Source: Blastocatellia bacterium
GTDB taxonomy: Bacteria; Acidobacteriota; Blastocatellia; UBA7656; JADIYM01
Reading direction: 5' to 3'
DNA: 47,432 bases
Assembly: GCA_021463145.1 (NCBI GenBank)
Contig: JAJTWZ010000030.1
Span: forward strand, 1 to 47,432
The notes under the pieces were generated by a model. That model had not been told where the DNA came from. It saw only the letters and a program-made list of their open reading frames with translations, and did not search any database. Positions 1 to 47,432 of this stretch are shown in pieces. A program made the position numbers and the translations under genes. The stretch's first letter is position 1. Each line of letters starts with the position of its first letter.

Positions 1-60
1 CCCGATCCCGACCGCGGAGCGGTCGCACAGGCCGCCGAAACCGCTCCATTTCGCGTCTAG
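1..60 (+). CDS. 3' end of an unidentified upstream gene (partial)
   Basis: Frame 1 is open from the window edge to a TAG at 58-60 and encodes 19 residues ending AETAPFRV. It runs in the same direction as the BamD-like and LpxB genes, so it may be the tail of an upstream gene. Too little is present to name it. An open frame of this length in GC-rich DNA could also be chance. The 217 bases from here to the next start show no other gene. Confidence 0.3.
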   Translation, partial: PDPDRGAVAQAAETAPFRV

Positions 61-277
61 ATCGATTCGACACCGCTTCGAGCACCCGGAGTCGAGGATC
101 CGAAGGCAACTCGATGATCCAAAGTCCGCTTCGGCGTCCCTTCTCTGCGGCGCCAATTCCGCTGGCATCGGCGCGCGCGGAAGCTCGAACCGCGAACGTG
201 CATGTTGTCGGGGGCTTGTGCGTTGTGTTGAAATTGGCCGTTCGAACGCAGGAACCCGGAATTCGAGGGAAGTATCA

Positions 278-1285
278 ATGAGCCGTGCACTCCGATTTGC
301 GATCGCCTTGCTGATCGCCACGTCCGTCGGTCTGACCGCCGCGTGCGGCGACAAGGAATCCAAGGTCGCGTCTGAAGAGGCGCGCGAAGGCCGAGATCGC
401 GAATTGCTGCAGGAGGGCATCCGCCAGCTCCAGGACGGCCGTCACACCCAGTCGCGGCTGCTGCTCAACACGCTCGTGAACACCTACCCGGACAGCAAGT
501 TCCTGCCCGTCTGCAAGCTCGCCCTCGCCGACAGCTATTACCGCGAGGGCAGCACCTCGTCGATGAACCAGTCTGAGATCGAATACCGCGACTGGCTGAC
601 ATTCTTCCCGAAACACGAGCTCGCCGACGACGTGATGATGAAGATCGCCGAGGTCCACATGCGTCAGGTGCAGGCGCCGGACCGTGACACGTCGCACGCA
701 AAGCTCGCCGAACGGCAACTCATGCGGCTCCTCGAACAATATCCGAATACGGATCTCAAACCTCGTATCGAGCAGCAGCTCTGGGAGATCCGCGAAGTCC
801 TCGGAATGCACGAGCTCAAGGTCGCGCGCTTCTATTACAAGCAGCGTCAGGCCTACAAAGCCGCGGCGTCGCGCGCGAAGGAAATCGTCGAGAAGTACCC
901 GCAGTTTTCCGCGAGCGACGAGGCCCTGTTCCTGCTCGGTGTATCGCTTTTCGAACAGGAAGACACCGAGGAAGCCGTCAAGTATTTCCAGCGCCTGGCG
1001 CAGTTCTATCCCGACAGCGAGTTCTTCAATGACACCGTCGGCTACCTGAAGCGACTCGACGCGGAGGTGCCGGCTCCGGCCGCGGAGGCCGAGCGTCCGA
1101 AGCCGCTCGGGCCCGAGGACGGCATAATGGGCAAGGTTTACGAGGCCATCAGCCGTCCGAGGCTCAGCTTCATCGACAAGAACGGGGTTCTCTTCAAGAA
1201 AGACGATACTCCCGAGCAGGCGCTCGAAAAGGCAATGCAGTTCTCGCCGGCGGCTACCGATCGGTCGGCGGGCACGAACGACTGA
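278..1285 (+). CDS. bamD: Outer membrane assembly lipoprotein, BamD/YfiO family
   Basis: Predicted lipoprotein component of the BAM complex, which inserts beta-barrel proteins into the outer membrane. The 335-residue product starts with a signal peptide (MSRALRFAIALLIATSVGL) and a lipobox TAAC, so the mature protein would be lipid-anchored at Cys22. TPR-like helical repeats follow at about residues 40-260, with typical phrases such as LLLNTLVNTYPDSKF and AVKYFQRLAQFYPDSEFF. I chose the ATG at 278 because GAGGGA lies 7 bases upstream and the signal peptide starts there; the frame is open further upstream. The C-terminal 60 residues extend past the usual BamD core and are of unknown role. It is followed 13 bases later by lpxB, so both may form an envelope-biogenesis operon. 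It could be a related TPR lipoprotein such as CpoB/YbgF, but the lipobox and repeat phase favour BamD. Confidence 0.82.
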   Translation: MSRALRFAIALLIATSVGLTAACGDKESKVASEEAREGRDRELLQEGIRQLQDGRHTQSRLLLNTLVNTYPDSKFLPVCKLALADSYYREGSTSSMNQSEIEYRDWLTFFPKHELADDVMMKIAEVHMRQVQAPDRDTSHAKLAERQLMRLLEQYPNTDLKPRIEQQLWEIREVLGMHELKVARFYYKQRQAYKAAASRAKEIVEKYPQFSASDEALFLLGVSLFEQEDTEEAVKYFQRLAQFYPDSEFFNDTVGYLKRLDAEVPAPAAEAERPKPLGPEDGIMGKVYEAISRPRLSFIDKNGVLFKKDDTPEQALEKAMQFSPAATDRSAGTND

Positions 1286-1298
1286 GGCAGGGGCGATC

Positions 1299-2471
1299 GT
1301 GTCATCCGGCGGCGAGTCGCGGACTTCGCTTCGCGTCATGATCGTCGCGGGCGAAGCGTCGGGCGACCGTCACGCCGCGCGTCTCGTCGATGCATTGCGG
1401 GAGCGCGTTGCGGATCTGGAGGTTTTCGGCTCGGGTGGCGATGAGCTCGCAGCGCGCGGCGCGGACGTCCTCGTGCACGCCCGCGACGTCGCAATCATGG
1501 GCGTGCCCGAGGTTATCCGCGGATTCGGGCGGCTCTGGAAGGCATTCCAGACGTTACGTAAGGCGGCGACCGAACGCCGGCCCAGCGTCGTCGTCCTGGT
1601 CGACTGGCCCGAGTTCAACCTGCGGCTGGCCAGGAAGCTCAAGCGCGAGGGGCACCGCATCGTCTATTACGTGAGCCCGCAGGTCTGGGCCTGGCGCGAG
1701 TACCGCGTCAACCAGATCCGCCGTGACGTCGACCGTATGCTGGTGATCTTTCCGTTCGAGGAGGAGTTCTACAGGAAGCACGGGGTCGACGCGGTGTTCG
1801 TCGGGCATCCTCTCGTTGGTGACGTTGCGCCCGCCGCGACGAGGGAAGAGTTCTTTCGCGCGCACGGACTGAAGCCTGGTCAGGAACTCGTCGCGCTGCT
1901 TCCAGGCAGCCGCCGCAAGGAGATCTCTCTCATCCTCCCGGTCTTGTCGGGCGTCGTCGAGATCCTGAAGCGCAGTCGTCCCGGTTTGCAGTTCGTGCTG
2001 CCGCTCGCATCGACCGCATCTCGCGAACATGTGGAACCGCTGATGGAAGCGGTGGCGGGCGACGTCCGGATCGTGGAACGCGACACCTATTCGGCGGTCG
2101 GGCACGCTGATCTTGCGATCGTCGCAAGCGGGACGGCGACGCTCGAGACCGCGCTGCTCGGGACGCCGCAGATCGTCGTCTACAAGGTCTCGGCCGTGAA
2201 CTATCGGATCTTCATGCCGCTCATCAAGGTTGACACGTTCGGGATGGTCAACCTGATCGCCGGCATGCGGATCGCGCCGGAACTGTTTCAGGACGATTGC
2301 ACGCCGGAGCGCGTGGCGGCGGAAGCCCTTTCATTCCTGGAGGCGCCGGAGCGGCTCTCGGCGATGCGCGCGGAACTTGGCCGCGTCCGCGGCCTTCTCG
2401 GCGAGTCGGGTAGCGATGCCTCTGGTCGCGCAGCCGAGGAGGTCCTGCGCTTCACGGATCGACTCGGCTGA
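1299..2471 (+). CDS. lpxB: Lipid-A-disaccharide synthase
   Basis: Glycosyltransferase family 19 enzyme. It joins UDP-2,3-diacylglucosamine to lipid X to form the tetraacyl disaccharide of lipid A at the inner face of the cytoplasmic membrane. The 390-residue length is normal for the family. Diagnostic segments are the N-terminal VMIVAGEASGDRHAARLV, the YYVSPQVWAWRE block, FVGHPL, LLPGSRRKEI and the C-terminal IVASGTATLETALLGTPQIV. The first start is GTG at 1299; an ATG 39 bases later (MIVAGEASGD) is an alternative. Its presence shows that the organism makes lipid A and so has a true LPS outer membrane, consistent with the upstream BamD-like gene. Confidence 0.95.
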   Translation: MSSGGESRTSLRVMIVAGEASGDRHAARLVDALRERVADLEVFGSGGDELAARGADVLVHARDVAIMGVPEVIRGFGRLWKAFQTLRKAATERRPSVVVLVDWPEFNLRLARKLKREGHRIVYYVSPQVWAWREYRVNQIRRDVDRMLVIFPFEEEFYRKHGVDAVFVGHPLVGDVAPAATREEFFRAHGLKPGQELVALLPGSRRKEISLILPVLSGVVEILKRSRPGLQFVLPLASTASREHVEPLMEAVAGDVRIVERDTYSAVGHADLAIVASGTATLETALLGTPQIVVYKVSAVNYRIFMPLIKVDTFGMVNLIAGMRIAPELFQDDCTPERVAAEALSFLEAPERLSAMRAELGRVRGLLGESGSDASGRAAEEVLRFTDRLG

Positions 2472-2794
2472 ACGATGACTCGATGCGTGTGGGTATGTTC
2501 GTCAGGCCGGCCCTTTGGTGTCTTCAGGCGCGCGACGTCCTGCAGCGAGGCGCTTGCGGATTCGGTCACACGCCTGAGCAGCTACGACCTTGTGGGTCGG
2601 ACGACGCCGTACGGCTGTGGTCACGGACCGCGCGCCTGAGTCGTACCCGGAGCACGACGGGCCGGCCGTTCGGTAAACGTCGCATGCGATGGACGGCTGG
2701 CCCGTCACTGACGGCGGACCCTCGTAGCATTCGGGCGCCCGGTCAGCGCTCACTGGCGACTGGTGCCGAACTTCGCTACAGCACCCGCAATGTG
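2472..2794. other. Intergenic region between lpxB and the toxin gene, no gene seen
   Basis: This 323-base stretch lies between the convergent ends of lpxB and vapC. Short open frames on both strands lack ribosome-binding sites and family-like sequence. It carries one copy of the short dispersed GC-rich repeat noted at 2638-2667. I see no stem followed by a T-run that would make a convincing terminator for either neighbour. Confidence 0.5.
2638..2667 (-). repeat. Dispersed intergenic repeat, copy A
   Basis: Read on the minus strand, this copy has the form GGCCGGCCCGTCG, then TG, then CTCCGGGTACGACTC. Closely similar sequences lie at 3689-3723 and 23511-23537 on the plus strand and at 23611-23646 on the minus strand, all outside genes. 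The element resembles the small palindromic repeats found between genes in many GC-rich genomes. No function can be read from it. Confidence 0.55.
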
Positions 2795-3226
2795 CTATTC
2801 GCGCAACGGGTTCACGTGACGTAGTCCGGGGAAGCGGGCAAAGTCGCGATCGGACGTGTAGAGGACAGCGCCGTGCTCGACGGCGAGCGCGGCGAGATAC
2901 GCGTCGCTGACGAGAGGTCCGCGCGCCTGTCCGTCGACGAGGAACCGCTCGAGAATCGCGAAGTGCCGCTCTCCCGGACTGGCCTGTCGAACGACGGGTT
3001 GCTCAAGCCAGGACGCAACGATCCCGGTTGCTTCCACGACCGTGAGCGGAGCAGCGAACGCCCGAGGGTTCGTCGTGATGCGAAGGAACGCGAGGATCGT
3101 GGCCCACGGCAACAGCACGATGTCCGACCCGGAAAAAAGTGCTTCCAACCACGGACGGGCTCGGTCGTGAAGGGGCGAGGATCCGTCGTACGCATAAATG
3201 AGAAGGTTGGCGTCGAGAAGGATCAT
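2795..3226 (-). CDS. vapC: PIN-domain ribonuclease toxin, VapC family
   Basis: Toxin of a type II toxin-antitoxin pair; VapC proteins are Mg-dependent RNases that cleave tRNA or rRNA. The 143-residue product has the PIN-domain layout: MILLDANLLIYAYD with the first acidic residue at Asp5, an internal Glu-containing segment, and SDAYLAALAVEHGAVLYTSDRDFARFPGL carrying the C-terminal acidic residues. ATG at 3226 overlaps the antitoxin stop by four bases (ATGA), so the two are translationally coupled, antitoxin first. The length is normal for VapC. Known PIN toxins differ in target, and the sequence does not show which RNA this one cuts. Confidence 0.88.
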   Translation of the reverse strand: MILLDANLLIYAYDGSSPLHDRARPWLEALFSGSDIVLLPWATILAFLRITTNPRAFAAPLTVVEATGIVASWLEQPVVRQASPGERHFAILERFLVDGQARGPLVSDAYLAALAVEHGAVLYTSDRDFARFPGLRHVNPLRE

Positions 3227-3468
3227 CGATGACTCGGGCCCTCGATCTGTTCGAGCGTCTCGCCGATGTTGTCGAAATCGAGTCCGGAGCGCGCCTCGAG
3301 CGGACGCGCACGAACGACGAACGGCCTGGTCCGATCGAGGTCTCGCCGCGTCGAAAGTCCGAGCCGAAGGAGATGATTGACCGTCTCCTTGAACGATCGC
3401 CCGGATCGTTGCATCTCCGCGTCGATCCTGGGCGCAACATCGTCGTCGATTGTAATTGTCGTACGCAC
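3223..3468 (-). CDS. vapB: Ribbon-helix-helix antitoxin, VapB-like
   Basis: Antitoxin partner of the PIN toxin. The 81-residue product starts MRTTITIDDDV, a beta-strand typical of ribbon-helix-helix DNA-binding proteins. It continues with a helix-turn-helix-like stretch (RSFKETVNHLLRLGL) and a flexible C-terminal part that would wrap the toxin. The start is GTG: an in-frame TAG lies 12 bases upstream, and no ATG fits this frame. No clear Shine-Dalgarno sequence precedes it. The start codon sits inside one arm of a perfect inverted repeat, the likely site of autorepression. Confidence 0.85.
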   Translation of the reverse strand: MRTTITIDDDVAPRIDAEMQRSGRSFKETVNHLLRLGLSTRRDLDRTRPFVVRARPLEARSGLDFDNIGETLEQIEGPSHR

Positions 3469-3500
3469 ATCATGATGCTATTGAGCAAGCATCATGATGT
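3467..3500. promoter_or_regulatory. Putative VapBC autoregulatory operator
   Basis: Two 12-base arms, ACATCATGATGC and GCATCATGATGT, are exact reverse complements separated by 10 bases. Each arm also contains the 10-base palindrome CATCATGATG, so the site offers two half-operators centred 22 bases apart, about two helical turns. The first arm covers the GTG start of the antitoxin gene. Ribbon-helix-helix antitoxins commonly bind such paired palindromes to repress their own promoter. Confidence 0.75.
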
Positions 3501-3688
3501 CAACTGGCAATCGCCCAATCGATCGTGGGATTCGGTGACTGGTTCGTGAGTAGTTCCGCAAGTTCGGCGCTGAATCGCAGCTTCGCAAGATCGGCGCAAT
3601 GGCTCTTGAACCTCGGCGATCGACGGCCGCTGCCATCCGTAGACCTCTCGGCTGCAATGCGTCCAAAAGGAGCCCGCCCGGTGCGCAC

Positions 3689-3723
3689 GGCCGGCCCGCC
3701 GCTCGCGCTCCGGGCACGACTCC
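3689..3723 (+). repeat. Dispersed intergenic repeat, copy B
   Basis: This copy reads GGCCGGCCCGCCG, then a short insert, then CTCCGGGCACGACTCC. It differs from copies A and C mainly by an extra CTCG and a T-to-C change. It lies just past the 3' end of egtB, in the 278-base gap between egtB and the antitoxin gene. Confidence 0.5.
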
Positions 3724-3746
3724 GCTGTGCCGCAGGTAGCCCGGAC

Positions 3747-5012
3747 TCAGCCCGCCAGCCGGAAGCCGATGAAGCCGATACGGAAGGCACGGCGGAAGAA
3801 ATTCCGGAATGTCGACCGCAACACCGGTGGCCGAGTCGCCCACGAACCTCCTCGTGCCACGCGATGGTCGCCGTCGAACCAGAGTTCCGAGTATTCAGGG
3901 TAGGGGTCGACGCGAAAGCCAGGATATGGCCCGAATTCCGTACCGGTCCATTCCCACACGTTTCCCGCCACGTCCAGCAAACCGTGGGGACTCACACCCG
4001 CTGGGTAGCCCCCAACGGGCGTCGGCCCGCCGAGCGGTGAATCGAAATTGCCCAGTTCAGGTCGAGGCTCGGCAGATCCCCACGGATACTTACGGCCGCT
4101 CGAGCCGCGGGCGGCAAACTCCCATTCGGTCTCGGAGGGCAACCGGCGCCCCGCCCACCTGGCGAACGCGTCCGCCTCGTACCAACTCACGCCCCAGACC
4201 GGCTCGCTACCGTCCATCTCTCTCTCGCCAAACAGCCCACGCACGCGCCATTTCCTGCCGGGAAGCCACGCGTGCGGGTGTTCGACGGCCTCGGACTCGC
4301 GCCAGGCCCAGCCTTTCGGATCCCAGAGTTCGCGATTGGAATAACCGCCGCCGTCGACGAATCCCATGAAACGCGAATTCGTCACGGGTGTGCGATCGAT
4401 GCGAAATTCCGGAACACTAACGCAATGTGCCGGACGCTCGTTGTCGTAGCTGAATTCCGGACCGCAATTTCCCATCTCGAACTCGCCTTCGGGAACGAGA
4501 ACTCTTCCGTCCGTCGCCGCGAGGTCCGGGCGATCCCGCTCGACGGTCTCTTCCGGCCGGCGCTTTTGCGCCGGGTCAAGCAGATGGAGCAGGTAAAGGA
4601 GGGTCTCCTGATGTTGCAACTCGTGCTCGAGTACGAGATCGAAGGTCGCCGCGTCCGCCAGGCCGCCCGGCTGCGCGAGCCAGGCAAGCGAGTCGCGACG
4701 CACTTCCGCGAGGTAGGCGTCGATCTCGTCGAGCGGCGGCAGGTTGCGAGCGTCATCCGCCGGGGTGTTGATTGGGTCGAAGATGCGCTGGAACTCGGGT
4801 GACGTCGGCGCATCGCCTTTCGATTGCTGGAGCAGCCAGTATGCCTCGTAGGCTCCAATGTGGCCGCGATGCCAGAGTATCGGCCGAAATCCAGGCGACG
4901 GAGGCCTCCGCAGAACGGATTCGTCGACGACGATGTGGAACAGCCGCATCGTCTCGGCACGCGTCCGTTCCATCATTTGCGCCATCGAGGACGCGCGGAC
5001 TTCGAGAGCCAT
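3747..5012 (-). CDS. egtB: Ergothioneine biosynthesis protein EgtB (iron-dependent sulfoxide synthase)
   Basis: Non-heme iron enzyme that uses oxygen to join a thiol (gamma-glutamylcysteine or cysteine) to C2 of the hercynine imidazole ring, giving a sulfoxide. The 421-residue product has an N-terminal DinB-like four-helix domain with WHRGHIGAYE (residues 47-56) and the HX3HXE iron site HELQHQE (His130, His134, Glu136). A formylglycine-generating-enzyme-like C-type-lectin domain runs from about residue 165 (VPEGEFEMGN) to the end (RIGFIGFRLAG), including GNVWEWTGTEF. The start at 5012 is chosen for GGAGG eight bases upstream; the frame is open 42 bases further. It is divergent from egtD-egtA. 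Which thiol donor it uses cannot be read with certainty, but egtA nearby favours gamma-glutamylcysteine. Confidence 0.92.
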   Translation of the reverse strand: MALEVRASSMAQMMERTRAETMRLFHIVVDESVLRRPPSPGFRPILWHRGHIGAYEAYWLLQQSKGDAPTSPEFQRIFDPINTPADDARNLPPLDEIDAYLAEVRRDSLAWLAQPGGLADAATFDLVLEHELQHQETLLYLLHLLDPAQKRRPEETVERDRPDLAATDGRVLVPEGEFEMGNCGPEFSYDNERPAHCVSVPEFRIDRTPVTNSRFMGFVDGGGYSNRELWDPKGWAWRESEAVEHPHAWLPGRKWRVRGLFGEREMDGSEPVWGVSWYEADAFARWAGRRLPSETEWEFAARGSSGRKYPWGSAEPRPELGNFDSPLGGPTPVGGYPAGVSPHGLLDVAGNVWEWTGTEFGPYPGFRVDPYPEYSELWFDGDHRVARGGSWATRPPVLRSTFRNFFRRAFRIGFIGFRLAG

Positions 5013-5189
5013 CGGGACCTCCAGGTTCGTCGGTGAACGGCGCGGCCGGAGCATACCATCCGGCCCGGGAGACTAAACAGATCGCCGGCCGCGCTCAACG
5101 TGTCCGTGGTTGCGGATCCGCGGCGCGCGCTGGATCCGTACACATCGTTCGAATCAGTTCATACGTGGCTCTGGATACTTGCCTTCCAC

Positions 5190-5226
5190 TATGATCTGCC
5201 GGCAGCAGATCCGACACGGGGGATTC
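5190..5226 (+). promoter_or_regulatory. Candidate -10 element and leader of egtD
   Basis: TATGAT at 5190-5195 matches five of six bases of the TATAAT consensus and would place a transcript start near 5202. GGGGG precedes the GTG at 5227 by a few bases. No good -35 hexamer is seen 16-18 bases upstream. If correct, this argues against an earlier in-frame ATG at 5191 as the egtD start. Confidence 0.3.
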
Positions 5227-6222
5227 GTGGAAACCGACAACAGGCTGGAGATCCGGACGGTCGCCTCCGAACTGGCGCAGGCGACCTTCGCCGAAGACGT
5301 CCGAGCCGGACTTTCGCGCACGCCCAAGGCGCTCCCTCCGAGGTATTTCTACGACGCGCTCGGCTCCACGCTGTTCGAGGCGATCTGCCTGCTGTCCGAG
5401 TACTACCTGACCCGCGCCGAACGCGAAATCCTTGAGCGTCACGCCGCAGACATCATCGGCCTCGTCGGATCGCCACTCGAGATCGTGGAGTTCGGCAGCG
5501 GAAGTGGCGAGAAGACCAGGCTGCTCTTCGACGCGGCACTCGATCGGCAGACGTCTCTTCGATACCTTCCCGTCGACATCTCGGAGTCAGCCCTGCGCGC
5601 GAGCGCCGATGCCATCCTGGACGTCTATCCGGCCTTGAGGATCAGCGGTTTCGTCAGCGACTACGACGGGGCAATTGCAGCGATGCGAAGCCTGGACCGG
5701 ACGGGAATCCGCCGTCTCGCGCTGTTTCTCGGATCGAACATCGGGAATCTGGACGAGGCGGCGGCCTGCGGATTCCTTTCTGGCGTGCGCGCAACGCTCG
5801 AACCCGGCGACGCACTGCTGCTCGGGGCGGACCTGCGCAAGGATGAGGCGACGCTCGTCGACGCATACGACGACCCGCTCGGCGTCACCGCCGCTTTCAA
5901 CCTCAACCTTCTCGGGCGGATCAATCGGGAACTCGGCGGAAACTTCGACCTGCGGTCATTTTCGCACGTCGCGTCGTGGGACGCCGGCGAAGGGTGCATC
6001 CGAATGCATCTGGCCAGCTCAGCGGACCAGTTCGTGCGCATCGACGCTTTGGATCTCGAAATCCATTTCTCCCGGGGCGAGACGATTCACACCGAAGACT
6101 CGCGAAAGTACGACCTCACGTCCATCGACAGGCTTGCCGCCGCGACGGGTTTCGAGAGATCGCGGACGTGGACAGATTCACGCGAGCGATTCTCGAGCAA
6201 CCTGCTCGTGGTTCGGAGTTGA
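5227..6222 (+). CDS. egtD: L-histidine N(alpha)-methyltransferase EgtD
   Basis: Transfers three methyl groups from S-adenosylmethionine to histidine to make hercynine, the first step of ergothioneine synthesis. The 331-residue product carries the family hallmarks: DVRAGLSRTPKALPPRYFYD near residue 25, SEYYLTRAERE, the SAM-binding loop IVEFGSGSGEKTRLL (residues 86-100), FLGSNIGN, and the closing KYDLTSIDRLAAATGFE region. I chose GTG at 5227 because the homologous region begins soon after it and a G-rich Shine-Dalgarno-like run lies just upstream. In-frame ATGs at 5191 and 5110 are possible but add residues unlike the family. The next gene, egtA, starts seven bases after its stop. Confidence 0.92.
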   Translation: METDNRLEIRTVASELAQATFAEDVRAGLSRTPKALPPRYFYDALGSTLFEAICLLSEYYLTRAEREILERHAADIIGLVGSPLEIVEFGSGSGEKTRLLFDAALDRQTSLRYLPVDISESALRASADAILDVYPALRISGFVSDYDGAIAAMRSLDRTGIRRLALFLGSNIGNLDEAAACGFLSGVRATLEPGDALLLGADLRKDEATLVDAYDDPLGVTAAFNLNLLGRINRELGGNFDLRSFSHVASWDAGEGCIRMHLASSADQFVRIDALDLEIHFSRGETIHTEDSRKYDLTSIDRLAAATGFERSRTWTDSRERFSSNLLVVRS

Positions 6223-6229
6223 TTGTCCC

Positions 6230-7576
6230 ATGCGACCGTCTACCGGTGCGCCATTGCCGCCCGACCGTCTGGTCGGTCCCGCCGACCGCGACCTCTTCGT
6301 CGCGCACGCCCGCGCCGGCAGTAAGCCGCCGTCGAACTGGGCGGTCGGCCCCGAAGTCGAGTTGATCGGATTTCACCGTGCGAGCCGCGAACGCATTGGC
6401 CCGGATACGGTAGACGCCGTCGTCGCCTCTTTCGAGTCTCTCGGAGCCACGCTTACGATCGAGGACGGCCGCCGCATCGAGGCCGTGATGGATTGGGGCT
6501 GGATCACGATCGAGCCGGGTGGCCAGATCGAGTTCTCCGGCGCGCGCCGCGCAAGTCTAGAAGAAACCGAGGCCGACATCGCGAGGTTTCTCGCTCATCT
6601 CCGAAGTGTCGCGGAAGATCGCGGACTGGCGTTCATCGCGTGCGGCTTCGATCCGCTGCGGGCTTCGAGCGAACAGCATTGGGTCACGAAGCGGCGATAC
6701 GCGGTGATGAGGCCGTATCTGTCGATCGACGGCCGCCGCGGATGGGACATGATGTGCAGGACGGCCGCCATCCAGGTGAATCTGGACTATGGTTCCGAAG
6801 CGGACCTCGCGGCAAAATTCGTCGTGGGCAATCGCCTTGGTCCTGTCGTCGCCGCGATTTTCGCGAACTCGCCGTTCGAGGAGGGCAGGCTGAGCGGGTA
6901 CAAATCGCGACGCGTGGCGGCCTGGCTCGAGACGGATTCCGACCGCTCGGGCGTCTCGCCGGCCGCGATCGGGGCCTTTTCGGTCGAGAGGTTCGTGGAC
7001 CACGCGATCGAAGTGCCCATGATCTTCGTCCGCCGCGACGGCCGATACGTCGACGTGGCCGGAACTCCGTTCTCGCGTTTTCTTGCAGACGGCGCGGGAG
7101 GTGAACACGCGCGACTCGCGGATTACGCGGACCACCTTACGACGCTGTTTACGGAGGCGAGGCTCAAGCAACACGTCGAAATGCGTAGCGCCGATGCGGG
7201 AGGTCCGGCCGAAGTTCTGGCGTGCGAGGCGCTTTGGAAGGGACTTGCTTACGACGGCGAATCGCTCGACGCCGCGGTTCAGCTTGCGCCCGATCTCGAC
7301 CGCGCCGGATTCGTCCGGCTGCAGCGCGACGTCGCGCGTCGCGGGCTCGAGGCTCAAACCGACGGCGTGAACGTGCTCGGCATTGCTCGTGACGTCGTGC
7401 GCTTGGCAGTGGATGGATTACGGAGGCTGGCGCCCCGCGAGGCCGGGTATCTCGATCCGCTCGTCGAGCGAGTGATCGATGACGGCGAATGCCCAGCCGA
7501 CCGGCTGATCCGCGAATTCGAAACCAGCTGGCGCGGCGATGCGTCGAGAGCTCTCGATGCGTTGCGCATTGCGTGA
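6230..7576 (+). CDS. egtA: Glutamate-cysteine ligase, EgtA/GCS2 type
   Basis: ATP-dependent ligase forming gamma-glutamylcysteine, the sulfur donor for mycobacterial-type EgtB. The 448-residue product belongs to the GCS2 family: VGPEVELIGF near residue 42, EPGGQIEFSGARRASLEE, the MRPYLSIDGRRGWDMMCRTA block and QVNLDYGSEAD are characteristic. The ATG at 6230 is seven bases past the egtD stop. The same frame stays open far upstream inside egtD, but that part reads as low-complexity Arg/Ser-rich sequence and is a frame-shadow of egtD. Because the product is also the first intermediate of glutathione synthesis, the gene could serve a wider role, but the position next to egtD and egtB supports ergothioneine. 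Confidence 0.88.
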   Translation: MRPSTGAPLPPDRLVGPADRDLFVAHARAGSKPPSNWAVGPEVELIGFHRASRERIGPDTVDAVVASFESLGATLTIEDGRRIEAVMDWGWITIEPGGQIEFSGARRASLEETEADIARFLAHLRSVAEDRGLAFIACGFDPLRASSEQHWVTKRRYAVMRPYLSIDGRRGWDMMCRTAAIQVNLDYGSEADLAAKFVVGNRLGPVVAAIFANSPFEEGRLSGYKSRRVAAWLETDSDRSGVSPAAIGAFSVERFVDHAIEVPMIFVRRDGRYVDVAGTPFSRFLADGAGGEHARLADYADHLTTLFTEARLKQHVEMRSADAGGPAEVLACEALWKGLAYDGESLDAAVQLAPDLDRAGFVRLQRDVARRGLEAQTDGVNVLGIARDVVRLAVDGLRRLAPREAGYLDPLVERVIDDGECPADRLIREFETSWRGDASRALDALRIA

Positions 7577-7591
7577 TTGGAGAACCGATCG

Positions 7592-10018
7592 ATGGGTAGG
7601 ACCGAAATGTCTGGACCAGGAATGCGGATGTCACGAATTGGCGCCGGCAGGGCCGGGTCGTTCGTCATTGCGGTGGCCATCGTCATCGGGTCGTTCGCCG
7701 CTTCAACCGGAGCTCAGACGGCAGGGAAGGGCGCGGCGCCGGCGCCGGCCGACGTTCTCGGCTTCATTCCGGGCGACGACAGGAAGCTTGCCGACTGGCA
7801 GTCGATCTCTCGCTATTTCGAACGCCTTGCCGCGACGAGCAACCGCGTCCGGCTGGAAACGATTGGCGAAACGACGCTCGGCCGCCCGATGCTGCTTGCG
7901 ACGATATCGTCGCCGGCCAATCTGGCGCGCCTCGATCGCATTCGCGAGGTACAGCGGAAGCTGGCCGATCCAAGATCGATCGAGAGCGACGCCGAAGCCC
8001 GGGCGCTCCAGGCCGAGGCCGTGGCCGTAGTTCTCGTCACATACGGCATCCATTCGACCGAAGTCGGATCGACCCTTGCATCGACGGTGATGGCGTACCG
8101 GCTCGCGACCGACGAAAGCGCATCGACACGGGAAATCCTCGATCGAGCCGTGGTGCTCATCGTGCCGTCGCTGAATCCCGACGGGGTCGATATCGTCAAG
8201 AAGTGGTACGACGCGTCGATCGGCACGGACTGGGAAGGAGAAGGGCCCGCCGAGCTGTATCAGCACTTCATCGGCCACGACAACAACCGTGACTGGTACG
8301 CGTTCACGCAGGCCGAAACGCGCGCCGTGGTCGACCGGGTTCACAACGTCTGGCGGCCGCACGTCGTAAACGACGTCCACCAGATGGGGAGCTCGGGCGC
8401 AAGGCTCTTCGTACCTCCGTACCTCGATCCGATCGAACCGAATGTGCCGCCCGAGCTCGTCGCCGGCGGCAACATGCTCGGGCAATCGGTGGCGCAGCAC
8501 CTGACAAATGCGGGACTGCGCGGCGTCGTTACCGACGCGCTCTTCGACGCGTGGACGCCCGCCCGTGCCTACTCGCACTACCACGGCGGGATCAGGATCC
8601 TCACGGAGACGGCGTCGGCGCGGATTGCTTCGCCGATCGTGGTTGCTCCCGACCAGCTGCGGGGCAGCCGCGGATTCGATGCGCGCCGCGCAAGCGGAAA
8701 TTTCCCGGCGCCCTGGCCCGGAGGAGAGTGGAGGCTGCGCGACGTCGTCCAGTACATGACGGCGTCCACCTACGCGATCCTGCTCACGGCAGCGCGGCAG
8801 CGCGACGTGCTAGTCGAAGGCTTCGCGCGCATCGGACGAGAAGCCGTCACACATCGCGAGGGAGAGCCGAATGCGTTCCTGATTCCGGTCGAGCCGGCGC
8901 TGCTTCCCTCTGCTGCGGGGTCCAAGGCGTCAACGCGCGTGCTTTCCGAAGCCGGCGCAACGCTTCTCGACGTGCTGACTCGTGCGGGCGTCGAAGTTCG
9001 GATTGCTTCGTCGGCCTTCTCGATCGGTGGCGTTACGTACCCGGCGGGTACGGCGATCGTCGACTACGACCAGCCGTACGGTGGATTTGCGAAGGCGCTT
9101 CTCGAGAAGCAGACCTACCCCGATCTACGGCCGGGCGGCGAGGGCGCGCCGGTACCGCCGTACGACGTGACCGCCCACACGCTTTCGCTGCTCAGCGGAT
9201 TCGAGGCAGTTCGCATCGACGCGGACTTTGCGATGCCGTCGAGCACGGTCTGGAAGCTATCGCCGGCCGCAAGCCTGCGCCCGCCCACGGTTGAGTCTTC
9301 ATCTCGAGTTGGCCTCTACTGCGGCGCGACGGCACCGATGGACGAAGGCTGGACCAGGTGGTGCTTCGCGCGCTTCGGCGTCAACTGGAAGCGCCTCGAC
9401 GACGCCCGAGCCCGCGCGGGCGGGCTCCGCAAGGACTTCGACACGATCGTCATTGCGGACTTGTCGCCGGCCGAGATTTCCGAAGGACGCGCGGCGAAGT
9501 CCGCGCCCGTGGAACTCACCGGCGGCCTGGGCGCGGAGGGCGCGCTTCAGCTTTCGCATTTCGTCGAGGAGGGCGGGAATCTCATTTGCCTGAACGGTTC
9601 GTCCAGTTGGGCCATCGACGCCCTCGGGCTTGCGGTTCGAAATGCGCTCGCTTCGGTTCCACGAACGACTTTCTATTGTCCGGGGGCGATTCTCGGTCTT
9701 GACGTCTCGTTACCCGAGCATCCGATTGTCGCGGGAATCGCGCCGCGCACGATCGCCTGGTTCGAGGATGGCCCAGGCCTGGAGGTGCCTGCCGACTCGG
9801 GTGCCCGTGTGGTTGCGCGGTTTGCCGAGTCCGGCAGGTTGCTCGTCTCGGGGTGGCTGCTGGGCCCGGAGAGTCTTGCGGGCAGACCGGCAATCGTCGA
9901 AGTGCCCCGCGGCCAGGGACGCGTGGTGCTGTTCGCCTTCCGGCCCCAGTATCGAGGGCAGAGCCTCGCCACGATGCCGCTGCTCTTCAACGCAATCGGC
10001 GACCCGGTAGAGAAATGA
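7592..10018 (+). CDS. Secreted zinc carboxypeptidase, M14 family
   Basis: Exported metallopeptidase that would trim peptides or modified amino acids outside the cytoplasm. The 808-residue product begins with a signal peptide (hydrophobic AGSFVIAVAIVIGSFAAS, then AQTAG). The M14 fold follows: HSTE (His154 and Glu157 as zinc ligands), NNRDW for substrate carboxylate binding, His263 in DVHQM as third ligand, and Glu339 in ILTETAS as catalytic base. The C-terminal half (about 430-808) ends in a glutamine-amidotransferase-like or sugar-binding-like fold that I cannot name with confidence. ATG at 7592 has GGAG nine bases upstream; a TTG at 7577 and a later ATG at 7607 are alternatives. It starts 16 bases after egtA and overlaps the next gene by ATGA, so it may be transcribed with the ergothioneine genes. 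Confidence 0.85.
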   Translation: MGRTEMSGPGMRMSRIGAGRAGSFVIAVAIVIGSFAASTGAQTAGKGAAPAPADVLGFIPGDDRKLADWQSISRYFERLAATSNRVRLETIGETTLGRPMLLATISSPANLARLDRIREVQRKLADPRSIESDAEARALQAEAVAVVLVTYGIHSTEVGSTLASTVMAYRLATDESASTREILDRAVVLIVPSLNPDGVDIVKKWYDASIGTDWEGEGPAELYQHFIGHDNNRDWYAFTQAETRAVVDRVHNVWRPHVVNDVHQMGSSGARLFVPPYLDPIEPNVPPELVAGGNMLGQSVAQHLTNAGLRGVVTDALFDAWTPARAYSHYHGGIRILTETASARIASPIVVAPDQLRGSRGFDARRASGNFPAPWPGGEWRLRDVVQYMTASTYAILLTAARQRDVLVEGFARIGREAVTHREGEPNAFLIPVEPALLPSAAGSKASTRVLSEAGATLLDVLTRAGVEVRIASSAFSIGGVTYPAGTAIVDYDQPYGGFAKALLEKQTYPDLRPGGEGAPVPPYDVTAHTLSLLSGFEAVRIDADFAMPSSTVWKLSPAASLRPPTVESSSRVGLYCGATAPMDEGWTRWCFARFGVNWKRLDDARARAGGLRKDFDTIVIADLSPAEISEGRAAKSAPVELTGGLGAEGALQLSHFVEEGGNLICLNGSSSWAIDALGLAVRNALASVPRTTFYCPGAILGLDVSLPEHPIVAGIAPRTIAWFEDGPGLEVPADSGARVVARFAESGRLLVSGWLLGPESLAGRPAIVEVPRGQGRVVLFAFRPQYRGQSLATMPLLFNAIGDPVEK

Positions 10019-10812
10019 CTACCGAGGGAAGCGACCGGATTGTCGCCGGAGCGCGCGAGGATCTCGAGCGGCGGATGCTCACGGCGGCCCGTGGGTCGGG
10101 CGAGGCACTGCGAGAGCTCGTACACGACGGATCGGAAGACGTCCTGCGAGCGCTCGCGGCAAACCCGGCTCTGGACGAGGACGATCTGCTGTTGCTGCTC
10201 GCGAGGCGTGATCTGCCCGTCGACCTGCTCAGGCAAGTGGCTACGGACGTGAAGCGGTCGGGCTCGTACAGAGTCAGGCTGGCGCTGTTGCGCAACCCGG
10301 CGGCGCCGGCATCGGCGACGCTCCGATTCGTCCCACAGCTGCATCTGTTCGACCTCGTCGCCGTCGCCTTGATTCCGGCTATACCGCGCGAGGTGAAGAC
10401 CGCCGCGGAAGCTGCGGTGCTTGCGCAGGTGAAGCAGGTGCCCCTCGGCGCTCGAGTTTCGCTGGCGCGCCGGACCGGCTCGGAAGCAATACTCATACGG
10501 CTGCTCGTCGATCACGAAGCGCGGGTCGTCGAAGCGGCGCTTGCCAACTCGCGGGTCACGGAGGCCACGGTTGCGCGGGCGATCCGCGATCCGATGGCTC
10601 CGCCACACACTGTCGACCTCGTTGCGCGCAACTCTCGCTGGAACGTGCGACGCGACATCCGGATCGCGATCGTGCGAAACCGTCATACTCCGACCGGTCG
10701 CGCGTTGCAGCTCGTGTCGACTATGACGCGCGACGAGCTCAGACTGCTCGCCCGCGATCCGGCAGTGCCGGCGCAGATCCGGAATTACATCGTCGCGAGC
10801 GGAAAAGGATGA
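10015..10812 (+). CDS. Helical-repeat protein of unknown function
   Basis: No family could be named. The 265-residue product lacks a signal peptide and is rich in Leu, Ala and Arg in a pattern of repeating helices. Examples are LRALAANPALDEDDLLLLLARRDLP, RLALLRNPAAPASATLRFV, VVEAALANSRVTEATVARAI and LRLLARDPAVPAQIRNYI. The recurring 'N/D-P-A/x-x-P/D' phrase at each turn recalls leucine-rich-repeat-variant or HEAT-like proteins of the DUF2336 kind. Its ATG overlaps the M14 peptidase stop (ATGA), showing translational coupling. A protein-binding scaffold is the most that can be inferred. Confidence 0.7.
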   Translation: MTTEGSDRIVAGAREDLERRMLTAARGSGEALRELVHDGSEDVLRALAANPALDEDDLLLLLARRDLPVDLLRQVATDVKRSGSYRVRLALLRNPAAPASATLRFVPQLHLFDLVAVALIPAIPREVKTAAEAAVLAQVKQVPLGARVSLARRTGSEAILIRLLVDHEARVVEAALANSRVTEATVARAIRDPMAPPHTVDLVARNSRWNVRRDIRIAIVRNRHTPTGRALQLVSTMTRDELRLLARDPAVPAQIRNYIVASGKG

Positions 10813-10908
10813 CGGAATTGACGATATCCCTTGAATCCTCCGCTGATCCCGGTCTTGTTGTCCCCTCGCTTCACCTCGGCTGATAGACTCACGATGGAGG
10901 TCAGAAGG

Positions 10909-12120
10909 ATGCGTTTGGCAGGATCGACGATTCGTGGGGTCGCGCTTACCGCGGCCCTGGCGGCGATTTTCTGTGGGAACCTGCTGCCGGCCGAGGCGCA
11001 GTCGGGCCGGAAGCCGCCCGAGAAGGCCCGCAAGGAACGGCCTGATGGCGAGCGGCCGAAGCCGGGAGATCCACCCGAGACACAGGCCCCGGCCGGCCCT
11101 CCGCCGAAACCGCTGACGAAGGAGGAACTAGCCGATGCCGTGACGCTCTCGACCAATGTCGTCAACGTCGAGACCGTCGTCTACGAAAAGAAGTCGGGCG
11201 GAATCCTGCAGGGGATGAAACAGGGGAACTTCGAGATCTACGAAGACGGCGTGAAGCAGGAGATCACGAACTTCGCCCCGTCGCAGGGGCCGATGACGAT
11301 CGTCGTCCTGCTCGAGTACTCCCGCCGGATCGAAAACGGCTGGATCACGAAGGAGGAAGTGGTCGAGCCGCTTTACGTCCTCGGCAGCCGGTTCGTGAAG
11401 CCCGACGACAACGTCGCGATCGTCGCGTTCGACACGCGTCCGTTCGTCGTGCAGGACTTCACCGGCGACGTGAAGCTGCTCAACCGCAGCGTCGAGTTCC
11501 TGTTGCGAAACAATCCGGCATTCAGCGAGAGCAATATCTACGACGCGCTGAACTTCGTGCTTCAGGGCGGCAAGAGCGATGGCATCGACTTGCGCAATGG
11601 CGAGACCTCGCGAGGCGCGGAGTACGCCGGGCTGAAGGTGGTGGAAGGGCGAAGCGCTGTAATCCTCGTGTCTCTCGGATACGACACGTTCTCGAAGCTC
11701 AACTACGACCAGATCCGTCAGGTGATAGGTGCAACGGGCGTGCCGATATACACGATCGGCGTGGGGAATCTCTTCTACAAGTCGAACGAACACCGCCTGG
11801 GAGCGGAGCAGAGACTTTCGTGGCAGCAGGCATTCCTCGCGTTGAGAACGTTTTCACGGATTTCGGGTGGCCGGTATTTTCCTGTGACGTTCTCGAGCGA
11901 ACTGCCTTCGACCATCGAATCGATCACGAACCTGATGCGCAACCAGTACAGCCTTGGCTACACGCCGAGCAACCAGCGCCGCGCCGGCAAGACCCGCAAG
12001 ATCGAGGTGAAGATCGACATCGATGGCGACGGCATCTACGGCGAGAAGGAAGAGGAGAAGAACTACGTCATCCAGCACCGCGAAACCTACATTGAGCCAA
12101 ACGACAACCCCCGCAAATAG
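10909..12120 (+). CDS. Secreted VWFA-related domain protein, Acidobacteria type
   Basis: Secreted or periplasmic protein of the 'VWFA-related' family that is abundant in Acidobacteria; its role is unknown. The 403-residue product has a signal peptide ending at AEAQSG (about residue 32), then a Pro/Lys-rich linker to about residue 70. The domain core includes VVNVETVVYEK, GNFEIYEDGVKQEI, VAFDTRPFVVQDF and YSLGYTPSNQRRAGKTRKIEV. The metal-ion-dependent adhesion site, normally DxSxS, reads ExSxR here (LEYSRR, residues 135-140), so metal binding is doubtful. ATG at 10909 has GGAGG eight bases upstream; an ATG at 10894 is less likely. The last 29 bases overlap the next gene. Confidence 0.85.
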   Translation: MRLAGSTIRGVALTAALAAIFCGNLLPAEAQSGRKPPEKARKERPDGERPKPGDPPETQAPAGPPPKPLTKEELADAVTLSTNVVNVETVVYEKKSGGILQGMKQGNFEIYEDGVKQEITNFAPSQGPMTIVVLLEYSRRIENGWITKEEVVEPLYVLGSRFVKPDDNVAIVAFDTRPFVVQDFTGDVKLLNRSVEFLLRNNPAFSESNIYDALNFVLQGGKSDGIDLRNGETSRGAEYAGLKVVEGRSAVILVSLGYDTFSKLNYDQIRQVIGATGVPIYTIGVGNLFYKSNEHRLGAEQRLSWQQAFLALRTFSRISGGRYFPVTFSSELPSTIESITNLMRNQYSLGYTPSNQRRAGKTRKIEVKIDIDGDGIYGEKEEEKNYVIQHRETYIEPNDNPRK

Positions 12121-12865
12121 CCGAGACCTGCGCCGACTTGCGACTGACGCATATCGCGACGTCGCAAGGCTTGGCCGTGACGATACGGGCGTGCCTCCGG
12201 TCGACGTGCAGTACTTCGCGTATGCGGGTCTGCGAAGCACGGTGCGGTTGCGCGACGGGCGCATATACGTTCGCCTTTCGGATCTGTTCGTTTCGGCGCC
12301 GGACGAGACGGTTGAGGCATTGCTTCGCATACTTTTCGCGAAGTTGCTGCGGCGGCGAGTCCGCTCGGAGTGGAACGCTGCCTACCGGCGGTTCGCGGTT
12401 CGCGATGACGTGGTGAGCGCGTCGGAGGCCGCGCGCCGCGCGCGGGGGCGAAAGCGACTCGCCGGCCCGTCAGGGCGCGTCTACGACCTCGAAGCGATGT
12501 TCGACCGGATCAACGCGGAGTACTTCGGGTCGACTGTGGAGCGCCCGCGGCTGGGATGGACGTTGCGCGACTCCTGGCGGACGCACGGGCACTACGATCC
12601 GGCGCACGGTACGATCGCCATCAGCCGATCGCTCGACGTGCCCGAGACTCCCGAGTTCGTCGTCGAGTTCGTGCTTTTCCACGAGATGCTTCACGTGGCG
12701 ATGCCGGCGGAGGTACGCGACGGGCGGCATCTGCATCACTCCGCGCGCTTCAGGCGTGCCGAGGCGCGTCACCCGCGAATGGCGGATGCCGTGAAGTGGC
12801 TCGAGGGATTCGCGGCAAAGAATGGAACGCGCCGGAGAAGGCGCCGTTTGAGCCGGCGTGGGTGA
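12092..12865 (+). CDS. SprT-like zinc metalloprotein
   Basis: The 257-residue product carries an SprT/Spartan-like domain. The segment from about residue 132 reads DLEAMFDRINAEYF, then the zinc site FHEMLHVAMP (His197, Glu198, His201), then HLHHSARFRRAE with a likely third histidine ligand. Eukaryotic Spartan cleaves DNA-protein crosslinks; the bacterial role is poorly known. The N-terminal 130 residues are a divergent domain with a similar beta-rich start. The start is uncertain: the TTG at 12092 overlaps the VWFA gene, lacks a good ribosome-binding site, and is the best placed non-ATG codon before the conserved part. The overlap suggests coupled expression with the VWFA-related gene. Confidence 0.7.
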   Translation: MSQTTTPANSRDLRRLATDAYRDVARLGRDDTGVPPVDVQYFAYAGLRSTVRLRDGRIYVRLSDLFVSAPDETVEALLRILFAKLLRRRVRSEWNAAYRRFAVRDDVVSASEAARRARGRKRLAGPSGRVYDLEAMFDRINAEYFGSTVERPRLGWTLRDSWRTHGHYDPAHGTIAISRSLDVPETPEFVVEFVLFHEMLHVAMPAEVRDGRHLHHSARFRRAEARHPRMADAVKWLEGFAAKNGTRRRRRRLSRRG

Positions 12866-13133
12866 AAACGAGAAGCGGCGAGCGGTCGCCGGACGAGAAT
12901 CGGTTGCGCCCCGGTCTCGATCAAATGCCGGCCGTTCGCTGCGACTCACGTGGATAGAGTCGGATTGGGTGAGTTTCCTTTCTTCTCCAGCGCCCCGCGC
13001 GGTCCGTGCCGCGCGGGGATTTTTGTTGTAGGGCGGCCGGTTGATGGCGCCGGGCCGTCGCGGGTCCGAGGTCAATCGATCGGAGCGCGGGCCGCGCGAG
13101 CGGCCACCGGCGTCCGCAGCCCGAACAAACCGC
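12866..13133. other. Intergenic region upstream of tadA
   Basis: Together with the tadA promoter, this makes a 311-base gap without a protein gene. It contains one strong intrinsic terminator at 12993-13027 and, just beyond it, GC-rich sequence with no visible motif. The 127 bases between the SprT-like stop and the terminator hairpin have no open frame with a ribosome-binding site. They could be a 3' untranslated region or a small RNA. Confidence 0.5.
12993..13027 (+). terminator. Intrinsic terminator after the SprT-like gene
   Basis: A perfect 10-base-pair stem, CCCCGCGCGG at 12993-13002 with CCGCGCGGGG at 13009-13018, encloses a six-base loop. It is followed by A and a run of five T at 13020-13024. 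It would end the transcript of the M14-to-SprT genes and insulate tadA. Confidence 0.85.
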
Positions 13134-13162
13134 TCGACAGCCCCGGCAGCCGTGGCTATACT
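13134..13162 (+). promoter_or_regulatory. Predicted sigma-70-type promoter of tadA
   Basis: TCGACA at 13134-13139 (five of six with TTGACA) and TATACT at 13157-13162 (five of six with TATAAT) are separated by exactly 17 bases. The transcript would start near 13169, leaving only about eight bases before the tadA ATG at 13177. The preceding terminator supports a fresh promoter here. Confidence 0.6.
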
Positions 13163-13176
13163 CCGCGTTTGCGTCT

Positions 13177-13683
13177 ATGGACGACTCCTCATCGCTGAAC
13201 CTCGAGCACGACGCCGATGCGGCGTGGATGCGGGAGGCGCTCGACGAGGCTGCGGCGGCCGCCGCGGACGGGGAAGTGCCCATCGGAGCGGTCGTCGTTT
13301 TGAACTCTACAGTCATCGCGCGCGGTCGCAACCGGACCATCCGGGATTGCGACCCCACAGCCCACGCCGAGATCGTCGCGATCCGGATGGCTGCGGCAGC
13401 GGCCGGCAACTACCGGCTGACTGGCGCGACGATGTACGCCACGGTGGAGCCGTGCGCAATGTGCGCGGGCGCCCTCGTCTGGTCACGGATTTCCAGGCTC
13501 GTATACGCAGCTCCGGACGTTCGCGCCGGAGCCGTGAGATCGGTCTTTGAGATTTGCACGTCGGACACGCTGAACCATCGGCTCGAGGTCAGGGCGGGCG
13601 TCCTGGAGGACGATTCGCGCGAGCTGATGCAGGCCTTTTTTCGTGAGCGCCGCGTGCGTTCGCGGTCCGATGCGGAGGGGTAG
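13177..13683 (+). CDS. tadA: tRNA-specific adenosine deaminase
   Basis: Zinc deaminase that converts adenosine 34 of tRNA-Arg(ACG) to inosine. The 168-residue product has the deaminase core: DGEVPIGAVVV near residue 33, HAE (residues 63-65, zinc ligand and proton-shuttling Glu) and EPCAMC (residues 91-96, the two zinc-binding Cys). The usual RRVYAAPD-like segment (LVYAAPDVRAGAV) follows. Length and motif spacing are normal. The ATG at 13177 follows a predicted promoter with almost no leader. The stop codon lies inside the next gene: the last seven bases of coding sequence plus TAG form the acceptor stem and start of tRNA-Ser(CGA). An asymmetric relative such as guanine deaminase is less likely, given the tRNA neighbours. 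Confidence 0.93.
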   Translation: MDDSSSLNLEHDADAAWMREALDEAAAAAADGEVPIGAVVVLNSTVIARGRNRTIRDCDPTAHAEIVAIRMAAAAAGNYRLTGATMYATVEPCAMCAGALVWSRISRLVYAAPDVRAGAVRSVFEICTSDTLNHRLEVRAGVLEDDSRELMQAFFRERRVRSRSDAEG

Positions 13684-13759
13684 TCTAATTGGTAAGGCAC
13701 CGGTTTCGAAAACCGGCGCGCGAAAGCGCTTGGGGGTTCGAGTCCCCCCCTCTCCGCCA
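13674..13759 (+). tRNA. tRNA-Ser, anticodon CGA
   Basis: The sequence folds as a class II tRNA. Acceptor stem GGAGGGG (13674-13680) pairs with CCTCTCC with one G-U pair. The D arm is GTCT/AGGC, the anticodon stem CCGGT/ACCGG, and the loop TTCGAAA gives anticodon CGA for codon UCG. The long variable arm has a GCGC-GAAA-GCGC hairpin. The T arm is GGGGG-TTCGAGT-CCCCC. Discriminator G and an encoded CCA (13757-13759) follow. The first ten bases overlap the end of tadA. Confidence 0.92.
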
Positions 13760-13771
13760 CAAGTTCCTTGC

Positions 13772-13858
13772 GGAGGAGTGTCCGAGTGGCCGAAGGAGCG
13801 ACGTTGGAAACGTCGTGTACGGGCAACTGTACCGTGGGTTCGAATCCCACCTCCTCCG
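13772..13858 (+). tRNA. tRNA-Ser, anticodon GGA
   Basis: Acceptor stem GGAGGAG pairs with CTCCTCC (13851-13857), followed by discriminator G. The D arm includes TCCGAGTGGCCGAAGGA, typical of serine tRNAs. The anticodon stem CGACG/CGTCG with loop TTGGAAA gives anticodon GGA, reading UCC and UCU. A long variable arm (GTACGGGCAACTGTAC) and the T arm GTGGGTTCGAATCCCAC complete it. CCA is not encoded (GTT follows), unlike the neighbouring serine tRNA. Confidence 0.93.
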
Positions 13859-13870
13859 TTCCGAGTTATC

Positions 13871-13969
13871 GGGTTCGGACGCCGTGCAACGTCAGCTTGC
13901 GAATTCCGCCAGGGCCGAGAGGCAGCAACGGTAGTGAGTACTGGCGTGTGCCGCGGCCCCTCCGGACCC
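13871..13969 (+). ncRNA. ffs: Signal recognition particle RNA, small bacterial type (4.5S)
   Basis: RNA scaffold of the signal recognition particle, which binds Ffh and targets membrane proteins. The conserved apical domain is visible at 13907-13931: CCGCCAGGGCC, a GAGA tetraloop, then GGCAGCAACGG. This has the symmetric loop with CAGG on the 5' side and AGCA on the 3' side that Ffh recognises. The closing helix is GGGTTCGGA (13871-13879) with TCCGGACCC (13961-13969), joined by one U-G pair. Length near 99 bases fits the small form without an Alu domain. The neighbours (serine tRNA before, dnaX-ebfC-recR after) match the ffs position in many bacteria. Exact ends are estimates. Confidence 0.88.
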
Positions 13970-13980
13970 GGCCAGATCGA

Positions 13981-14017
13981 GCCACGGATCGTCTTCGATG
14001 ACGGTCCGTGGCTTTTG
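13981..14017 (+). terminator. Intrinsic terminator after the SRP RNA gene
   Basis: A 13-base-pair stem, GCCACGGATCGTC (13981-13993) with GACGGTCCGTGGC (14000-14012), contains one T-G pair and a six-base loop TTCGAT. It is followed by TTTT. It lies 11 bases past the closing helix of the SRP RNA and 16 bases before the dnaX ATG, so dnaX is probably fed by leaky readthrough or by an internal promoter. Confidence 0.85.
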
Positions 14018-14032
14018 TGCTGAAATACCCAG

Positions 14033-15874
14033 ATGGCGTACGAAGTCATCGCCCGAAAGTGGCGCCCGCAAATCTTCGACGAGCTCGTCGGACAGGAAGC
14101 GATCACTCGCACCCTCCGTAATGCCGTCGAACAGGAGCGCCTTCATCACGCGTATCTCTTCACTGGCGCCCGGGGCGTAGGGAAGACGACGACGGCGCGA
14201 ATACTCGCGAAGGCACTCAACTGTCTGACCGGGGTGACGGTGGCGCCGTGCGGCTCGTGCCCTTCTTGCGCCGAGATTGCCGCGGGCGGATCGCTCGACG
14301 TCATCGAGATCGATGCCGCGTCGCACACTGGCGTCGACAACATCCGCGACGTCGTCATCAATTCCGTTGGCATCGCCCCGGCGCGCGACCGGTACAAGGT
14401 GTTCATCGTCGACGAGGTTCACCAGCTCTCCGGCGCAGCGTTCAATGCGCTGCTCAAGACGCTGGAGGAGCCGCCGTCACGTGTGGTCTTCATCCTTGCG
14501 ACTACCGAGCTCCACAAGGTGCCCGACACGATCGCGTCGCGGTGTCAGCTCTTCGAGTTCAAGACGATTCCCCTTTCGAAGATACAGGCCAAGCTTGGCG
14601 AGATCGCGTCTTCGATGGGTGTCGGCATCACGGCGGCTGCATTGGCTGCCGTCGCTCGCGCCGGCGAAGGCTCGATGCGCGATGCGCAGTCGGCGCTCGA
14701 CCAGGTGATTGCATTCTCTGGCGAGCGCATCGACCTGCCCGACGTCGCTACGGCGCTCGGTATCGTCGGCGACGAAACGCTCTATGACGCCATCGACGCC
14801 ATTTCGACGGCGGATGCCCCGTCTGCCTTGCGCCAGGCCTCGAAACTGGCCGAGGCTGGCCACGACCTTCGCGCGTTCACCCGGTCGCTCATGCGAACCG
14901 TTCGCAACCTGCTCGTCTCACGCGCGATAGGGTACGACCCCGAGCTTGTCGACGCGGCGGAGGCGGATGCGGAACGCGTCGTCGACCTTGCGAGCCGATT
15001 TACGGAAGCTGAGCTGATCCGCCTTTTCTCGATGCTCACGGCGCTCGAGCAGGACATTCGTCATTCTGCGGATCCGCGTTTTCAACTCGAGATCGGCCTC
15101 GTTCGGATGGCGGAGCTCCCTCGCCTGCGACCGCTCGACGAATTGATCGAGAGGTTGACGAGACTAGAGGCGCGCTTCGGCCTGGAGTCGAACGAGTCGC
15201 CAGCTACCGCGCCGGCACGGCCCGCCGCGCCGGCGCGACCGCCGGCGACCGCTTCCCGGGCGGCTGCGCCCGCAAAGCCAAAGCCGGCCCTTGCGCCCGT
15301 TACGGACGCTCTGCCGCCACGGTCGGCAGCCGGCAGCGGCCCTCCGGAGCCACCGCCGTTCTTCGACGACGAGCCTCCCGTAGAGTTCGAACCCCCGGCG
15401 CCGAAGCGGTCCGCCGCGGCGCCGCGCGCTTCTTCGGCCCCGAGGCCGGAACCGCCCGGAGCTTCGATTCCGGCCGCATCGGGAGAGGCGCTCGACGGCA
15501 CCGAAGCCATAGGCGAGATCCGTGCGCGTCTGGATGCGCAGAACAGAATCATGTTGCTGAGCGCGCTTCAGGTTGCGGAGTCGATGACGTTGGATGGCAA
15601 TCAGCTGAGTTTGACGTTCGGGGCGCGTTCGGCCACCCACGCCCGAACGGTCGAGATTTCGAAATCTGCTCTCGAGTCCGTCGCGAGCGAGGTGACGGGC
15701 CGAAGTATCAGGGTATCGATCGCCACAGTTGCTTCGGAGCAATCCGTGGAGAGCGAACAGCCATCTGCGGCAACTGCGGCCGCGCTCCAGGACCCGGCAG
15801 TACAGGGACTGATCGAAGTCTTCAAGGGCCAACTCGTTCGAGTGGACCCGCCCGAAGGAGAAACCGAGTCGTGA
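14033..15874 (+). CDS. dnaX: DNA polymerase III subunits gamma and tau
   Basis: Clamp-loader ATPase that assembles the sliding clamp on DNA. The 613-residue product has the AAA+ core: [16 protein letters not shown], Walker [11 protein letters not shown] (residues 45-54), a four-Cys zinc module (Cys64, 73, 76, 79), the DEAH-like box [11 protein letters not shown], and the sensor region [19 protein letters not shown]. An Ala/Pro-rich linker at about 390-490 leads to the C-terminal tau region. No A-rich slippery stretch like that of E. coli was seen, so I cannot say whether a short gamma form is made. The ATG at 14033 has no obvious Shine-Dalgarno sequence. Confidence 0.95.
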
Positions 15875-15938
15875 CCTGGCGCCGATCGATAGACATTTCA
15901 ACCCTTGGTCTTTGCCAGGGAAAGGAAGAGCGAAACAC

Positions 15939-16256
15939 ATGAATATTCCAGGATTTCCCGGCGGACTCGATTTTGCCGAGATGATGCGACAGGCGCAGGA
16001 AATGCAGGAAAAGATGCAGCGTGAAATGGACCAGATCCGCGTGGATGCGACCGTCGGTGGAGGCATGGTGACGGTGCAGATGTCCGGCACCAAGGAATTG
16101 CTCGCGGTGAAAATCGATCCCGAGACGCTGAAATCGGCCGACGTGGAAATGCTCCAGGACTTGCTCGTGGCCGCCGTCAACGAAGCCGGGCGAAAGGTCG
16201 ACGAGAAGCTCAAGGGGCAACTCGGCTCGATGCTGCCGCCGGGAATGGGATTCTAG
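15939..16256 (+). CDS. ebfC: Nucleoid-associated protein, YbaB/EbfC family
   Basis: Small dimeric DNA-binding protein. The 105-residue product has the family pattern: [21 protein letters not shown] in an N-terminal helix, then [26 protein letters not shown] and [20 protein letters not shown]. The ATG at 15939 has GGAAGAG nine bases upstream. The gene lies between dnaX and recR, the standard position of ybaB in bacteria, and is followed by recR after four bases, suggesting coupled translation. Confidence 0.93.
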
Positions 16257-16260
16257 GCGG

Positions 16261-16860
16261 ATGCTCGAGTACGCAGAACCGATCGTCAAACTCATCGATG
16301 AGTTGAAGCGGCTGCCCGGCGTCGGCGGAAAGTCGGCGCAGAGGATAGCTTTCCATCTGTTGCGGACCGAGCCGGCCCAGATCGAGCGCCTCGTCGGAGC
16401 GATCCAGGAGGTGCGCGACAAGATCGTGCTGTGCTCGATCTGCAACAACATCACGGATGTCGATCCGTGCAGGTATTGCACCAGCGCCGCTCGCGACCGG
16501 TCGGTGATACTCGTCGTCGAGGAGCCGCACAACCTCGTCACCGTCGAAAAGACGCGCGAGTACCGGGGCCTCTATCACGTCCTGCACGGAGCGCTTTCGC
16601 CGCTGCGCGGCGTCGGTCCGGACGACATCCGGATCCGTGGGCTGCTCGAGCGGTTGCGTTCGGATGAAGTGAAGGAGGTGATCCTCGCAACGAACCCGAA
16701 CACGGAGGGCGAAGCGACCGCGAATTACGTCTCCCGCCTCGTCAGGCCGCTTGGTGTGAAGGTGACCCGTATCGGGATGGGCGTCCCTGTCGGTTCTGAC
16801 CTCGAGTATGCGGATGAGGTCACGATGCACAAATCGTTGCAGAACCGGACCGAGATGTAG
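16261..16860 (+). CDS. recR: Recombination mediator protein RecR
   Basis: Works with RecO and RecF to load RecA at gaps. The 199-residue product has the helix-hairpin-helix start ([20 protein letters not shown]), a four-Cys zinc finger (Cys58, 61, 70, 73 in [17 protein letters not shown]), and a Toprim domain with [12 protein letters not shown] and [19 protein letters not shown]. Length and order are normal. It ends the dnaX-ebfC-recR set; the 238 bases to the next start show no terminator that I can support. Confidence 0.95.
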
Positions 16861-17098
16861 GGAGTAGACGGAGTCGCCAGGATTTGGACGGGGATTTACG
16901 GAAAGGCCCTGGGCCATCCGCGTCGCCATTGGATCTTGCCGCGTGCTCGCAACCCGCCCGTTCAATGCTCGAGGGATGGTCCTGCCAATCCACTCGGAGT
17001 CCCGTCAGTCCCGGCCGTTCACCTGTGTGTGGACGCCGTCCGCACGTTGGACGTATCATTTTTGTCCCCTCGGAAGTTCGTAGTTTCGGAGTTCTACA

Positions 17099-18877
17099 AT
17101 GACCACGCCCATACGGAAGACCTGCGCAGCCGTGGCGCTTTTCGCCCTGATCTTTCTCGCTGGAGGCGCTTCGGCGCACGCCGCCCCACCGGCGCGTGTT
17201 TCTCGCGATGCGACGCGAGTCACGGATCAGTTGCGGGCGTTCGAACGCATTGACCTCGACGCGCGCGATGCCATTCGAAAGGTGCGCGCGGGCGAGCCTG
17301 TTCTCATTGCGACGCCGACACTCGCTTTCGACGTTCGTCTCGTGCCGAACAACATTCGTTCGGCCGATTGCATCGTCCAGGTCTCACGTGGCAACGGCGT
17401 AGTCGAGCGGATCGACCCTGGGCCGGTCGCGACCTTCAGGGGATCGGTCGATGGCATGCCTGGCGCGGAAGCGCGGTTCACCATCGACGAGAACGGCGTC
17501 AGGGGACTCATTCTGACCGACGATGCCTGGTGGTTCGTGGAACCCGAGGCCGGCAGCCTCTCCAAGACAGGGGGTCGAGGCCCGCACGTCGTCTATTCCA
17601 ACAGCGACGTGGTGCCTGCAGCTTTCGGACAATGCGGGACTACCCAGGCGCACTTTGTGCAGGCCGAGGTCGCGCGGCTGGACAGGACGGGCAAGGCTCA
17701 AGGCGGCCTGCCGCCGCTTCCGCCACGGGTCGAGCTTGCAACGGAAGCCGACTACGACTACTTCGTCATACAGGGAAGCGCGCGGGCCGTTACCAACGAG
17801 ATCGCCTCGATCGTTAACCAGGTGGACGGCGTCTACCGTAAGCAGCTCGGCGTTTCGTTCGAGATCGTGTTCCAGAACGTGTGGGAGACCCGCGACGATC
17901 CGTACGACGAGACCGACGCTGGCGAGCGGTTGGGCGAGTTCCGAACCTATTGGAACTCCACGCAGCAATCCGTGAGGCGCGATCTCACGCATTTCTGGAC
18001 GGGCGCGGCTATCGACGGCAACACGCTCGGCGTGGCTTACGTTTCGGTGATATGCGCGTCGGCATCTGCGAGTTATGGGCTGTCGTCGTACTTTCAGGGC
18101 GAGCCTGGAAAGTTCATTCTGACGGCTCACGAGATCGGCCACAATTTCGGAGCACGTCACCCCGATCAGAACGATCCGCCGCGTACCGAGTGCGACAACA
18201 CGATCATGCAGAGTTTCGTGGGCACCGGGTTCACGTTCTGCAAGTTCTCGCGAACTCAGATCGAGGATCACCTGTCGACGCGTTCGGCGTGCCTTCGAAA
18301 CAATCGCGAGCCGGTTACGGCCGCCGGTCCGGACCTCTTCGCGGGTCAGGGCGCCACGGTGACTTTGCTCGGCGCTGGAAGCACGGATGCGGACGGCGAC
18401 GTCCTCGAGTACCGGTGGGCCCAGACTGGCGGGCAGGCCGTCAGCCTGTCGGGTTCCACCACGTCTACGCCGACCTTCGTCGCGCCGTCAGTTGCTTCGG
18501 ACACGGAACTCGCCTTCACCCTGACGACGACGGACGGCCGGGGCGGCACGAGCCAGGACGATGTGGTCGTCACGGTGGTGCCAGGCACGCTTCCGCACAT
18601 CAACCTTACGTCTCCGGCTGCTGGCGCGGTGTTGAAGCTCGGCAAGAAGCTCAAGATCAGGTTCGCGGCCGATGCGGCGATCACGGGTACGGTCCTCATC
18701 GAGTTGTCGCGCAATGGCGGCTCGACGTTCGAAACGATCGCCGACGGTGTGTCGGTGACATCGGGACGTTGGAAGTGGAAGAGCACCGGGCCGAAGACGA
18801 AGGCCGCCATCGTGCGTATCACGAGCACGTCGGATGGCCGTGTCCAGGGATTCTCGCAGGTGTTCTCGATCGAGTAG
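17099..18877 (+). CDS. Secreted M12-type zinc metalloprotease with PKD-like domain
   Basis: Exported metalloprotease. The 592-residue product begins with a signal peptide cleaved near ASAHAA (residue 29). A propeptide-like region with one free Cys (FGQCGTT, residue 179) follows; in reprolysins such a Cys can block the zinc. The catalytic site HEIGHNFGARH (residues 344-354) matches HExxHxxGxxH of the metzincins, followed by an IMQSF segment that serves as the Met-turn. A PKD/cadherin-like domain covers about 403-495 (GPDLFAGQGATVTLLGAGST, then DADGDVLEYRW). The last 95 residues form another beta-sandwich. No transmembrane anchor or sorting signal was seen at the C-terminus. It sits 34 bases before the lipoprotein gene, so both may belong to a surface-polysaccharide or matrix locus. 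Confidence 0.85.
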   Translation: MTTPIRKTCAAVALFALIFLAGGASAHAAPPARVSRDATRVTDQLRAFERIDLDARDAIRKVRAGEPVLIATPTLAFDVRLVPNNIRSADCIVQVSRGNGVVERIDPGPVATFRGSVDGMPGAEARFTIDENGVRGLILTDDAWWFVEPEAGSLSKTGGRGPHVVYSNSDVVPAAFGQCGTTQAHFVQAEVARLDRTGKAQGGLPPLPPRVELATEADYDYFVIQGSARAVTNEIASIVNQVDGVYRKQLGVSFEIVFQNVWETRDDPYDETDAGERLGEFRTYWNSTQQSVRRDLTHFWTGAAIDGNTLGVAYVSVICASASASYGLSSYFQGEPGKFILTAHEIGHNFGARHPDQNDPPRTECDNTIMQSFVGTGFTFCKFSRTQIEDHLSTRSACLRNNREPVTAAGPDLFAGQGATVTLLGAGSTDADGDVLEYRWAQTGGQAVSLSGSTTSTPTFVAPSVASDTELAFTLTTTDGRGGTSQDDVVVTVVPGTLPHINLTSPAAGAVLKLGKKLKIRFAADAAITGTVLIELSRNGGSTFETIADGVSVTSGRWKWKSTGPKTKAAIVRITSTSDGRVQGFSQVFSIE

Positions 18878-18911
18878 ACTTCGGACGCACCAGGGGCGAC
18901 CATTCTTCCGC

Positions 18912-20627
18912 GTGCTTTTTGGAGTTCAATCGAGAACGGGGTTCCGGGAGCTTTTCTCGAGAGCCGCATCATCTTTGACCGTCGCGAGTCTACTCGTGGG
19001 AGCGTCGGTTTCGTCCGGATGTCTGGCGGAGACGGACTTTGGGCCCTGGATGAAGCTGTCGACGAGTCAGTTTGGAGTCGCGCTATATCCGGGTACCACC
19101 ACGGTCGAGGTACGCGACGTCCACGATGGTTGGACGGAGCGGGTGTCGGTCGTTTCCGACGGACGTTCGGTAACGGACGGAATCGACAAGGAACCTGTTC
19201 TGCCCGCGATCGCCGCCAAGATGTCGGACGCCGACGCAGCAGCACTTCGAGGCGACGGCTCGGATCCGATTCCCGACACGGGATCGGCGCTCGATCGGGC
19301 AGCGGCGGTGAACGGCTGGATCGTCCGCCGTATCGACAGCTTCCACCTGGACAGGCCTGGCGCCGGCAGTTCTGCGGGCGGGGAAGCCGCATCGTCGCGC
19401 GCCCTTTCGTCGAGCGACGGACTCAACCCGCACGTTATCGCCGCGAGTCCTCAGACTTCGCGGCCGCGCGAAGGCCAAGCCCCGATCGAGTCGGAGAATG
19501 CCTGCGAGATCCTGAAGAGCATCGAGGAAGGGGCAAGGTCGAACTGCCTGTCGTTCGCCAGTATCTTTCGGGAAGTCGGTACGATCGCCGGACTGACGCT
19601 TCGGCGCGTCGACTTCACCGTCAGGTTCGGTTCGCCCTTCGAGGGCCATAGCGTTGACGAAGTGTGGTCGCCGGAGACTGGCAAATGGTTCGTCGTCGAT
19701 GCGTACTTCCAGTGTATCTGGACGGTCGACGGTACGCCGGCTTCGGCTATCGAGCTGCATCGTGCCGCCGTCGAAGGTCGCGCCAGGTCGATCGGCTTCA
19801 AGTCGACCGGACTTGGCGGCGTATCGCTTTCCGGTTCGCGAGTGAACCCGAGACTTTACCCTCGCAACGTGATGGTGCGAGTGGCGAGCGGAGCCTGGCT
19901 CACGCGCACGAGCGGGGTTCCGGCGCCCGTTGTCGACGGCAACATAATTCAATGCGATGACGACGCCGTGTTCGAGGCTCCGCCCGGAGCTGCCGATGAG
20001 TACTCGGCCCGGCGTGACTCGTCACACGGACGAATCGTCTTCCAGGCGATCGACGGCAGGCTGGTGGTCGGCCTGAACAGGAAGTCATTCGAGGCCGATC
20101 GCTTCGAGGCAAGGGTGACGGCGGAGCGCTCGATCGAACAGTTCGACGAAACGGCGGGCTACGATCCCGGAGACCCCGAAATTGCGACCGGTCCGGAATT
20201 GTTCGCGCGCACGAAGCTGGTGGACGACGACGGTGACGCAACGCCGGACGGCTGGAGCGTCGATCGATCCCTTGCGCTGTTCGAGACCACGCCGGACGGC
20301 GCTGCCGTGCTGGAGACCGGCCCGGATGGAGCGACGCTCACACTGGTTCCCAAACTTACGGCGGATTTCGCCTCGGGCGTGGGATTTGCGCGGATGTCGG
20401 TAGAACGCGGATCGGCAAACTTCTCGGCCTCCGGACGAATGGCGGGGCAGAAGTTCGTGGTGCGAGCGGGACGTGAAACGACGGCGTGCTCCCCAATCAG
20501 TGGATTTGCTTCACTCGCCGATGGACTCAGGCTGGAGATCCTGCCGAATTCCAGAGTGACGGTGGCGTGGGTCTCCCTGCGGCGAACCCCTGCCTATGGC
20601 GATCTCGACGGAGCGGAAGTGCCTTGA
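18912..20627 (+). CDS. Transglutaminase-like lipoprotein
   Basis: Predicted lipoprotein of 571 residues: the signal peptide LTVASLLVGASVSSGC gives a lipobox with Cys37. A papain-like transglutaminase core covers about 190-300. Its catalytic triad is visible as Cys212 in ARSNCLSFASIF, His246 in FEGHSVDEVW and Asp263 in WFVVDAYF. The remaining C-terminal half is beta-rich and unassigned. Transglutaminase-like proteins often accompany exopolysaccharide genes, where their substrates are mostly unknown. The start is a judgement: GTG at 18912 begins the lipoprotein signal in a plausible length, and TTG at 18975 is an alternative. Its TGA overlaps the TTG start of the next gene, showing coupling. 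Confidence 0.75.
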   Translation: MLFGVQSRTGFRELFSRAASSLTVASLLVGASVSSGCLAETDFGPWMKLSTSQFGVALYPGTTTVEVRDVHDGWTERVSVVSDGRSVTDGIDKEPVLPAIAAKMSDADAAALRGDGSDPIPDTGSALDRAAAVNGWIVRRIDSFHLDRPGAGSSAGGEAASSRALSSSDGLNPHVIAASPQTSRPREGQAPIESENACEILKSIEEGARSNCLSFASIFREVGTIAGLTLRRVDFTVRFGSPFEGHSVDEVWSPETGKWFVVDAYFQCIWTVDGTPASAIELHRAAVEGRARSIGFKSTGLGGVSLSGSRVNPRLYPRNVMVRVASGAWLTRTSGVPAPVVDGNIIQCDDDAVFEAPPGAADEYSARRDSSHGRIVFQAIDGRLVVGLNRKSFEADRFEARVTAERSIEQFDETAGYDPGDPEIATGPELFARTKLVDDDGDATPDGWSVDRSLALFETTPDGAAVLETGPDGATLTLVPKLTADFASGVGFARMSVERGSANFSASGRMAGQKFVVRAGRETTACSPISGFASLADGLRLEILPNSRVTVAWVSLRRTPAYGDLDGAEVP

Positions 20628-21850
20628 AGAGACCTCCGCAGACTGCATCGACAGCCGCCAGCGGCGATGAAGAGGATCGGATTGCGCGGGCAGAGGCGGT
20701 CTTCGATCGGCTGGTCGAGCGTTGCGGGGAAGACGGTTGGGCGGGCTACGATCCGTACGACGCGCTCCGCAGCCCTCTACTTCGCCTGCTTTCGTTCGGC
20801 TCGAAGTGGCCCCGGATCGCGTGGATCCAGCTCGTGAAGCGCTCTCCGGTGAATTTGCGTCCGGTCCTTGGAGTATCGAAGGGGGTCAACCCGAAGGGCC
20901 TCGCGCTGGCCGTGAGAGGCCTGGTCGCCGACGGGCACGCCCGCGGCGCAGACCGGCGCGTTGAGGTCGCCGGTTTGCTCGCGCGGCTCGACCACCTCCG
21001 TAGCCCCGGCGTCAGCGGCTCCGGTTGGGGCTACAACTTCGATTGGCAGTCGCGGGCGTTCTTCGTGCCTAGGGGCACCCCATCCATCGTCTGCACGACG
21101 TTCGTTGCTCACGCTTACCTCGACGCGTACGAGGCCTTTGGGGAGCAGGCCTGGCTGGATCGCAGCCGGGAAGCCTGCCAGTTCGTCCTGCACGACCTCC
21201 ATCGCTCTCCCGGAGCGGCCGAAAGCTTCTGTTTCTCCTACACTCCGGTCGATCGGAGCCGCGTACACAACGCGAGCATGCTTGGCGCCGAATTGCTCGC
21301 TCGTGTTGCTCGTATTGCCGGCGAGGCGGAACTTGCCGAGGTGGCGCTCGCTGCGGCGCGGTACACGATCGAGCGGCAGGCCGATGACGGCTCCTGGCCC
21401 TACGGCGACGCCGGCAATCAGACGTGGATCGACAGTTTTCACACGGGGTTCGTGCTGGTTTCGCTTGCCGAGGTCATCGGCTCCTGCGGGGAACAGTCCT
21501 GGAATTCAGCCCTCGACAAGGGCTATGCCTTCTACCGGGACCGTTTCTTCCTCGAAGACGGTACGCCCTGCTACTATCCGGACCGTACGTATCCCATCGA
21601 CGTTCACAGCGCGGCGCAGGCTCTCGTGACTTTTGCACGCTTCACGGGCCGGGATCCGGATGCGCTGGGGCGCGGCCGGCGCGTCGCTCGATGGACCATC
21701 GGCCACATGCTGGGAACGGACGGCGTGTTTCACTTTCAGAAGCACGAGAGATGGACGAATCGGATATCCTACATTCGGTGGTCGCAGGCCTGGATGGCCT
21801 ACGGGCTCGCAAGGCACATCGCCAGCGAGCGGGAGACGGCAAGTTTGTGA
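20624..21850 (+). CDS. Alpha/alpha-toroid (six-hairpin glycosidase-like) protein, polysaccharide locus
   Basis: The 408-residue product has the repeating paired-helix pattern of alpha/alpha-toroid enzymes: SIVCTTFVAHAYLDAYEAFG, HNASMLGAELLARVARIAG, RQADDGSWPYGDAGNQTWID and FHTGFVLVSLAEVIG. Such toroids include glycoside hydrolases, polysaccharide lyases and epimerases; the catalytic residues cannot be assigned by eye. No signal peptide is present, so it acts in the cytoplasm unless the start is wrong. The TTG at 20624 overlaps the preceding stop (TTGA), and the glycosylphosphotransferase gene starts 16 bases after its end. The placement suggests processing or modification of a surface glycan or its precursors. 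Confidence 0.65.
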   Translation: MKRPPQTASTAASGDEEDRIARAEAVFDRLVERCGEDGWAGYDPYDALRSPLLRLLSFGSKWPRIAWIQLVKRSPVNLRPVLGVSKGVNPKGLALAVRGLVADGHARGADRRVEVAGLLARLDHLRSPGVSGSGWGYNFDWQSRAFFVPRGTPSIVCTTFVAHAYLDAYEAFGEQAWLDRSREACQFVLHDLHRSPGAAESFCFSYTPVDRSRVHNASMLGAELLARVARIAGEAELAEVALAAARYTIERQADDGSWPYGDAGNQTWIDSFHTGFVLVSLAEVIGSCGEQSWNSALDKGYAFYRDRFFLEDGTPCYYPDRTYPIDVHSAAQALVTFARFTGRDPDALGRGRRVARWTIGHMLGTDGVFHFQKHERWTNRISYIRWSQAWMAYGLARHIASERETASL

Positions 21851-21866
21851 TTGGCGGACGGACAGC

Positions 21867-23495
21867 GTGTTGAAGGAAAAGCCGAAGGCGCAGGGGTCAC
21901 CGAATGTGGTGACGACGGGGCTGACACCCGCCGCGCTCGGTCCGGGCGCGGTTCCGGTGTCGCCGCGGAGCGCCGGCCTGGTCGGCGATCACGTTCGCAA
22001 GACGCTCTACTGGACGGCGTTCGCCACGGTGGCGCTCGTTGTGCTGGACGCCGCGATCGCCGTTGTGGCGTTTCCGCTTGCGTACTCGTTGCGATCGGGT
22101 GGATCCCCTGTCCTGGTCTGGCCCGACGGCCAGTGGTTGCCGTCGGACGTGACGAACGGGTTCCGGCCATACCTGTCGATCCTGCTTGTATTGCCGTTCG
22201 TGCGGTTTCTCTGTTCGAAGCATTACGGGCTCTACAAGCTTCGCGGGGAGTTCGCTCTGTTGACGGACGCGATGGCGATCCTGAAGTCCGTTTCGGTCGG
22301 CACTCTGGTCATCGTGCTTTTCGCATTCCTGTATCGCGGAGGTTTCGTATACCGCGACTATTCGTATTCGCGATTCGTGTTCGTGCTCGACTGGGCGATG
22401 GTGCTGGCGAGCCTGGCTGCTGTGCGAGTGGCCGTGCGCGGGGCGCAGATCGTTTCGCGCCGTCGCGACCGGAACCTGATCCGCACCCTCATAGTCGGGG
22501 ATGGCGAGCTCGCGAAGCTTTCCGTGCAGGAGATATCGGAGAACGCTCGACTCGGGTATCACCTCGTCGGCGTCGTCACGGCACGCGATGGCGCGGATGC
22601 TGCGTGCGTGGAAGGACTGCCGGTTCTTGGGGCGTTCGATAGTCTGCCGGCGCTCATCCGGCAGCACGGCATCGAGGAAGTGCTGATAACCGATACCGCG
22701 CTCGAGCCGCAGGCGTTGTTCGAAGCGATCATGAGGAGCGGCCGCACGCATCGGGTGAACTTCAGGGTCGTGCCCAACATGTTCAACTGCCTGCCGCGAA
22801 AGACCGAAGCGGATCAGATCGGCTCGTTGCCGATGATCCGGCTCTTTGGCGAGCCACTTGCGGGACCGTCGCGATTGTTGAAGCGGTCGATCGACATAGC
22901 GGGCTCTGTTGCGATCATCGCGGTGACGTCGCCAGTGTGGGCGGTGCTGGCCTGGCTCATCAAGCGCGAGTCACCAGGGCCGGTGTTTCACTCGCAGGAA
23001 CGGGTCGGAATGGATGGGAAGGTCTTTCCGATGTTCAAGTTCCGATCGATGCGACAGGATGCTGACTCTCCCGAGAACATCGTGGCTCACCAGGAGGCCA
23101 TGCGCCGCAACATCACTGGAGACGTCACCGACGGCAAGCTGCACGGAAAGGTCGAGAACGATCCGCGGGTCACGCGCGTTGGCAATTTCATGCGAAGGTA
23201 CTCGATCGACGAGCTTCCGCAGATGCTGAACGTCCTGCGTGGGGACATGTCGCTGGTTGGCCCGCGTCCGCCGATTTCGTACGAGGTCGAGATGTATGCC
23301 GACTGGCACCGCAGCCGCTTCCACGTGAAGCCCGGCATTACGGGGCTCTGGCAGGTCTCGGGACGGAACCGGCTGCCGTTCCAGGAAATGGTCCAGCTCG
23401 ACATCTACTACATCGAGAACTGGTCGTTGTGGCTCGACATCGGGATCCTGCTCAGGACGCTGCCAGTGGTATTGCGCGGAGACAATACGAACTAG
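21867..23495 (+). CDS. Polyprenyl glycosylphosphotransferase, WcaJ/undecaprenyl-phosphate sugar transferase family
   Basis: Membrane enzyme that starts exopolysaccharide synthesis by moving a sugar-1-phosphate onto undecaprenyl phosphate. The 542-residue product has several N-terminal membrane segments (about residues 50-210), a CoA-binding-like Rossmann region ([15 protein letters not shown]), and a C-terminal bacterial sugar transferase domain from about 335. Diagnostic motifs there are [29 protein letters not shown] and the terminal [17 protein letters not shown] at 21867 (followed at once by TTG) is the best start; no ATG precedes the first membrane segment. It ends a three-gene coupled set; no further polysaccharide genes follow in this window. 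Confidence 0.88.
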
Positions 23496-23510
23496 GCGCG
23501 CTGTTGTTGC

Positions 23511-23537
23511 GGCCGGCCCGTCGCTCCGGGTACGACT
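23511..23537 (+). repeat. Dispersed intergenic repeat, copy C
   Basis: GGCCGGCCCGTCG followed by CTCCGGGTACGACT. It faces copy D at 23611-23646, giving an inverted pair about 75 bases apart in the 194-base gap between two convergent genes. The pair could form a large stem in either transcript, but no T-run follows. Confidence 0.55.
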
Positions 23538-23610
23538 GCCGGGAGCCGGCCCACACTCCGTCAGGCGGCCGCGATCACGCCGCAGCGTGACAGCTCAGGA
23601 CCGCTGGAGC

Positions 23611-23646
23611 GAGTCGTACCCGGAGTGCCGGCGACGTACCGGCCCC
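23611..23646 (-). repeat. Dispersed intergenic repeat, copy D
   Basis: On the plus strand it reads GAGTCGTACCCGGAGTGCC, then a short spacer, then GTACCGGCCCC. It is the inverted partner of copy C and shares the GAGTCGTACCCGGAG core exactly with copy A. Confidence 0.5.
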
Positions 23647-23689
23647 GGATGGCGCATGACCCACGGTACCGAGGACTTTGATGGTGGCG

Positions 23690-24535
23690 TCACGGGCAGT
23701 CGCGGGACCTGCCGGCGCCCGCAACGGTGAATCGCATGGGTTGCGAGTCGAGGCCGTACGGCCAGAGGTCGCCAGTGGACTGCCAGGCTTCACGAAACTT
23801 CACGGGGTTCTCCGCCGCCTCCCATGTCAGAACGAAGATCCTCAGGTAGTGCTCCCCCCTGGCGACCTCCGTGGCGACGGCGCTCCCCTTGCTCATTTCG
23901 TCCTGCACGACCTTTGGCAGTTCACGTGGCTCGGTCCGATCCGGTGGCTGGCTCGCTCGACCGACGAATGTCGAATCGCTTCCCACCGGCGGCGGAGGCG
24001 CCTCGACGTTTATCGAGATCGAGTACGATCCGACGTGCTCGCCTGGCCCGAGCGGCTTCGGTGACTCCGTCAGAGGTTCACCCTGCGACACGAGCATCGA
24101 CACCTCGGCCGTCGTCTCGTGGCTCCCTCCAGGCGGAATGACGACGAAACTGTCGTCGGGCTTCGGGCCCAGCGGCAGGCCGCCCACTCGAGAGATCACG
24201 ACGTCGGAGCACCAGTGCGCCTCGAATCGCCGCTCCTCGAGGTCGCTCGCGAGTCTGGCGATCATCACGCACGGAACGATCGAGCTCCTTCGGTGAAGAA
24301 TCACCGGCTTCGTTCCTACAGCGGTGAACCGGAGCCGAAGCTCGAGAAGCAGAACATCGACGCCGGGATCGGATGTCCGGCAATACTGCTCGCAGAGCAC
24401 CGACGTCGTCAGTTGAACCAGTTGGCGCGCTTCCGCCTTGCGCGCTGCCCCCGACTGAGCACTCGAGGGAACGGCCTGCAGGAAAACCACCAGCCACGCC
24501 AGGAACAAAACCCGGCGGCAATAGCTCGACATCAT
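23690..24535 (-). CDS. Secreted protein of unknown function
   Basis: No family recognised. The 281-residue product has a clear signal peptide (MMSSYCRRVLFLAWLVVFLQ, cleaved near SSAQSG) and a mature part rich in beta-strand-like segments, with two or three Cys (EQYCRTSD, WCSDVV). ATG at 24535 is chosen for GGAGG seven bases upstream; the frame continues open further 5' without a second signal sequence. The first coding bases (24405-24500) recur in a decayed copy at 33813-33908, so the gene had a paralogue about 9.4 kb away. It converges with the glycosylphosphotransferase and diverges from the stress-protein gene. Localisation outside the cytoplasm is well supported; the function is not. Confidence 0.7.
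   Translation of the reverse strand: MMSSYCRRVLFLAWLVVFLQAVPSSAQSGAARKAEARQLVQLTTSVLCEQYCRTSDPGVDVLLLELRLRFTAVGTKPVILHRRSSIVPCVMIARLASDLEERRFEAHWCSDVVISRVGGLPLGPKPDDSFVVIPPGGSHETTAEVSMLVSQGEPLTESPKPLGPGEHVGSYSISINVEAPPPPVGSDSTFVGRASQPPDRTEPRELPKVVQDEMSKGSAVATEVARGEHYLRIFVLTWEAAENPVKFREAWQSTGDLWPYGLDSQPMRFTVAGAGRSRDCP
24405..24500 (-). repeat. Direct repeat copy 1 (5' part of the secreted-protein gene)
   Basis: Ninety-six bases align without gaps to 33813-33908 in the same orientation, with about 14 mismatches counted by eye. The shared part encodes the end of the signal peptide and the segment SSAQSGAA...EARQLVQLTTS. The two copies bracket the stress and signalling block. Confidence 0.8.
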
Positions 24536-24909
24536 CGTGAGTCCTCCAGATATGAAACCCTGCAGAGGAACCGACGGATCGAAAGGCCAATACGCCGCGA
24601 CAGAACGGGAAATCGGGTCGCACACTCCACGCCGGTTACCCTCCGGAACCGGCGGCGTGCGCAATTGCCAACAAGCCGAGACTACCAGATGTGCCGCCAC
24701 ACGGCGACGATTCAATGCTTCGAGTGAGCACGTCCGGTGGGGACTCTTACGCATTTCATGGGCGGAACTGCGCAGATCGCGGCCGAGCCCGAGACTTGTT
24801 TTCCGTGTACGTCCTTGTATCGCGGACCGTTCGGCACCGGCCGCCTTCCGGCACGCTCATTGCACCCGAAGCACATCGGAGGGCGCCGGACTGCCGGTGT
24901 GACGAACGT
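24536..24909. other. Divergent intergenic region carrying a sigma-54-type promoter
   Basis: This gap of 374 bases separates the secreted-protein gene (minus) from the universal stress gene (plus). Near its right end is the promoter-like site at 24849-24864. The rest shows no supported gene; the frame of the stress gene is open upstream of its ATG but has no family-like sequence there. I did not find a good promoter for the minus-strand gene. Confidence 0.5.
24849..24864 (+). promoter_or_regulatory. Sigma-54 (-24/-12) promoter upstream of the first universal stress gene
   Basis: CGGCACGCTCATTGCA matches the consensus TGGCACR-N4-TTGCW at all defined positions except the first base, with the essential GG and GC exactly ten bases apart. 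The transcript start would be near 24876, giving a leader of about 34 bases before the ATG at 24910. A sigma-54 activator is encoded 3 kb away. Confidence 0.7.
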
Positions 24910-25860
24910 ATGACACAGAAGAAGACCATACTCTGCCCAACCGATCTTTCGCCCGAAGCCGACGGGGCCATCGGATACTCCGCGTCGCTCGCCGCATCGG
25001 CAAACGCGAAGCTGCTCGTCGTCTATTGGCCCGGTGGGGAATCGCCCGCTCCCGTTCTCGTCGATGGCATCAGGCCCGGTCCACGGGGGCTCTTCGAGGA
25101 GTCGATAGCCCTCAACGTGGGGCCCGGAGCCGTCGGCCAACTCGATTGGGAAGGCCTGGTCGTCGACGGTCCAACAGCGGCTGAGGCCATAGTCGCCGCA
25201 GCGGCGGAGCGCCGGGCGGACCTCGTCGTCATGCGATCGAGACGGCGGCCCTTGGCGGCGGCGCTTCTTGGTTCGACGGCCGAAGCCGTTTGCAGGACGG
25301 CGCCGTGCTCCGTGCTGGTTACCCATCCCGACGGAGCCGGAACGAAAGCCCGCCGCCCTGATAGCTCGAGCTTCGATCGTATTCTGGTCGCCTATGACTT
25401 CTGGGACGACTCGGAAATCGCGCTACAGCGGGCGGTCGCCATCGCCGCCGAGCACGGCTCCACGCTTTTTCTTCTTCACGCAGTTCCGGCGTCCGACTAT
25501 GACCTGTCCGGCAGGATATGGGAGGCCCGCGGCGAGGACACAAATCGTCATATCGTCGAAAGGAGACTGCGGAGCGTTGCTCCTCGAGAGACTCCGGCCG
25601 GAGTCGACATCGTCACCCATATCGTCATAGGCCATCCCTACCGCGAGATACTTTCCTTTGCTGAGACGAATGATGTAGACCTCATCTGCATGGGGGCGAG
25701 AGGCCGCGACTTCGGATCGCGTTCGCTGTTCGGGTCGAATACCGATCGGGTCCTGCGGCAGGCCCCGTGTCCGGTGCTCGTCGCGCGACCGCTCAGACCG
25801 GCGGTTGCGGTCGATTCCACGTCTATGGACACTGGGCGATCGAGCACGGAGGACGGCTGA
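24910..25860 (+). CDS. Tandem-domain universal stress protein
   Basis: Cytoplasmic protein with two UspA-like domains in 316 residues. Domain 1 (about 1-150) begins KKTILCPTDLSPEADGAIGYS and ends TAPCSVLVTHP. Domain 2 (about 157-300) begins FDRILVAYDFWDDSEIALQRA and ends QAPCPVLVARP. Only domain 2 keeps the ATP-binding signature G-2x-G-9x-G-S (GARGRDFGSRSLFGS). In domain 1 the first glycines are replaced (MRSRRRPLAAALLGS), so it may not bind nucleotide. The ATG at 24910 lies 34 bases past a predicted sigma-54 transcript start. The GGDEF gene follows within about 10 bases, which suggests an operon linking stress response and cyclic di-GMP. Confidence 0.88.
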   Translation: MTQKKTILCPTDLSPEADGAIGYSASLAASANAKLLVVYWPGGESPAPVLVDGIRPGPRGLFEESIALNVGPGAVGQLDWEGLVVDGPTAAEAIVAAAAERRADLVVMRSRRRPLAAALLGSTAEAVCRTAPCSVLVTHPDGAGTKARRPDSSSFDRILVAYDFWDDSEIALQRAVAIAAEHGSTLFLLHAVPASDYDLSGRIWEARGEDTNRHIVERRLRSVAPRETPAGVDIVTHIVIGHPYREILSFAETNDVDLICMGARGRDFGSRSLFGSNTDRVLRQAPCPVLVARPLRPAVAVDSTSMDTGRSSTEDG

Positions 25861-25870
25861 GGTTATCGAC

Positions 25871-26635
25871 TTGCATGCCTTCGCTCAAATTGGACGGCTC
25901 ACAAGCGGCGGGCGGGCAGGTTACTCGGCGGCTGGAATGGTTCTGGCGCTTGGTGCACCCGCCGGTTGGATGGTTCTGAGCGCACTGCTGAACGGGTACT
26001 CGACTCCGGCGGCGCTTGCGGACGACATTTCCGCAAATTCCACCCTGTATCTCTACCTTACAGTTGCAACGTCGGTTGCATTCACCACGTTCGGATACCG
26101 TCTGGGAGTTCAGGCCGAGCAGCTTCGCCGCGCCGCTTCCATAGACCACCTGACCGGGCTCGTCACGCGCCAGCGCCTGTTCGACTTCCTTGACCAGGCG
26201 CTGGCGGAAGCGGTTCGGTATCGCCGGCCCATTGCGGTCGTCATGGTCGACATCGACCACTTCAAGCACATAAACGACAGGTTCGGGCACCTTGCGGGAG
26301 ACGATGTGCTTCGCGCCATCGCCAGATCCCTCGTGGAAGGGAAACGACGACCGGACATCACTGGGCGCTTTGGCGGAGAGGAATTCCTCATCGTGCTGCC
26401 CGAGACGACCGTCGAGGAAGCATTCGAATTCGCCGAGCGCACGCGAGCGCGCATTGCCGCCGAGCGTGTGCCCTGGGGCGGGAACGAAATCAACGTGACC
26501 GTGAGCCTTGGCGTTGCCGGGGGCGTGCCGGCCGATGCAAGTTGGGGAGACCGGCTCGTCGAGGCGGCGGACGCCGCTCTCTACGAGGCAAAGCGGGCCG
26601 GGCGCAACGTCGTGCGAATTGGCAAGACGGATTGA
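25871..26635 (+). CDS. Membrane-anchored diguanylate cyclase (GGDEF domain)
   Basis: Makes cyclic di-GMP from two GTP. The product is about 254 residues. Two membrane helices, AAGMVLALGAPAGWMVLSAL and TLYLYLTVATSVAFTTFGYR, precede the GGDEF domain that starts near SIDHLTGLVTRQRLFDFLDQ. The active site GGEEF is intact (FGGEEFLIVL), and DIDHFKHINDRFGH carries the metal-binding Asp. No RxxD inhibitory site is seen five residues before it (GRFGGEEF preceded by RRPDIT), so product inhibition at the usual I-site is doubtful. The start is uncertain: TTG at 25871 gives a short N-terminus before the first helix; ATG at 25937 would begin inside it, and TTG at 25805 would overlap the stress gene. Confidence 0.82.
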   Translation: MHAFAQIGRLTSGGRAGYSAAGMVLALGAPAGWMVLSALLNGYSTPAALADDISANSTLYLYLTVATSVAFTTFGYRLGVQAEQLRRAASIDHLTGLVTRQRLFDFLDQALAEAVRYRRPIAVVMVDIDHFKHINDRFGHLAGDDVLRAIARSLVEGKRRPDITGRFGGEEFLIVLPETTVEEAFEFAERTRARIAAERVPWGGNEINVTVSLGVAGGVPADASWGDRLVEAADAALYEAKRAGRNVVRIGKTD

Positions 26636-26678
26636 GGAGGCTCCGGGTCAGCCCGAGTCCGTTCGGACTGCCAACCGC

Positions 26679-27806
26679 TCATTCCACCTGGTAAGGAAGA
26701 CGTATTGTGAAGACCGACCCCTTGCCCTTCTCCGACGACACTTCGACCCTGCCGCCGTGCGCGCGCGCTACCCTGCCGACCGCGGGCAGACCAAGTCCGG
26801 TCCCTCCCGACCGCGTGGTGAAGAACGGTTTGAATACACGCTCGATGTCGTCGTCAGCGATCCCGTGCCCGTTGTCTTCTACCGTCACTACCGCCACCGC
26901 TCCACCGTCATCCGGGTCGATCTCCCGGCGCACGGCGACGGCGATCCGGCCGTGCCCGTCGATCGCATCCAGCGCGTTGAGCAGGAGGTTGAGAACGGCG
27001 TCCTCGATCTGCGTAGCGTCGATAACAAGAACCTGGTCTGCCGGATCCGTGTCCAGGCCGATCTGAACAGGGAGTTCCATCGCGCTGGCGTGGTCGCTCG
27101 CGAGCGAGACGGCTCGGCGCACTGCTTCGACCAACGAGGACGGAGCCCGTGTGAGCGGCCGCGGCCGCGCGTGCGCCAGCAGGGAACGAACCGTCGCATC
27201 GATTCGCGCGACCTCACTACGCACGTCCTCGAGCGCAAGGCGTTCCGGATCGGCTGGATCCTTCCGGCGCAGGAGAATATCGACAGCACCCTGGATGCCG
27301 GCGAGCGGGTTCTTGACTTCGTGCGCAAGCCCGGCGGCCAATTCGCCGACGAGAGAGAGTTGCGCCGCGCGAACCAGCTCGGCCTCGAGTCGCTTGCGTT
27401 CAGTGATGTCGTAACGGATCGCCAGGTACTGTTCGGGAACTCCGTCAGCGCCCATCAGCGGGACAATCGTCGTGTCGACCCAGTATTGAGCGCCATCCTT
27501 GTTCCGGTTCCTGATATCGCCGCGCCAGATGCGGCCTGACGTGATCGTCGCCCACATTTCGGCAAAGAACGACTCCGGGTGATAGTCGGACTTGAGGATT
27601 CGGTGGTTCTGGCCGACCAACTCCTCCCGCGAGTACCTCGAAAGCTGGCAGAAGTTGTCGTTGGCGTATGTGATGTCTCCGCGCGAGTCCGTGATGGCAA
27701 CTATGGCCGATGCGTCGAGTGCGTACTTGTAGTCGGCGAGCTCCTTGAGAGACCGCTCGAGCTCGAGCTTCAGAACGTCGCGATTGTCGCTTTCCGGGTC
27801 CGCCAT
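26679..27806 (-). CDS. PAS-domain sensor histidine kinase, NtrB-like
   Basis: Cytoplasmic two-component sensor of 375 residues that pairs with the adjacent sigma-54 activator. The order is: a coiled start, a PAS domain with PAC motif (about 25-140; IVAITDSRGDITYANDNF, then RNRNKDGAQYWVDTTIVPL), the dimerisation/phosphorylation domain with His162 in GLAHEVKNPLAG, and an ATPase domain with N box (NLLLNALDAID), G1 box (VEDNGHGIADDD) and G2 box (GGTGLGLPAVGRV). There is no transmembrane segment, so it senses a cytoplasmic signal; the PAS ligand cannot be deduced. Its ATG shares one base with the regulator's stop (TGATG), so the regulator gene is translated first and the two are coupled. Confidence 0.92.
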   Translation of the reverse strand: MADPESDNRDVLKLELERSLKELADYKYALDASAIVAITDSRGDITYANDNFCQLSRYSREELVGQNHRILKSDYHPESFFAEMWATITSGRIWRGDIRNRNKDGAQYWVDTTIVPLMGADGVPEQYLAIRYDITERKRLEAELVRAAQLSLVGELAAGLAHEVKNPLAGIQGAVDILLRRKDPADPERLALEDVRSEVARIDATVRSLLAHARPRPLTRAPSSLVEAVRRAVSLASDHASAMELPVQIGLDTDPADQVLVIDATQIEDAVLNLLLNALDAIDGHGRIAVAVRREIDPDDGGAVAVVTVEDNGHGIADDDIERVFKPFFTTRSGGTGLGLPAVGRVARAHGGRVEVSSEKGKGSVFTIRLPYQVE

Positions 27807-29236
27807 CAGTTCGCCCGGCCTTTCTGCTCATCGATCTTCTTGAGCCGGTAGCGGATCTGGTCTCGAGTAATGCCGAGTAGCTCGGCGGCCCTGGTCTGAT
27901 TCCCGTTGCTGGCCGCGATCGCCTGTTGGACGAGCGATGTCTCGACATCGTCGAGTGAGATTCCCCCAGCCGGAAGCGCGACGACCGGAGGCACCCGGTC
28001 GCATGTGGAGCGGTCCGTCTCCGGCGTGCCAGCGGCTGCGGCGCGCGAGAAGGCGGCCTGCGGGTCCGCGCCAATTCCGCTCGGCAGATACTTCGTGGTT
28101 ATCCGGGCGCCGTCCTCGAGGATGAGCGCGCGTTCGATGGCATTCCTGAGTTCCCGCACGTTACCCGGCCATCGATACGCCTTGAAGATGGCGGCAACCT
28201 CGGGCGAGAGCTCACGGACCCTGGTCCGTGGTCCGCCAAGAGTTGCGATGAACTGATCGGCAAGCAGCAGCACATCGTCGCCACGCTCGCGAAGCGGAGC
28301 GATGTCGATCTGGATGACCGAGAGGCGATAGTAGAGGTCGAGGCGAAATCGGTTCGCTTCGGCATCGGCCCTGAGATCGCGATTGGACGCGGCAATGACC
28401 CGAACGTCGAGGCGTACGTCCTTCAAGCCGCCGACCCGGCGGAACGTGCCTTCCTCCAGCACTCTCAGGAGCTTCGCCTGGAGCCCAAGTTCGAGTTCGC
28501 CGATCTCGTCCAGAAAGAGAGTTCCACCCTCGGCCTGCTCGAACAGTCCTTCCTTGCGTGCCTTGGCGTCGGTAAACGCGCCTTTCTCGTAGCCGAACAA
28601 CTCACTTTCGAGCAGATTCGACGGGATTGCAGCGCAGTTGATGGCGACGAACGGACAGTTGGCGCGAAGCGATGCGTAGTGAACTGCCTTGGCGACCAGG
28701 TCTTTGCCCGTACCAGACTCGCCTTGAAGGAGCACCGCCGAAACGTCGCTCGAAGCGACTTTGCGCGCCAGCGAGAGCATTTCGGCCATTGCGGGCGATT
28801 TGCCGATAATCTGATCGAAGCTGAATTCGCGCGTGCGCTCGCGGCGAATCTCCGTCACCTCCCTGCGAAGGGACCGGGCTTCGAGTCCATTGCGGATCGT
28901 GACTTGAAGTTCCTCGAGGTTGATTGGCTTTCCGATGAAGTCGTAAGCGCCTCCACGCATCGCGGCAATGGTGTCGTCGACCAGAACGTTGGCCGTAATC
29001 ATGATGACGACGGCCTCGGCCTTGTGACGCTTGATCTTACCGAGAAGGTCGATACCCGATCCGTCCGGGAGGCTTATGTCGAGCAGCACCACGGCTGGCA
29101 ATTCGGCTTCGAACGACTGAAGCCCTTCCTTGACCGACTCGGCCTCGATGGGCAGGTAGTTCCAGTCGCGCAAGGCTTCGGACAGCGTCCACCGAATCAA
29201 CCGCTCGTCGTCGACTATGAGGATCTTTTCTTTCAT
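27806..29236 (-). CDS. Sigma-54-dependent response regulator, NtrC family
   Basis: Two-component activator of sigma-54 RNA polymerase, 476 residues. The receiver domain (1-120) has DD at residues 9-10 and the phosphorylated Asp53 in [12 protein letters not shown]. The AAA+ domain (about 145-385) shows Walker [33 protein letters not shown] and the Walker B region [13 protein letters not shown]. The sigma-54-contacting loop reads GAFTDA instead of GAFTGA, a variant also met in other members. A Fis-type helix-turn-helix closes the protein ([24 protein letters not shown]). The ATG at 29236 begins the receiver ([16 protein letters not shown]); the frame is open upstream. It is followed directly by its kinase gene. 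Confidence 0.94.
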
Positions 29237-29414
29237 CGTCGCTCGCACCCGGTTCCGGAAAAGGTGCGAGCCCGCCGGCGGGCTCCGTGCCATGGCAGAT
29301 CGCGACGGCTCGGGCCGGCATTCGGGCTCGCTTCGAGGTCGAGGCGCATTCGAGTATTGAGTATAGCCTTCATTCGCCCGCGTCACCGACGTGAGTGGCC
29401 GTGCTCCCCACCCG

Positions 29415-30278
29415 TCAGAGCCGTTCGCGGACTATCTCGACGGAACAATGCGCTCGGGCCGTGACCGCTGCCACGACTGTGCCGAACAGAAACCTGTCGA
29501 GCGTCAACCGTCCGGTCGCTCCAAGGAAGATCGCATCGGCCCGCCACTCCTCTGCCTCGCGGATCAGCAGCTCTCGTGGGTCGGCCTCGAGTATTCGCGA
29601 AGCGACCTCGAGGCCTGCGGCCTCCAGTTGCTCGACTACCGGCTGGTGCAGCGTGCGGACCTTCTCCAACTCCCCGGCGAGATCTTTCCCGTCGATCGAT
29701 AGCGGACCGATCCCGGTAACGACTCTCACCTGGCTGCCTTCCGGCCAGGAACGGGCCAGGACAGCTCGGGCCGCCGCTTTGCCGCCTTCCGAGCCATCGA
29801 TGCCGAGGACGATTCGGACGGGTTCAGGAAGTTCCCCGGCTGTTCCCCTGGCAATGCGGACCGAGCACCTCGCTTCCGTCGCGACCTTCTGCGACACACT
29901 TCCCATGAAGAACTTCGCCAGCCCCTTCCGGCCGTGTGACCCGACAACAAGAAGATCGGGACTCCACTCGTCGGCGATTTCGAGCATCTGCCTGGCTGGG
30001 CTTCCCGCACGCGATTCGGCTTGAACGTTCCAATCGGGAAATGCCGCCGCGACCGAATCGCGTCCGATACGGGCGAGTTCGGTCGCTTCCATCAACTCTC
30101 CGCCGTGAGCACCCTCCAGATCCGTGTCGAACACTGCGTAACTCGATGGAGGAGGCATCCAGTACTCACCGACCGAGACGACGAGGGCGTCGGTGCGGGC
30201 TGGCAGGCCAGCCCGGTGCAGGTCCTTGATTGCGTCATCGGAACACGTCGAGCCGTCGTATCCAATCAGCACTTTCAT
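29415..30278 (-). CDS. Tandem-domain universal stress protein
   Basis: Second two-domain UspA-like protein here, 287 residues. Domain 1 begins [20 protein letters not shown]; domain 2 begins [20 protein letters not shown]. Both domains keep an ATP-binding signature: [20 protein letters not shown] fits G-2x-G-9x-G-S in domain 1, and [15 protein letters not shown] has T for the final S in domain 2. This differs from the other stress protein at 24910, in which only one domain looks able to bind nucleotide. The ATG at 30278 is the first codon of the conserved domain; only a weak ribosome-binding site is seen. A near-consensus sigma-54 promoter lies about 100 bases upstream. Confidence 0.88.
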
Positions 30279-30379
30279 CTCGGCAATCTCCGTCGAATCA
30301 GGTTGTGGCCGACGGCGCGGTGACTTCACTTCCGATGCGGAGGCACCAGGCCGTCGATCTGTTGGCAAAATCGCTTGAA

Positions 30380-30395
30380 CGCAAGACTCGTGCCC
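30380..30395 (-). promoter_or_regulatory. Sigma-54 (-24/-12) promoter of the second universal stress gene
   Basis: On the minus strand the site reads GGGCACGAGTCTTGCG. It fits TGGCACR-N4-TTGCW at every defined position except the first and last, with GG and GC ten bases apart. Transcription would start near 30369, about 90 bases before the ATG at 30278. Confidence 0.7.
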
Positions 30396-30589
30396 TGCGT
30401 CTTTCCGGCGATGGCCTGCAGAATCGCGGCTGCAGGAACCCGCGGGCCGGGGAATTCTCCGCATTCGCGGGTAGTTTCCCCCGTTCTCGCATGCCCGGCC
30501 AACTCCGGTTGCCCTCGACTGATTCGCGAACACGTGAAAAGCTGCTCGCTCGCGCTCTCCCGGGCCTGGCGTACCTGCGAACAAGCCGC

Positions 30590-30605
30590 AGGAGCACGAG
30601 TTGCT
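30590..30605 (+). promoter_or_regulatory. Possible sigma-54 promoter upstream of the DUF4956 gene
   Basis: AGGAGCACGAGTTGCT has the invariant GG and GC ten bases apart and a full -12 TTGCT, but the -24 part is poor (AGGAGCA instead of TGGCACR). Transcription would begin near 30617, 28 bases before the ATG. It is weaker than the other two sites. Confidence 0.35.
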
Positions 30606-30644
30606 TGCGTGTGTGAGTAAGGCGGACTACGGAGAGCGGAACAG

Positions 30645-31295
30645 ATGACGGACTTTTACAATTTGCTTCGAGATCAGCTCCCTTCGCTGACGACGGCCCT
30701 GGTAAGTCTGCCGGTGGCGGCAATCCTCGGAGCTGTGCTCGCCTTCCGTCCTCGCAGGCGCGGGACCCCGCCGCACGATTCCCAGGTGATCCACACCCAG
30801 ATCATCCTCGCGGTCGTCGGCGCGCTCGTGATGCTGGTCATCGGCGAAAGCCTGGCCAGGGCTTTCGGTATCGTTGGCGCGGCCGGATTGATCCGTTACC
30901 GCGCCAGGATCAGGGACCCCAAGGACGCTGGTGTAATGCTCTGCACGCTCGGGATCGGACTGGCCTCGGGCGTCGGTCTCTACCTGCTGGCCATTCTGGC
31001 AACAGTTTTTCTGCTACTCGTGCTCTGGATCGTCGAGTCGCACACGCCGAGGTCCCTGCTGCACTACGAGTTGAAGATCGAGACCGGCGATCCCTTCGGT
31101 CTGCGGCCACGTATCGAAGCGGTGCTCGAACACTACGATCTCGAATTCATTCTGCGCAGCTGCTCCGACGGGGGAATCCGCTACACGACGTACATTCCGG
31201 TGGAGCTGTCGACGGATCTCATCACCGCCGAGCTCAAGAAGCTCGAGGCAAATGGGGCGACTTCGTTCCAGTTGGAGCGAAAGAGGGAGGCCTGA
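30645..31295 (+). CDS. DUF4956-type membrane protein
   Basis: Integral membrane protein of 216 residues and unknown function. There are three to four hydrophobic helices: LTTALVSLPVAAILGAVLAF, IILAVVGALVMLVIGESL, and VMLCTLGIGLASGVGLYLLA running into TVFLLLVLWIV. The signature FGIVGAAGLIRYRARIRDPKDAG between helices is typical of DUF4956 proteins, which are distantly related to MgtC/SapB. A soluble C-terminal domain (about 145-216) follows, in the manner of an ACT-like regulatory domain. A GGAG precedes the ATG. The MBL/beta-CASP gene is 96 bases downstream on the same strand, so they may share a transcript. Confidence 0.78.
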   Translation: MTDFYNLLRDQLPSLTTALVSLPVAAILGAVLAFRPRRRGTPPHDSQVIHTQIILAVVGALVMLVIGESLARAFGIVGAAGLIRYRARIRDPKDAGVMLCTLGIGLASGVGLYLLAILATVFLLLVLWIVESHTPRSLLHYELKIETGDPFGLRPRIEAVLEHYDLEFILRSCSDGGIRYTTYIPVELSTDLITAELKKLEANGATSFQLERKREA

Positions 31296-31391
31296 GAGTA
31301 TTCCAGGCCATAGGCATCGATCGGTTCGACCTTCCGGCCTGTCTTCGAATCCCGTGGATCGACCGGCGGTATCGACAGCGAGAAGACCGAT

Positions 31392-32750
31392 ATGAAGATC
31401 ACGTTCCTTGGCGCCACCGGAACCGTCACCGGTTCAAAGTATCTGCTCAGGCTGGGCTCTCGCAGCGTCCTTGTCGACTGCGGGCTCTATCAGGGCTACA
31501 AGCAGCTTCGGCTCCGCAACTGGGAACCGTTGCCGATCGATGCGGGCCGAATCGACGATTGTATTCTCACGCACGCGCACATCGATCATTCGGGCTACCT
31601 TCCGTCGCTCGTGAAGCAGGGGTTTTCCGGCCGGGTGCACTGCACGCGCGGCACAAAAGAGTTGTGCGAGCTCCTCCTTCCCGACGCGGGTCATTTGCAG
31701 GAGGAAGAGGCCCGGTTTGCAAATCTGCGCGGCTACTCGAGGCACCGCCCGGCGCTTCCGCTCTACACGAGAGAAGACGCGATCGCAGCGCTCGGAAGGC
31801 TCGACGCCGTCGAGTTCGACCGTGATCTTCGTCTCGAGGGAGGCCCCGTCGTGCGTTTTATTCGAGCCGGCCACATCCTTGGCGCGGCAATCGTCCGGAT
31901 CGAGTTCGAAGGCCGGATCGTGGTCTTCTCTGGTGATCTCGGGCGGCCGGGCGATCCCATAATGCTGCCCCCGGCCGCCGTATCGAAGGCCGACTACCTT
32001 GTTGTGGAATCCACGTACGGCGACCGGATCCACGACCCGTCGGATCCCGCCGACTCACTCGCCTCGATCATCAACGATGCCGTGCGGCGTAGCGGTGTCG
32101 TTCTCATACCTGCCTTCGCTGTAGGCCGTACACAGACGCTGCTCTATTACATTGGGCGGCTCAGAGAGACTGGCCGGATCCCGGATGTTCCGGTCTACCT
32201 GGACAGCCCGATGGCCGTGAACGCTACGAGTCTTTACGAACGATGCGGGGACGATCACAGGCTGCCGGCGGACGAATGCAGGCGAATCTTCGGGGCGGTG
32301 AACTACGTCGCGAGCGTCGAAGAGTCGAAGGCGCTTGACCGCAAGCGAGGCCCGATGGTCGTCGTTTCGGCGAGCGGGATGGCGACTGGGGGGCGGGTGC
32401 TTCATCACATGGCCACGTTCGCGCCCGACCCGAACAACACGATCCTGTTTGCGGGCTACCAGGCGGGAGGCACCCGCGGTGCGGCCCTTGTCGGTGGCGC
32501 ATCGTCGGTCAAGATTCACGGCGAATACGTTCCGGTGAGGGCGCGGGTGGCGGCGCTCGAGAACCTGTCGGCTCACGCGGACGCCGCGGAAATTCTCGAT
32601 TGGCTCGGGCACTTTGCCCGTCCGCCGCGACGCACTTTCATAACGCACGGGGAGCCGTCGTCCGCCGACGCGCTCAGAGTTCGGATCAAGGAACAGCTGG
32701 GCTGGCAGTGTACCGTTCCGGGCTACAGGGACCGCGTAGACCTCAGCTGA
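31392..32750 (+). CDS. MBL-fold RNA-processing-type hydrolase (beta-CASP family)
   Basis: Predicted zinc-dependent nuclease of the RNase J/CPSF-73-like branch, 452 residues. The metallo-beta-lactamase core begins MKITFLGATGTVTGSKYLL and has the zinc motif THAHIDHSG (residues 56-64), a downstream His in RAGHILGAA, and FSGDLGR. The beta-CASP insert carries VESTYGDR and, at 300-330, VVSASGMATGGRVLHH. The C-terminal NLSAHADAAEILDWL and FITHGEPSSADALR complete the RNA-metabolising domain. The exact RNA substrate is unknown. Its place with universal stress proteins is common in stress-related loci, which suggests RNA turnover under stress. Confidence 0.9.
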   Translation: MKITFLGATGTVTGSKYLLRLGSRSVLVDCGLYQGYKQLRLRNWEPLPIDAGRIDDCILTHAHIDHSGYLPSLVKQGFSGRVHCTRGTKELCELLLPDAGHLQEEEARFANLRGYSRHRPALPLYTREDAIAALGRLDAVEFDRDLRLEGGPVVRFIRAGHILGAAIVRIEFEGRIVVFSGDLGRPGDPIMLPPAAVSKADYLVVESTYGDRIHDPSDPADSLASIINDAVRRSGVVLIPAFAVGRTQTLLYYIGRLRETGRIPDVPVYLDSPMAVNATSLYERCGDDHRLPADECRRIFGAVNYVASVEESKALDRKRGPMVVVSASGMATGGRVLHHMATFAPDPNNTILFAGYQAGGTRGAALVGGASSVKIHGEYVPVRARVAALENLSAHADAAEILDWLGHFARPPRRTFITHGEPSSADALRVRIKEQLGWQCTVPGYRDRVDLS

Positions 32751-32774
32751 CTGACTTGTTCGGGATCGGGAACT

Positions 32775-33152
32775 TCACGCCGACAGCCACGGTTTCGGGC
32801 GGGCAAAGGCGACCGAGTAGCCGTGCCCCCGGCCACCCGCCGCCATTTCGTCGTATCCGCACGACACAAAGAAGGCGGTGCTTCCGGCGTCGAGCAGGTC
32901 TCGAAGGCCTTCGTTGGAAACGTGCATCTCTGCCAGCGACTCGTCATTCGAGTGAACGGTGACGGCCACCCAGTCCGAACCCGGATCCCTGTGCAGCCGA
33001 ACGGAAAATCCTTTCGCCGCGCCAGAGTGTTCGTCGCCACCGAACGTTCGCGTGCACGCGCCGGACGCGAATGCGAGCTCGCGAAGCATCGATTCGGCGG
33101 CCGGGATGGCCGCGACCTCACGGCCGTCGTGCTTTATCTCGATTGTCAGCAT
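32775..33152 (-). CDS. Small hypothetical protein of the stress block
   Basis: Not recognised. The 125-residue product has no signal peptide or membrane helix and alternates short strands and helices: MLTIEIKHDGREVAAIPAAE at the start and WVAVTVHSNDESLAEMHVSN in the middle. It contains two Cys (GACTR, VSCGYD). The ATG at 33152 is preceded at about ten bases by GGAGGTG; a GTG four codons earlier overlaps that sequence and is less likely. It follows the DUF5335 gene after 21 bases and so is likely part of the same transcript, ending 24 bases from the convergent MBL gene. Confidence 0.6.
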   Translation of the reverse strand: MLTIEIKHDGREVAAIPAAESMLRELAFASGACTRTFGGDEHSGAAKGFSVRLHRDPGSDWVAVTVHSNDESLAEMHVSNEGLRDLLDAGSTAFFVSCGYDEMAAGGRGHGYSVAFARPKPWLSA

Positions 33153-33173
33153 TTTGCCCGGCACCTCCGCCGC

Positions 33174-33548
33174 CTACACATCTTCGGGGACGACCCCGGC
33201 CAGGAACCGGACGAGCGTGGTCGTACCGTCGGCCGCTTCGATGTCGAGCGTCTCGAAAGTACCGGTCGTCGTTCCGGTCTGTCCCACCCAGACGTGTGCC
33301 GGGGACGAGACGGTACGCGTCATCGACTCGTCGAGCCCGTGGCCGAGGTCGATCGTGATTCGATTCTCGCCGCCCTTCAGGTCGGCGTTGATTCCCTCGA
33401 ATCGAAGGGACCGGCCCTCCACCTGCGCTCCGAGGTTGGCGCCGAGCACTTCGACGGTGACGAGCCACCTGTCGTGGCGACGGCTGAAGTTGTTGAAGAA
33501 CGAGACCCAGTCTTCGCGCGGTATCTCGCGGACAATTTCGGTCGACAT
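33174..33548 (-). CDS. DUF5335 family protein
   Basis: Cytoplasmic protein of 124 residues. The start MSTEIVREIPREDWVSFFNN, then FSRRHDRWLVTVEVLGANLGAQVEGRSL, is characteristic of DUF5335, a family of unknown function that often lies beside universal stress proteins and heat-shock genes. The remainder is beta-rich (DGTTTLVRFLAGVVPEDV). A G-rich run (CTGAGATAGGGGGAATC) lies upstream of the ATG and can act as ribosome-binding site. A candidate sigma-54 promoter is about 40 bases upstream. It may thus belong to the same regulon as the two stress proteins. Confidence 0.75.
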   Translation of the reverse strand: MSTEIVREIPREDWVSFFNNFSRRHDRWLVTVEVLGANLGAQVEGRSLRFEGINADLKGGENRITIDLGHGLDESMTRTVSSPAHVWVGQTGTTTGTFETLDIEAADGTTTLVRFLAGVVPEDV

Positions 33549-33587
33549 GGCGATTCCCCCTATCTCAGGTCTTTCATCGCCAATTCA

Positions 33588-33603
33588 GGCACGTGTCGTG
33601 CCG
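33588..33603 (-). promoter_or_regulatory. Candidate sigma-54 promoter of the DUF5335 gene
   Basis: On the minus strand the site reads CGGCACGACACGTGCC. It has GG and GC ten bases apart and a good -24 part, but GTGC instead of TTGC at -12. Transcription would start near 33577, about 29 bases before the ATG. The site is also a near-palindrome (GGCACG-TGT-CGTGCC), so it might instead be a protein-binding dyad. Confidence 0.4.
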
Positions 33604-33673
33604 CGGCCCGGTTCGGCTCGAGTTCGGCCATCGCCTGGGTCCACCCCCGCCTGGCTGCGTCCCGACCGCGGCC

Positions 33674-33930
33674 CTACGCTTGTGGTTCGAGGGCTCGGGC
33701 CAGGTGCTGCGGAATTTTCCGCTCCACGATGCGGAAGATTCCCTCCCACTGCTGGAAATGACGGGGCGGAGGATCTGCCGGATCGCACCGCCTGTTCTCG
33801 ATGAAGTCAGATGTCGTCAGTTGAACCAATTGGCGCGCTTCCGCCTCGAGCGCCGCTCCCGACTGAGCACTCGAGGAAACAGGCAGCAGGCAAGGGATCA
33901 GCCACGCCGTCGGCGAAACCCGGTGGCCTC
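33674..33930 (-). pseudogene. Truncated paralogue of the secreted-protein gene
   Basis: In one minus-strand frame the DNA encodes TAWLIPCLLPVSSSAQSGAA, then EAEARQLVQLTTS. This matches the signal-peptide end and mature start of the protein at 23690-24535. After LTTS the similarity is lost: the frame continues for about 45 unrelated residues to a TAG at 33674. Upstream, the signal peptide lacks a start codon, and the frame before it is degenerate. I therefore call it a decayed 5' fragment and not a working gene. Confidence 0.65.
33813..33908 (-). repeat. Direct repeat copy 2 (remnant of the secreted-protein gene)
   Basis: Aligns without gaps to 24405-24500 in the same orientation, about 85 % identical by eye, with most changes at the signal-peptide end. 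Similarity fades on both sides. Confidence 0.8.
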
Positions 33931-34082
33931 GGCGCGACGAGGAGCCACGAGCCCGCCGCGGGCGCAGTGGATGTTTGCCAGGGCGGTGATCGACATGCCG
34001 ACGCCGCGGCTATCGCACGCCGCCTCGAGCCGGCGAAAGGCCTCGAGAGCGAGCGTTTCCGCGACGTCGACGTTCGCTGCGA

Positions 34083-36278
<2,196 letters not shown>

Positions 36279-36355
36279 TCATTCTGCAGTATCTGGCTTC
36301 TACGTGGGGAGGCGCAACGGGTCGGGTTCCGGAGCGCGGGCGCGATCCGGTGCCG

Positions 36356-37444
36356 CTACTTCCCGGCGGCCGGTGCGCCGTCGAGCTTCGCCTGGATCTC
36401 CTTGCGATCCTCGTCGGTCGTGGCGAGTTTTAGCGCTTCGGCCCACGCGGCTTTCGCGCCGGCGGCGTCCTTCGATAGCTCGCGGCATTCGCCGAGGTAC
36501 CACCACGCGTCCATGTCCGCTGGAAACAAGCGCGTTGCGACCTCGAACATGACGGCGGCGCGTGCCGGATCGCTGCGCTTCGTCTTGATGAAGTTGCCGC
36601 ACACGAGCAGGTCGTAGGACCGCGGCGTTCGGCTCCGGTACTCGGCCACGAGCGCCGGCATGCCGGCGCGCAGTTGCTCGACGGAACGCGACGCAAACCG
36701 GTCCGCCTCTACTGCGGGCTTAATGCCCTTCTCGAGCGTCTCGGTGAGCATCGACAGGCTGCACACGTCCTCGAAGCCCGAGCCCTTCGCCGAATTCGTC
36801 GGCACGATCCAGGCGACGTCGAGTCTGCGGTCGGCAAGGAACGCTGCGAGCGACGTCTTCCGAGTGTTCACGACTTCGTGGTAGTCGAGCGGCTTGTTGA
36901 AGAGACATCCGCTGACGAGCGCCTTCGCGCCGGGCAGTTCGACGACCATGTATTCGTCGGCCGGAATCTCGTAGCGGTCCTTCTTCAGGACGTGCGCGCG
37001 CAGCGTGTAAGTGCCGTCGGCGAGCTCGAAGACCGACCCGATCTTCAGCACGCTCCTGTCGATTTGGGAAGGCGTGCCGGCCAGGCCGCGAATCTGATCG
37101 AGATTCCATGCGGTGGTAACGATCGTGATGCCGGCCGCGGCGAGCGGATCGAGCGCGCCGATGGAATGGTTGTGATGGTGCGTGTGGAACGCGAAGCGGA
37201 CGGGCTTGTCTGGAAATTTCTCGCGCAGGAGCGCGAGCAGTGCGCGGGCCGTGGCATCGTCGTGCGGCACTTCGACGATGGCGAGAAACGTCTCGAACTC
37301 GGCGATGACGGATTTGAGGTTGAGGTCGTCGTACCAGACGACGTGCACGCCGGGCCACTGTATGGCGAGCCGTGGCGGCGTCGACGCACGGGCGGACGGA
37401 CAGACGAACGCGAGAACGAGCAGGCAGAGCGCGAGTCGTGACAT
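36356..37444 (-). CDS. Secreted metallo-beta-lactamase-like protein with C-terminal TPR
   Basis: Exported protein of 362 residues. A signal peptide ([19 protein letters not shown]) is followed by a metallo-beta-lactamase-like fold: [10 protein letters not shown], the metal site [10 protein letters not shown] that parallels HxHxDH, and a later [10 protein letters not shown] segment with the Cys seen in class B enzymes. A helix pair at 285-340 ([38 protein letters not shown]) looks like TPR repeats. The usual Asp of HxHxDH is Asn here, so zinc binding may be altered. The ATG at 37444 has AAGGAG seven bases upstream. It is 119 bases downstream of katG on the same strand; substrate and function are unknown. 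Confidence 0.72.
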
Positions 37445-37706
37445 GGGGATCTCCTTGTGTGTCGTACCGTCGGCTCTGTCGGTTCGGAGGGCGTTGGCGT
37501 ATGACAGGAGACGAGAATGCAACTCGGATGCGACGCACTGGACGGATCGAACGGATCGGAGCGACGGCCAGGATCCGGCCGATACGCTCGATCCGCGTTG
37601 CTCCCCGGCCTCCTCGACGCGGTGCACACCAGTGCTGCTGTAAAACTCTGTAACGGATTTCCTACGGGGTGCGGGAATCGCTTGCTTGCGGGTTCATAAT
37701 TCTCGC

Positions 37707-38435
37707 GTGGCGACGCTGCCGACACGCGCGATCGGGGTAGTGCTCGGCGTCCTCGCGCTCGGTACGCTGACGCTCTCGACGCTGCACGCACAGGTCGCGA
37801 CACCGTCTCCGGCGCCCGTGACTCCCGAAGTGCGCCAGGCGCCACCCGCCGAGTCCGGCCGCAAGACGAGCACGCCTTATGAAGGCGATCTATCGGTCTT
37901 CGAAGATGCGGATCGGGCACGGAACCTCCAGATCGATCGCGTCATGGACCTGCTCGGGATAGGTCCAGGATCGACGGTCGCCGACATCGGCGCGGGTTCG
38001 GGATGGTTCTCGGTGCTGGCAGCAAAGCGAGTCGGGCCGGAGGGCAGGGTATGGGCCGTCGACATCAGCAAGGCCGCCGTCGATCACATCGCCAAACGGG
38101 CGGTTGACGAAGGCCTTCCGCAGATCGTTTCCGTGCTCGGCAAGACTGCCGACCCGCAGCTTCCGCCCGCAGGCATCGACGCCGCGCTGATCCTCAAGAC
38201 ATACCACGAGTTCGAGAAGCCGGTAACGATGATGCACAACCTGCGCATTGCGCTGCGCGGCAAGGGACTGGTCGGCATCATCGACAAGACGGGGACGGGA
38301 ACGAACCACGGAGTGCCGGTCGAAACCGTCATCGACGAGTGCCGGCGCGCGGGATTCGAGCTTGCCGGGACATACGACTTCGTCGCGAGCGACGGCGTGG
38401 ACTACTTGCTCGTTTTCCGGCCGGTGGCGAGATAG
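37707..38435 (+). CDS. Class I SAM-dependent methyltransferase with N-terminal export signal
   Basis: Methyltransferase of about 242 residues. The SAM-binding loop is VADIGAGSGWFSVLAAKRVG, followed by RVWAVDISKAAVDHI and an acidic ALILKTYHEFEKP region. The N-terminus (ATLPTRAIGVVLGVLALGTL, then TLSTLHAQ) looks like a signal peptide or anchor, which is odd because SAM is cytoplasmic. The substrate is unknown. The start is uncertain: GTG at 37707 precedes the hydrophobic stretch, while TTG at 37686 adds seven residues. A CATAAT hexamer at 37695-37700 could be a -10 element that would make the GTG leaderless. It converges with the lysine operon end at 38513. Confidence 0.68.
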   Translation: MATLPTRAIGVVLGVLALGTLTLSTLHAQVATPSPAPVTPEVRQAPPAESGRKTSTPYEGDLSVFEDADRARNLQIDRVMDLLGIGPGSTVADIGAGSGWFSVLAAKRVGPEGRVWAVDISKAAVDHIAKRAVDEGLPQIVSVLGKTADPQLPPAGIDAALILKTYHEFEKPVTMMHNLRIALRGKGLVGIIDKTGTGTNHGVPVETVIDECRRAGFELAGTYDFVASDGVDYLLVFRPVAR

Positions 38436-38512
38436 CGGCGGACGGACCGGCAACGGCGTTACTTTCGCGCTACCGGTGGATCGATGCCGGGGAAATCTGA
38501 ATCACTCGCAAT

Positions 38513-39025
38513 TCACGTTTGTCCGCCGCCGCCCGGCTCGCCCGGGAAATGGCCGGTTGACCGGACGTACGCGACGATGCCTCCCGCGTCGAGGATCTCG
38601 CGCACGAACGCAGGCGGCGCCGGAAGCTCGTGAGATCCCGACTGCGATGTCAGGCGGCCCGTTCCGGCATCGAGCGTGACCTGCTCGCCGTCGGCCAGCG
38701 ATTCGGCGAGTGTCGCGGACACGAACACCGGGATCCCGAGGTTTACGGCGTTTCTGTAGAAAATTCGCGCGAAGCTCCTGGCAATCACGGCTCCAATGCC
38801 GCGACGCCGCAGCGCCTCGGGAGCATACTCGCGCGATGAGCCACAGCCGAAGTTCTCGCCGGCGACGATGACGTCGCCGGGTTGGGCATCGCTTGCGAAG
38901 TCCGGACGGGCTTCGATGAATGCGAACTGGGCCACGTCCTCGCCAGGGCGCATGTACGGCGCGTAGCGTCCCGGTACGATTTGATCGGTGTCGACGTCGT
39001 CTCCGAACAGCCAGACTCGAGCCAT
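38513..39025 (-). CDS. lysU: Homoaconitase small subunit, LysU/LeuD family
   Basis: Small subunit of the iron-sulfur dehydratase that isomerises homocitrate to homoisocitrate. The 170-residue product begins [20 protein letters not shown] and has the swivel-domain motifs [16 protein letters not shown] and [17 protein letters not shown]. The specificity loop after GRY reads APYM, which resembles LysU-type proteins more than the RTT-type loop of leucine-pathway LeuD. The C-terminus GHFPGEP also fits LysU. Its ATG shares a base with the lysT stop (TGATG). It is the last gene of the lysine operon; a leucine-pathway LeuD remains the main alternative. Confidence 0.85.
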
Positions 39026-40260
39026 CAGATGACCTCCGCGGGATGCGTGATCGATCCCGTAATCGCAGTCGCCGCCGCCACGTGCGGCGAAGCAAGGTAG
39101 ATCTGAGCCGACGGAGATCCCATGCGGCCCTTGAAGTTCCTGTTGCCGGTCGACAAGCAGACCTCTTCGTCCCCGAGCGTCCCTTGATGACGGCCCATGC
39201 ACGGCCCGCATCCTGGAGCCGTCACCGTGGCGCCCGCGGCCACGAGGCGGGCAAGCGTTCCATCCGAGGCAGCGCGCTCGAACACGAGGCTCGACGATGG
39301 GCTCACCATCAGCCTGACGCCAGGCGCAATCCTCCTTCCGTTCAGCAGGTCGGCGACGATGCGCAGGTCGGCGTACCGGCCATTCGTGCACGTGCCGACG
39401 AAAACGACGTCCACTGGTTTGCCGGCCACTTCACCGAGATCGACGACGTTGTCGACTGCGTGCGGAAGCGCGACCTGGGGCTCGAGCGACGAGAGATCGA
39501 TGCGATGTTCTCGCGATACCGGCGCCGAAGGATCGAAGGCGAGCCACGATGGCGGCGCGAGGCCGTCGAGAGCGGCTCCTGTGGGAGGCACTATTCCCGC
39601 CTTGGCGCCGATCTCGACCGCCATGCTCGCGAGCGTCTGCCGGCCCGGCAGGTCAAGCCAGTCGAGCCCGTGATACTCGACCGCGCAGTAAGTTGCGCCC
39701 GCAATCGTGAGCTCGCGGCCGACTCGAAGTGCAAGATCTTTCGCGTCCACACCGGCGCGGAACCGGCCCTCGAAAACGAGGCGGATCGTTTCGGGGACCT
39801 TTAGCCAGGTCTTTCCCGTCCCAAGCGCAAGAGCGATGTCGGTCGACCCCATTCCCGAGCCGAACGCGCCGACCGCACCGTAGCTCGTCGAGTGCGAGTC
39901 TGAGCCGAGTATGAGCATTCCGGGCCGGGCGAGGTGCTCCTCGACGAGCACCTGATGGCAGATGCCGCGGCCGACGTCGAACAGGCGGATGCCCTGCTCG
40001 CGCGCGAAGCGCCTCACTTCGTTCTGCGCGTTTGCGGTTCCGACGGTCGATGCGGGGGCGACATGGTCGATGACGACCGCAACCCGCGACGGATCGAAGA
40101 CGCGGGCGATGCCAAGGTCTTCTTTCATGATCCGGACGATGGAAGGCGTCAGTGAATCGTGAGTCATAACCAGGTCAGGAGAAACGACGACAAGGTCGCC
40201 GGCCTCGACGCGGCGTCCCGCGGCGTTCGACAGAATCTGCTCAGCGATGGTTTGTGGCAC
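39025..40260 (-). CDS. lysT: Homoaconitase large subunit, LysT/LeuC family
   Basis: Large subunit of the aconitase-type dehydratase of the alpha-aminoadipate route. The 411-residue product has the three iron-sulfur cysteines: one in VFVGTCTNGRYADL and two in GCGPCMGRHQG. Substrate-loop sequences GSDSHSTSYGAVGAFGSGMG and STGNRNFKGRMG are present. GTG at 40260 is chosen because AGGAG lies eight bases upstream; an ATG at 40284 is possible but overlaps the preceding gene further. It follows the homocitrate synthase gene, which ties it to lysine more than to leucine synthesis. Confidence 0.87.
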   Translation of the reverse strand: MPQTIAEQILSNAAGRRVEAGDLVVVSPDLVMTHDSLTPSIVRIMKEDLGIARVFDPSRVAVVIDHVAPASTVGTANAQNEVRRFAREQGIRLFDVGRGICHQVLVEEHLARPGMLILGSDSHSTSYGAVGAFGSGMGSTDIALALGTGKTWLKVPETIRLVFEGRFRAGVDAKDLALRVGRELTIAGATYCAVEYHGLDWLDLPGRQTLASMAVEIGAKAGIVPPTGAALDGLAPPSWLAFDPSAPVSREHRIDLSSLEPQVALPHAVDNVVDLGEVAGKPVDVVFVGTCTNGRYADLRIVADLLNGRRIAPGVRLMVSPSSSLVFERAASDGTLARLVAAGATVTAPGCGPCMGRHQGTLGDEEVCLSTGNRNFKGRMGSPSAQIYLASPHVAAATAITGSITHPAEVI

Positions 40261-41398
40261 GGAAGCTCTCCTCTTCTGCTGCAAGGTCGGCCAATAGACT
40301 GTCTACGTCATCCATCGTGACCGTTCCCGCGTCGGCCCGATCCTTGATCAGTCGAGTTGCGGCGCGCAGGCGGGCCTCGTCGAGATCGAAGCCGAGCTGA
40401 CGGGCGCGCTCTCGTATTGCGTTCCATCCGGTCAGCCGGTGTGCAACGTGGATCTGGCGGGACAGTCCGAAGACTTCGGGCCGAAGCACTTCGTACGTCG
40501 ATGGATCGTTGATGACGGCCTTCGTGTGGATGCCCGCCTTGTGCGAGAACGCCGACGAGCCGGTGATGCAGTTGTTGAAGGGAATCTCCAGCCCGAGCAC
40601 GCGCGCGACGTACGCATCGAGGTCCACCAGCGCCGTGAGGTCGTAGCGCTCGACGAGCGAGCTGTCGATGACGAAGAGCCGCGCGACCAGACCGCCGAGC
40701 GGCGTAATGCCATTGCGTTCGCCGATACCGAGTACGGTCGTGTCGATGTGCGTGGCTCCGGCCTCGAGCGCAGCGTAGGCGTTCGCCACCGCGCACCCCG
40801 TGTCGTTGTGACCGTGGAACTCGATGTCTGCGCCAATCCTTGACCGGAGTTCGGACACGAGAGAGAAGACCTGTGAGGGCGTTCCAATTCCGACGGTATC
40901 CGCGATACCGACACGGTCGACACCGGCTCGGTCCACGGCTTCGTAGATTGCGAACAGTTCGGCGGGCTCGGTGCGAAGCGCGTCCTCGCAGCTGAACCGC
41001 ACCTCGAGCCCCTGCGATGCGAGGTAGGCGATGACTTCGAGCGCGAGATCTACGATCGCGCCGACGGACTTTCCGTGGCTGTTTGCGCGAAGTTGCGGAG
41101 ACGTGCCAATCACGATATTCGCGCAGTCGACGCCGGTGTCGACGACCCTGGCCGCGTCTTCCATGTGGCATCGTGTATGCGTGACCACCTTGGCGCGAAG
41201 GCCGAGCCGCGCGATTTCGACACAGTCGGCGAGGCTGGCCGTGGATGCGAGCGGCGACGTCAGTTCGACGTACTCCACTCCGAACCGGTCGAGAAGCCGG
41301 GCGATGCCGATCTTCTCGTCACGTGAAAAGGACGCGGTTGCGAACTGCTCTCCTTCGCGAAGTGTCGAGTCGACTATTGAGTAGCGTCCGATTGTCAT
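40241..41398 (-). CDS. lys20: Homocitrate synthase
   Basis: Condenses 2-oxoglutarate with acetyl-CoA to homocitrate, the first step of lysine synthesis by the alpha-aminoadipate route. The 385-residue TIM-barrel product starts YSIVDSTLREGEQFATASFS, the R-E pair being catalytic. It has VEYVELTSPLAS, RFSCEDALRTEP, FHGHNDTGCAVANAYAALEA with metal-binding His residues, GIGERNGITPLGG, and FNNCITGSSAFSHKAGIHTK. This set closely follows Thermus Lys20, and not isopropylmalate or citramalate synthase. The ATG at 41398 overlaps the lysK stop by ATGA, and GAGGA lies about eight bases upstream. Feedback inhibition by lysine is usual in the family but cannot be shown here. Confidence 0.93.
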   Translation of the reverse strand: MTIGRYSIVDSTLREGEQFATASFSRDEKIGIARLLDRFGVEYVELTSPLASTASLADCVEIARLGLRAKVVTHTRCHMEDAARVVDTGVDCANIVIGTSPQLRANSHGKSVGAIVDLALEVIAYLASQGLEVRFSCEDALRTEPAELFAIYEAVDRAGVDRVGIADTVGIGTPSQVFSLVSELRSRIGADIEFHGHNDTGCAVANAYAALEAGATHIDTTVLGIGERNGITPLGGLVARLFVIDSSLVERYDLTALVDLDAYVARVLGLEIPFNNCITGSSAFSHKAGIHTKAVINDPSTYEVLRPEVFGLSRQIHVAHRLTGWNAIRERARQLGFDLDEARLRAATRLIKDRADAGTVTMDDVDSLLADLAAEEESFRATNHR

Positions 41399-42480
41399 AG
41401 CGATGTCCTCTCGTCGGCTGCGTGCGCCGGAAGTGCCGCGAGCACGTCGCGCAATACGTCGACGGCCGACAGGTACTCGGCGATCGAGATGTGTTCCTCT
41501 GGCGTGTGATCGAGGCGGCTGTCGCCGGGCCCGTAGGCGACGATCGGGCAGCGCCAGCGCGGCCCGACGACGTTCATGTCGGAGGTGCCGGTTTTGGTCT
41601 TGAATCGTGGATTGCCGCCCGCCCGCCTGATGGCTCCGAGAAAGGGCCGGGCCAGTGGAGTCGTGCGATCTGAAGAAATTGCCCTCTCGGCAGCCCGGAA
41701 TCGCACAGAGCCCGCGTGCGCAAGCTCGCTCACGGCATTCTCGAGCGACTCGATGTCGAAGCCGGGAGGAAGCCGGAATCCGACGGTCGCGAGGGCGAGG
41801 TCGGTCCGGCCGTCCGACGACGTCCGGACGTCGCGAAGCGAGCACTGCAGTTGGTCGAAGACGCGGCCGCGTCCGGCGTTGAACGCGTCCGCGTGGGCGC
41901 GCACGCCGTTCCACCATTCGACCGCGTGCTCGGCGACCGACGCATCGGGACCGGCCGAATGGCTCGAGGCGCGCTCGACCCGATAGTCGGCGAGCAGCCG
42001 GCCCTTGTATCCGAGCGTAATCGAATCCCATCCGCTGGGCTCGCCGATGATGCAGGCGTCCGGACGCATGTACTCGGCGAAGTGCCGTGCGCCGCGGGAC
42101 GACGCCGACTCCTCCTCGACGGCGCCGACGACCGTGACCCGCACGCCGGGGGGTAATTCAGCAGTTGCGGTTGCCGCCACGAACGCCGCGAGTGGGCCCT
42201 TCGCGTCCACGGCGCCTCGGCCGTGCAGCAGGTCGCCTTCGCGCCGTACCGGTATCCAGCCGGGAACGGTATCCATGTGTCCCAGGAGCACGACGTCGTA
42301 GCGCGCCTTGCCGTCGCCCTGGCGGCTGCCGACGGCATTGCCGGCGGCGTCGACCGTAGCCGTGAGGCCGGCGCGCGCCATCCGGCCGGAAAGGAAGCGG
42401 GCAAGAGCCGCCTCGCGGCCCGAGAAACTCTCTATCTCGAGCATATCAACCAGTAGGTCGACCGATTCGCCGGGCGTCAC
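41395..42480 (-). CDS. lysK: [LysW]-lysine hydrolase, M20 family
   Basis: Releases lysine (or ornithine) from the carrier protein LysW at the end of the pathway. The 361-residue M20 metallopeptidase has [12 protein letters not shown] (metal His and Asp), [14 protein letters not shown], the catalytic GAVEEESAS and the metal-binding [16 protein letters not shown]; the closing HTPEEHISI has a further ligand His. GTG at 42480 is chosen for GGGAGGTG upstream and sits in a GTGA overlap with the lysJ stop. Its stop overlaps the homocitrate synthase start. The tight position inside the lys operon separates it from ArgE or DapE relatives. Confidence 0.9.
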
Positions 42481-43703
42481 GATGCACCTCCCACACCTGT
42501 ATCGAGTAGCGATGCCGCTTCGCAAATGACGGCCTCGACCAGGTCGAGGGCCCTGTCGAGTTCGTCATCCGAGATGACGAGCGGAGGCAGCAGTCTCAAG
42601 ACCGTGTTTCCCGCCGGGAGTGCGAGGACGCCGCGCGCGAGCAGCGCGGCAAGCAACGGTGTCGCGCGAACTCGCAGCTCGATGCCGATCATTGCGCCGG
42701 AGACGCGCACCTCGCGCACAACACGAGCAGGCAGGCCTTCCAGCCGCATTCGCGCGCGTTCGCCGATCTCAGCCGCTCGCGAGACCAGTCCGTCGCGTTC
42801 GCACGCTTCGATGGCGGCGAGCGCGGCGGCGCAGGCGAGGGGATTGCCGCCGAAGGTCGATCCATGCGATCCAGTGGGTATTCGGCCGACGCGAGGGCCG
42901 ATTCCGACGGCGCCCATTGGAACTCCTCCTGCGATCGCCTTTCCCATGCAAACGAGGTCCGGCGTCAGGGCGTGGTGTTCGAACGCGAACCATCGTCCGG
43001 TCCGTCCGAATCCGGTCTGGACCTCGTCGACGATCAGCAGCGCGCCGCGCGAGGCGCATAGCTCGGCGACCGCCTTGAAATAGGGCGTAGGCTGCGTTCT
43101 CACGCCGCCCTCTCCCTGGACGATTTCCACGATCACCGCCGCCGTACGGCCGTCGACCGCGGCCGAAACGGCGTCGACGTCGCCGAACGCAACGTGCCGG
43201 AATCCCGGAACGAGCGGTTCGAAGGGCTCGCGGTAGGCCGGGTTCCAGGTCGCCGAGAGCGCGCCAAGCGTGCGCCCGTGAAACCCCCTTCTCATCGCGA
43301 CGATCTCTGTTCGCCCCGTGGAAAGCCGTGCGAACTTTATCGCGGCCTCGACCGCCTCGGCACCCGAGTTGCAGAGAAAGAAGCGGTCCACGCCATCCGG
43401 CATCAATCGGGCCAGACGTTCGAGCAGTGCGGCGCGACGGTCGTTGAAGTACGTCTCGGGGCACGTGATCAACAGCCGCGCCTGCGACGAGATCGCTTCC
43501 ACCAGGTCCGGATGGGCGTGGCCGAGGGTTGCGACTCCGTGACCGGACGAGCAGTCGATGTACTGCCGGCCGCCGGCGTCCCAGACGCGCGCGCCGCTGC
43601 CCTTGACGATGGCGACGCCGCGCTTGGCGTATGCGCCACACGCGTGGCGCTCTTCGATTGCCGTGGACGAAGCGGCGAGACGCGTCCCTGTTGTCGTGTT
43701 CAT
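42477..43703 (-). CDS. lysJ: [LysW]-aminoadipate semialdehyde transaminase
   Basis: PLP-dependent class III aminotransferase that converts LysW-bound aminoadipate semialdehyde into LysW-bound lysine. The 408-residue product has SGHGVATLGHAHPDLV, CNSGAEAVEAAIKFARLSTGR, GFHGRTLGALSAT, LIVDEVQTGFGRTG and the Schiff-base lysine in VCMGKAIAGGVPMG. GSHGSTFGGNPLACAAALA follows. Length and motifs are normal for ArgD/LysJ proteins; the neighbours decide for LysJ. The next gene upstream in the operon, lysZ, ends only three bases before its ATG. Confidence 0.91.
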   Translation of the reverse strand: MNTTTGTRLAASSTAIEERHACGAYAKRGVAIVKGSGARVWDAGGRQYIDCSSGHGVATLGHAHPDLVEAISSQARLLITCPETYFNDRRAALLERLARLMPDGVDRFFLCNSGAEAVEAAIKFARLSTGRTEIVAMRRGFHGRTLGALSATWNPAYREPFEPLVPGFRHVAFGDVDAVSAAVDGRTAAVIVEIVQGEGGVRTQPTPYFKAVAELCASRGALLIVDEVQTGFGRTGRWFAFEHHALTPDLVCMGKAIAGGVPMGAVGIGPRVGRIPTGSHGSTFGGNPLACAAALAAIEACERDGLVSRAAEIGERARMRLEGLPARVVREVRVSGAMIGIELRVRATPLLAALLARGVLALPAGNTVLRLLPPLVISDDELDRALDLVEAVICEAASLLDTGVGGAS

Positions 43704-43706
43704 GTC

Positions 43707-44510
43707 TTAGGAAATGACTGTGCCTTCGCCTTCGAGGGCGCGGCTGATGGGATTTGGACCGATTGCGGAACCGAGCACGACGCGGGGCACGCCGCCTTCG
43801 AGAGCCTCACGCGCGGCGAGCAGCTTCGTGCGCATGCGCCCGCGAGCGAACTTCCCCGCCGCATCGAGTTCGTCGCGCGACACCCGTCGAACGACGGACG
43901 ACGGGTCCGGAAAGCGCTCGAGAAGCCCTGCGACGTTCGAAAGGATCACCAGTTCCGAGGCGGATAGCGCCGAGGCGGTTGCGGCCGCCGCGCGGTCGCC
44001 GTCGACGTTGATGGCAGAGCCGCAATAGCTGAGCGCGGGAGGAGTCAGCACGGGAAGAATGTTCGAGCGCGCCAGTTCGGCGAGCAGCGACGTGTTCACT
44101 CGTTCGACGCGTCCGGTGTAGTCGTCGCGGATGACGGTGGTTCGGCCGCCGTCAACCGATCGGATCGATGTCTTGCGCGGACCTTGCCAGACCGGACCGT
44201 CGAGTCCCGACAGTCCGATGGCTGGCACTCCGCGCTTGTGAAGCCGTTCGACAACGCCCTTGTTGACGAGGCCGCAGTAGACCATTTCGAAGATCTCGAG
44301 CGTCCGGCGATCGGTCCTCCGGCTCGTGTATCCCGATGGAGACGTGATGAACCGCGGAGCGTGGCCGAGCTGTTCTGCCAGGCGATTCGTTTCGTGTGAG
44401 CCGCCGTGCACGAGCACAACCGGCCTGCCGTTGCCGGCGATCGCGGCCAGGTCGTCGCAGACTGCGTCCAGATCGATTCCTTCCGCACCACCCACTTTGA
44501 CTACGAGCAC
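43707..44510 (-). CDS. lysZ: [LysW]-aminoadipate kinase
   Basis: Phosphorylates the side-chain carboxylate of LysW-bound aminoadipate. The 267-residue amino-acid-kinase-fold product begins MLVVKVGGAEGIDLDAV and carries LVHGGSHETNRLAEQLG, ITSPSGYTSRRTDRRTLEIF, NTSLLAELARSNILPVL and SAINVDGDRAAAATASAL, with LILSNVAG-like VILSNVAGLLER. The YTSRRTD...EMVYCGLVNKGVV stretch is typical of LysZ and differs from ArgB. It lies between lysY (17 bases upstream) and lysJ. Confidence 0.91.
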   Translation of the reverse strand: MLVVKVGGAEGIDLDAVCDDLAAIAGNGRPVVLVHGGSHETNRLAEQLGHAPRFITSPSGYTSRRTDRRTLEIFEMVYCGLVNKGVVERLHKRGVPAIGLSGLDGPVWQGPRKTSIRSVDGGRTTVIRDDYTGRVERVNTSLLAELARSNILPVLTPPALSYCGSAINVDGDRAAAATASALSASELVILSNVAGLLERFPDPSSVVRRVSRDELDAAGKFARGRMRTKLLAAREALEGGVPRVVLGSAIGPNPISRALEGEGTVIS

Positions 44511-44527
44511 GATAGACCTCCCTCGAA

Positions 44528-45553
44528 CTACGCGGGGTGGAGTCCCGGAAACGAAAGGCCGGCGGTTTCATCCACGCCGGTCATCAGGTTCATGACCTGG
44601 ACGGCAGTTCCAGCTGCGCCCTTCATCAGGTTGTCGAGCGCGCTGATCACGACGAGGCGGTTGGACCTGGGGTCACGCTCGAACCCCACGTCGCAGAAGT
44701 TCGATCCGGCCAGCAGTTTTGGATCGGGCAGTCTGTGGATGCCGGAGCGCTCGCGAACTATCCGCACGAAGGGTTCGCCGGCGTACGCGCTCCTGAACAG
44801 TGCCCACGCTTCCCGTTCGTCGATGGCCTCGCGCAGGAAGACGTGCGCGGTGCACGCGACCCCGCGGACCATCTCTATCGCCGTGGCGGACAGATGAAGT
44901 TCGAATGGGCCCAGTTCCTGTGCGACTTCGGCGTGGTGCCGGTGACCCGCCGGAGCAAAGGATCTGACGGCGCCGCTTCTCTCGGGATGGTGCGACGACG
45001 ATGTCGCCGAGCTGCCGGCTTCGGACGATCCCACTTTCAGGTCGCAGATTGCGCGCTCGATGAGCCCGGCGCGGGCAAGCGGAAGGAGTGCGAGCATCAC
45101 GGCCGTGGCATTGCATCCGACGCCGCTTGCGTACCGGGCTTCGCGCAAGGCATCGCGGTGCAGTTCGGGAAGGCCGTAGACGAAGCGGTCGAGCCACTCC
45201 GGCGCGGGATGTTCGGATTCGTACCATTGGCGGAAGACGCCGGGGTTGCGCAGGCGAAAGTCGGCGGACAGGTCGACGAGCCTGTCGCACAGTGAAGCCG
45301 CCCGGTCGATGTCCGTCGCGCTGCGCCCGTGCGGAAGGGCAAGGAAGAGAACGTCGCAGGGCTCGAGGTCGTCGAATCGGACGAAACGAAGGCCGGTCGC
45401 GCCCTTCAAATTCGGATGTACCGAGTGGACGAACGAGCCCGCCCGGCGTTCGGAGGTCACCTGGGCGAGCTCGACCTCGGGGTGGAAGAGCAGCAGTCGT
45501 ATCAGCTCTCCGCCGGCGTATCCGCTGCCACCCGCGATGCTCACCTTCAGCAT
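44528..45553 (-). CDS. lysY: [LysW]-aminoadipate 6-phosphate reductase
   Basis: NADPH-dependent reductase that makes LysW-bound aminoadipate semialdehyde. The 341-residue product resembles Arg[19 protein letters not shown] for nucleotide binding, [31 protein letters not shown], and the catalytic Cys in [18 protein letters not shown]. The end [19 protein letters not shown] is also typical. The ATG at 45553 has GAGG six bases upstream and overlaps the lysX stop by seven bases. The spacer between lysY and lysZ is short. Confidence 0.91.
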
Positions 45554-46428
45554 GGGACGGCCTCCCAGGCTTCGGCGCATCGTCGTGATCCAGCGACGCC
45601 GGCGACGTAGTCGACGATGCGCCCGGGAATATCGACGCCCGTCGGCTCGATGCTGTTGCGGAACTCCATCGTATGGTTGACCTCGTTGACGAGCAGGCCG
45701 CGGTCCGGCGATTCGAGGAGGTCGATGGCCAGGATTCCGCCACCTACGGCGCGAGCCGCGGCGCGCGATACCTCGTCGATCTCGCCGGTGACCGTGCATC
45801 CCGCAGCGCGTGCGCCGCGCGCGGTGTTCGTGACCCAGTGTTCCGACGTGCGCGTTATCGCGCAGATCGTCTCGTCGCCGACGACGAAGCTTCGGATGTC
45901 GCGACCCGGCTTGCGAACGTGCTCCTGAACGTAGAAGGTCGAGTGCGATGTCGAGCCAAGAGTCGACTTGTGCTCGAGCACGGCTTCGGCCGCGTCACGA
46001 TCGTTGACCCGGGCGATGAGCCGTCCCCAGGAGCCCACGGTCGGCTTGAGAACGGCTGGGTAGCCGATCGTTTCGATCGCTTCGATCGCCGATTCGGGAG
46101 AGAACGCCGCGAGAGTGCGCGGGGTCGGAACTCCGGCGCTTGCGAGCGCAAGGGATGTCCGCAGCTTGTCGCCGCAGGTCTCGATTACGCGAGACTCGTT
46201 AATGCAGGGAATGCCGAATCGCTCGAGGACGTGGGTGGCGGCCAGACCCTGCGTGTGGCTGATCGAGCGGTCGAGGATCGCGTCGTAGGGGGGAAGCCGG
46301 TTCTCGTGGATGTCGAAGACGATGCGCCGAGCGTCGACGAGATCGCACGCTATGCCGCGCTGTGCGAACGCTTCGATCAGAAGGCGCTCTTCGATGCGGA
46401 TGCGGTGATAGAGAAGTGCGATTCGCAT
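45547..46428 (-). CDS. lysX: Alpha-aminoadipate-LysW ligase
   Basis: ATP-grasp (RimK-like) ligase that attaches aminoadipate (or glutamate) to the C-terminal glutamate of LysW. The 293-residue product begins [20 protein letters not shown] and has the ATP-grasp motifs [38 protein letters not shown] and the metal-binding [16 protein letters not shown]. Residue choice in this region decides between aminoadipate (LysX) and glutamate (ArgX) binding. By eye it is LysX-like, and the homocitrate genes downstream agree, but a dual role in arginine synthesis is known in some species. The ATG shares a base with the lysW stop (TGATG). Confidence 0.91.
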
Positions 46429-46598
46429 CACTCGCCCCAGTCCTCTTCGATCTCGGGCGCGAGTGCGAGTTCGAGTGGTGCGATGCCGAGTACTTCAAGT
46501 TCGACGCCGCAATCGCGGCAAGGCGCGATCTCGCCGACCATTGGAGCCACTGCAATCGCGACGTCGCCGCCGCATTCGATACACGCTGTCGTTGTCAT
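46428..46598 (-). CDS. lysW: Amino-group carrier protein LysW
   Basis: Small acidic carrier protein, 56 residues. Its C-terminal Glu56 holds aminoadipate by an isopeptide bond, protecting the amino group while LysZ, LysY and LysJ act, until LysK releases lysine. The sequence shows the zinc-ribbon cysteines Cys6 and Cys9 in TACIECGGD, Cys27 and Cys30 in PCRDCGVEL, and the signature end EIEEDWGE. The ATG at 46598 is preceded by GGGAGGC at about five bases. It is the first gene of the operon; the lysX ATG overlaps its stop (TGATG). The assignment is secure from the C-terminus and context. Confidence 0.96.
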
Positions 46599-46609
46599 GG
46601 TGCCTCCCG

Positions 46610-46650
46610 AAAAAAAGAACGGGCCCGCCGGAAGTCCGGCGGGCCCGTTC
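46610..46650 (-). terminator. Intrinsic terminator / candidate attenuator in the lys operon leader
   Basis: A perfect 16-base stem, GAACGGGCCCGCCGGA paired with TCCGGCGGGCCCGTTC, has a two-base loop and is followed on the minus strand by seven T. The T-run ends one base before the GGGAGGC ribosome-binding site of lysW. No promoter can fit between hairpin and lysW, so operon transcripts must pass through it. That is the arrangement of a transcription attenuator and not of an ordinary terminator. Confidence 0.85.
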
Positions 46651-46675
46651 GCTTGTGCCCCGGAATTCTTTCGCT

Positions 46676-46759
46676 TCAGGGCAAAGCGCGACCAACCAGA
46701 CTGGTGTCCGGTGCCGGTTTCGCTCCCGATTTGAAGAACTCAGAAAATGTTCGCTGCAT
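46676..46759 (-). CDS. Possible leader peptide upstream of the lys operon attenuator
   Basis: A 27-codon open frame starts at ATG 46759 and stops at TGA 46676, 25 bases before the terminator stem. It begins MQRTFSEFFKSGAK and ends VGRALP. A weak AGGA lies upstream. It holds only two Lys and two Arg codons, not a run, so it is not a classic attenuation peptide. It may be chance. Confidence 0.25.
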   Translation of the reverse strand: MQRTFSEFFKSGAKPAPDTSLVGRALP

Positions 46760-46802
46760 GAATCGTCCTGTCGTCAACGTCCGGATGGTGCCGGAACGAG
46801 AA

Positions 46803-46836
46803 AAGCCGCCGTACCTGGTTCGGCACGGCGGCTTTG
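46803..46836 (-). terminator. Terminator-like hairpin, possibly bidirectional
   Basis: AAGCCGCCGT and ACGGCGGCTT form a ten-base stem with a loop of about a dozen bases that may pair further. On the minus strand it is followed by TTTTCTCG; on the plus strand only by TTG. It most likely ends transcription arriving from the right, before the lys leader. Confidence 0.65.
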
Positions 46837-47289
46837 AATCCTGATGATCTTTGTCGCGTTCAGGACACGGGCCACGGGCCGGACAGAAGGTCCGCCTGGG
46901 GTTTGGTCCCTTTGGCTGCGAGTTGGCAAGCGAGCGCGTTCATGATCGACGCGCAGAATGCCCGATGATTCCTGGCGCGTCAAGCAGGATTTTTGCGAGC
47001 GTCCTCCCGGACGGCGTTCGGCGTGCGGCCGACGATGCACTTCGCTCGAGATTGGGAAGGCGTACGTGGCGCGGTCGAGGCAGATGCGATGGCCTGCGCG
47101 CGGGCGAGTCGCCGGCCCCGGAGCGGTTGCAGGGTCAATTGCGGGATGACGACGGCGGCGCCTGCGTCTCTCGGAAGACAGTGCGACCGCCCCGCGGTCG
47201 GGGCGTGGTTGGGTGCGTAGGGCGGGTCACGTCGGTTCGCGTGGCTCACAGCCGTGCCTCCCGGCAGTTACGAAACACGGTCTTGCGTG
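46837..47289. other. Intergenic region at the right edge, no firm gene
   Basis: These 453 bases separate the right-edge gene from the lys leader. Short frames on both strands lack supporting signals. One 27-codon minus frame (46857-46940, starting MNALACQLAAKGTK) ends just before the terminator stem and might be a small gene, but it has no ribosome-binding site. A GACCGC-CCC-GCGGTC palindrome lies at 47185-47199. Confidence 0.4.
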
Positions 47290-47432
47290 TCAGGCGTCGT
47301 CCGGGAATTCTGACTTTTCCTCGATCGTCACGTTGACACCAAGTGCTGCGAGCTTGCGCACCAATCGCTCTCGCTCGCACCATTTTACGAGCGCCGGATC
47401 GGCATGACCGCGAAGCGGTCGCGGACCATCCT
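47290..47432 (-). CDS. 3' end of an unidentified minus-strand gene (partial)
   Basis: One minus-strand frame is open from the window edge to TGA at 47290 and encodes 46 residues with protein-like composition, such as ADPALVKWCERERLVRKLAA, then LGVNVTIEEKSEFPDDA at the end. The mix of charged helix and strand residues is unlike the Arg/Ser/Ala-rich shadow frames here. The family cannot be named from the fragment. Transcription would run toward the lys operon and probably ends at the hairpin at 46803-46836. Confidence 0.55.
   Translation of the reverse strand, partial: DGPRPLRGHADPALVKWCERERLVRKLAALGVNVTIEEKSEFPDDA

Follow-up and report, generated by a model that had tools for sequence, protein, structure and literature searches.

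Two serial, homologous leader units before a LysW-type lysine operon of one Acidobacteriota lineage: a probable tandem ribosome-mediated attenuator

In the 47,432-nucleotide contig of a Blastocatellia bacterium analyzed here (the window), a strong hairpin ends just before the first gene of a lysine operon, which raises the question of whether, and by what signal, this hairpin controls the operon. The operon lies on the minus strand and has nine genes, lysW-X-Y-Z-J-K-hcs-lysT-lysU by NCBIfam/Pfam, in agreement with a preliminary description of this DNA: lysW at 46428..46598 (PF21344, 52 bits, above cut-off), followed by lysX, lysY, lysZ, lysJ, lysK, homocitrate synthase (hcs), lysT and lysU at 38513..46428 (NCBIfam). 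The hairpin, T2 (46610..46650, minus strand), consists of the stem-loop GAACGGGCCCGCCGG-ACTT-CCGGCGGGCCCGTTC at 46650-46617, with 15 perfect pairs and a 4-base loop, and a T7 at 46616-46610, after which come one C, GGGAGG and the lysW ATG at 46598. The seven T and the single base before the ribosome site are thus as first described, and the stem, given then as a perfect 16 bp, reaches 16 pairs only with the inclusion of an A-T pair that would close a 2-base loop. In a scan of 33000-47432, no other terminator-like site comes close to T2 in strength, and we predict it to be an intrinsic terminator placed between a leader frame and the first gene.

We found that T2 is the last element of a longer leader made of two homologous units in series, each featuring a 27-codon leader peptide frame, then a hairpin with the stop codon, and finally a terminator (ORF-A/T1 at 46943-46802 and ORF-B/T2 at 46759-46610, both minus strand). 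The folding energy of the 261-base leader lies 6 standard deviations under that of dinucleotide shuffles (z -6.0). A putative sigma70 promoter, TTGACG-17-CATTCT (46955..46983, minus strand), is a weak match (8/12 to consensus) located 11 bases 5' of the ORF-A ATG. ORF-A (MNALACQLAAKGTKPQADLLSGPWPVS; 46860..46943, minus strand) contains two AAA lysine codons at codons 11 and 14 (46913-46911 and 46904-46902) and precedes T1 (46802..46835, minus strand), a terminator-like hairpin of 14 pairs with the short T tract TTTTCT. The second unit, on the same strand, begins with an AGGA (46769-46766) 5' of ORF-B (MQRTFSEFFKSGAKPAPDTSLVGRALP; 46676..46759), whose two AAA codons are codons 10 and 14 (46732-46730 and 46720-46718). 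Its further parts are arm 1 (CCGGAC, 46706..46711), which folding predicts to be the partner of arm 2 in the absence of a stalled ribosome; arm 2 (AGTCTGGT, 46695..46702), the 5' side of an antiterminator detected by covariation; the inner hairpin GCTTTGCCC..GGGGCACAAGC (46651..46687), which contains the ORF-B stop codon; and arm 3 (GCCGGACT, 46633..46640), common to the antiterminator and T2. In both units the stop codon of the frame sits in the 5' side of the inner hairpin, between the frame and the terminator. The preliminary description had ORF-B and its lack of a lysine run right, and the frame with its two lysine codons stands; ORF-B is not the only leader frame, however, as ORF-A (46943-46860) and the T1 hairpin (46835-46802) had been overlooked, and so had the leader's homology to lysine-codon leaders elsewhere.

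That homology emerges from related operons. A LysX scan over one genome per species (84,980 species) yielded 80 loci, mostly from Chloroflexota. In the operon relatives of that phylum these units, frequently two in a row, precede lysW, lysX or homocitrate synthase, and their peptides are full of lysine codons (KKGKK). The missing lysine run is therefore a property of the window leaders and not of their relatives. Loci L032, L034-L036 and L038 have two serial leader peptides before lysW, both with many lysine codons. In L032, whose LysX is 66% identical to that of the window and whose gene order lysW-X-Y-Z-J-K-hcs is as in the window, these are MNARIELNTKKGKKTYTDR and MKKQVKKNKPGHCLVCCASP, first and second respectively, and the second leader of L034 is MNTNFSLQFKKGKKTKPPPVLVCCATP. 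ORF-B is homologous to the lysine leaders found before lysW in the relatives, with the consensus MNT(N/T)FS..(F/L)KKGKKTKPPPVLVCCA(T/V)P: it aligns end to end and ungapped with the L034 and L035 leaders, with 12/27 identical residues, a score equaled by 0-1 of 200,000 shuffles, and is the best aligner among 546 short frames of the window. In nucleotide sequence, TCTGGT is kept across the relatives, as is a large part of the terminator. Direct comparison of ORF-A with the second leaders of L034/L035 was not significant, and its likely homology is derived from a covariance model (see below). In five Chloroflexota relatives, TTGACA-16/17-TAnAnT stands exactly 7 bases 5' of the matching first-leader ATG; because of this exact distance from a good -10 element, translation of the first leader in these loci probably has a leaderless start.

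An attenuator requires two conserved, mutually exclusive helices, and a MAFFT alignment of six units, repeated with twelve, points to such a pair. The 8-pair antiterminator AGTCTGGT:GCCGGACT shows standard pairs at 48/48 positions in the six sequences, with compensatory changes; its outer two pairs occur as four pair types each (GC/AU/CG/UA and UA/AU/GC/GU), its covariation score was reached by 0/500 shuffles, and sliding the partners by 1-3 columns drops pairing to 25-48%. Arm 3 also takes part in the terminator helix, which has 98.8% pairing in the six units and 7 doubly changed pairs; across twelve units the antiterminator and the terminator are 97.9% and 98.7% paired, respectively. In the window, the T2 antiterminator is fully paired, with outer pairs that differ on both sides from those of the relatives. 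The case for it rests on this covariation, since its duplex energy alone was equaled by 61/500 shuffles. With a ribosome placed at codon K14 of ORF-B, where it covers arm 1, the RNA left free beyond it is predicted to form the antiterminator, and the terminator wins once the 3' arm of T2 is added. The mutually exclusive structures and the leader covariation envisaged in the preliminary description were both recovered for unit B. The antiterminator predicted for T1 was no better than shuffles (108/500), so that a candidate antiterminator formed on the 5' arm of the terminator was found for unit B only.

To follow the family, we used a covariance model, R1, built from six units, with unit A of the window absent from the training set. 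It matched that unit (46792..46917, minus strand, overlapping ORF-A) with 33.8 bits (E 3.4e-5 in a search of 832 kb), as well as the first units of L032, L034-L036 and L038. Beyond the window, R1 gave 34 matches at E<0.01 on the same strand, at 30 distinct places of the 832 kb. For each of them the next lys gene is lysW, lysX or hcs, <400 bases away in all but one case, and each comes with a lysine-containing leader. In Anaerolineae, the class of the L034 genome, 32/396 genomes match, the strong matches being located before lysW or hcs. Among Acidobacteriota a real match is displayed by 1/396 genomes, namely the source genome only; nine weak matches in other members of the phylum, none near lys genes, were taken as chance. 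The lysW loci of the same order and class encode a distant LysW (at most 57% identity), and R1 matched no unit in them. The window LysX is 66% identical to Chloroflexota versions vs 59-60% to those of same-class relatives. Among the class relatives L107 carries a Terriglobia name, and judged from the relatives Acidobacteriota is the likely phylum of the source genome. Given that the source genome alone carries the unit among the 396 Acidobacteriota, the operon and its leader were probably acquired together from a Chloroflexota-like donor, joint transfer being the simplest reading of these sequences.

Several further arrangements surfaced in these searches. Lysine attenuators of this family are found inside Anaerolineae lysine operons, directly 5' of homocitrate synthase (L083:851-1008, L054:838-955, L072:771-889 and L045:792-911), and the genome of L038, which has the tandem before lysW, features another before hcs on a second contig (L172). 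In Ktedonobacteria (L071, L075, L091, L052 and L094), a strong terminator, GCTCTTCGTCC..GGATGAAGGGC with a T-run, precedes lysW, in L071, L075 and L091 about 160 bases 5' of the lysW Cys codon; these five loci lack a lysine-rich leader of the kind searched for, and an Rfam scan of L052, L071 and L094 gave no T-box. T-boxes had first been guessed for the Chloroflexota terminators, and Rfam gave no support. Phycisphaerae-type loci (L037, L076, L085 and L087) have lysine leaders with spaced lysine codons (SKSAKAKAKA, AKAKDAK) before lysW, which fall outside or at the edge of R1 and are perhaps independent or very distant. Elsewhere in the window, two tRNA-Ser genes and a small SRP RNA lie in a row (13674-13970, plus strand).

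The Rfam scans agree with the earlier remark that neither a lysine riboswitch nor a T-box is present: at the gathering score no T-box was found in the window or in 27 related loci, nor did the leader give one even with the E limit relaxed to 10, and the lysine aptamer matched neither the window, the leader nor the related loci. A match to ctRNA_pGA1 (RF00236; 42.5 bits, below the gathering score of 45) is a look-alike by virtue of its two-hairpin outline, from a different setting, and a PtaRNA1 match is likewise a look-alike, owing to a palindromic stem.

Accounting for these elements together, we consider it likely that two serial ribosome-mediated transcription attenuators, sensing charged tRNA-Lys, control the lysine operon. 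RNA polymerase would start just 5' of ORF-A, and a ribosome would translate the short leader peptide of each unit. When charged tRNA-Lys is scarce, the ribosome would stall at the lysine codons and cover arm 1, leaving arm 2 to pair with arm 3 as the antiterminator, so that no terminator forms and lysW onward is transcribed; when lysine is plentiful, it would reach the stop codon, arm 2 would pair with arm 1, and T1 or T2 would halt transcription. The lysine genes would in effect run only when lysine is short. Both units, the homology to lysine-codon leaders and the conserved mutually exclusive helices of unit B are observed; translation, stalling, termination and the same workings in unit A are what we infer from them. 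Counting against this reading are the weak T tract of T1 and the weak promoter.

Lysine sensing by the window leaders would also require a pair of AAA codons in each to be sufficient; every relative examined has 3-7 lysine codons per leader, vs two non-adjacent ones in each window leader. Across the 52 non-start leader codons, lysine is only slightly above chance (P 0.04). It is thus conceivable, if unlikely, that the attenuator has decayed, its lysine codons having been lost after transfer and the two hairpins now lowering readthrough at a fixed rate; the chance-level T1 antiterminator would fit such decay. Against it, both frames are open, the changed outer pairs of the window T2 antiterminator still match, and the remaining lysine codons are 4/4 AAA, a codon that 30 predicted genes of the window use for 49/312 lysines (15.7%; P about 6e-4, in a test chosen after the codons had been seen). 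One genome of the genus was compared, too few for a measure of selection on the window leader. Few lysine codons may suffice in such a lysine-poor proteome, as lysine makes up 2.5% of the codons of those 30 genes and about 1.2% in the lys operon; its enzymes (38513-46598, minus strand) have 34 lysines in about 2720 codons.

The low number of lysine codons would also fit a new kind of sensing, in which an aptamer, a protein that binds the RNA or an arrest peptide replaced stalling at lysine codons, and the C-terminal part of the peptide (LV....P) is partly conserved. Yet the LV codons coincide with the TCTGGT arm of the antiterminator, so that RNA pairing accounts for their conservation, and the homologs are plain lysine-codon leaders. 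As the window frame is homologous to lysine-codon-rich leaders that occupy this position in related operons, no new sensing is needed; we regard it as highly improbable, and the homology points to classic ribosome-mediated attenuation rather than to the undescribed mechanism suggested earlier. Still more improbable is that T1 and T2 are plain terminators of an upstream gene, with lysW using its own promoter. Terminators are commonly found between genes and a same-strand upstream frame ends at 47290, but the T-run of T2 ends only about ten bases from the lysW start, and no promoter therefore fits between them; the leader peptide and antiterminator are, moreover, kept in relatives. The initial view of T2 as an attenuator of the lysine operon is upheld on these grounds.

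The proposed mechanism is a known one, in a new arrangement and lineage. The trp, his, thr and leu leaders of enterics are the classic ribosome-mediated attenuators, and the window leader resembles them in a short frame with candidate control codons, an antiterminator predicted to be excluded by a 1:2 hairpin and a terminator just before the first gene, whereas it is tandem, belongs to a separate sequence family and has an inner hairpin with the stop codon. Leader-peptide attenuation has reportedly been described for the lysine cluster of Thermus thermophilus, which is likewise said to combine LysW-type lysine genes, a lysine-codon leader peptide and transcription attenuation; in contrast, the window has two serial units before lysW, few lysine codons and a different phylum. 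The literature that we searched contained no paper on attenuation of lysW or of the Thermus lysine genes. Salmonella mgtCBR, too, places two attenuators one after the other within a single leader, together with two short frames; its units answer different signals, ATP and proline, an arrangement termed singular (PMC3641672), whereas the window units are homologous to each other and seem geared to one and the same amino acid.

Two serial attenuators for the same amino acid are unusual, and no Rfam family covers the leader unit at gathering score. The genome has both tRNA-Lys(UUU) and tRNA-Lys(CUU), and since AAG, the major codon, is also readable by the latter, AAA leaders could single out tRNA-Lys(UUU); that the two same-signal attenuators, each with its lysine codons cut to a pair of the minor AAA, respond solely to how far tRNA-Lys(UUU) is charged and not to lysine generally is a speculation that we hold to be rather doubtful. 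The sparse AAA codons of the window offer a clean test of the minimum number of control codons per attenuator. Such a leader is best judged with its relatives, as the absent lysine run misled the reading from the sequence alone. With this leader, the LysW-type lysine operons of Chloroflexota and of one Acidobacteriota lineage would gain a regulatory mechanism with testable parts.
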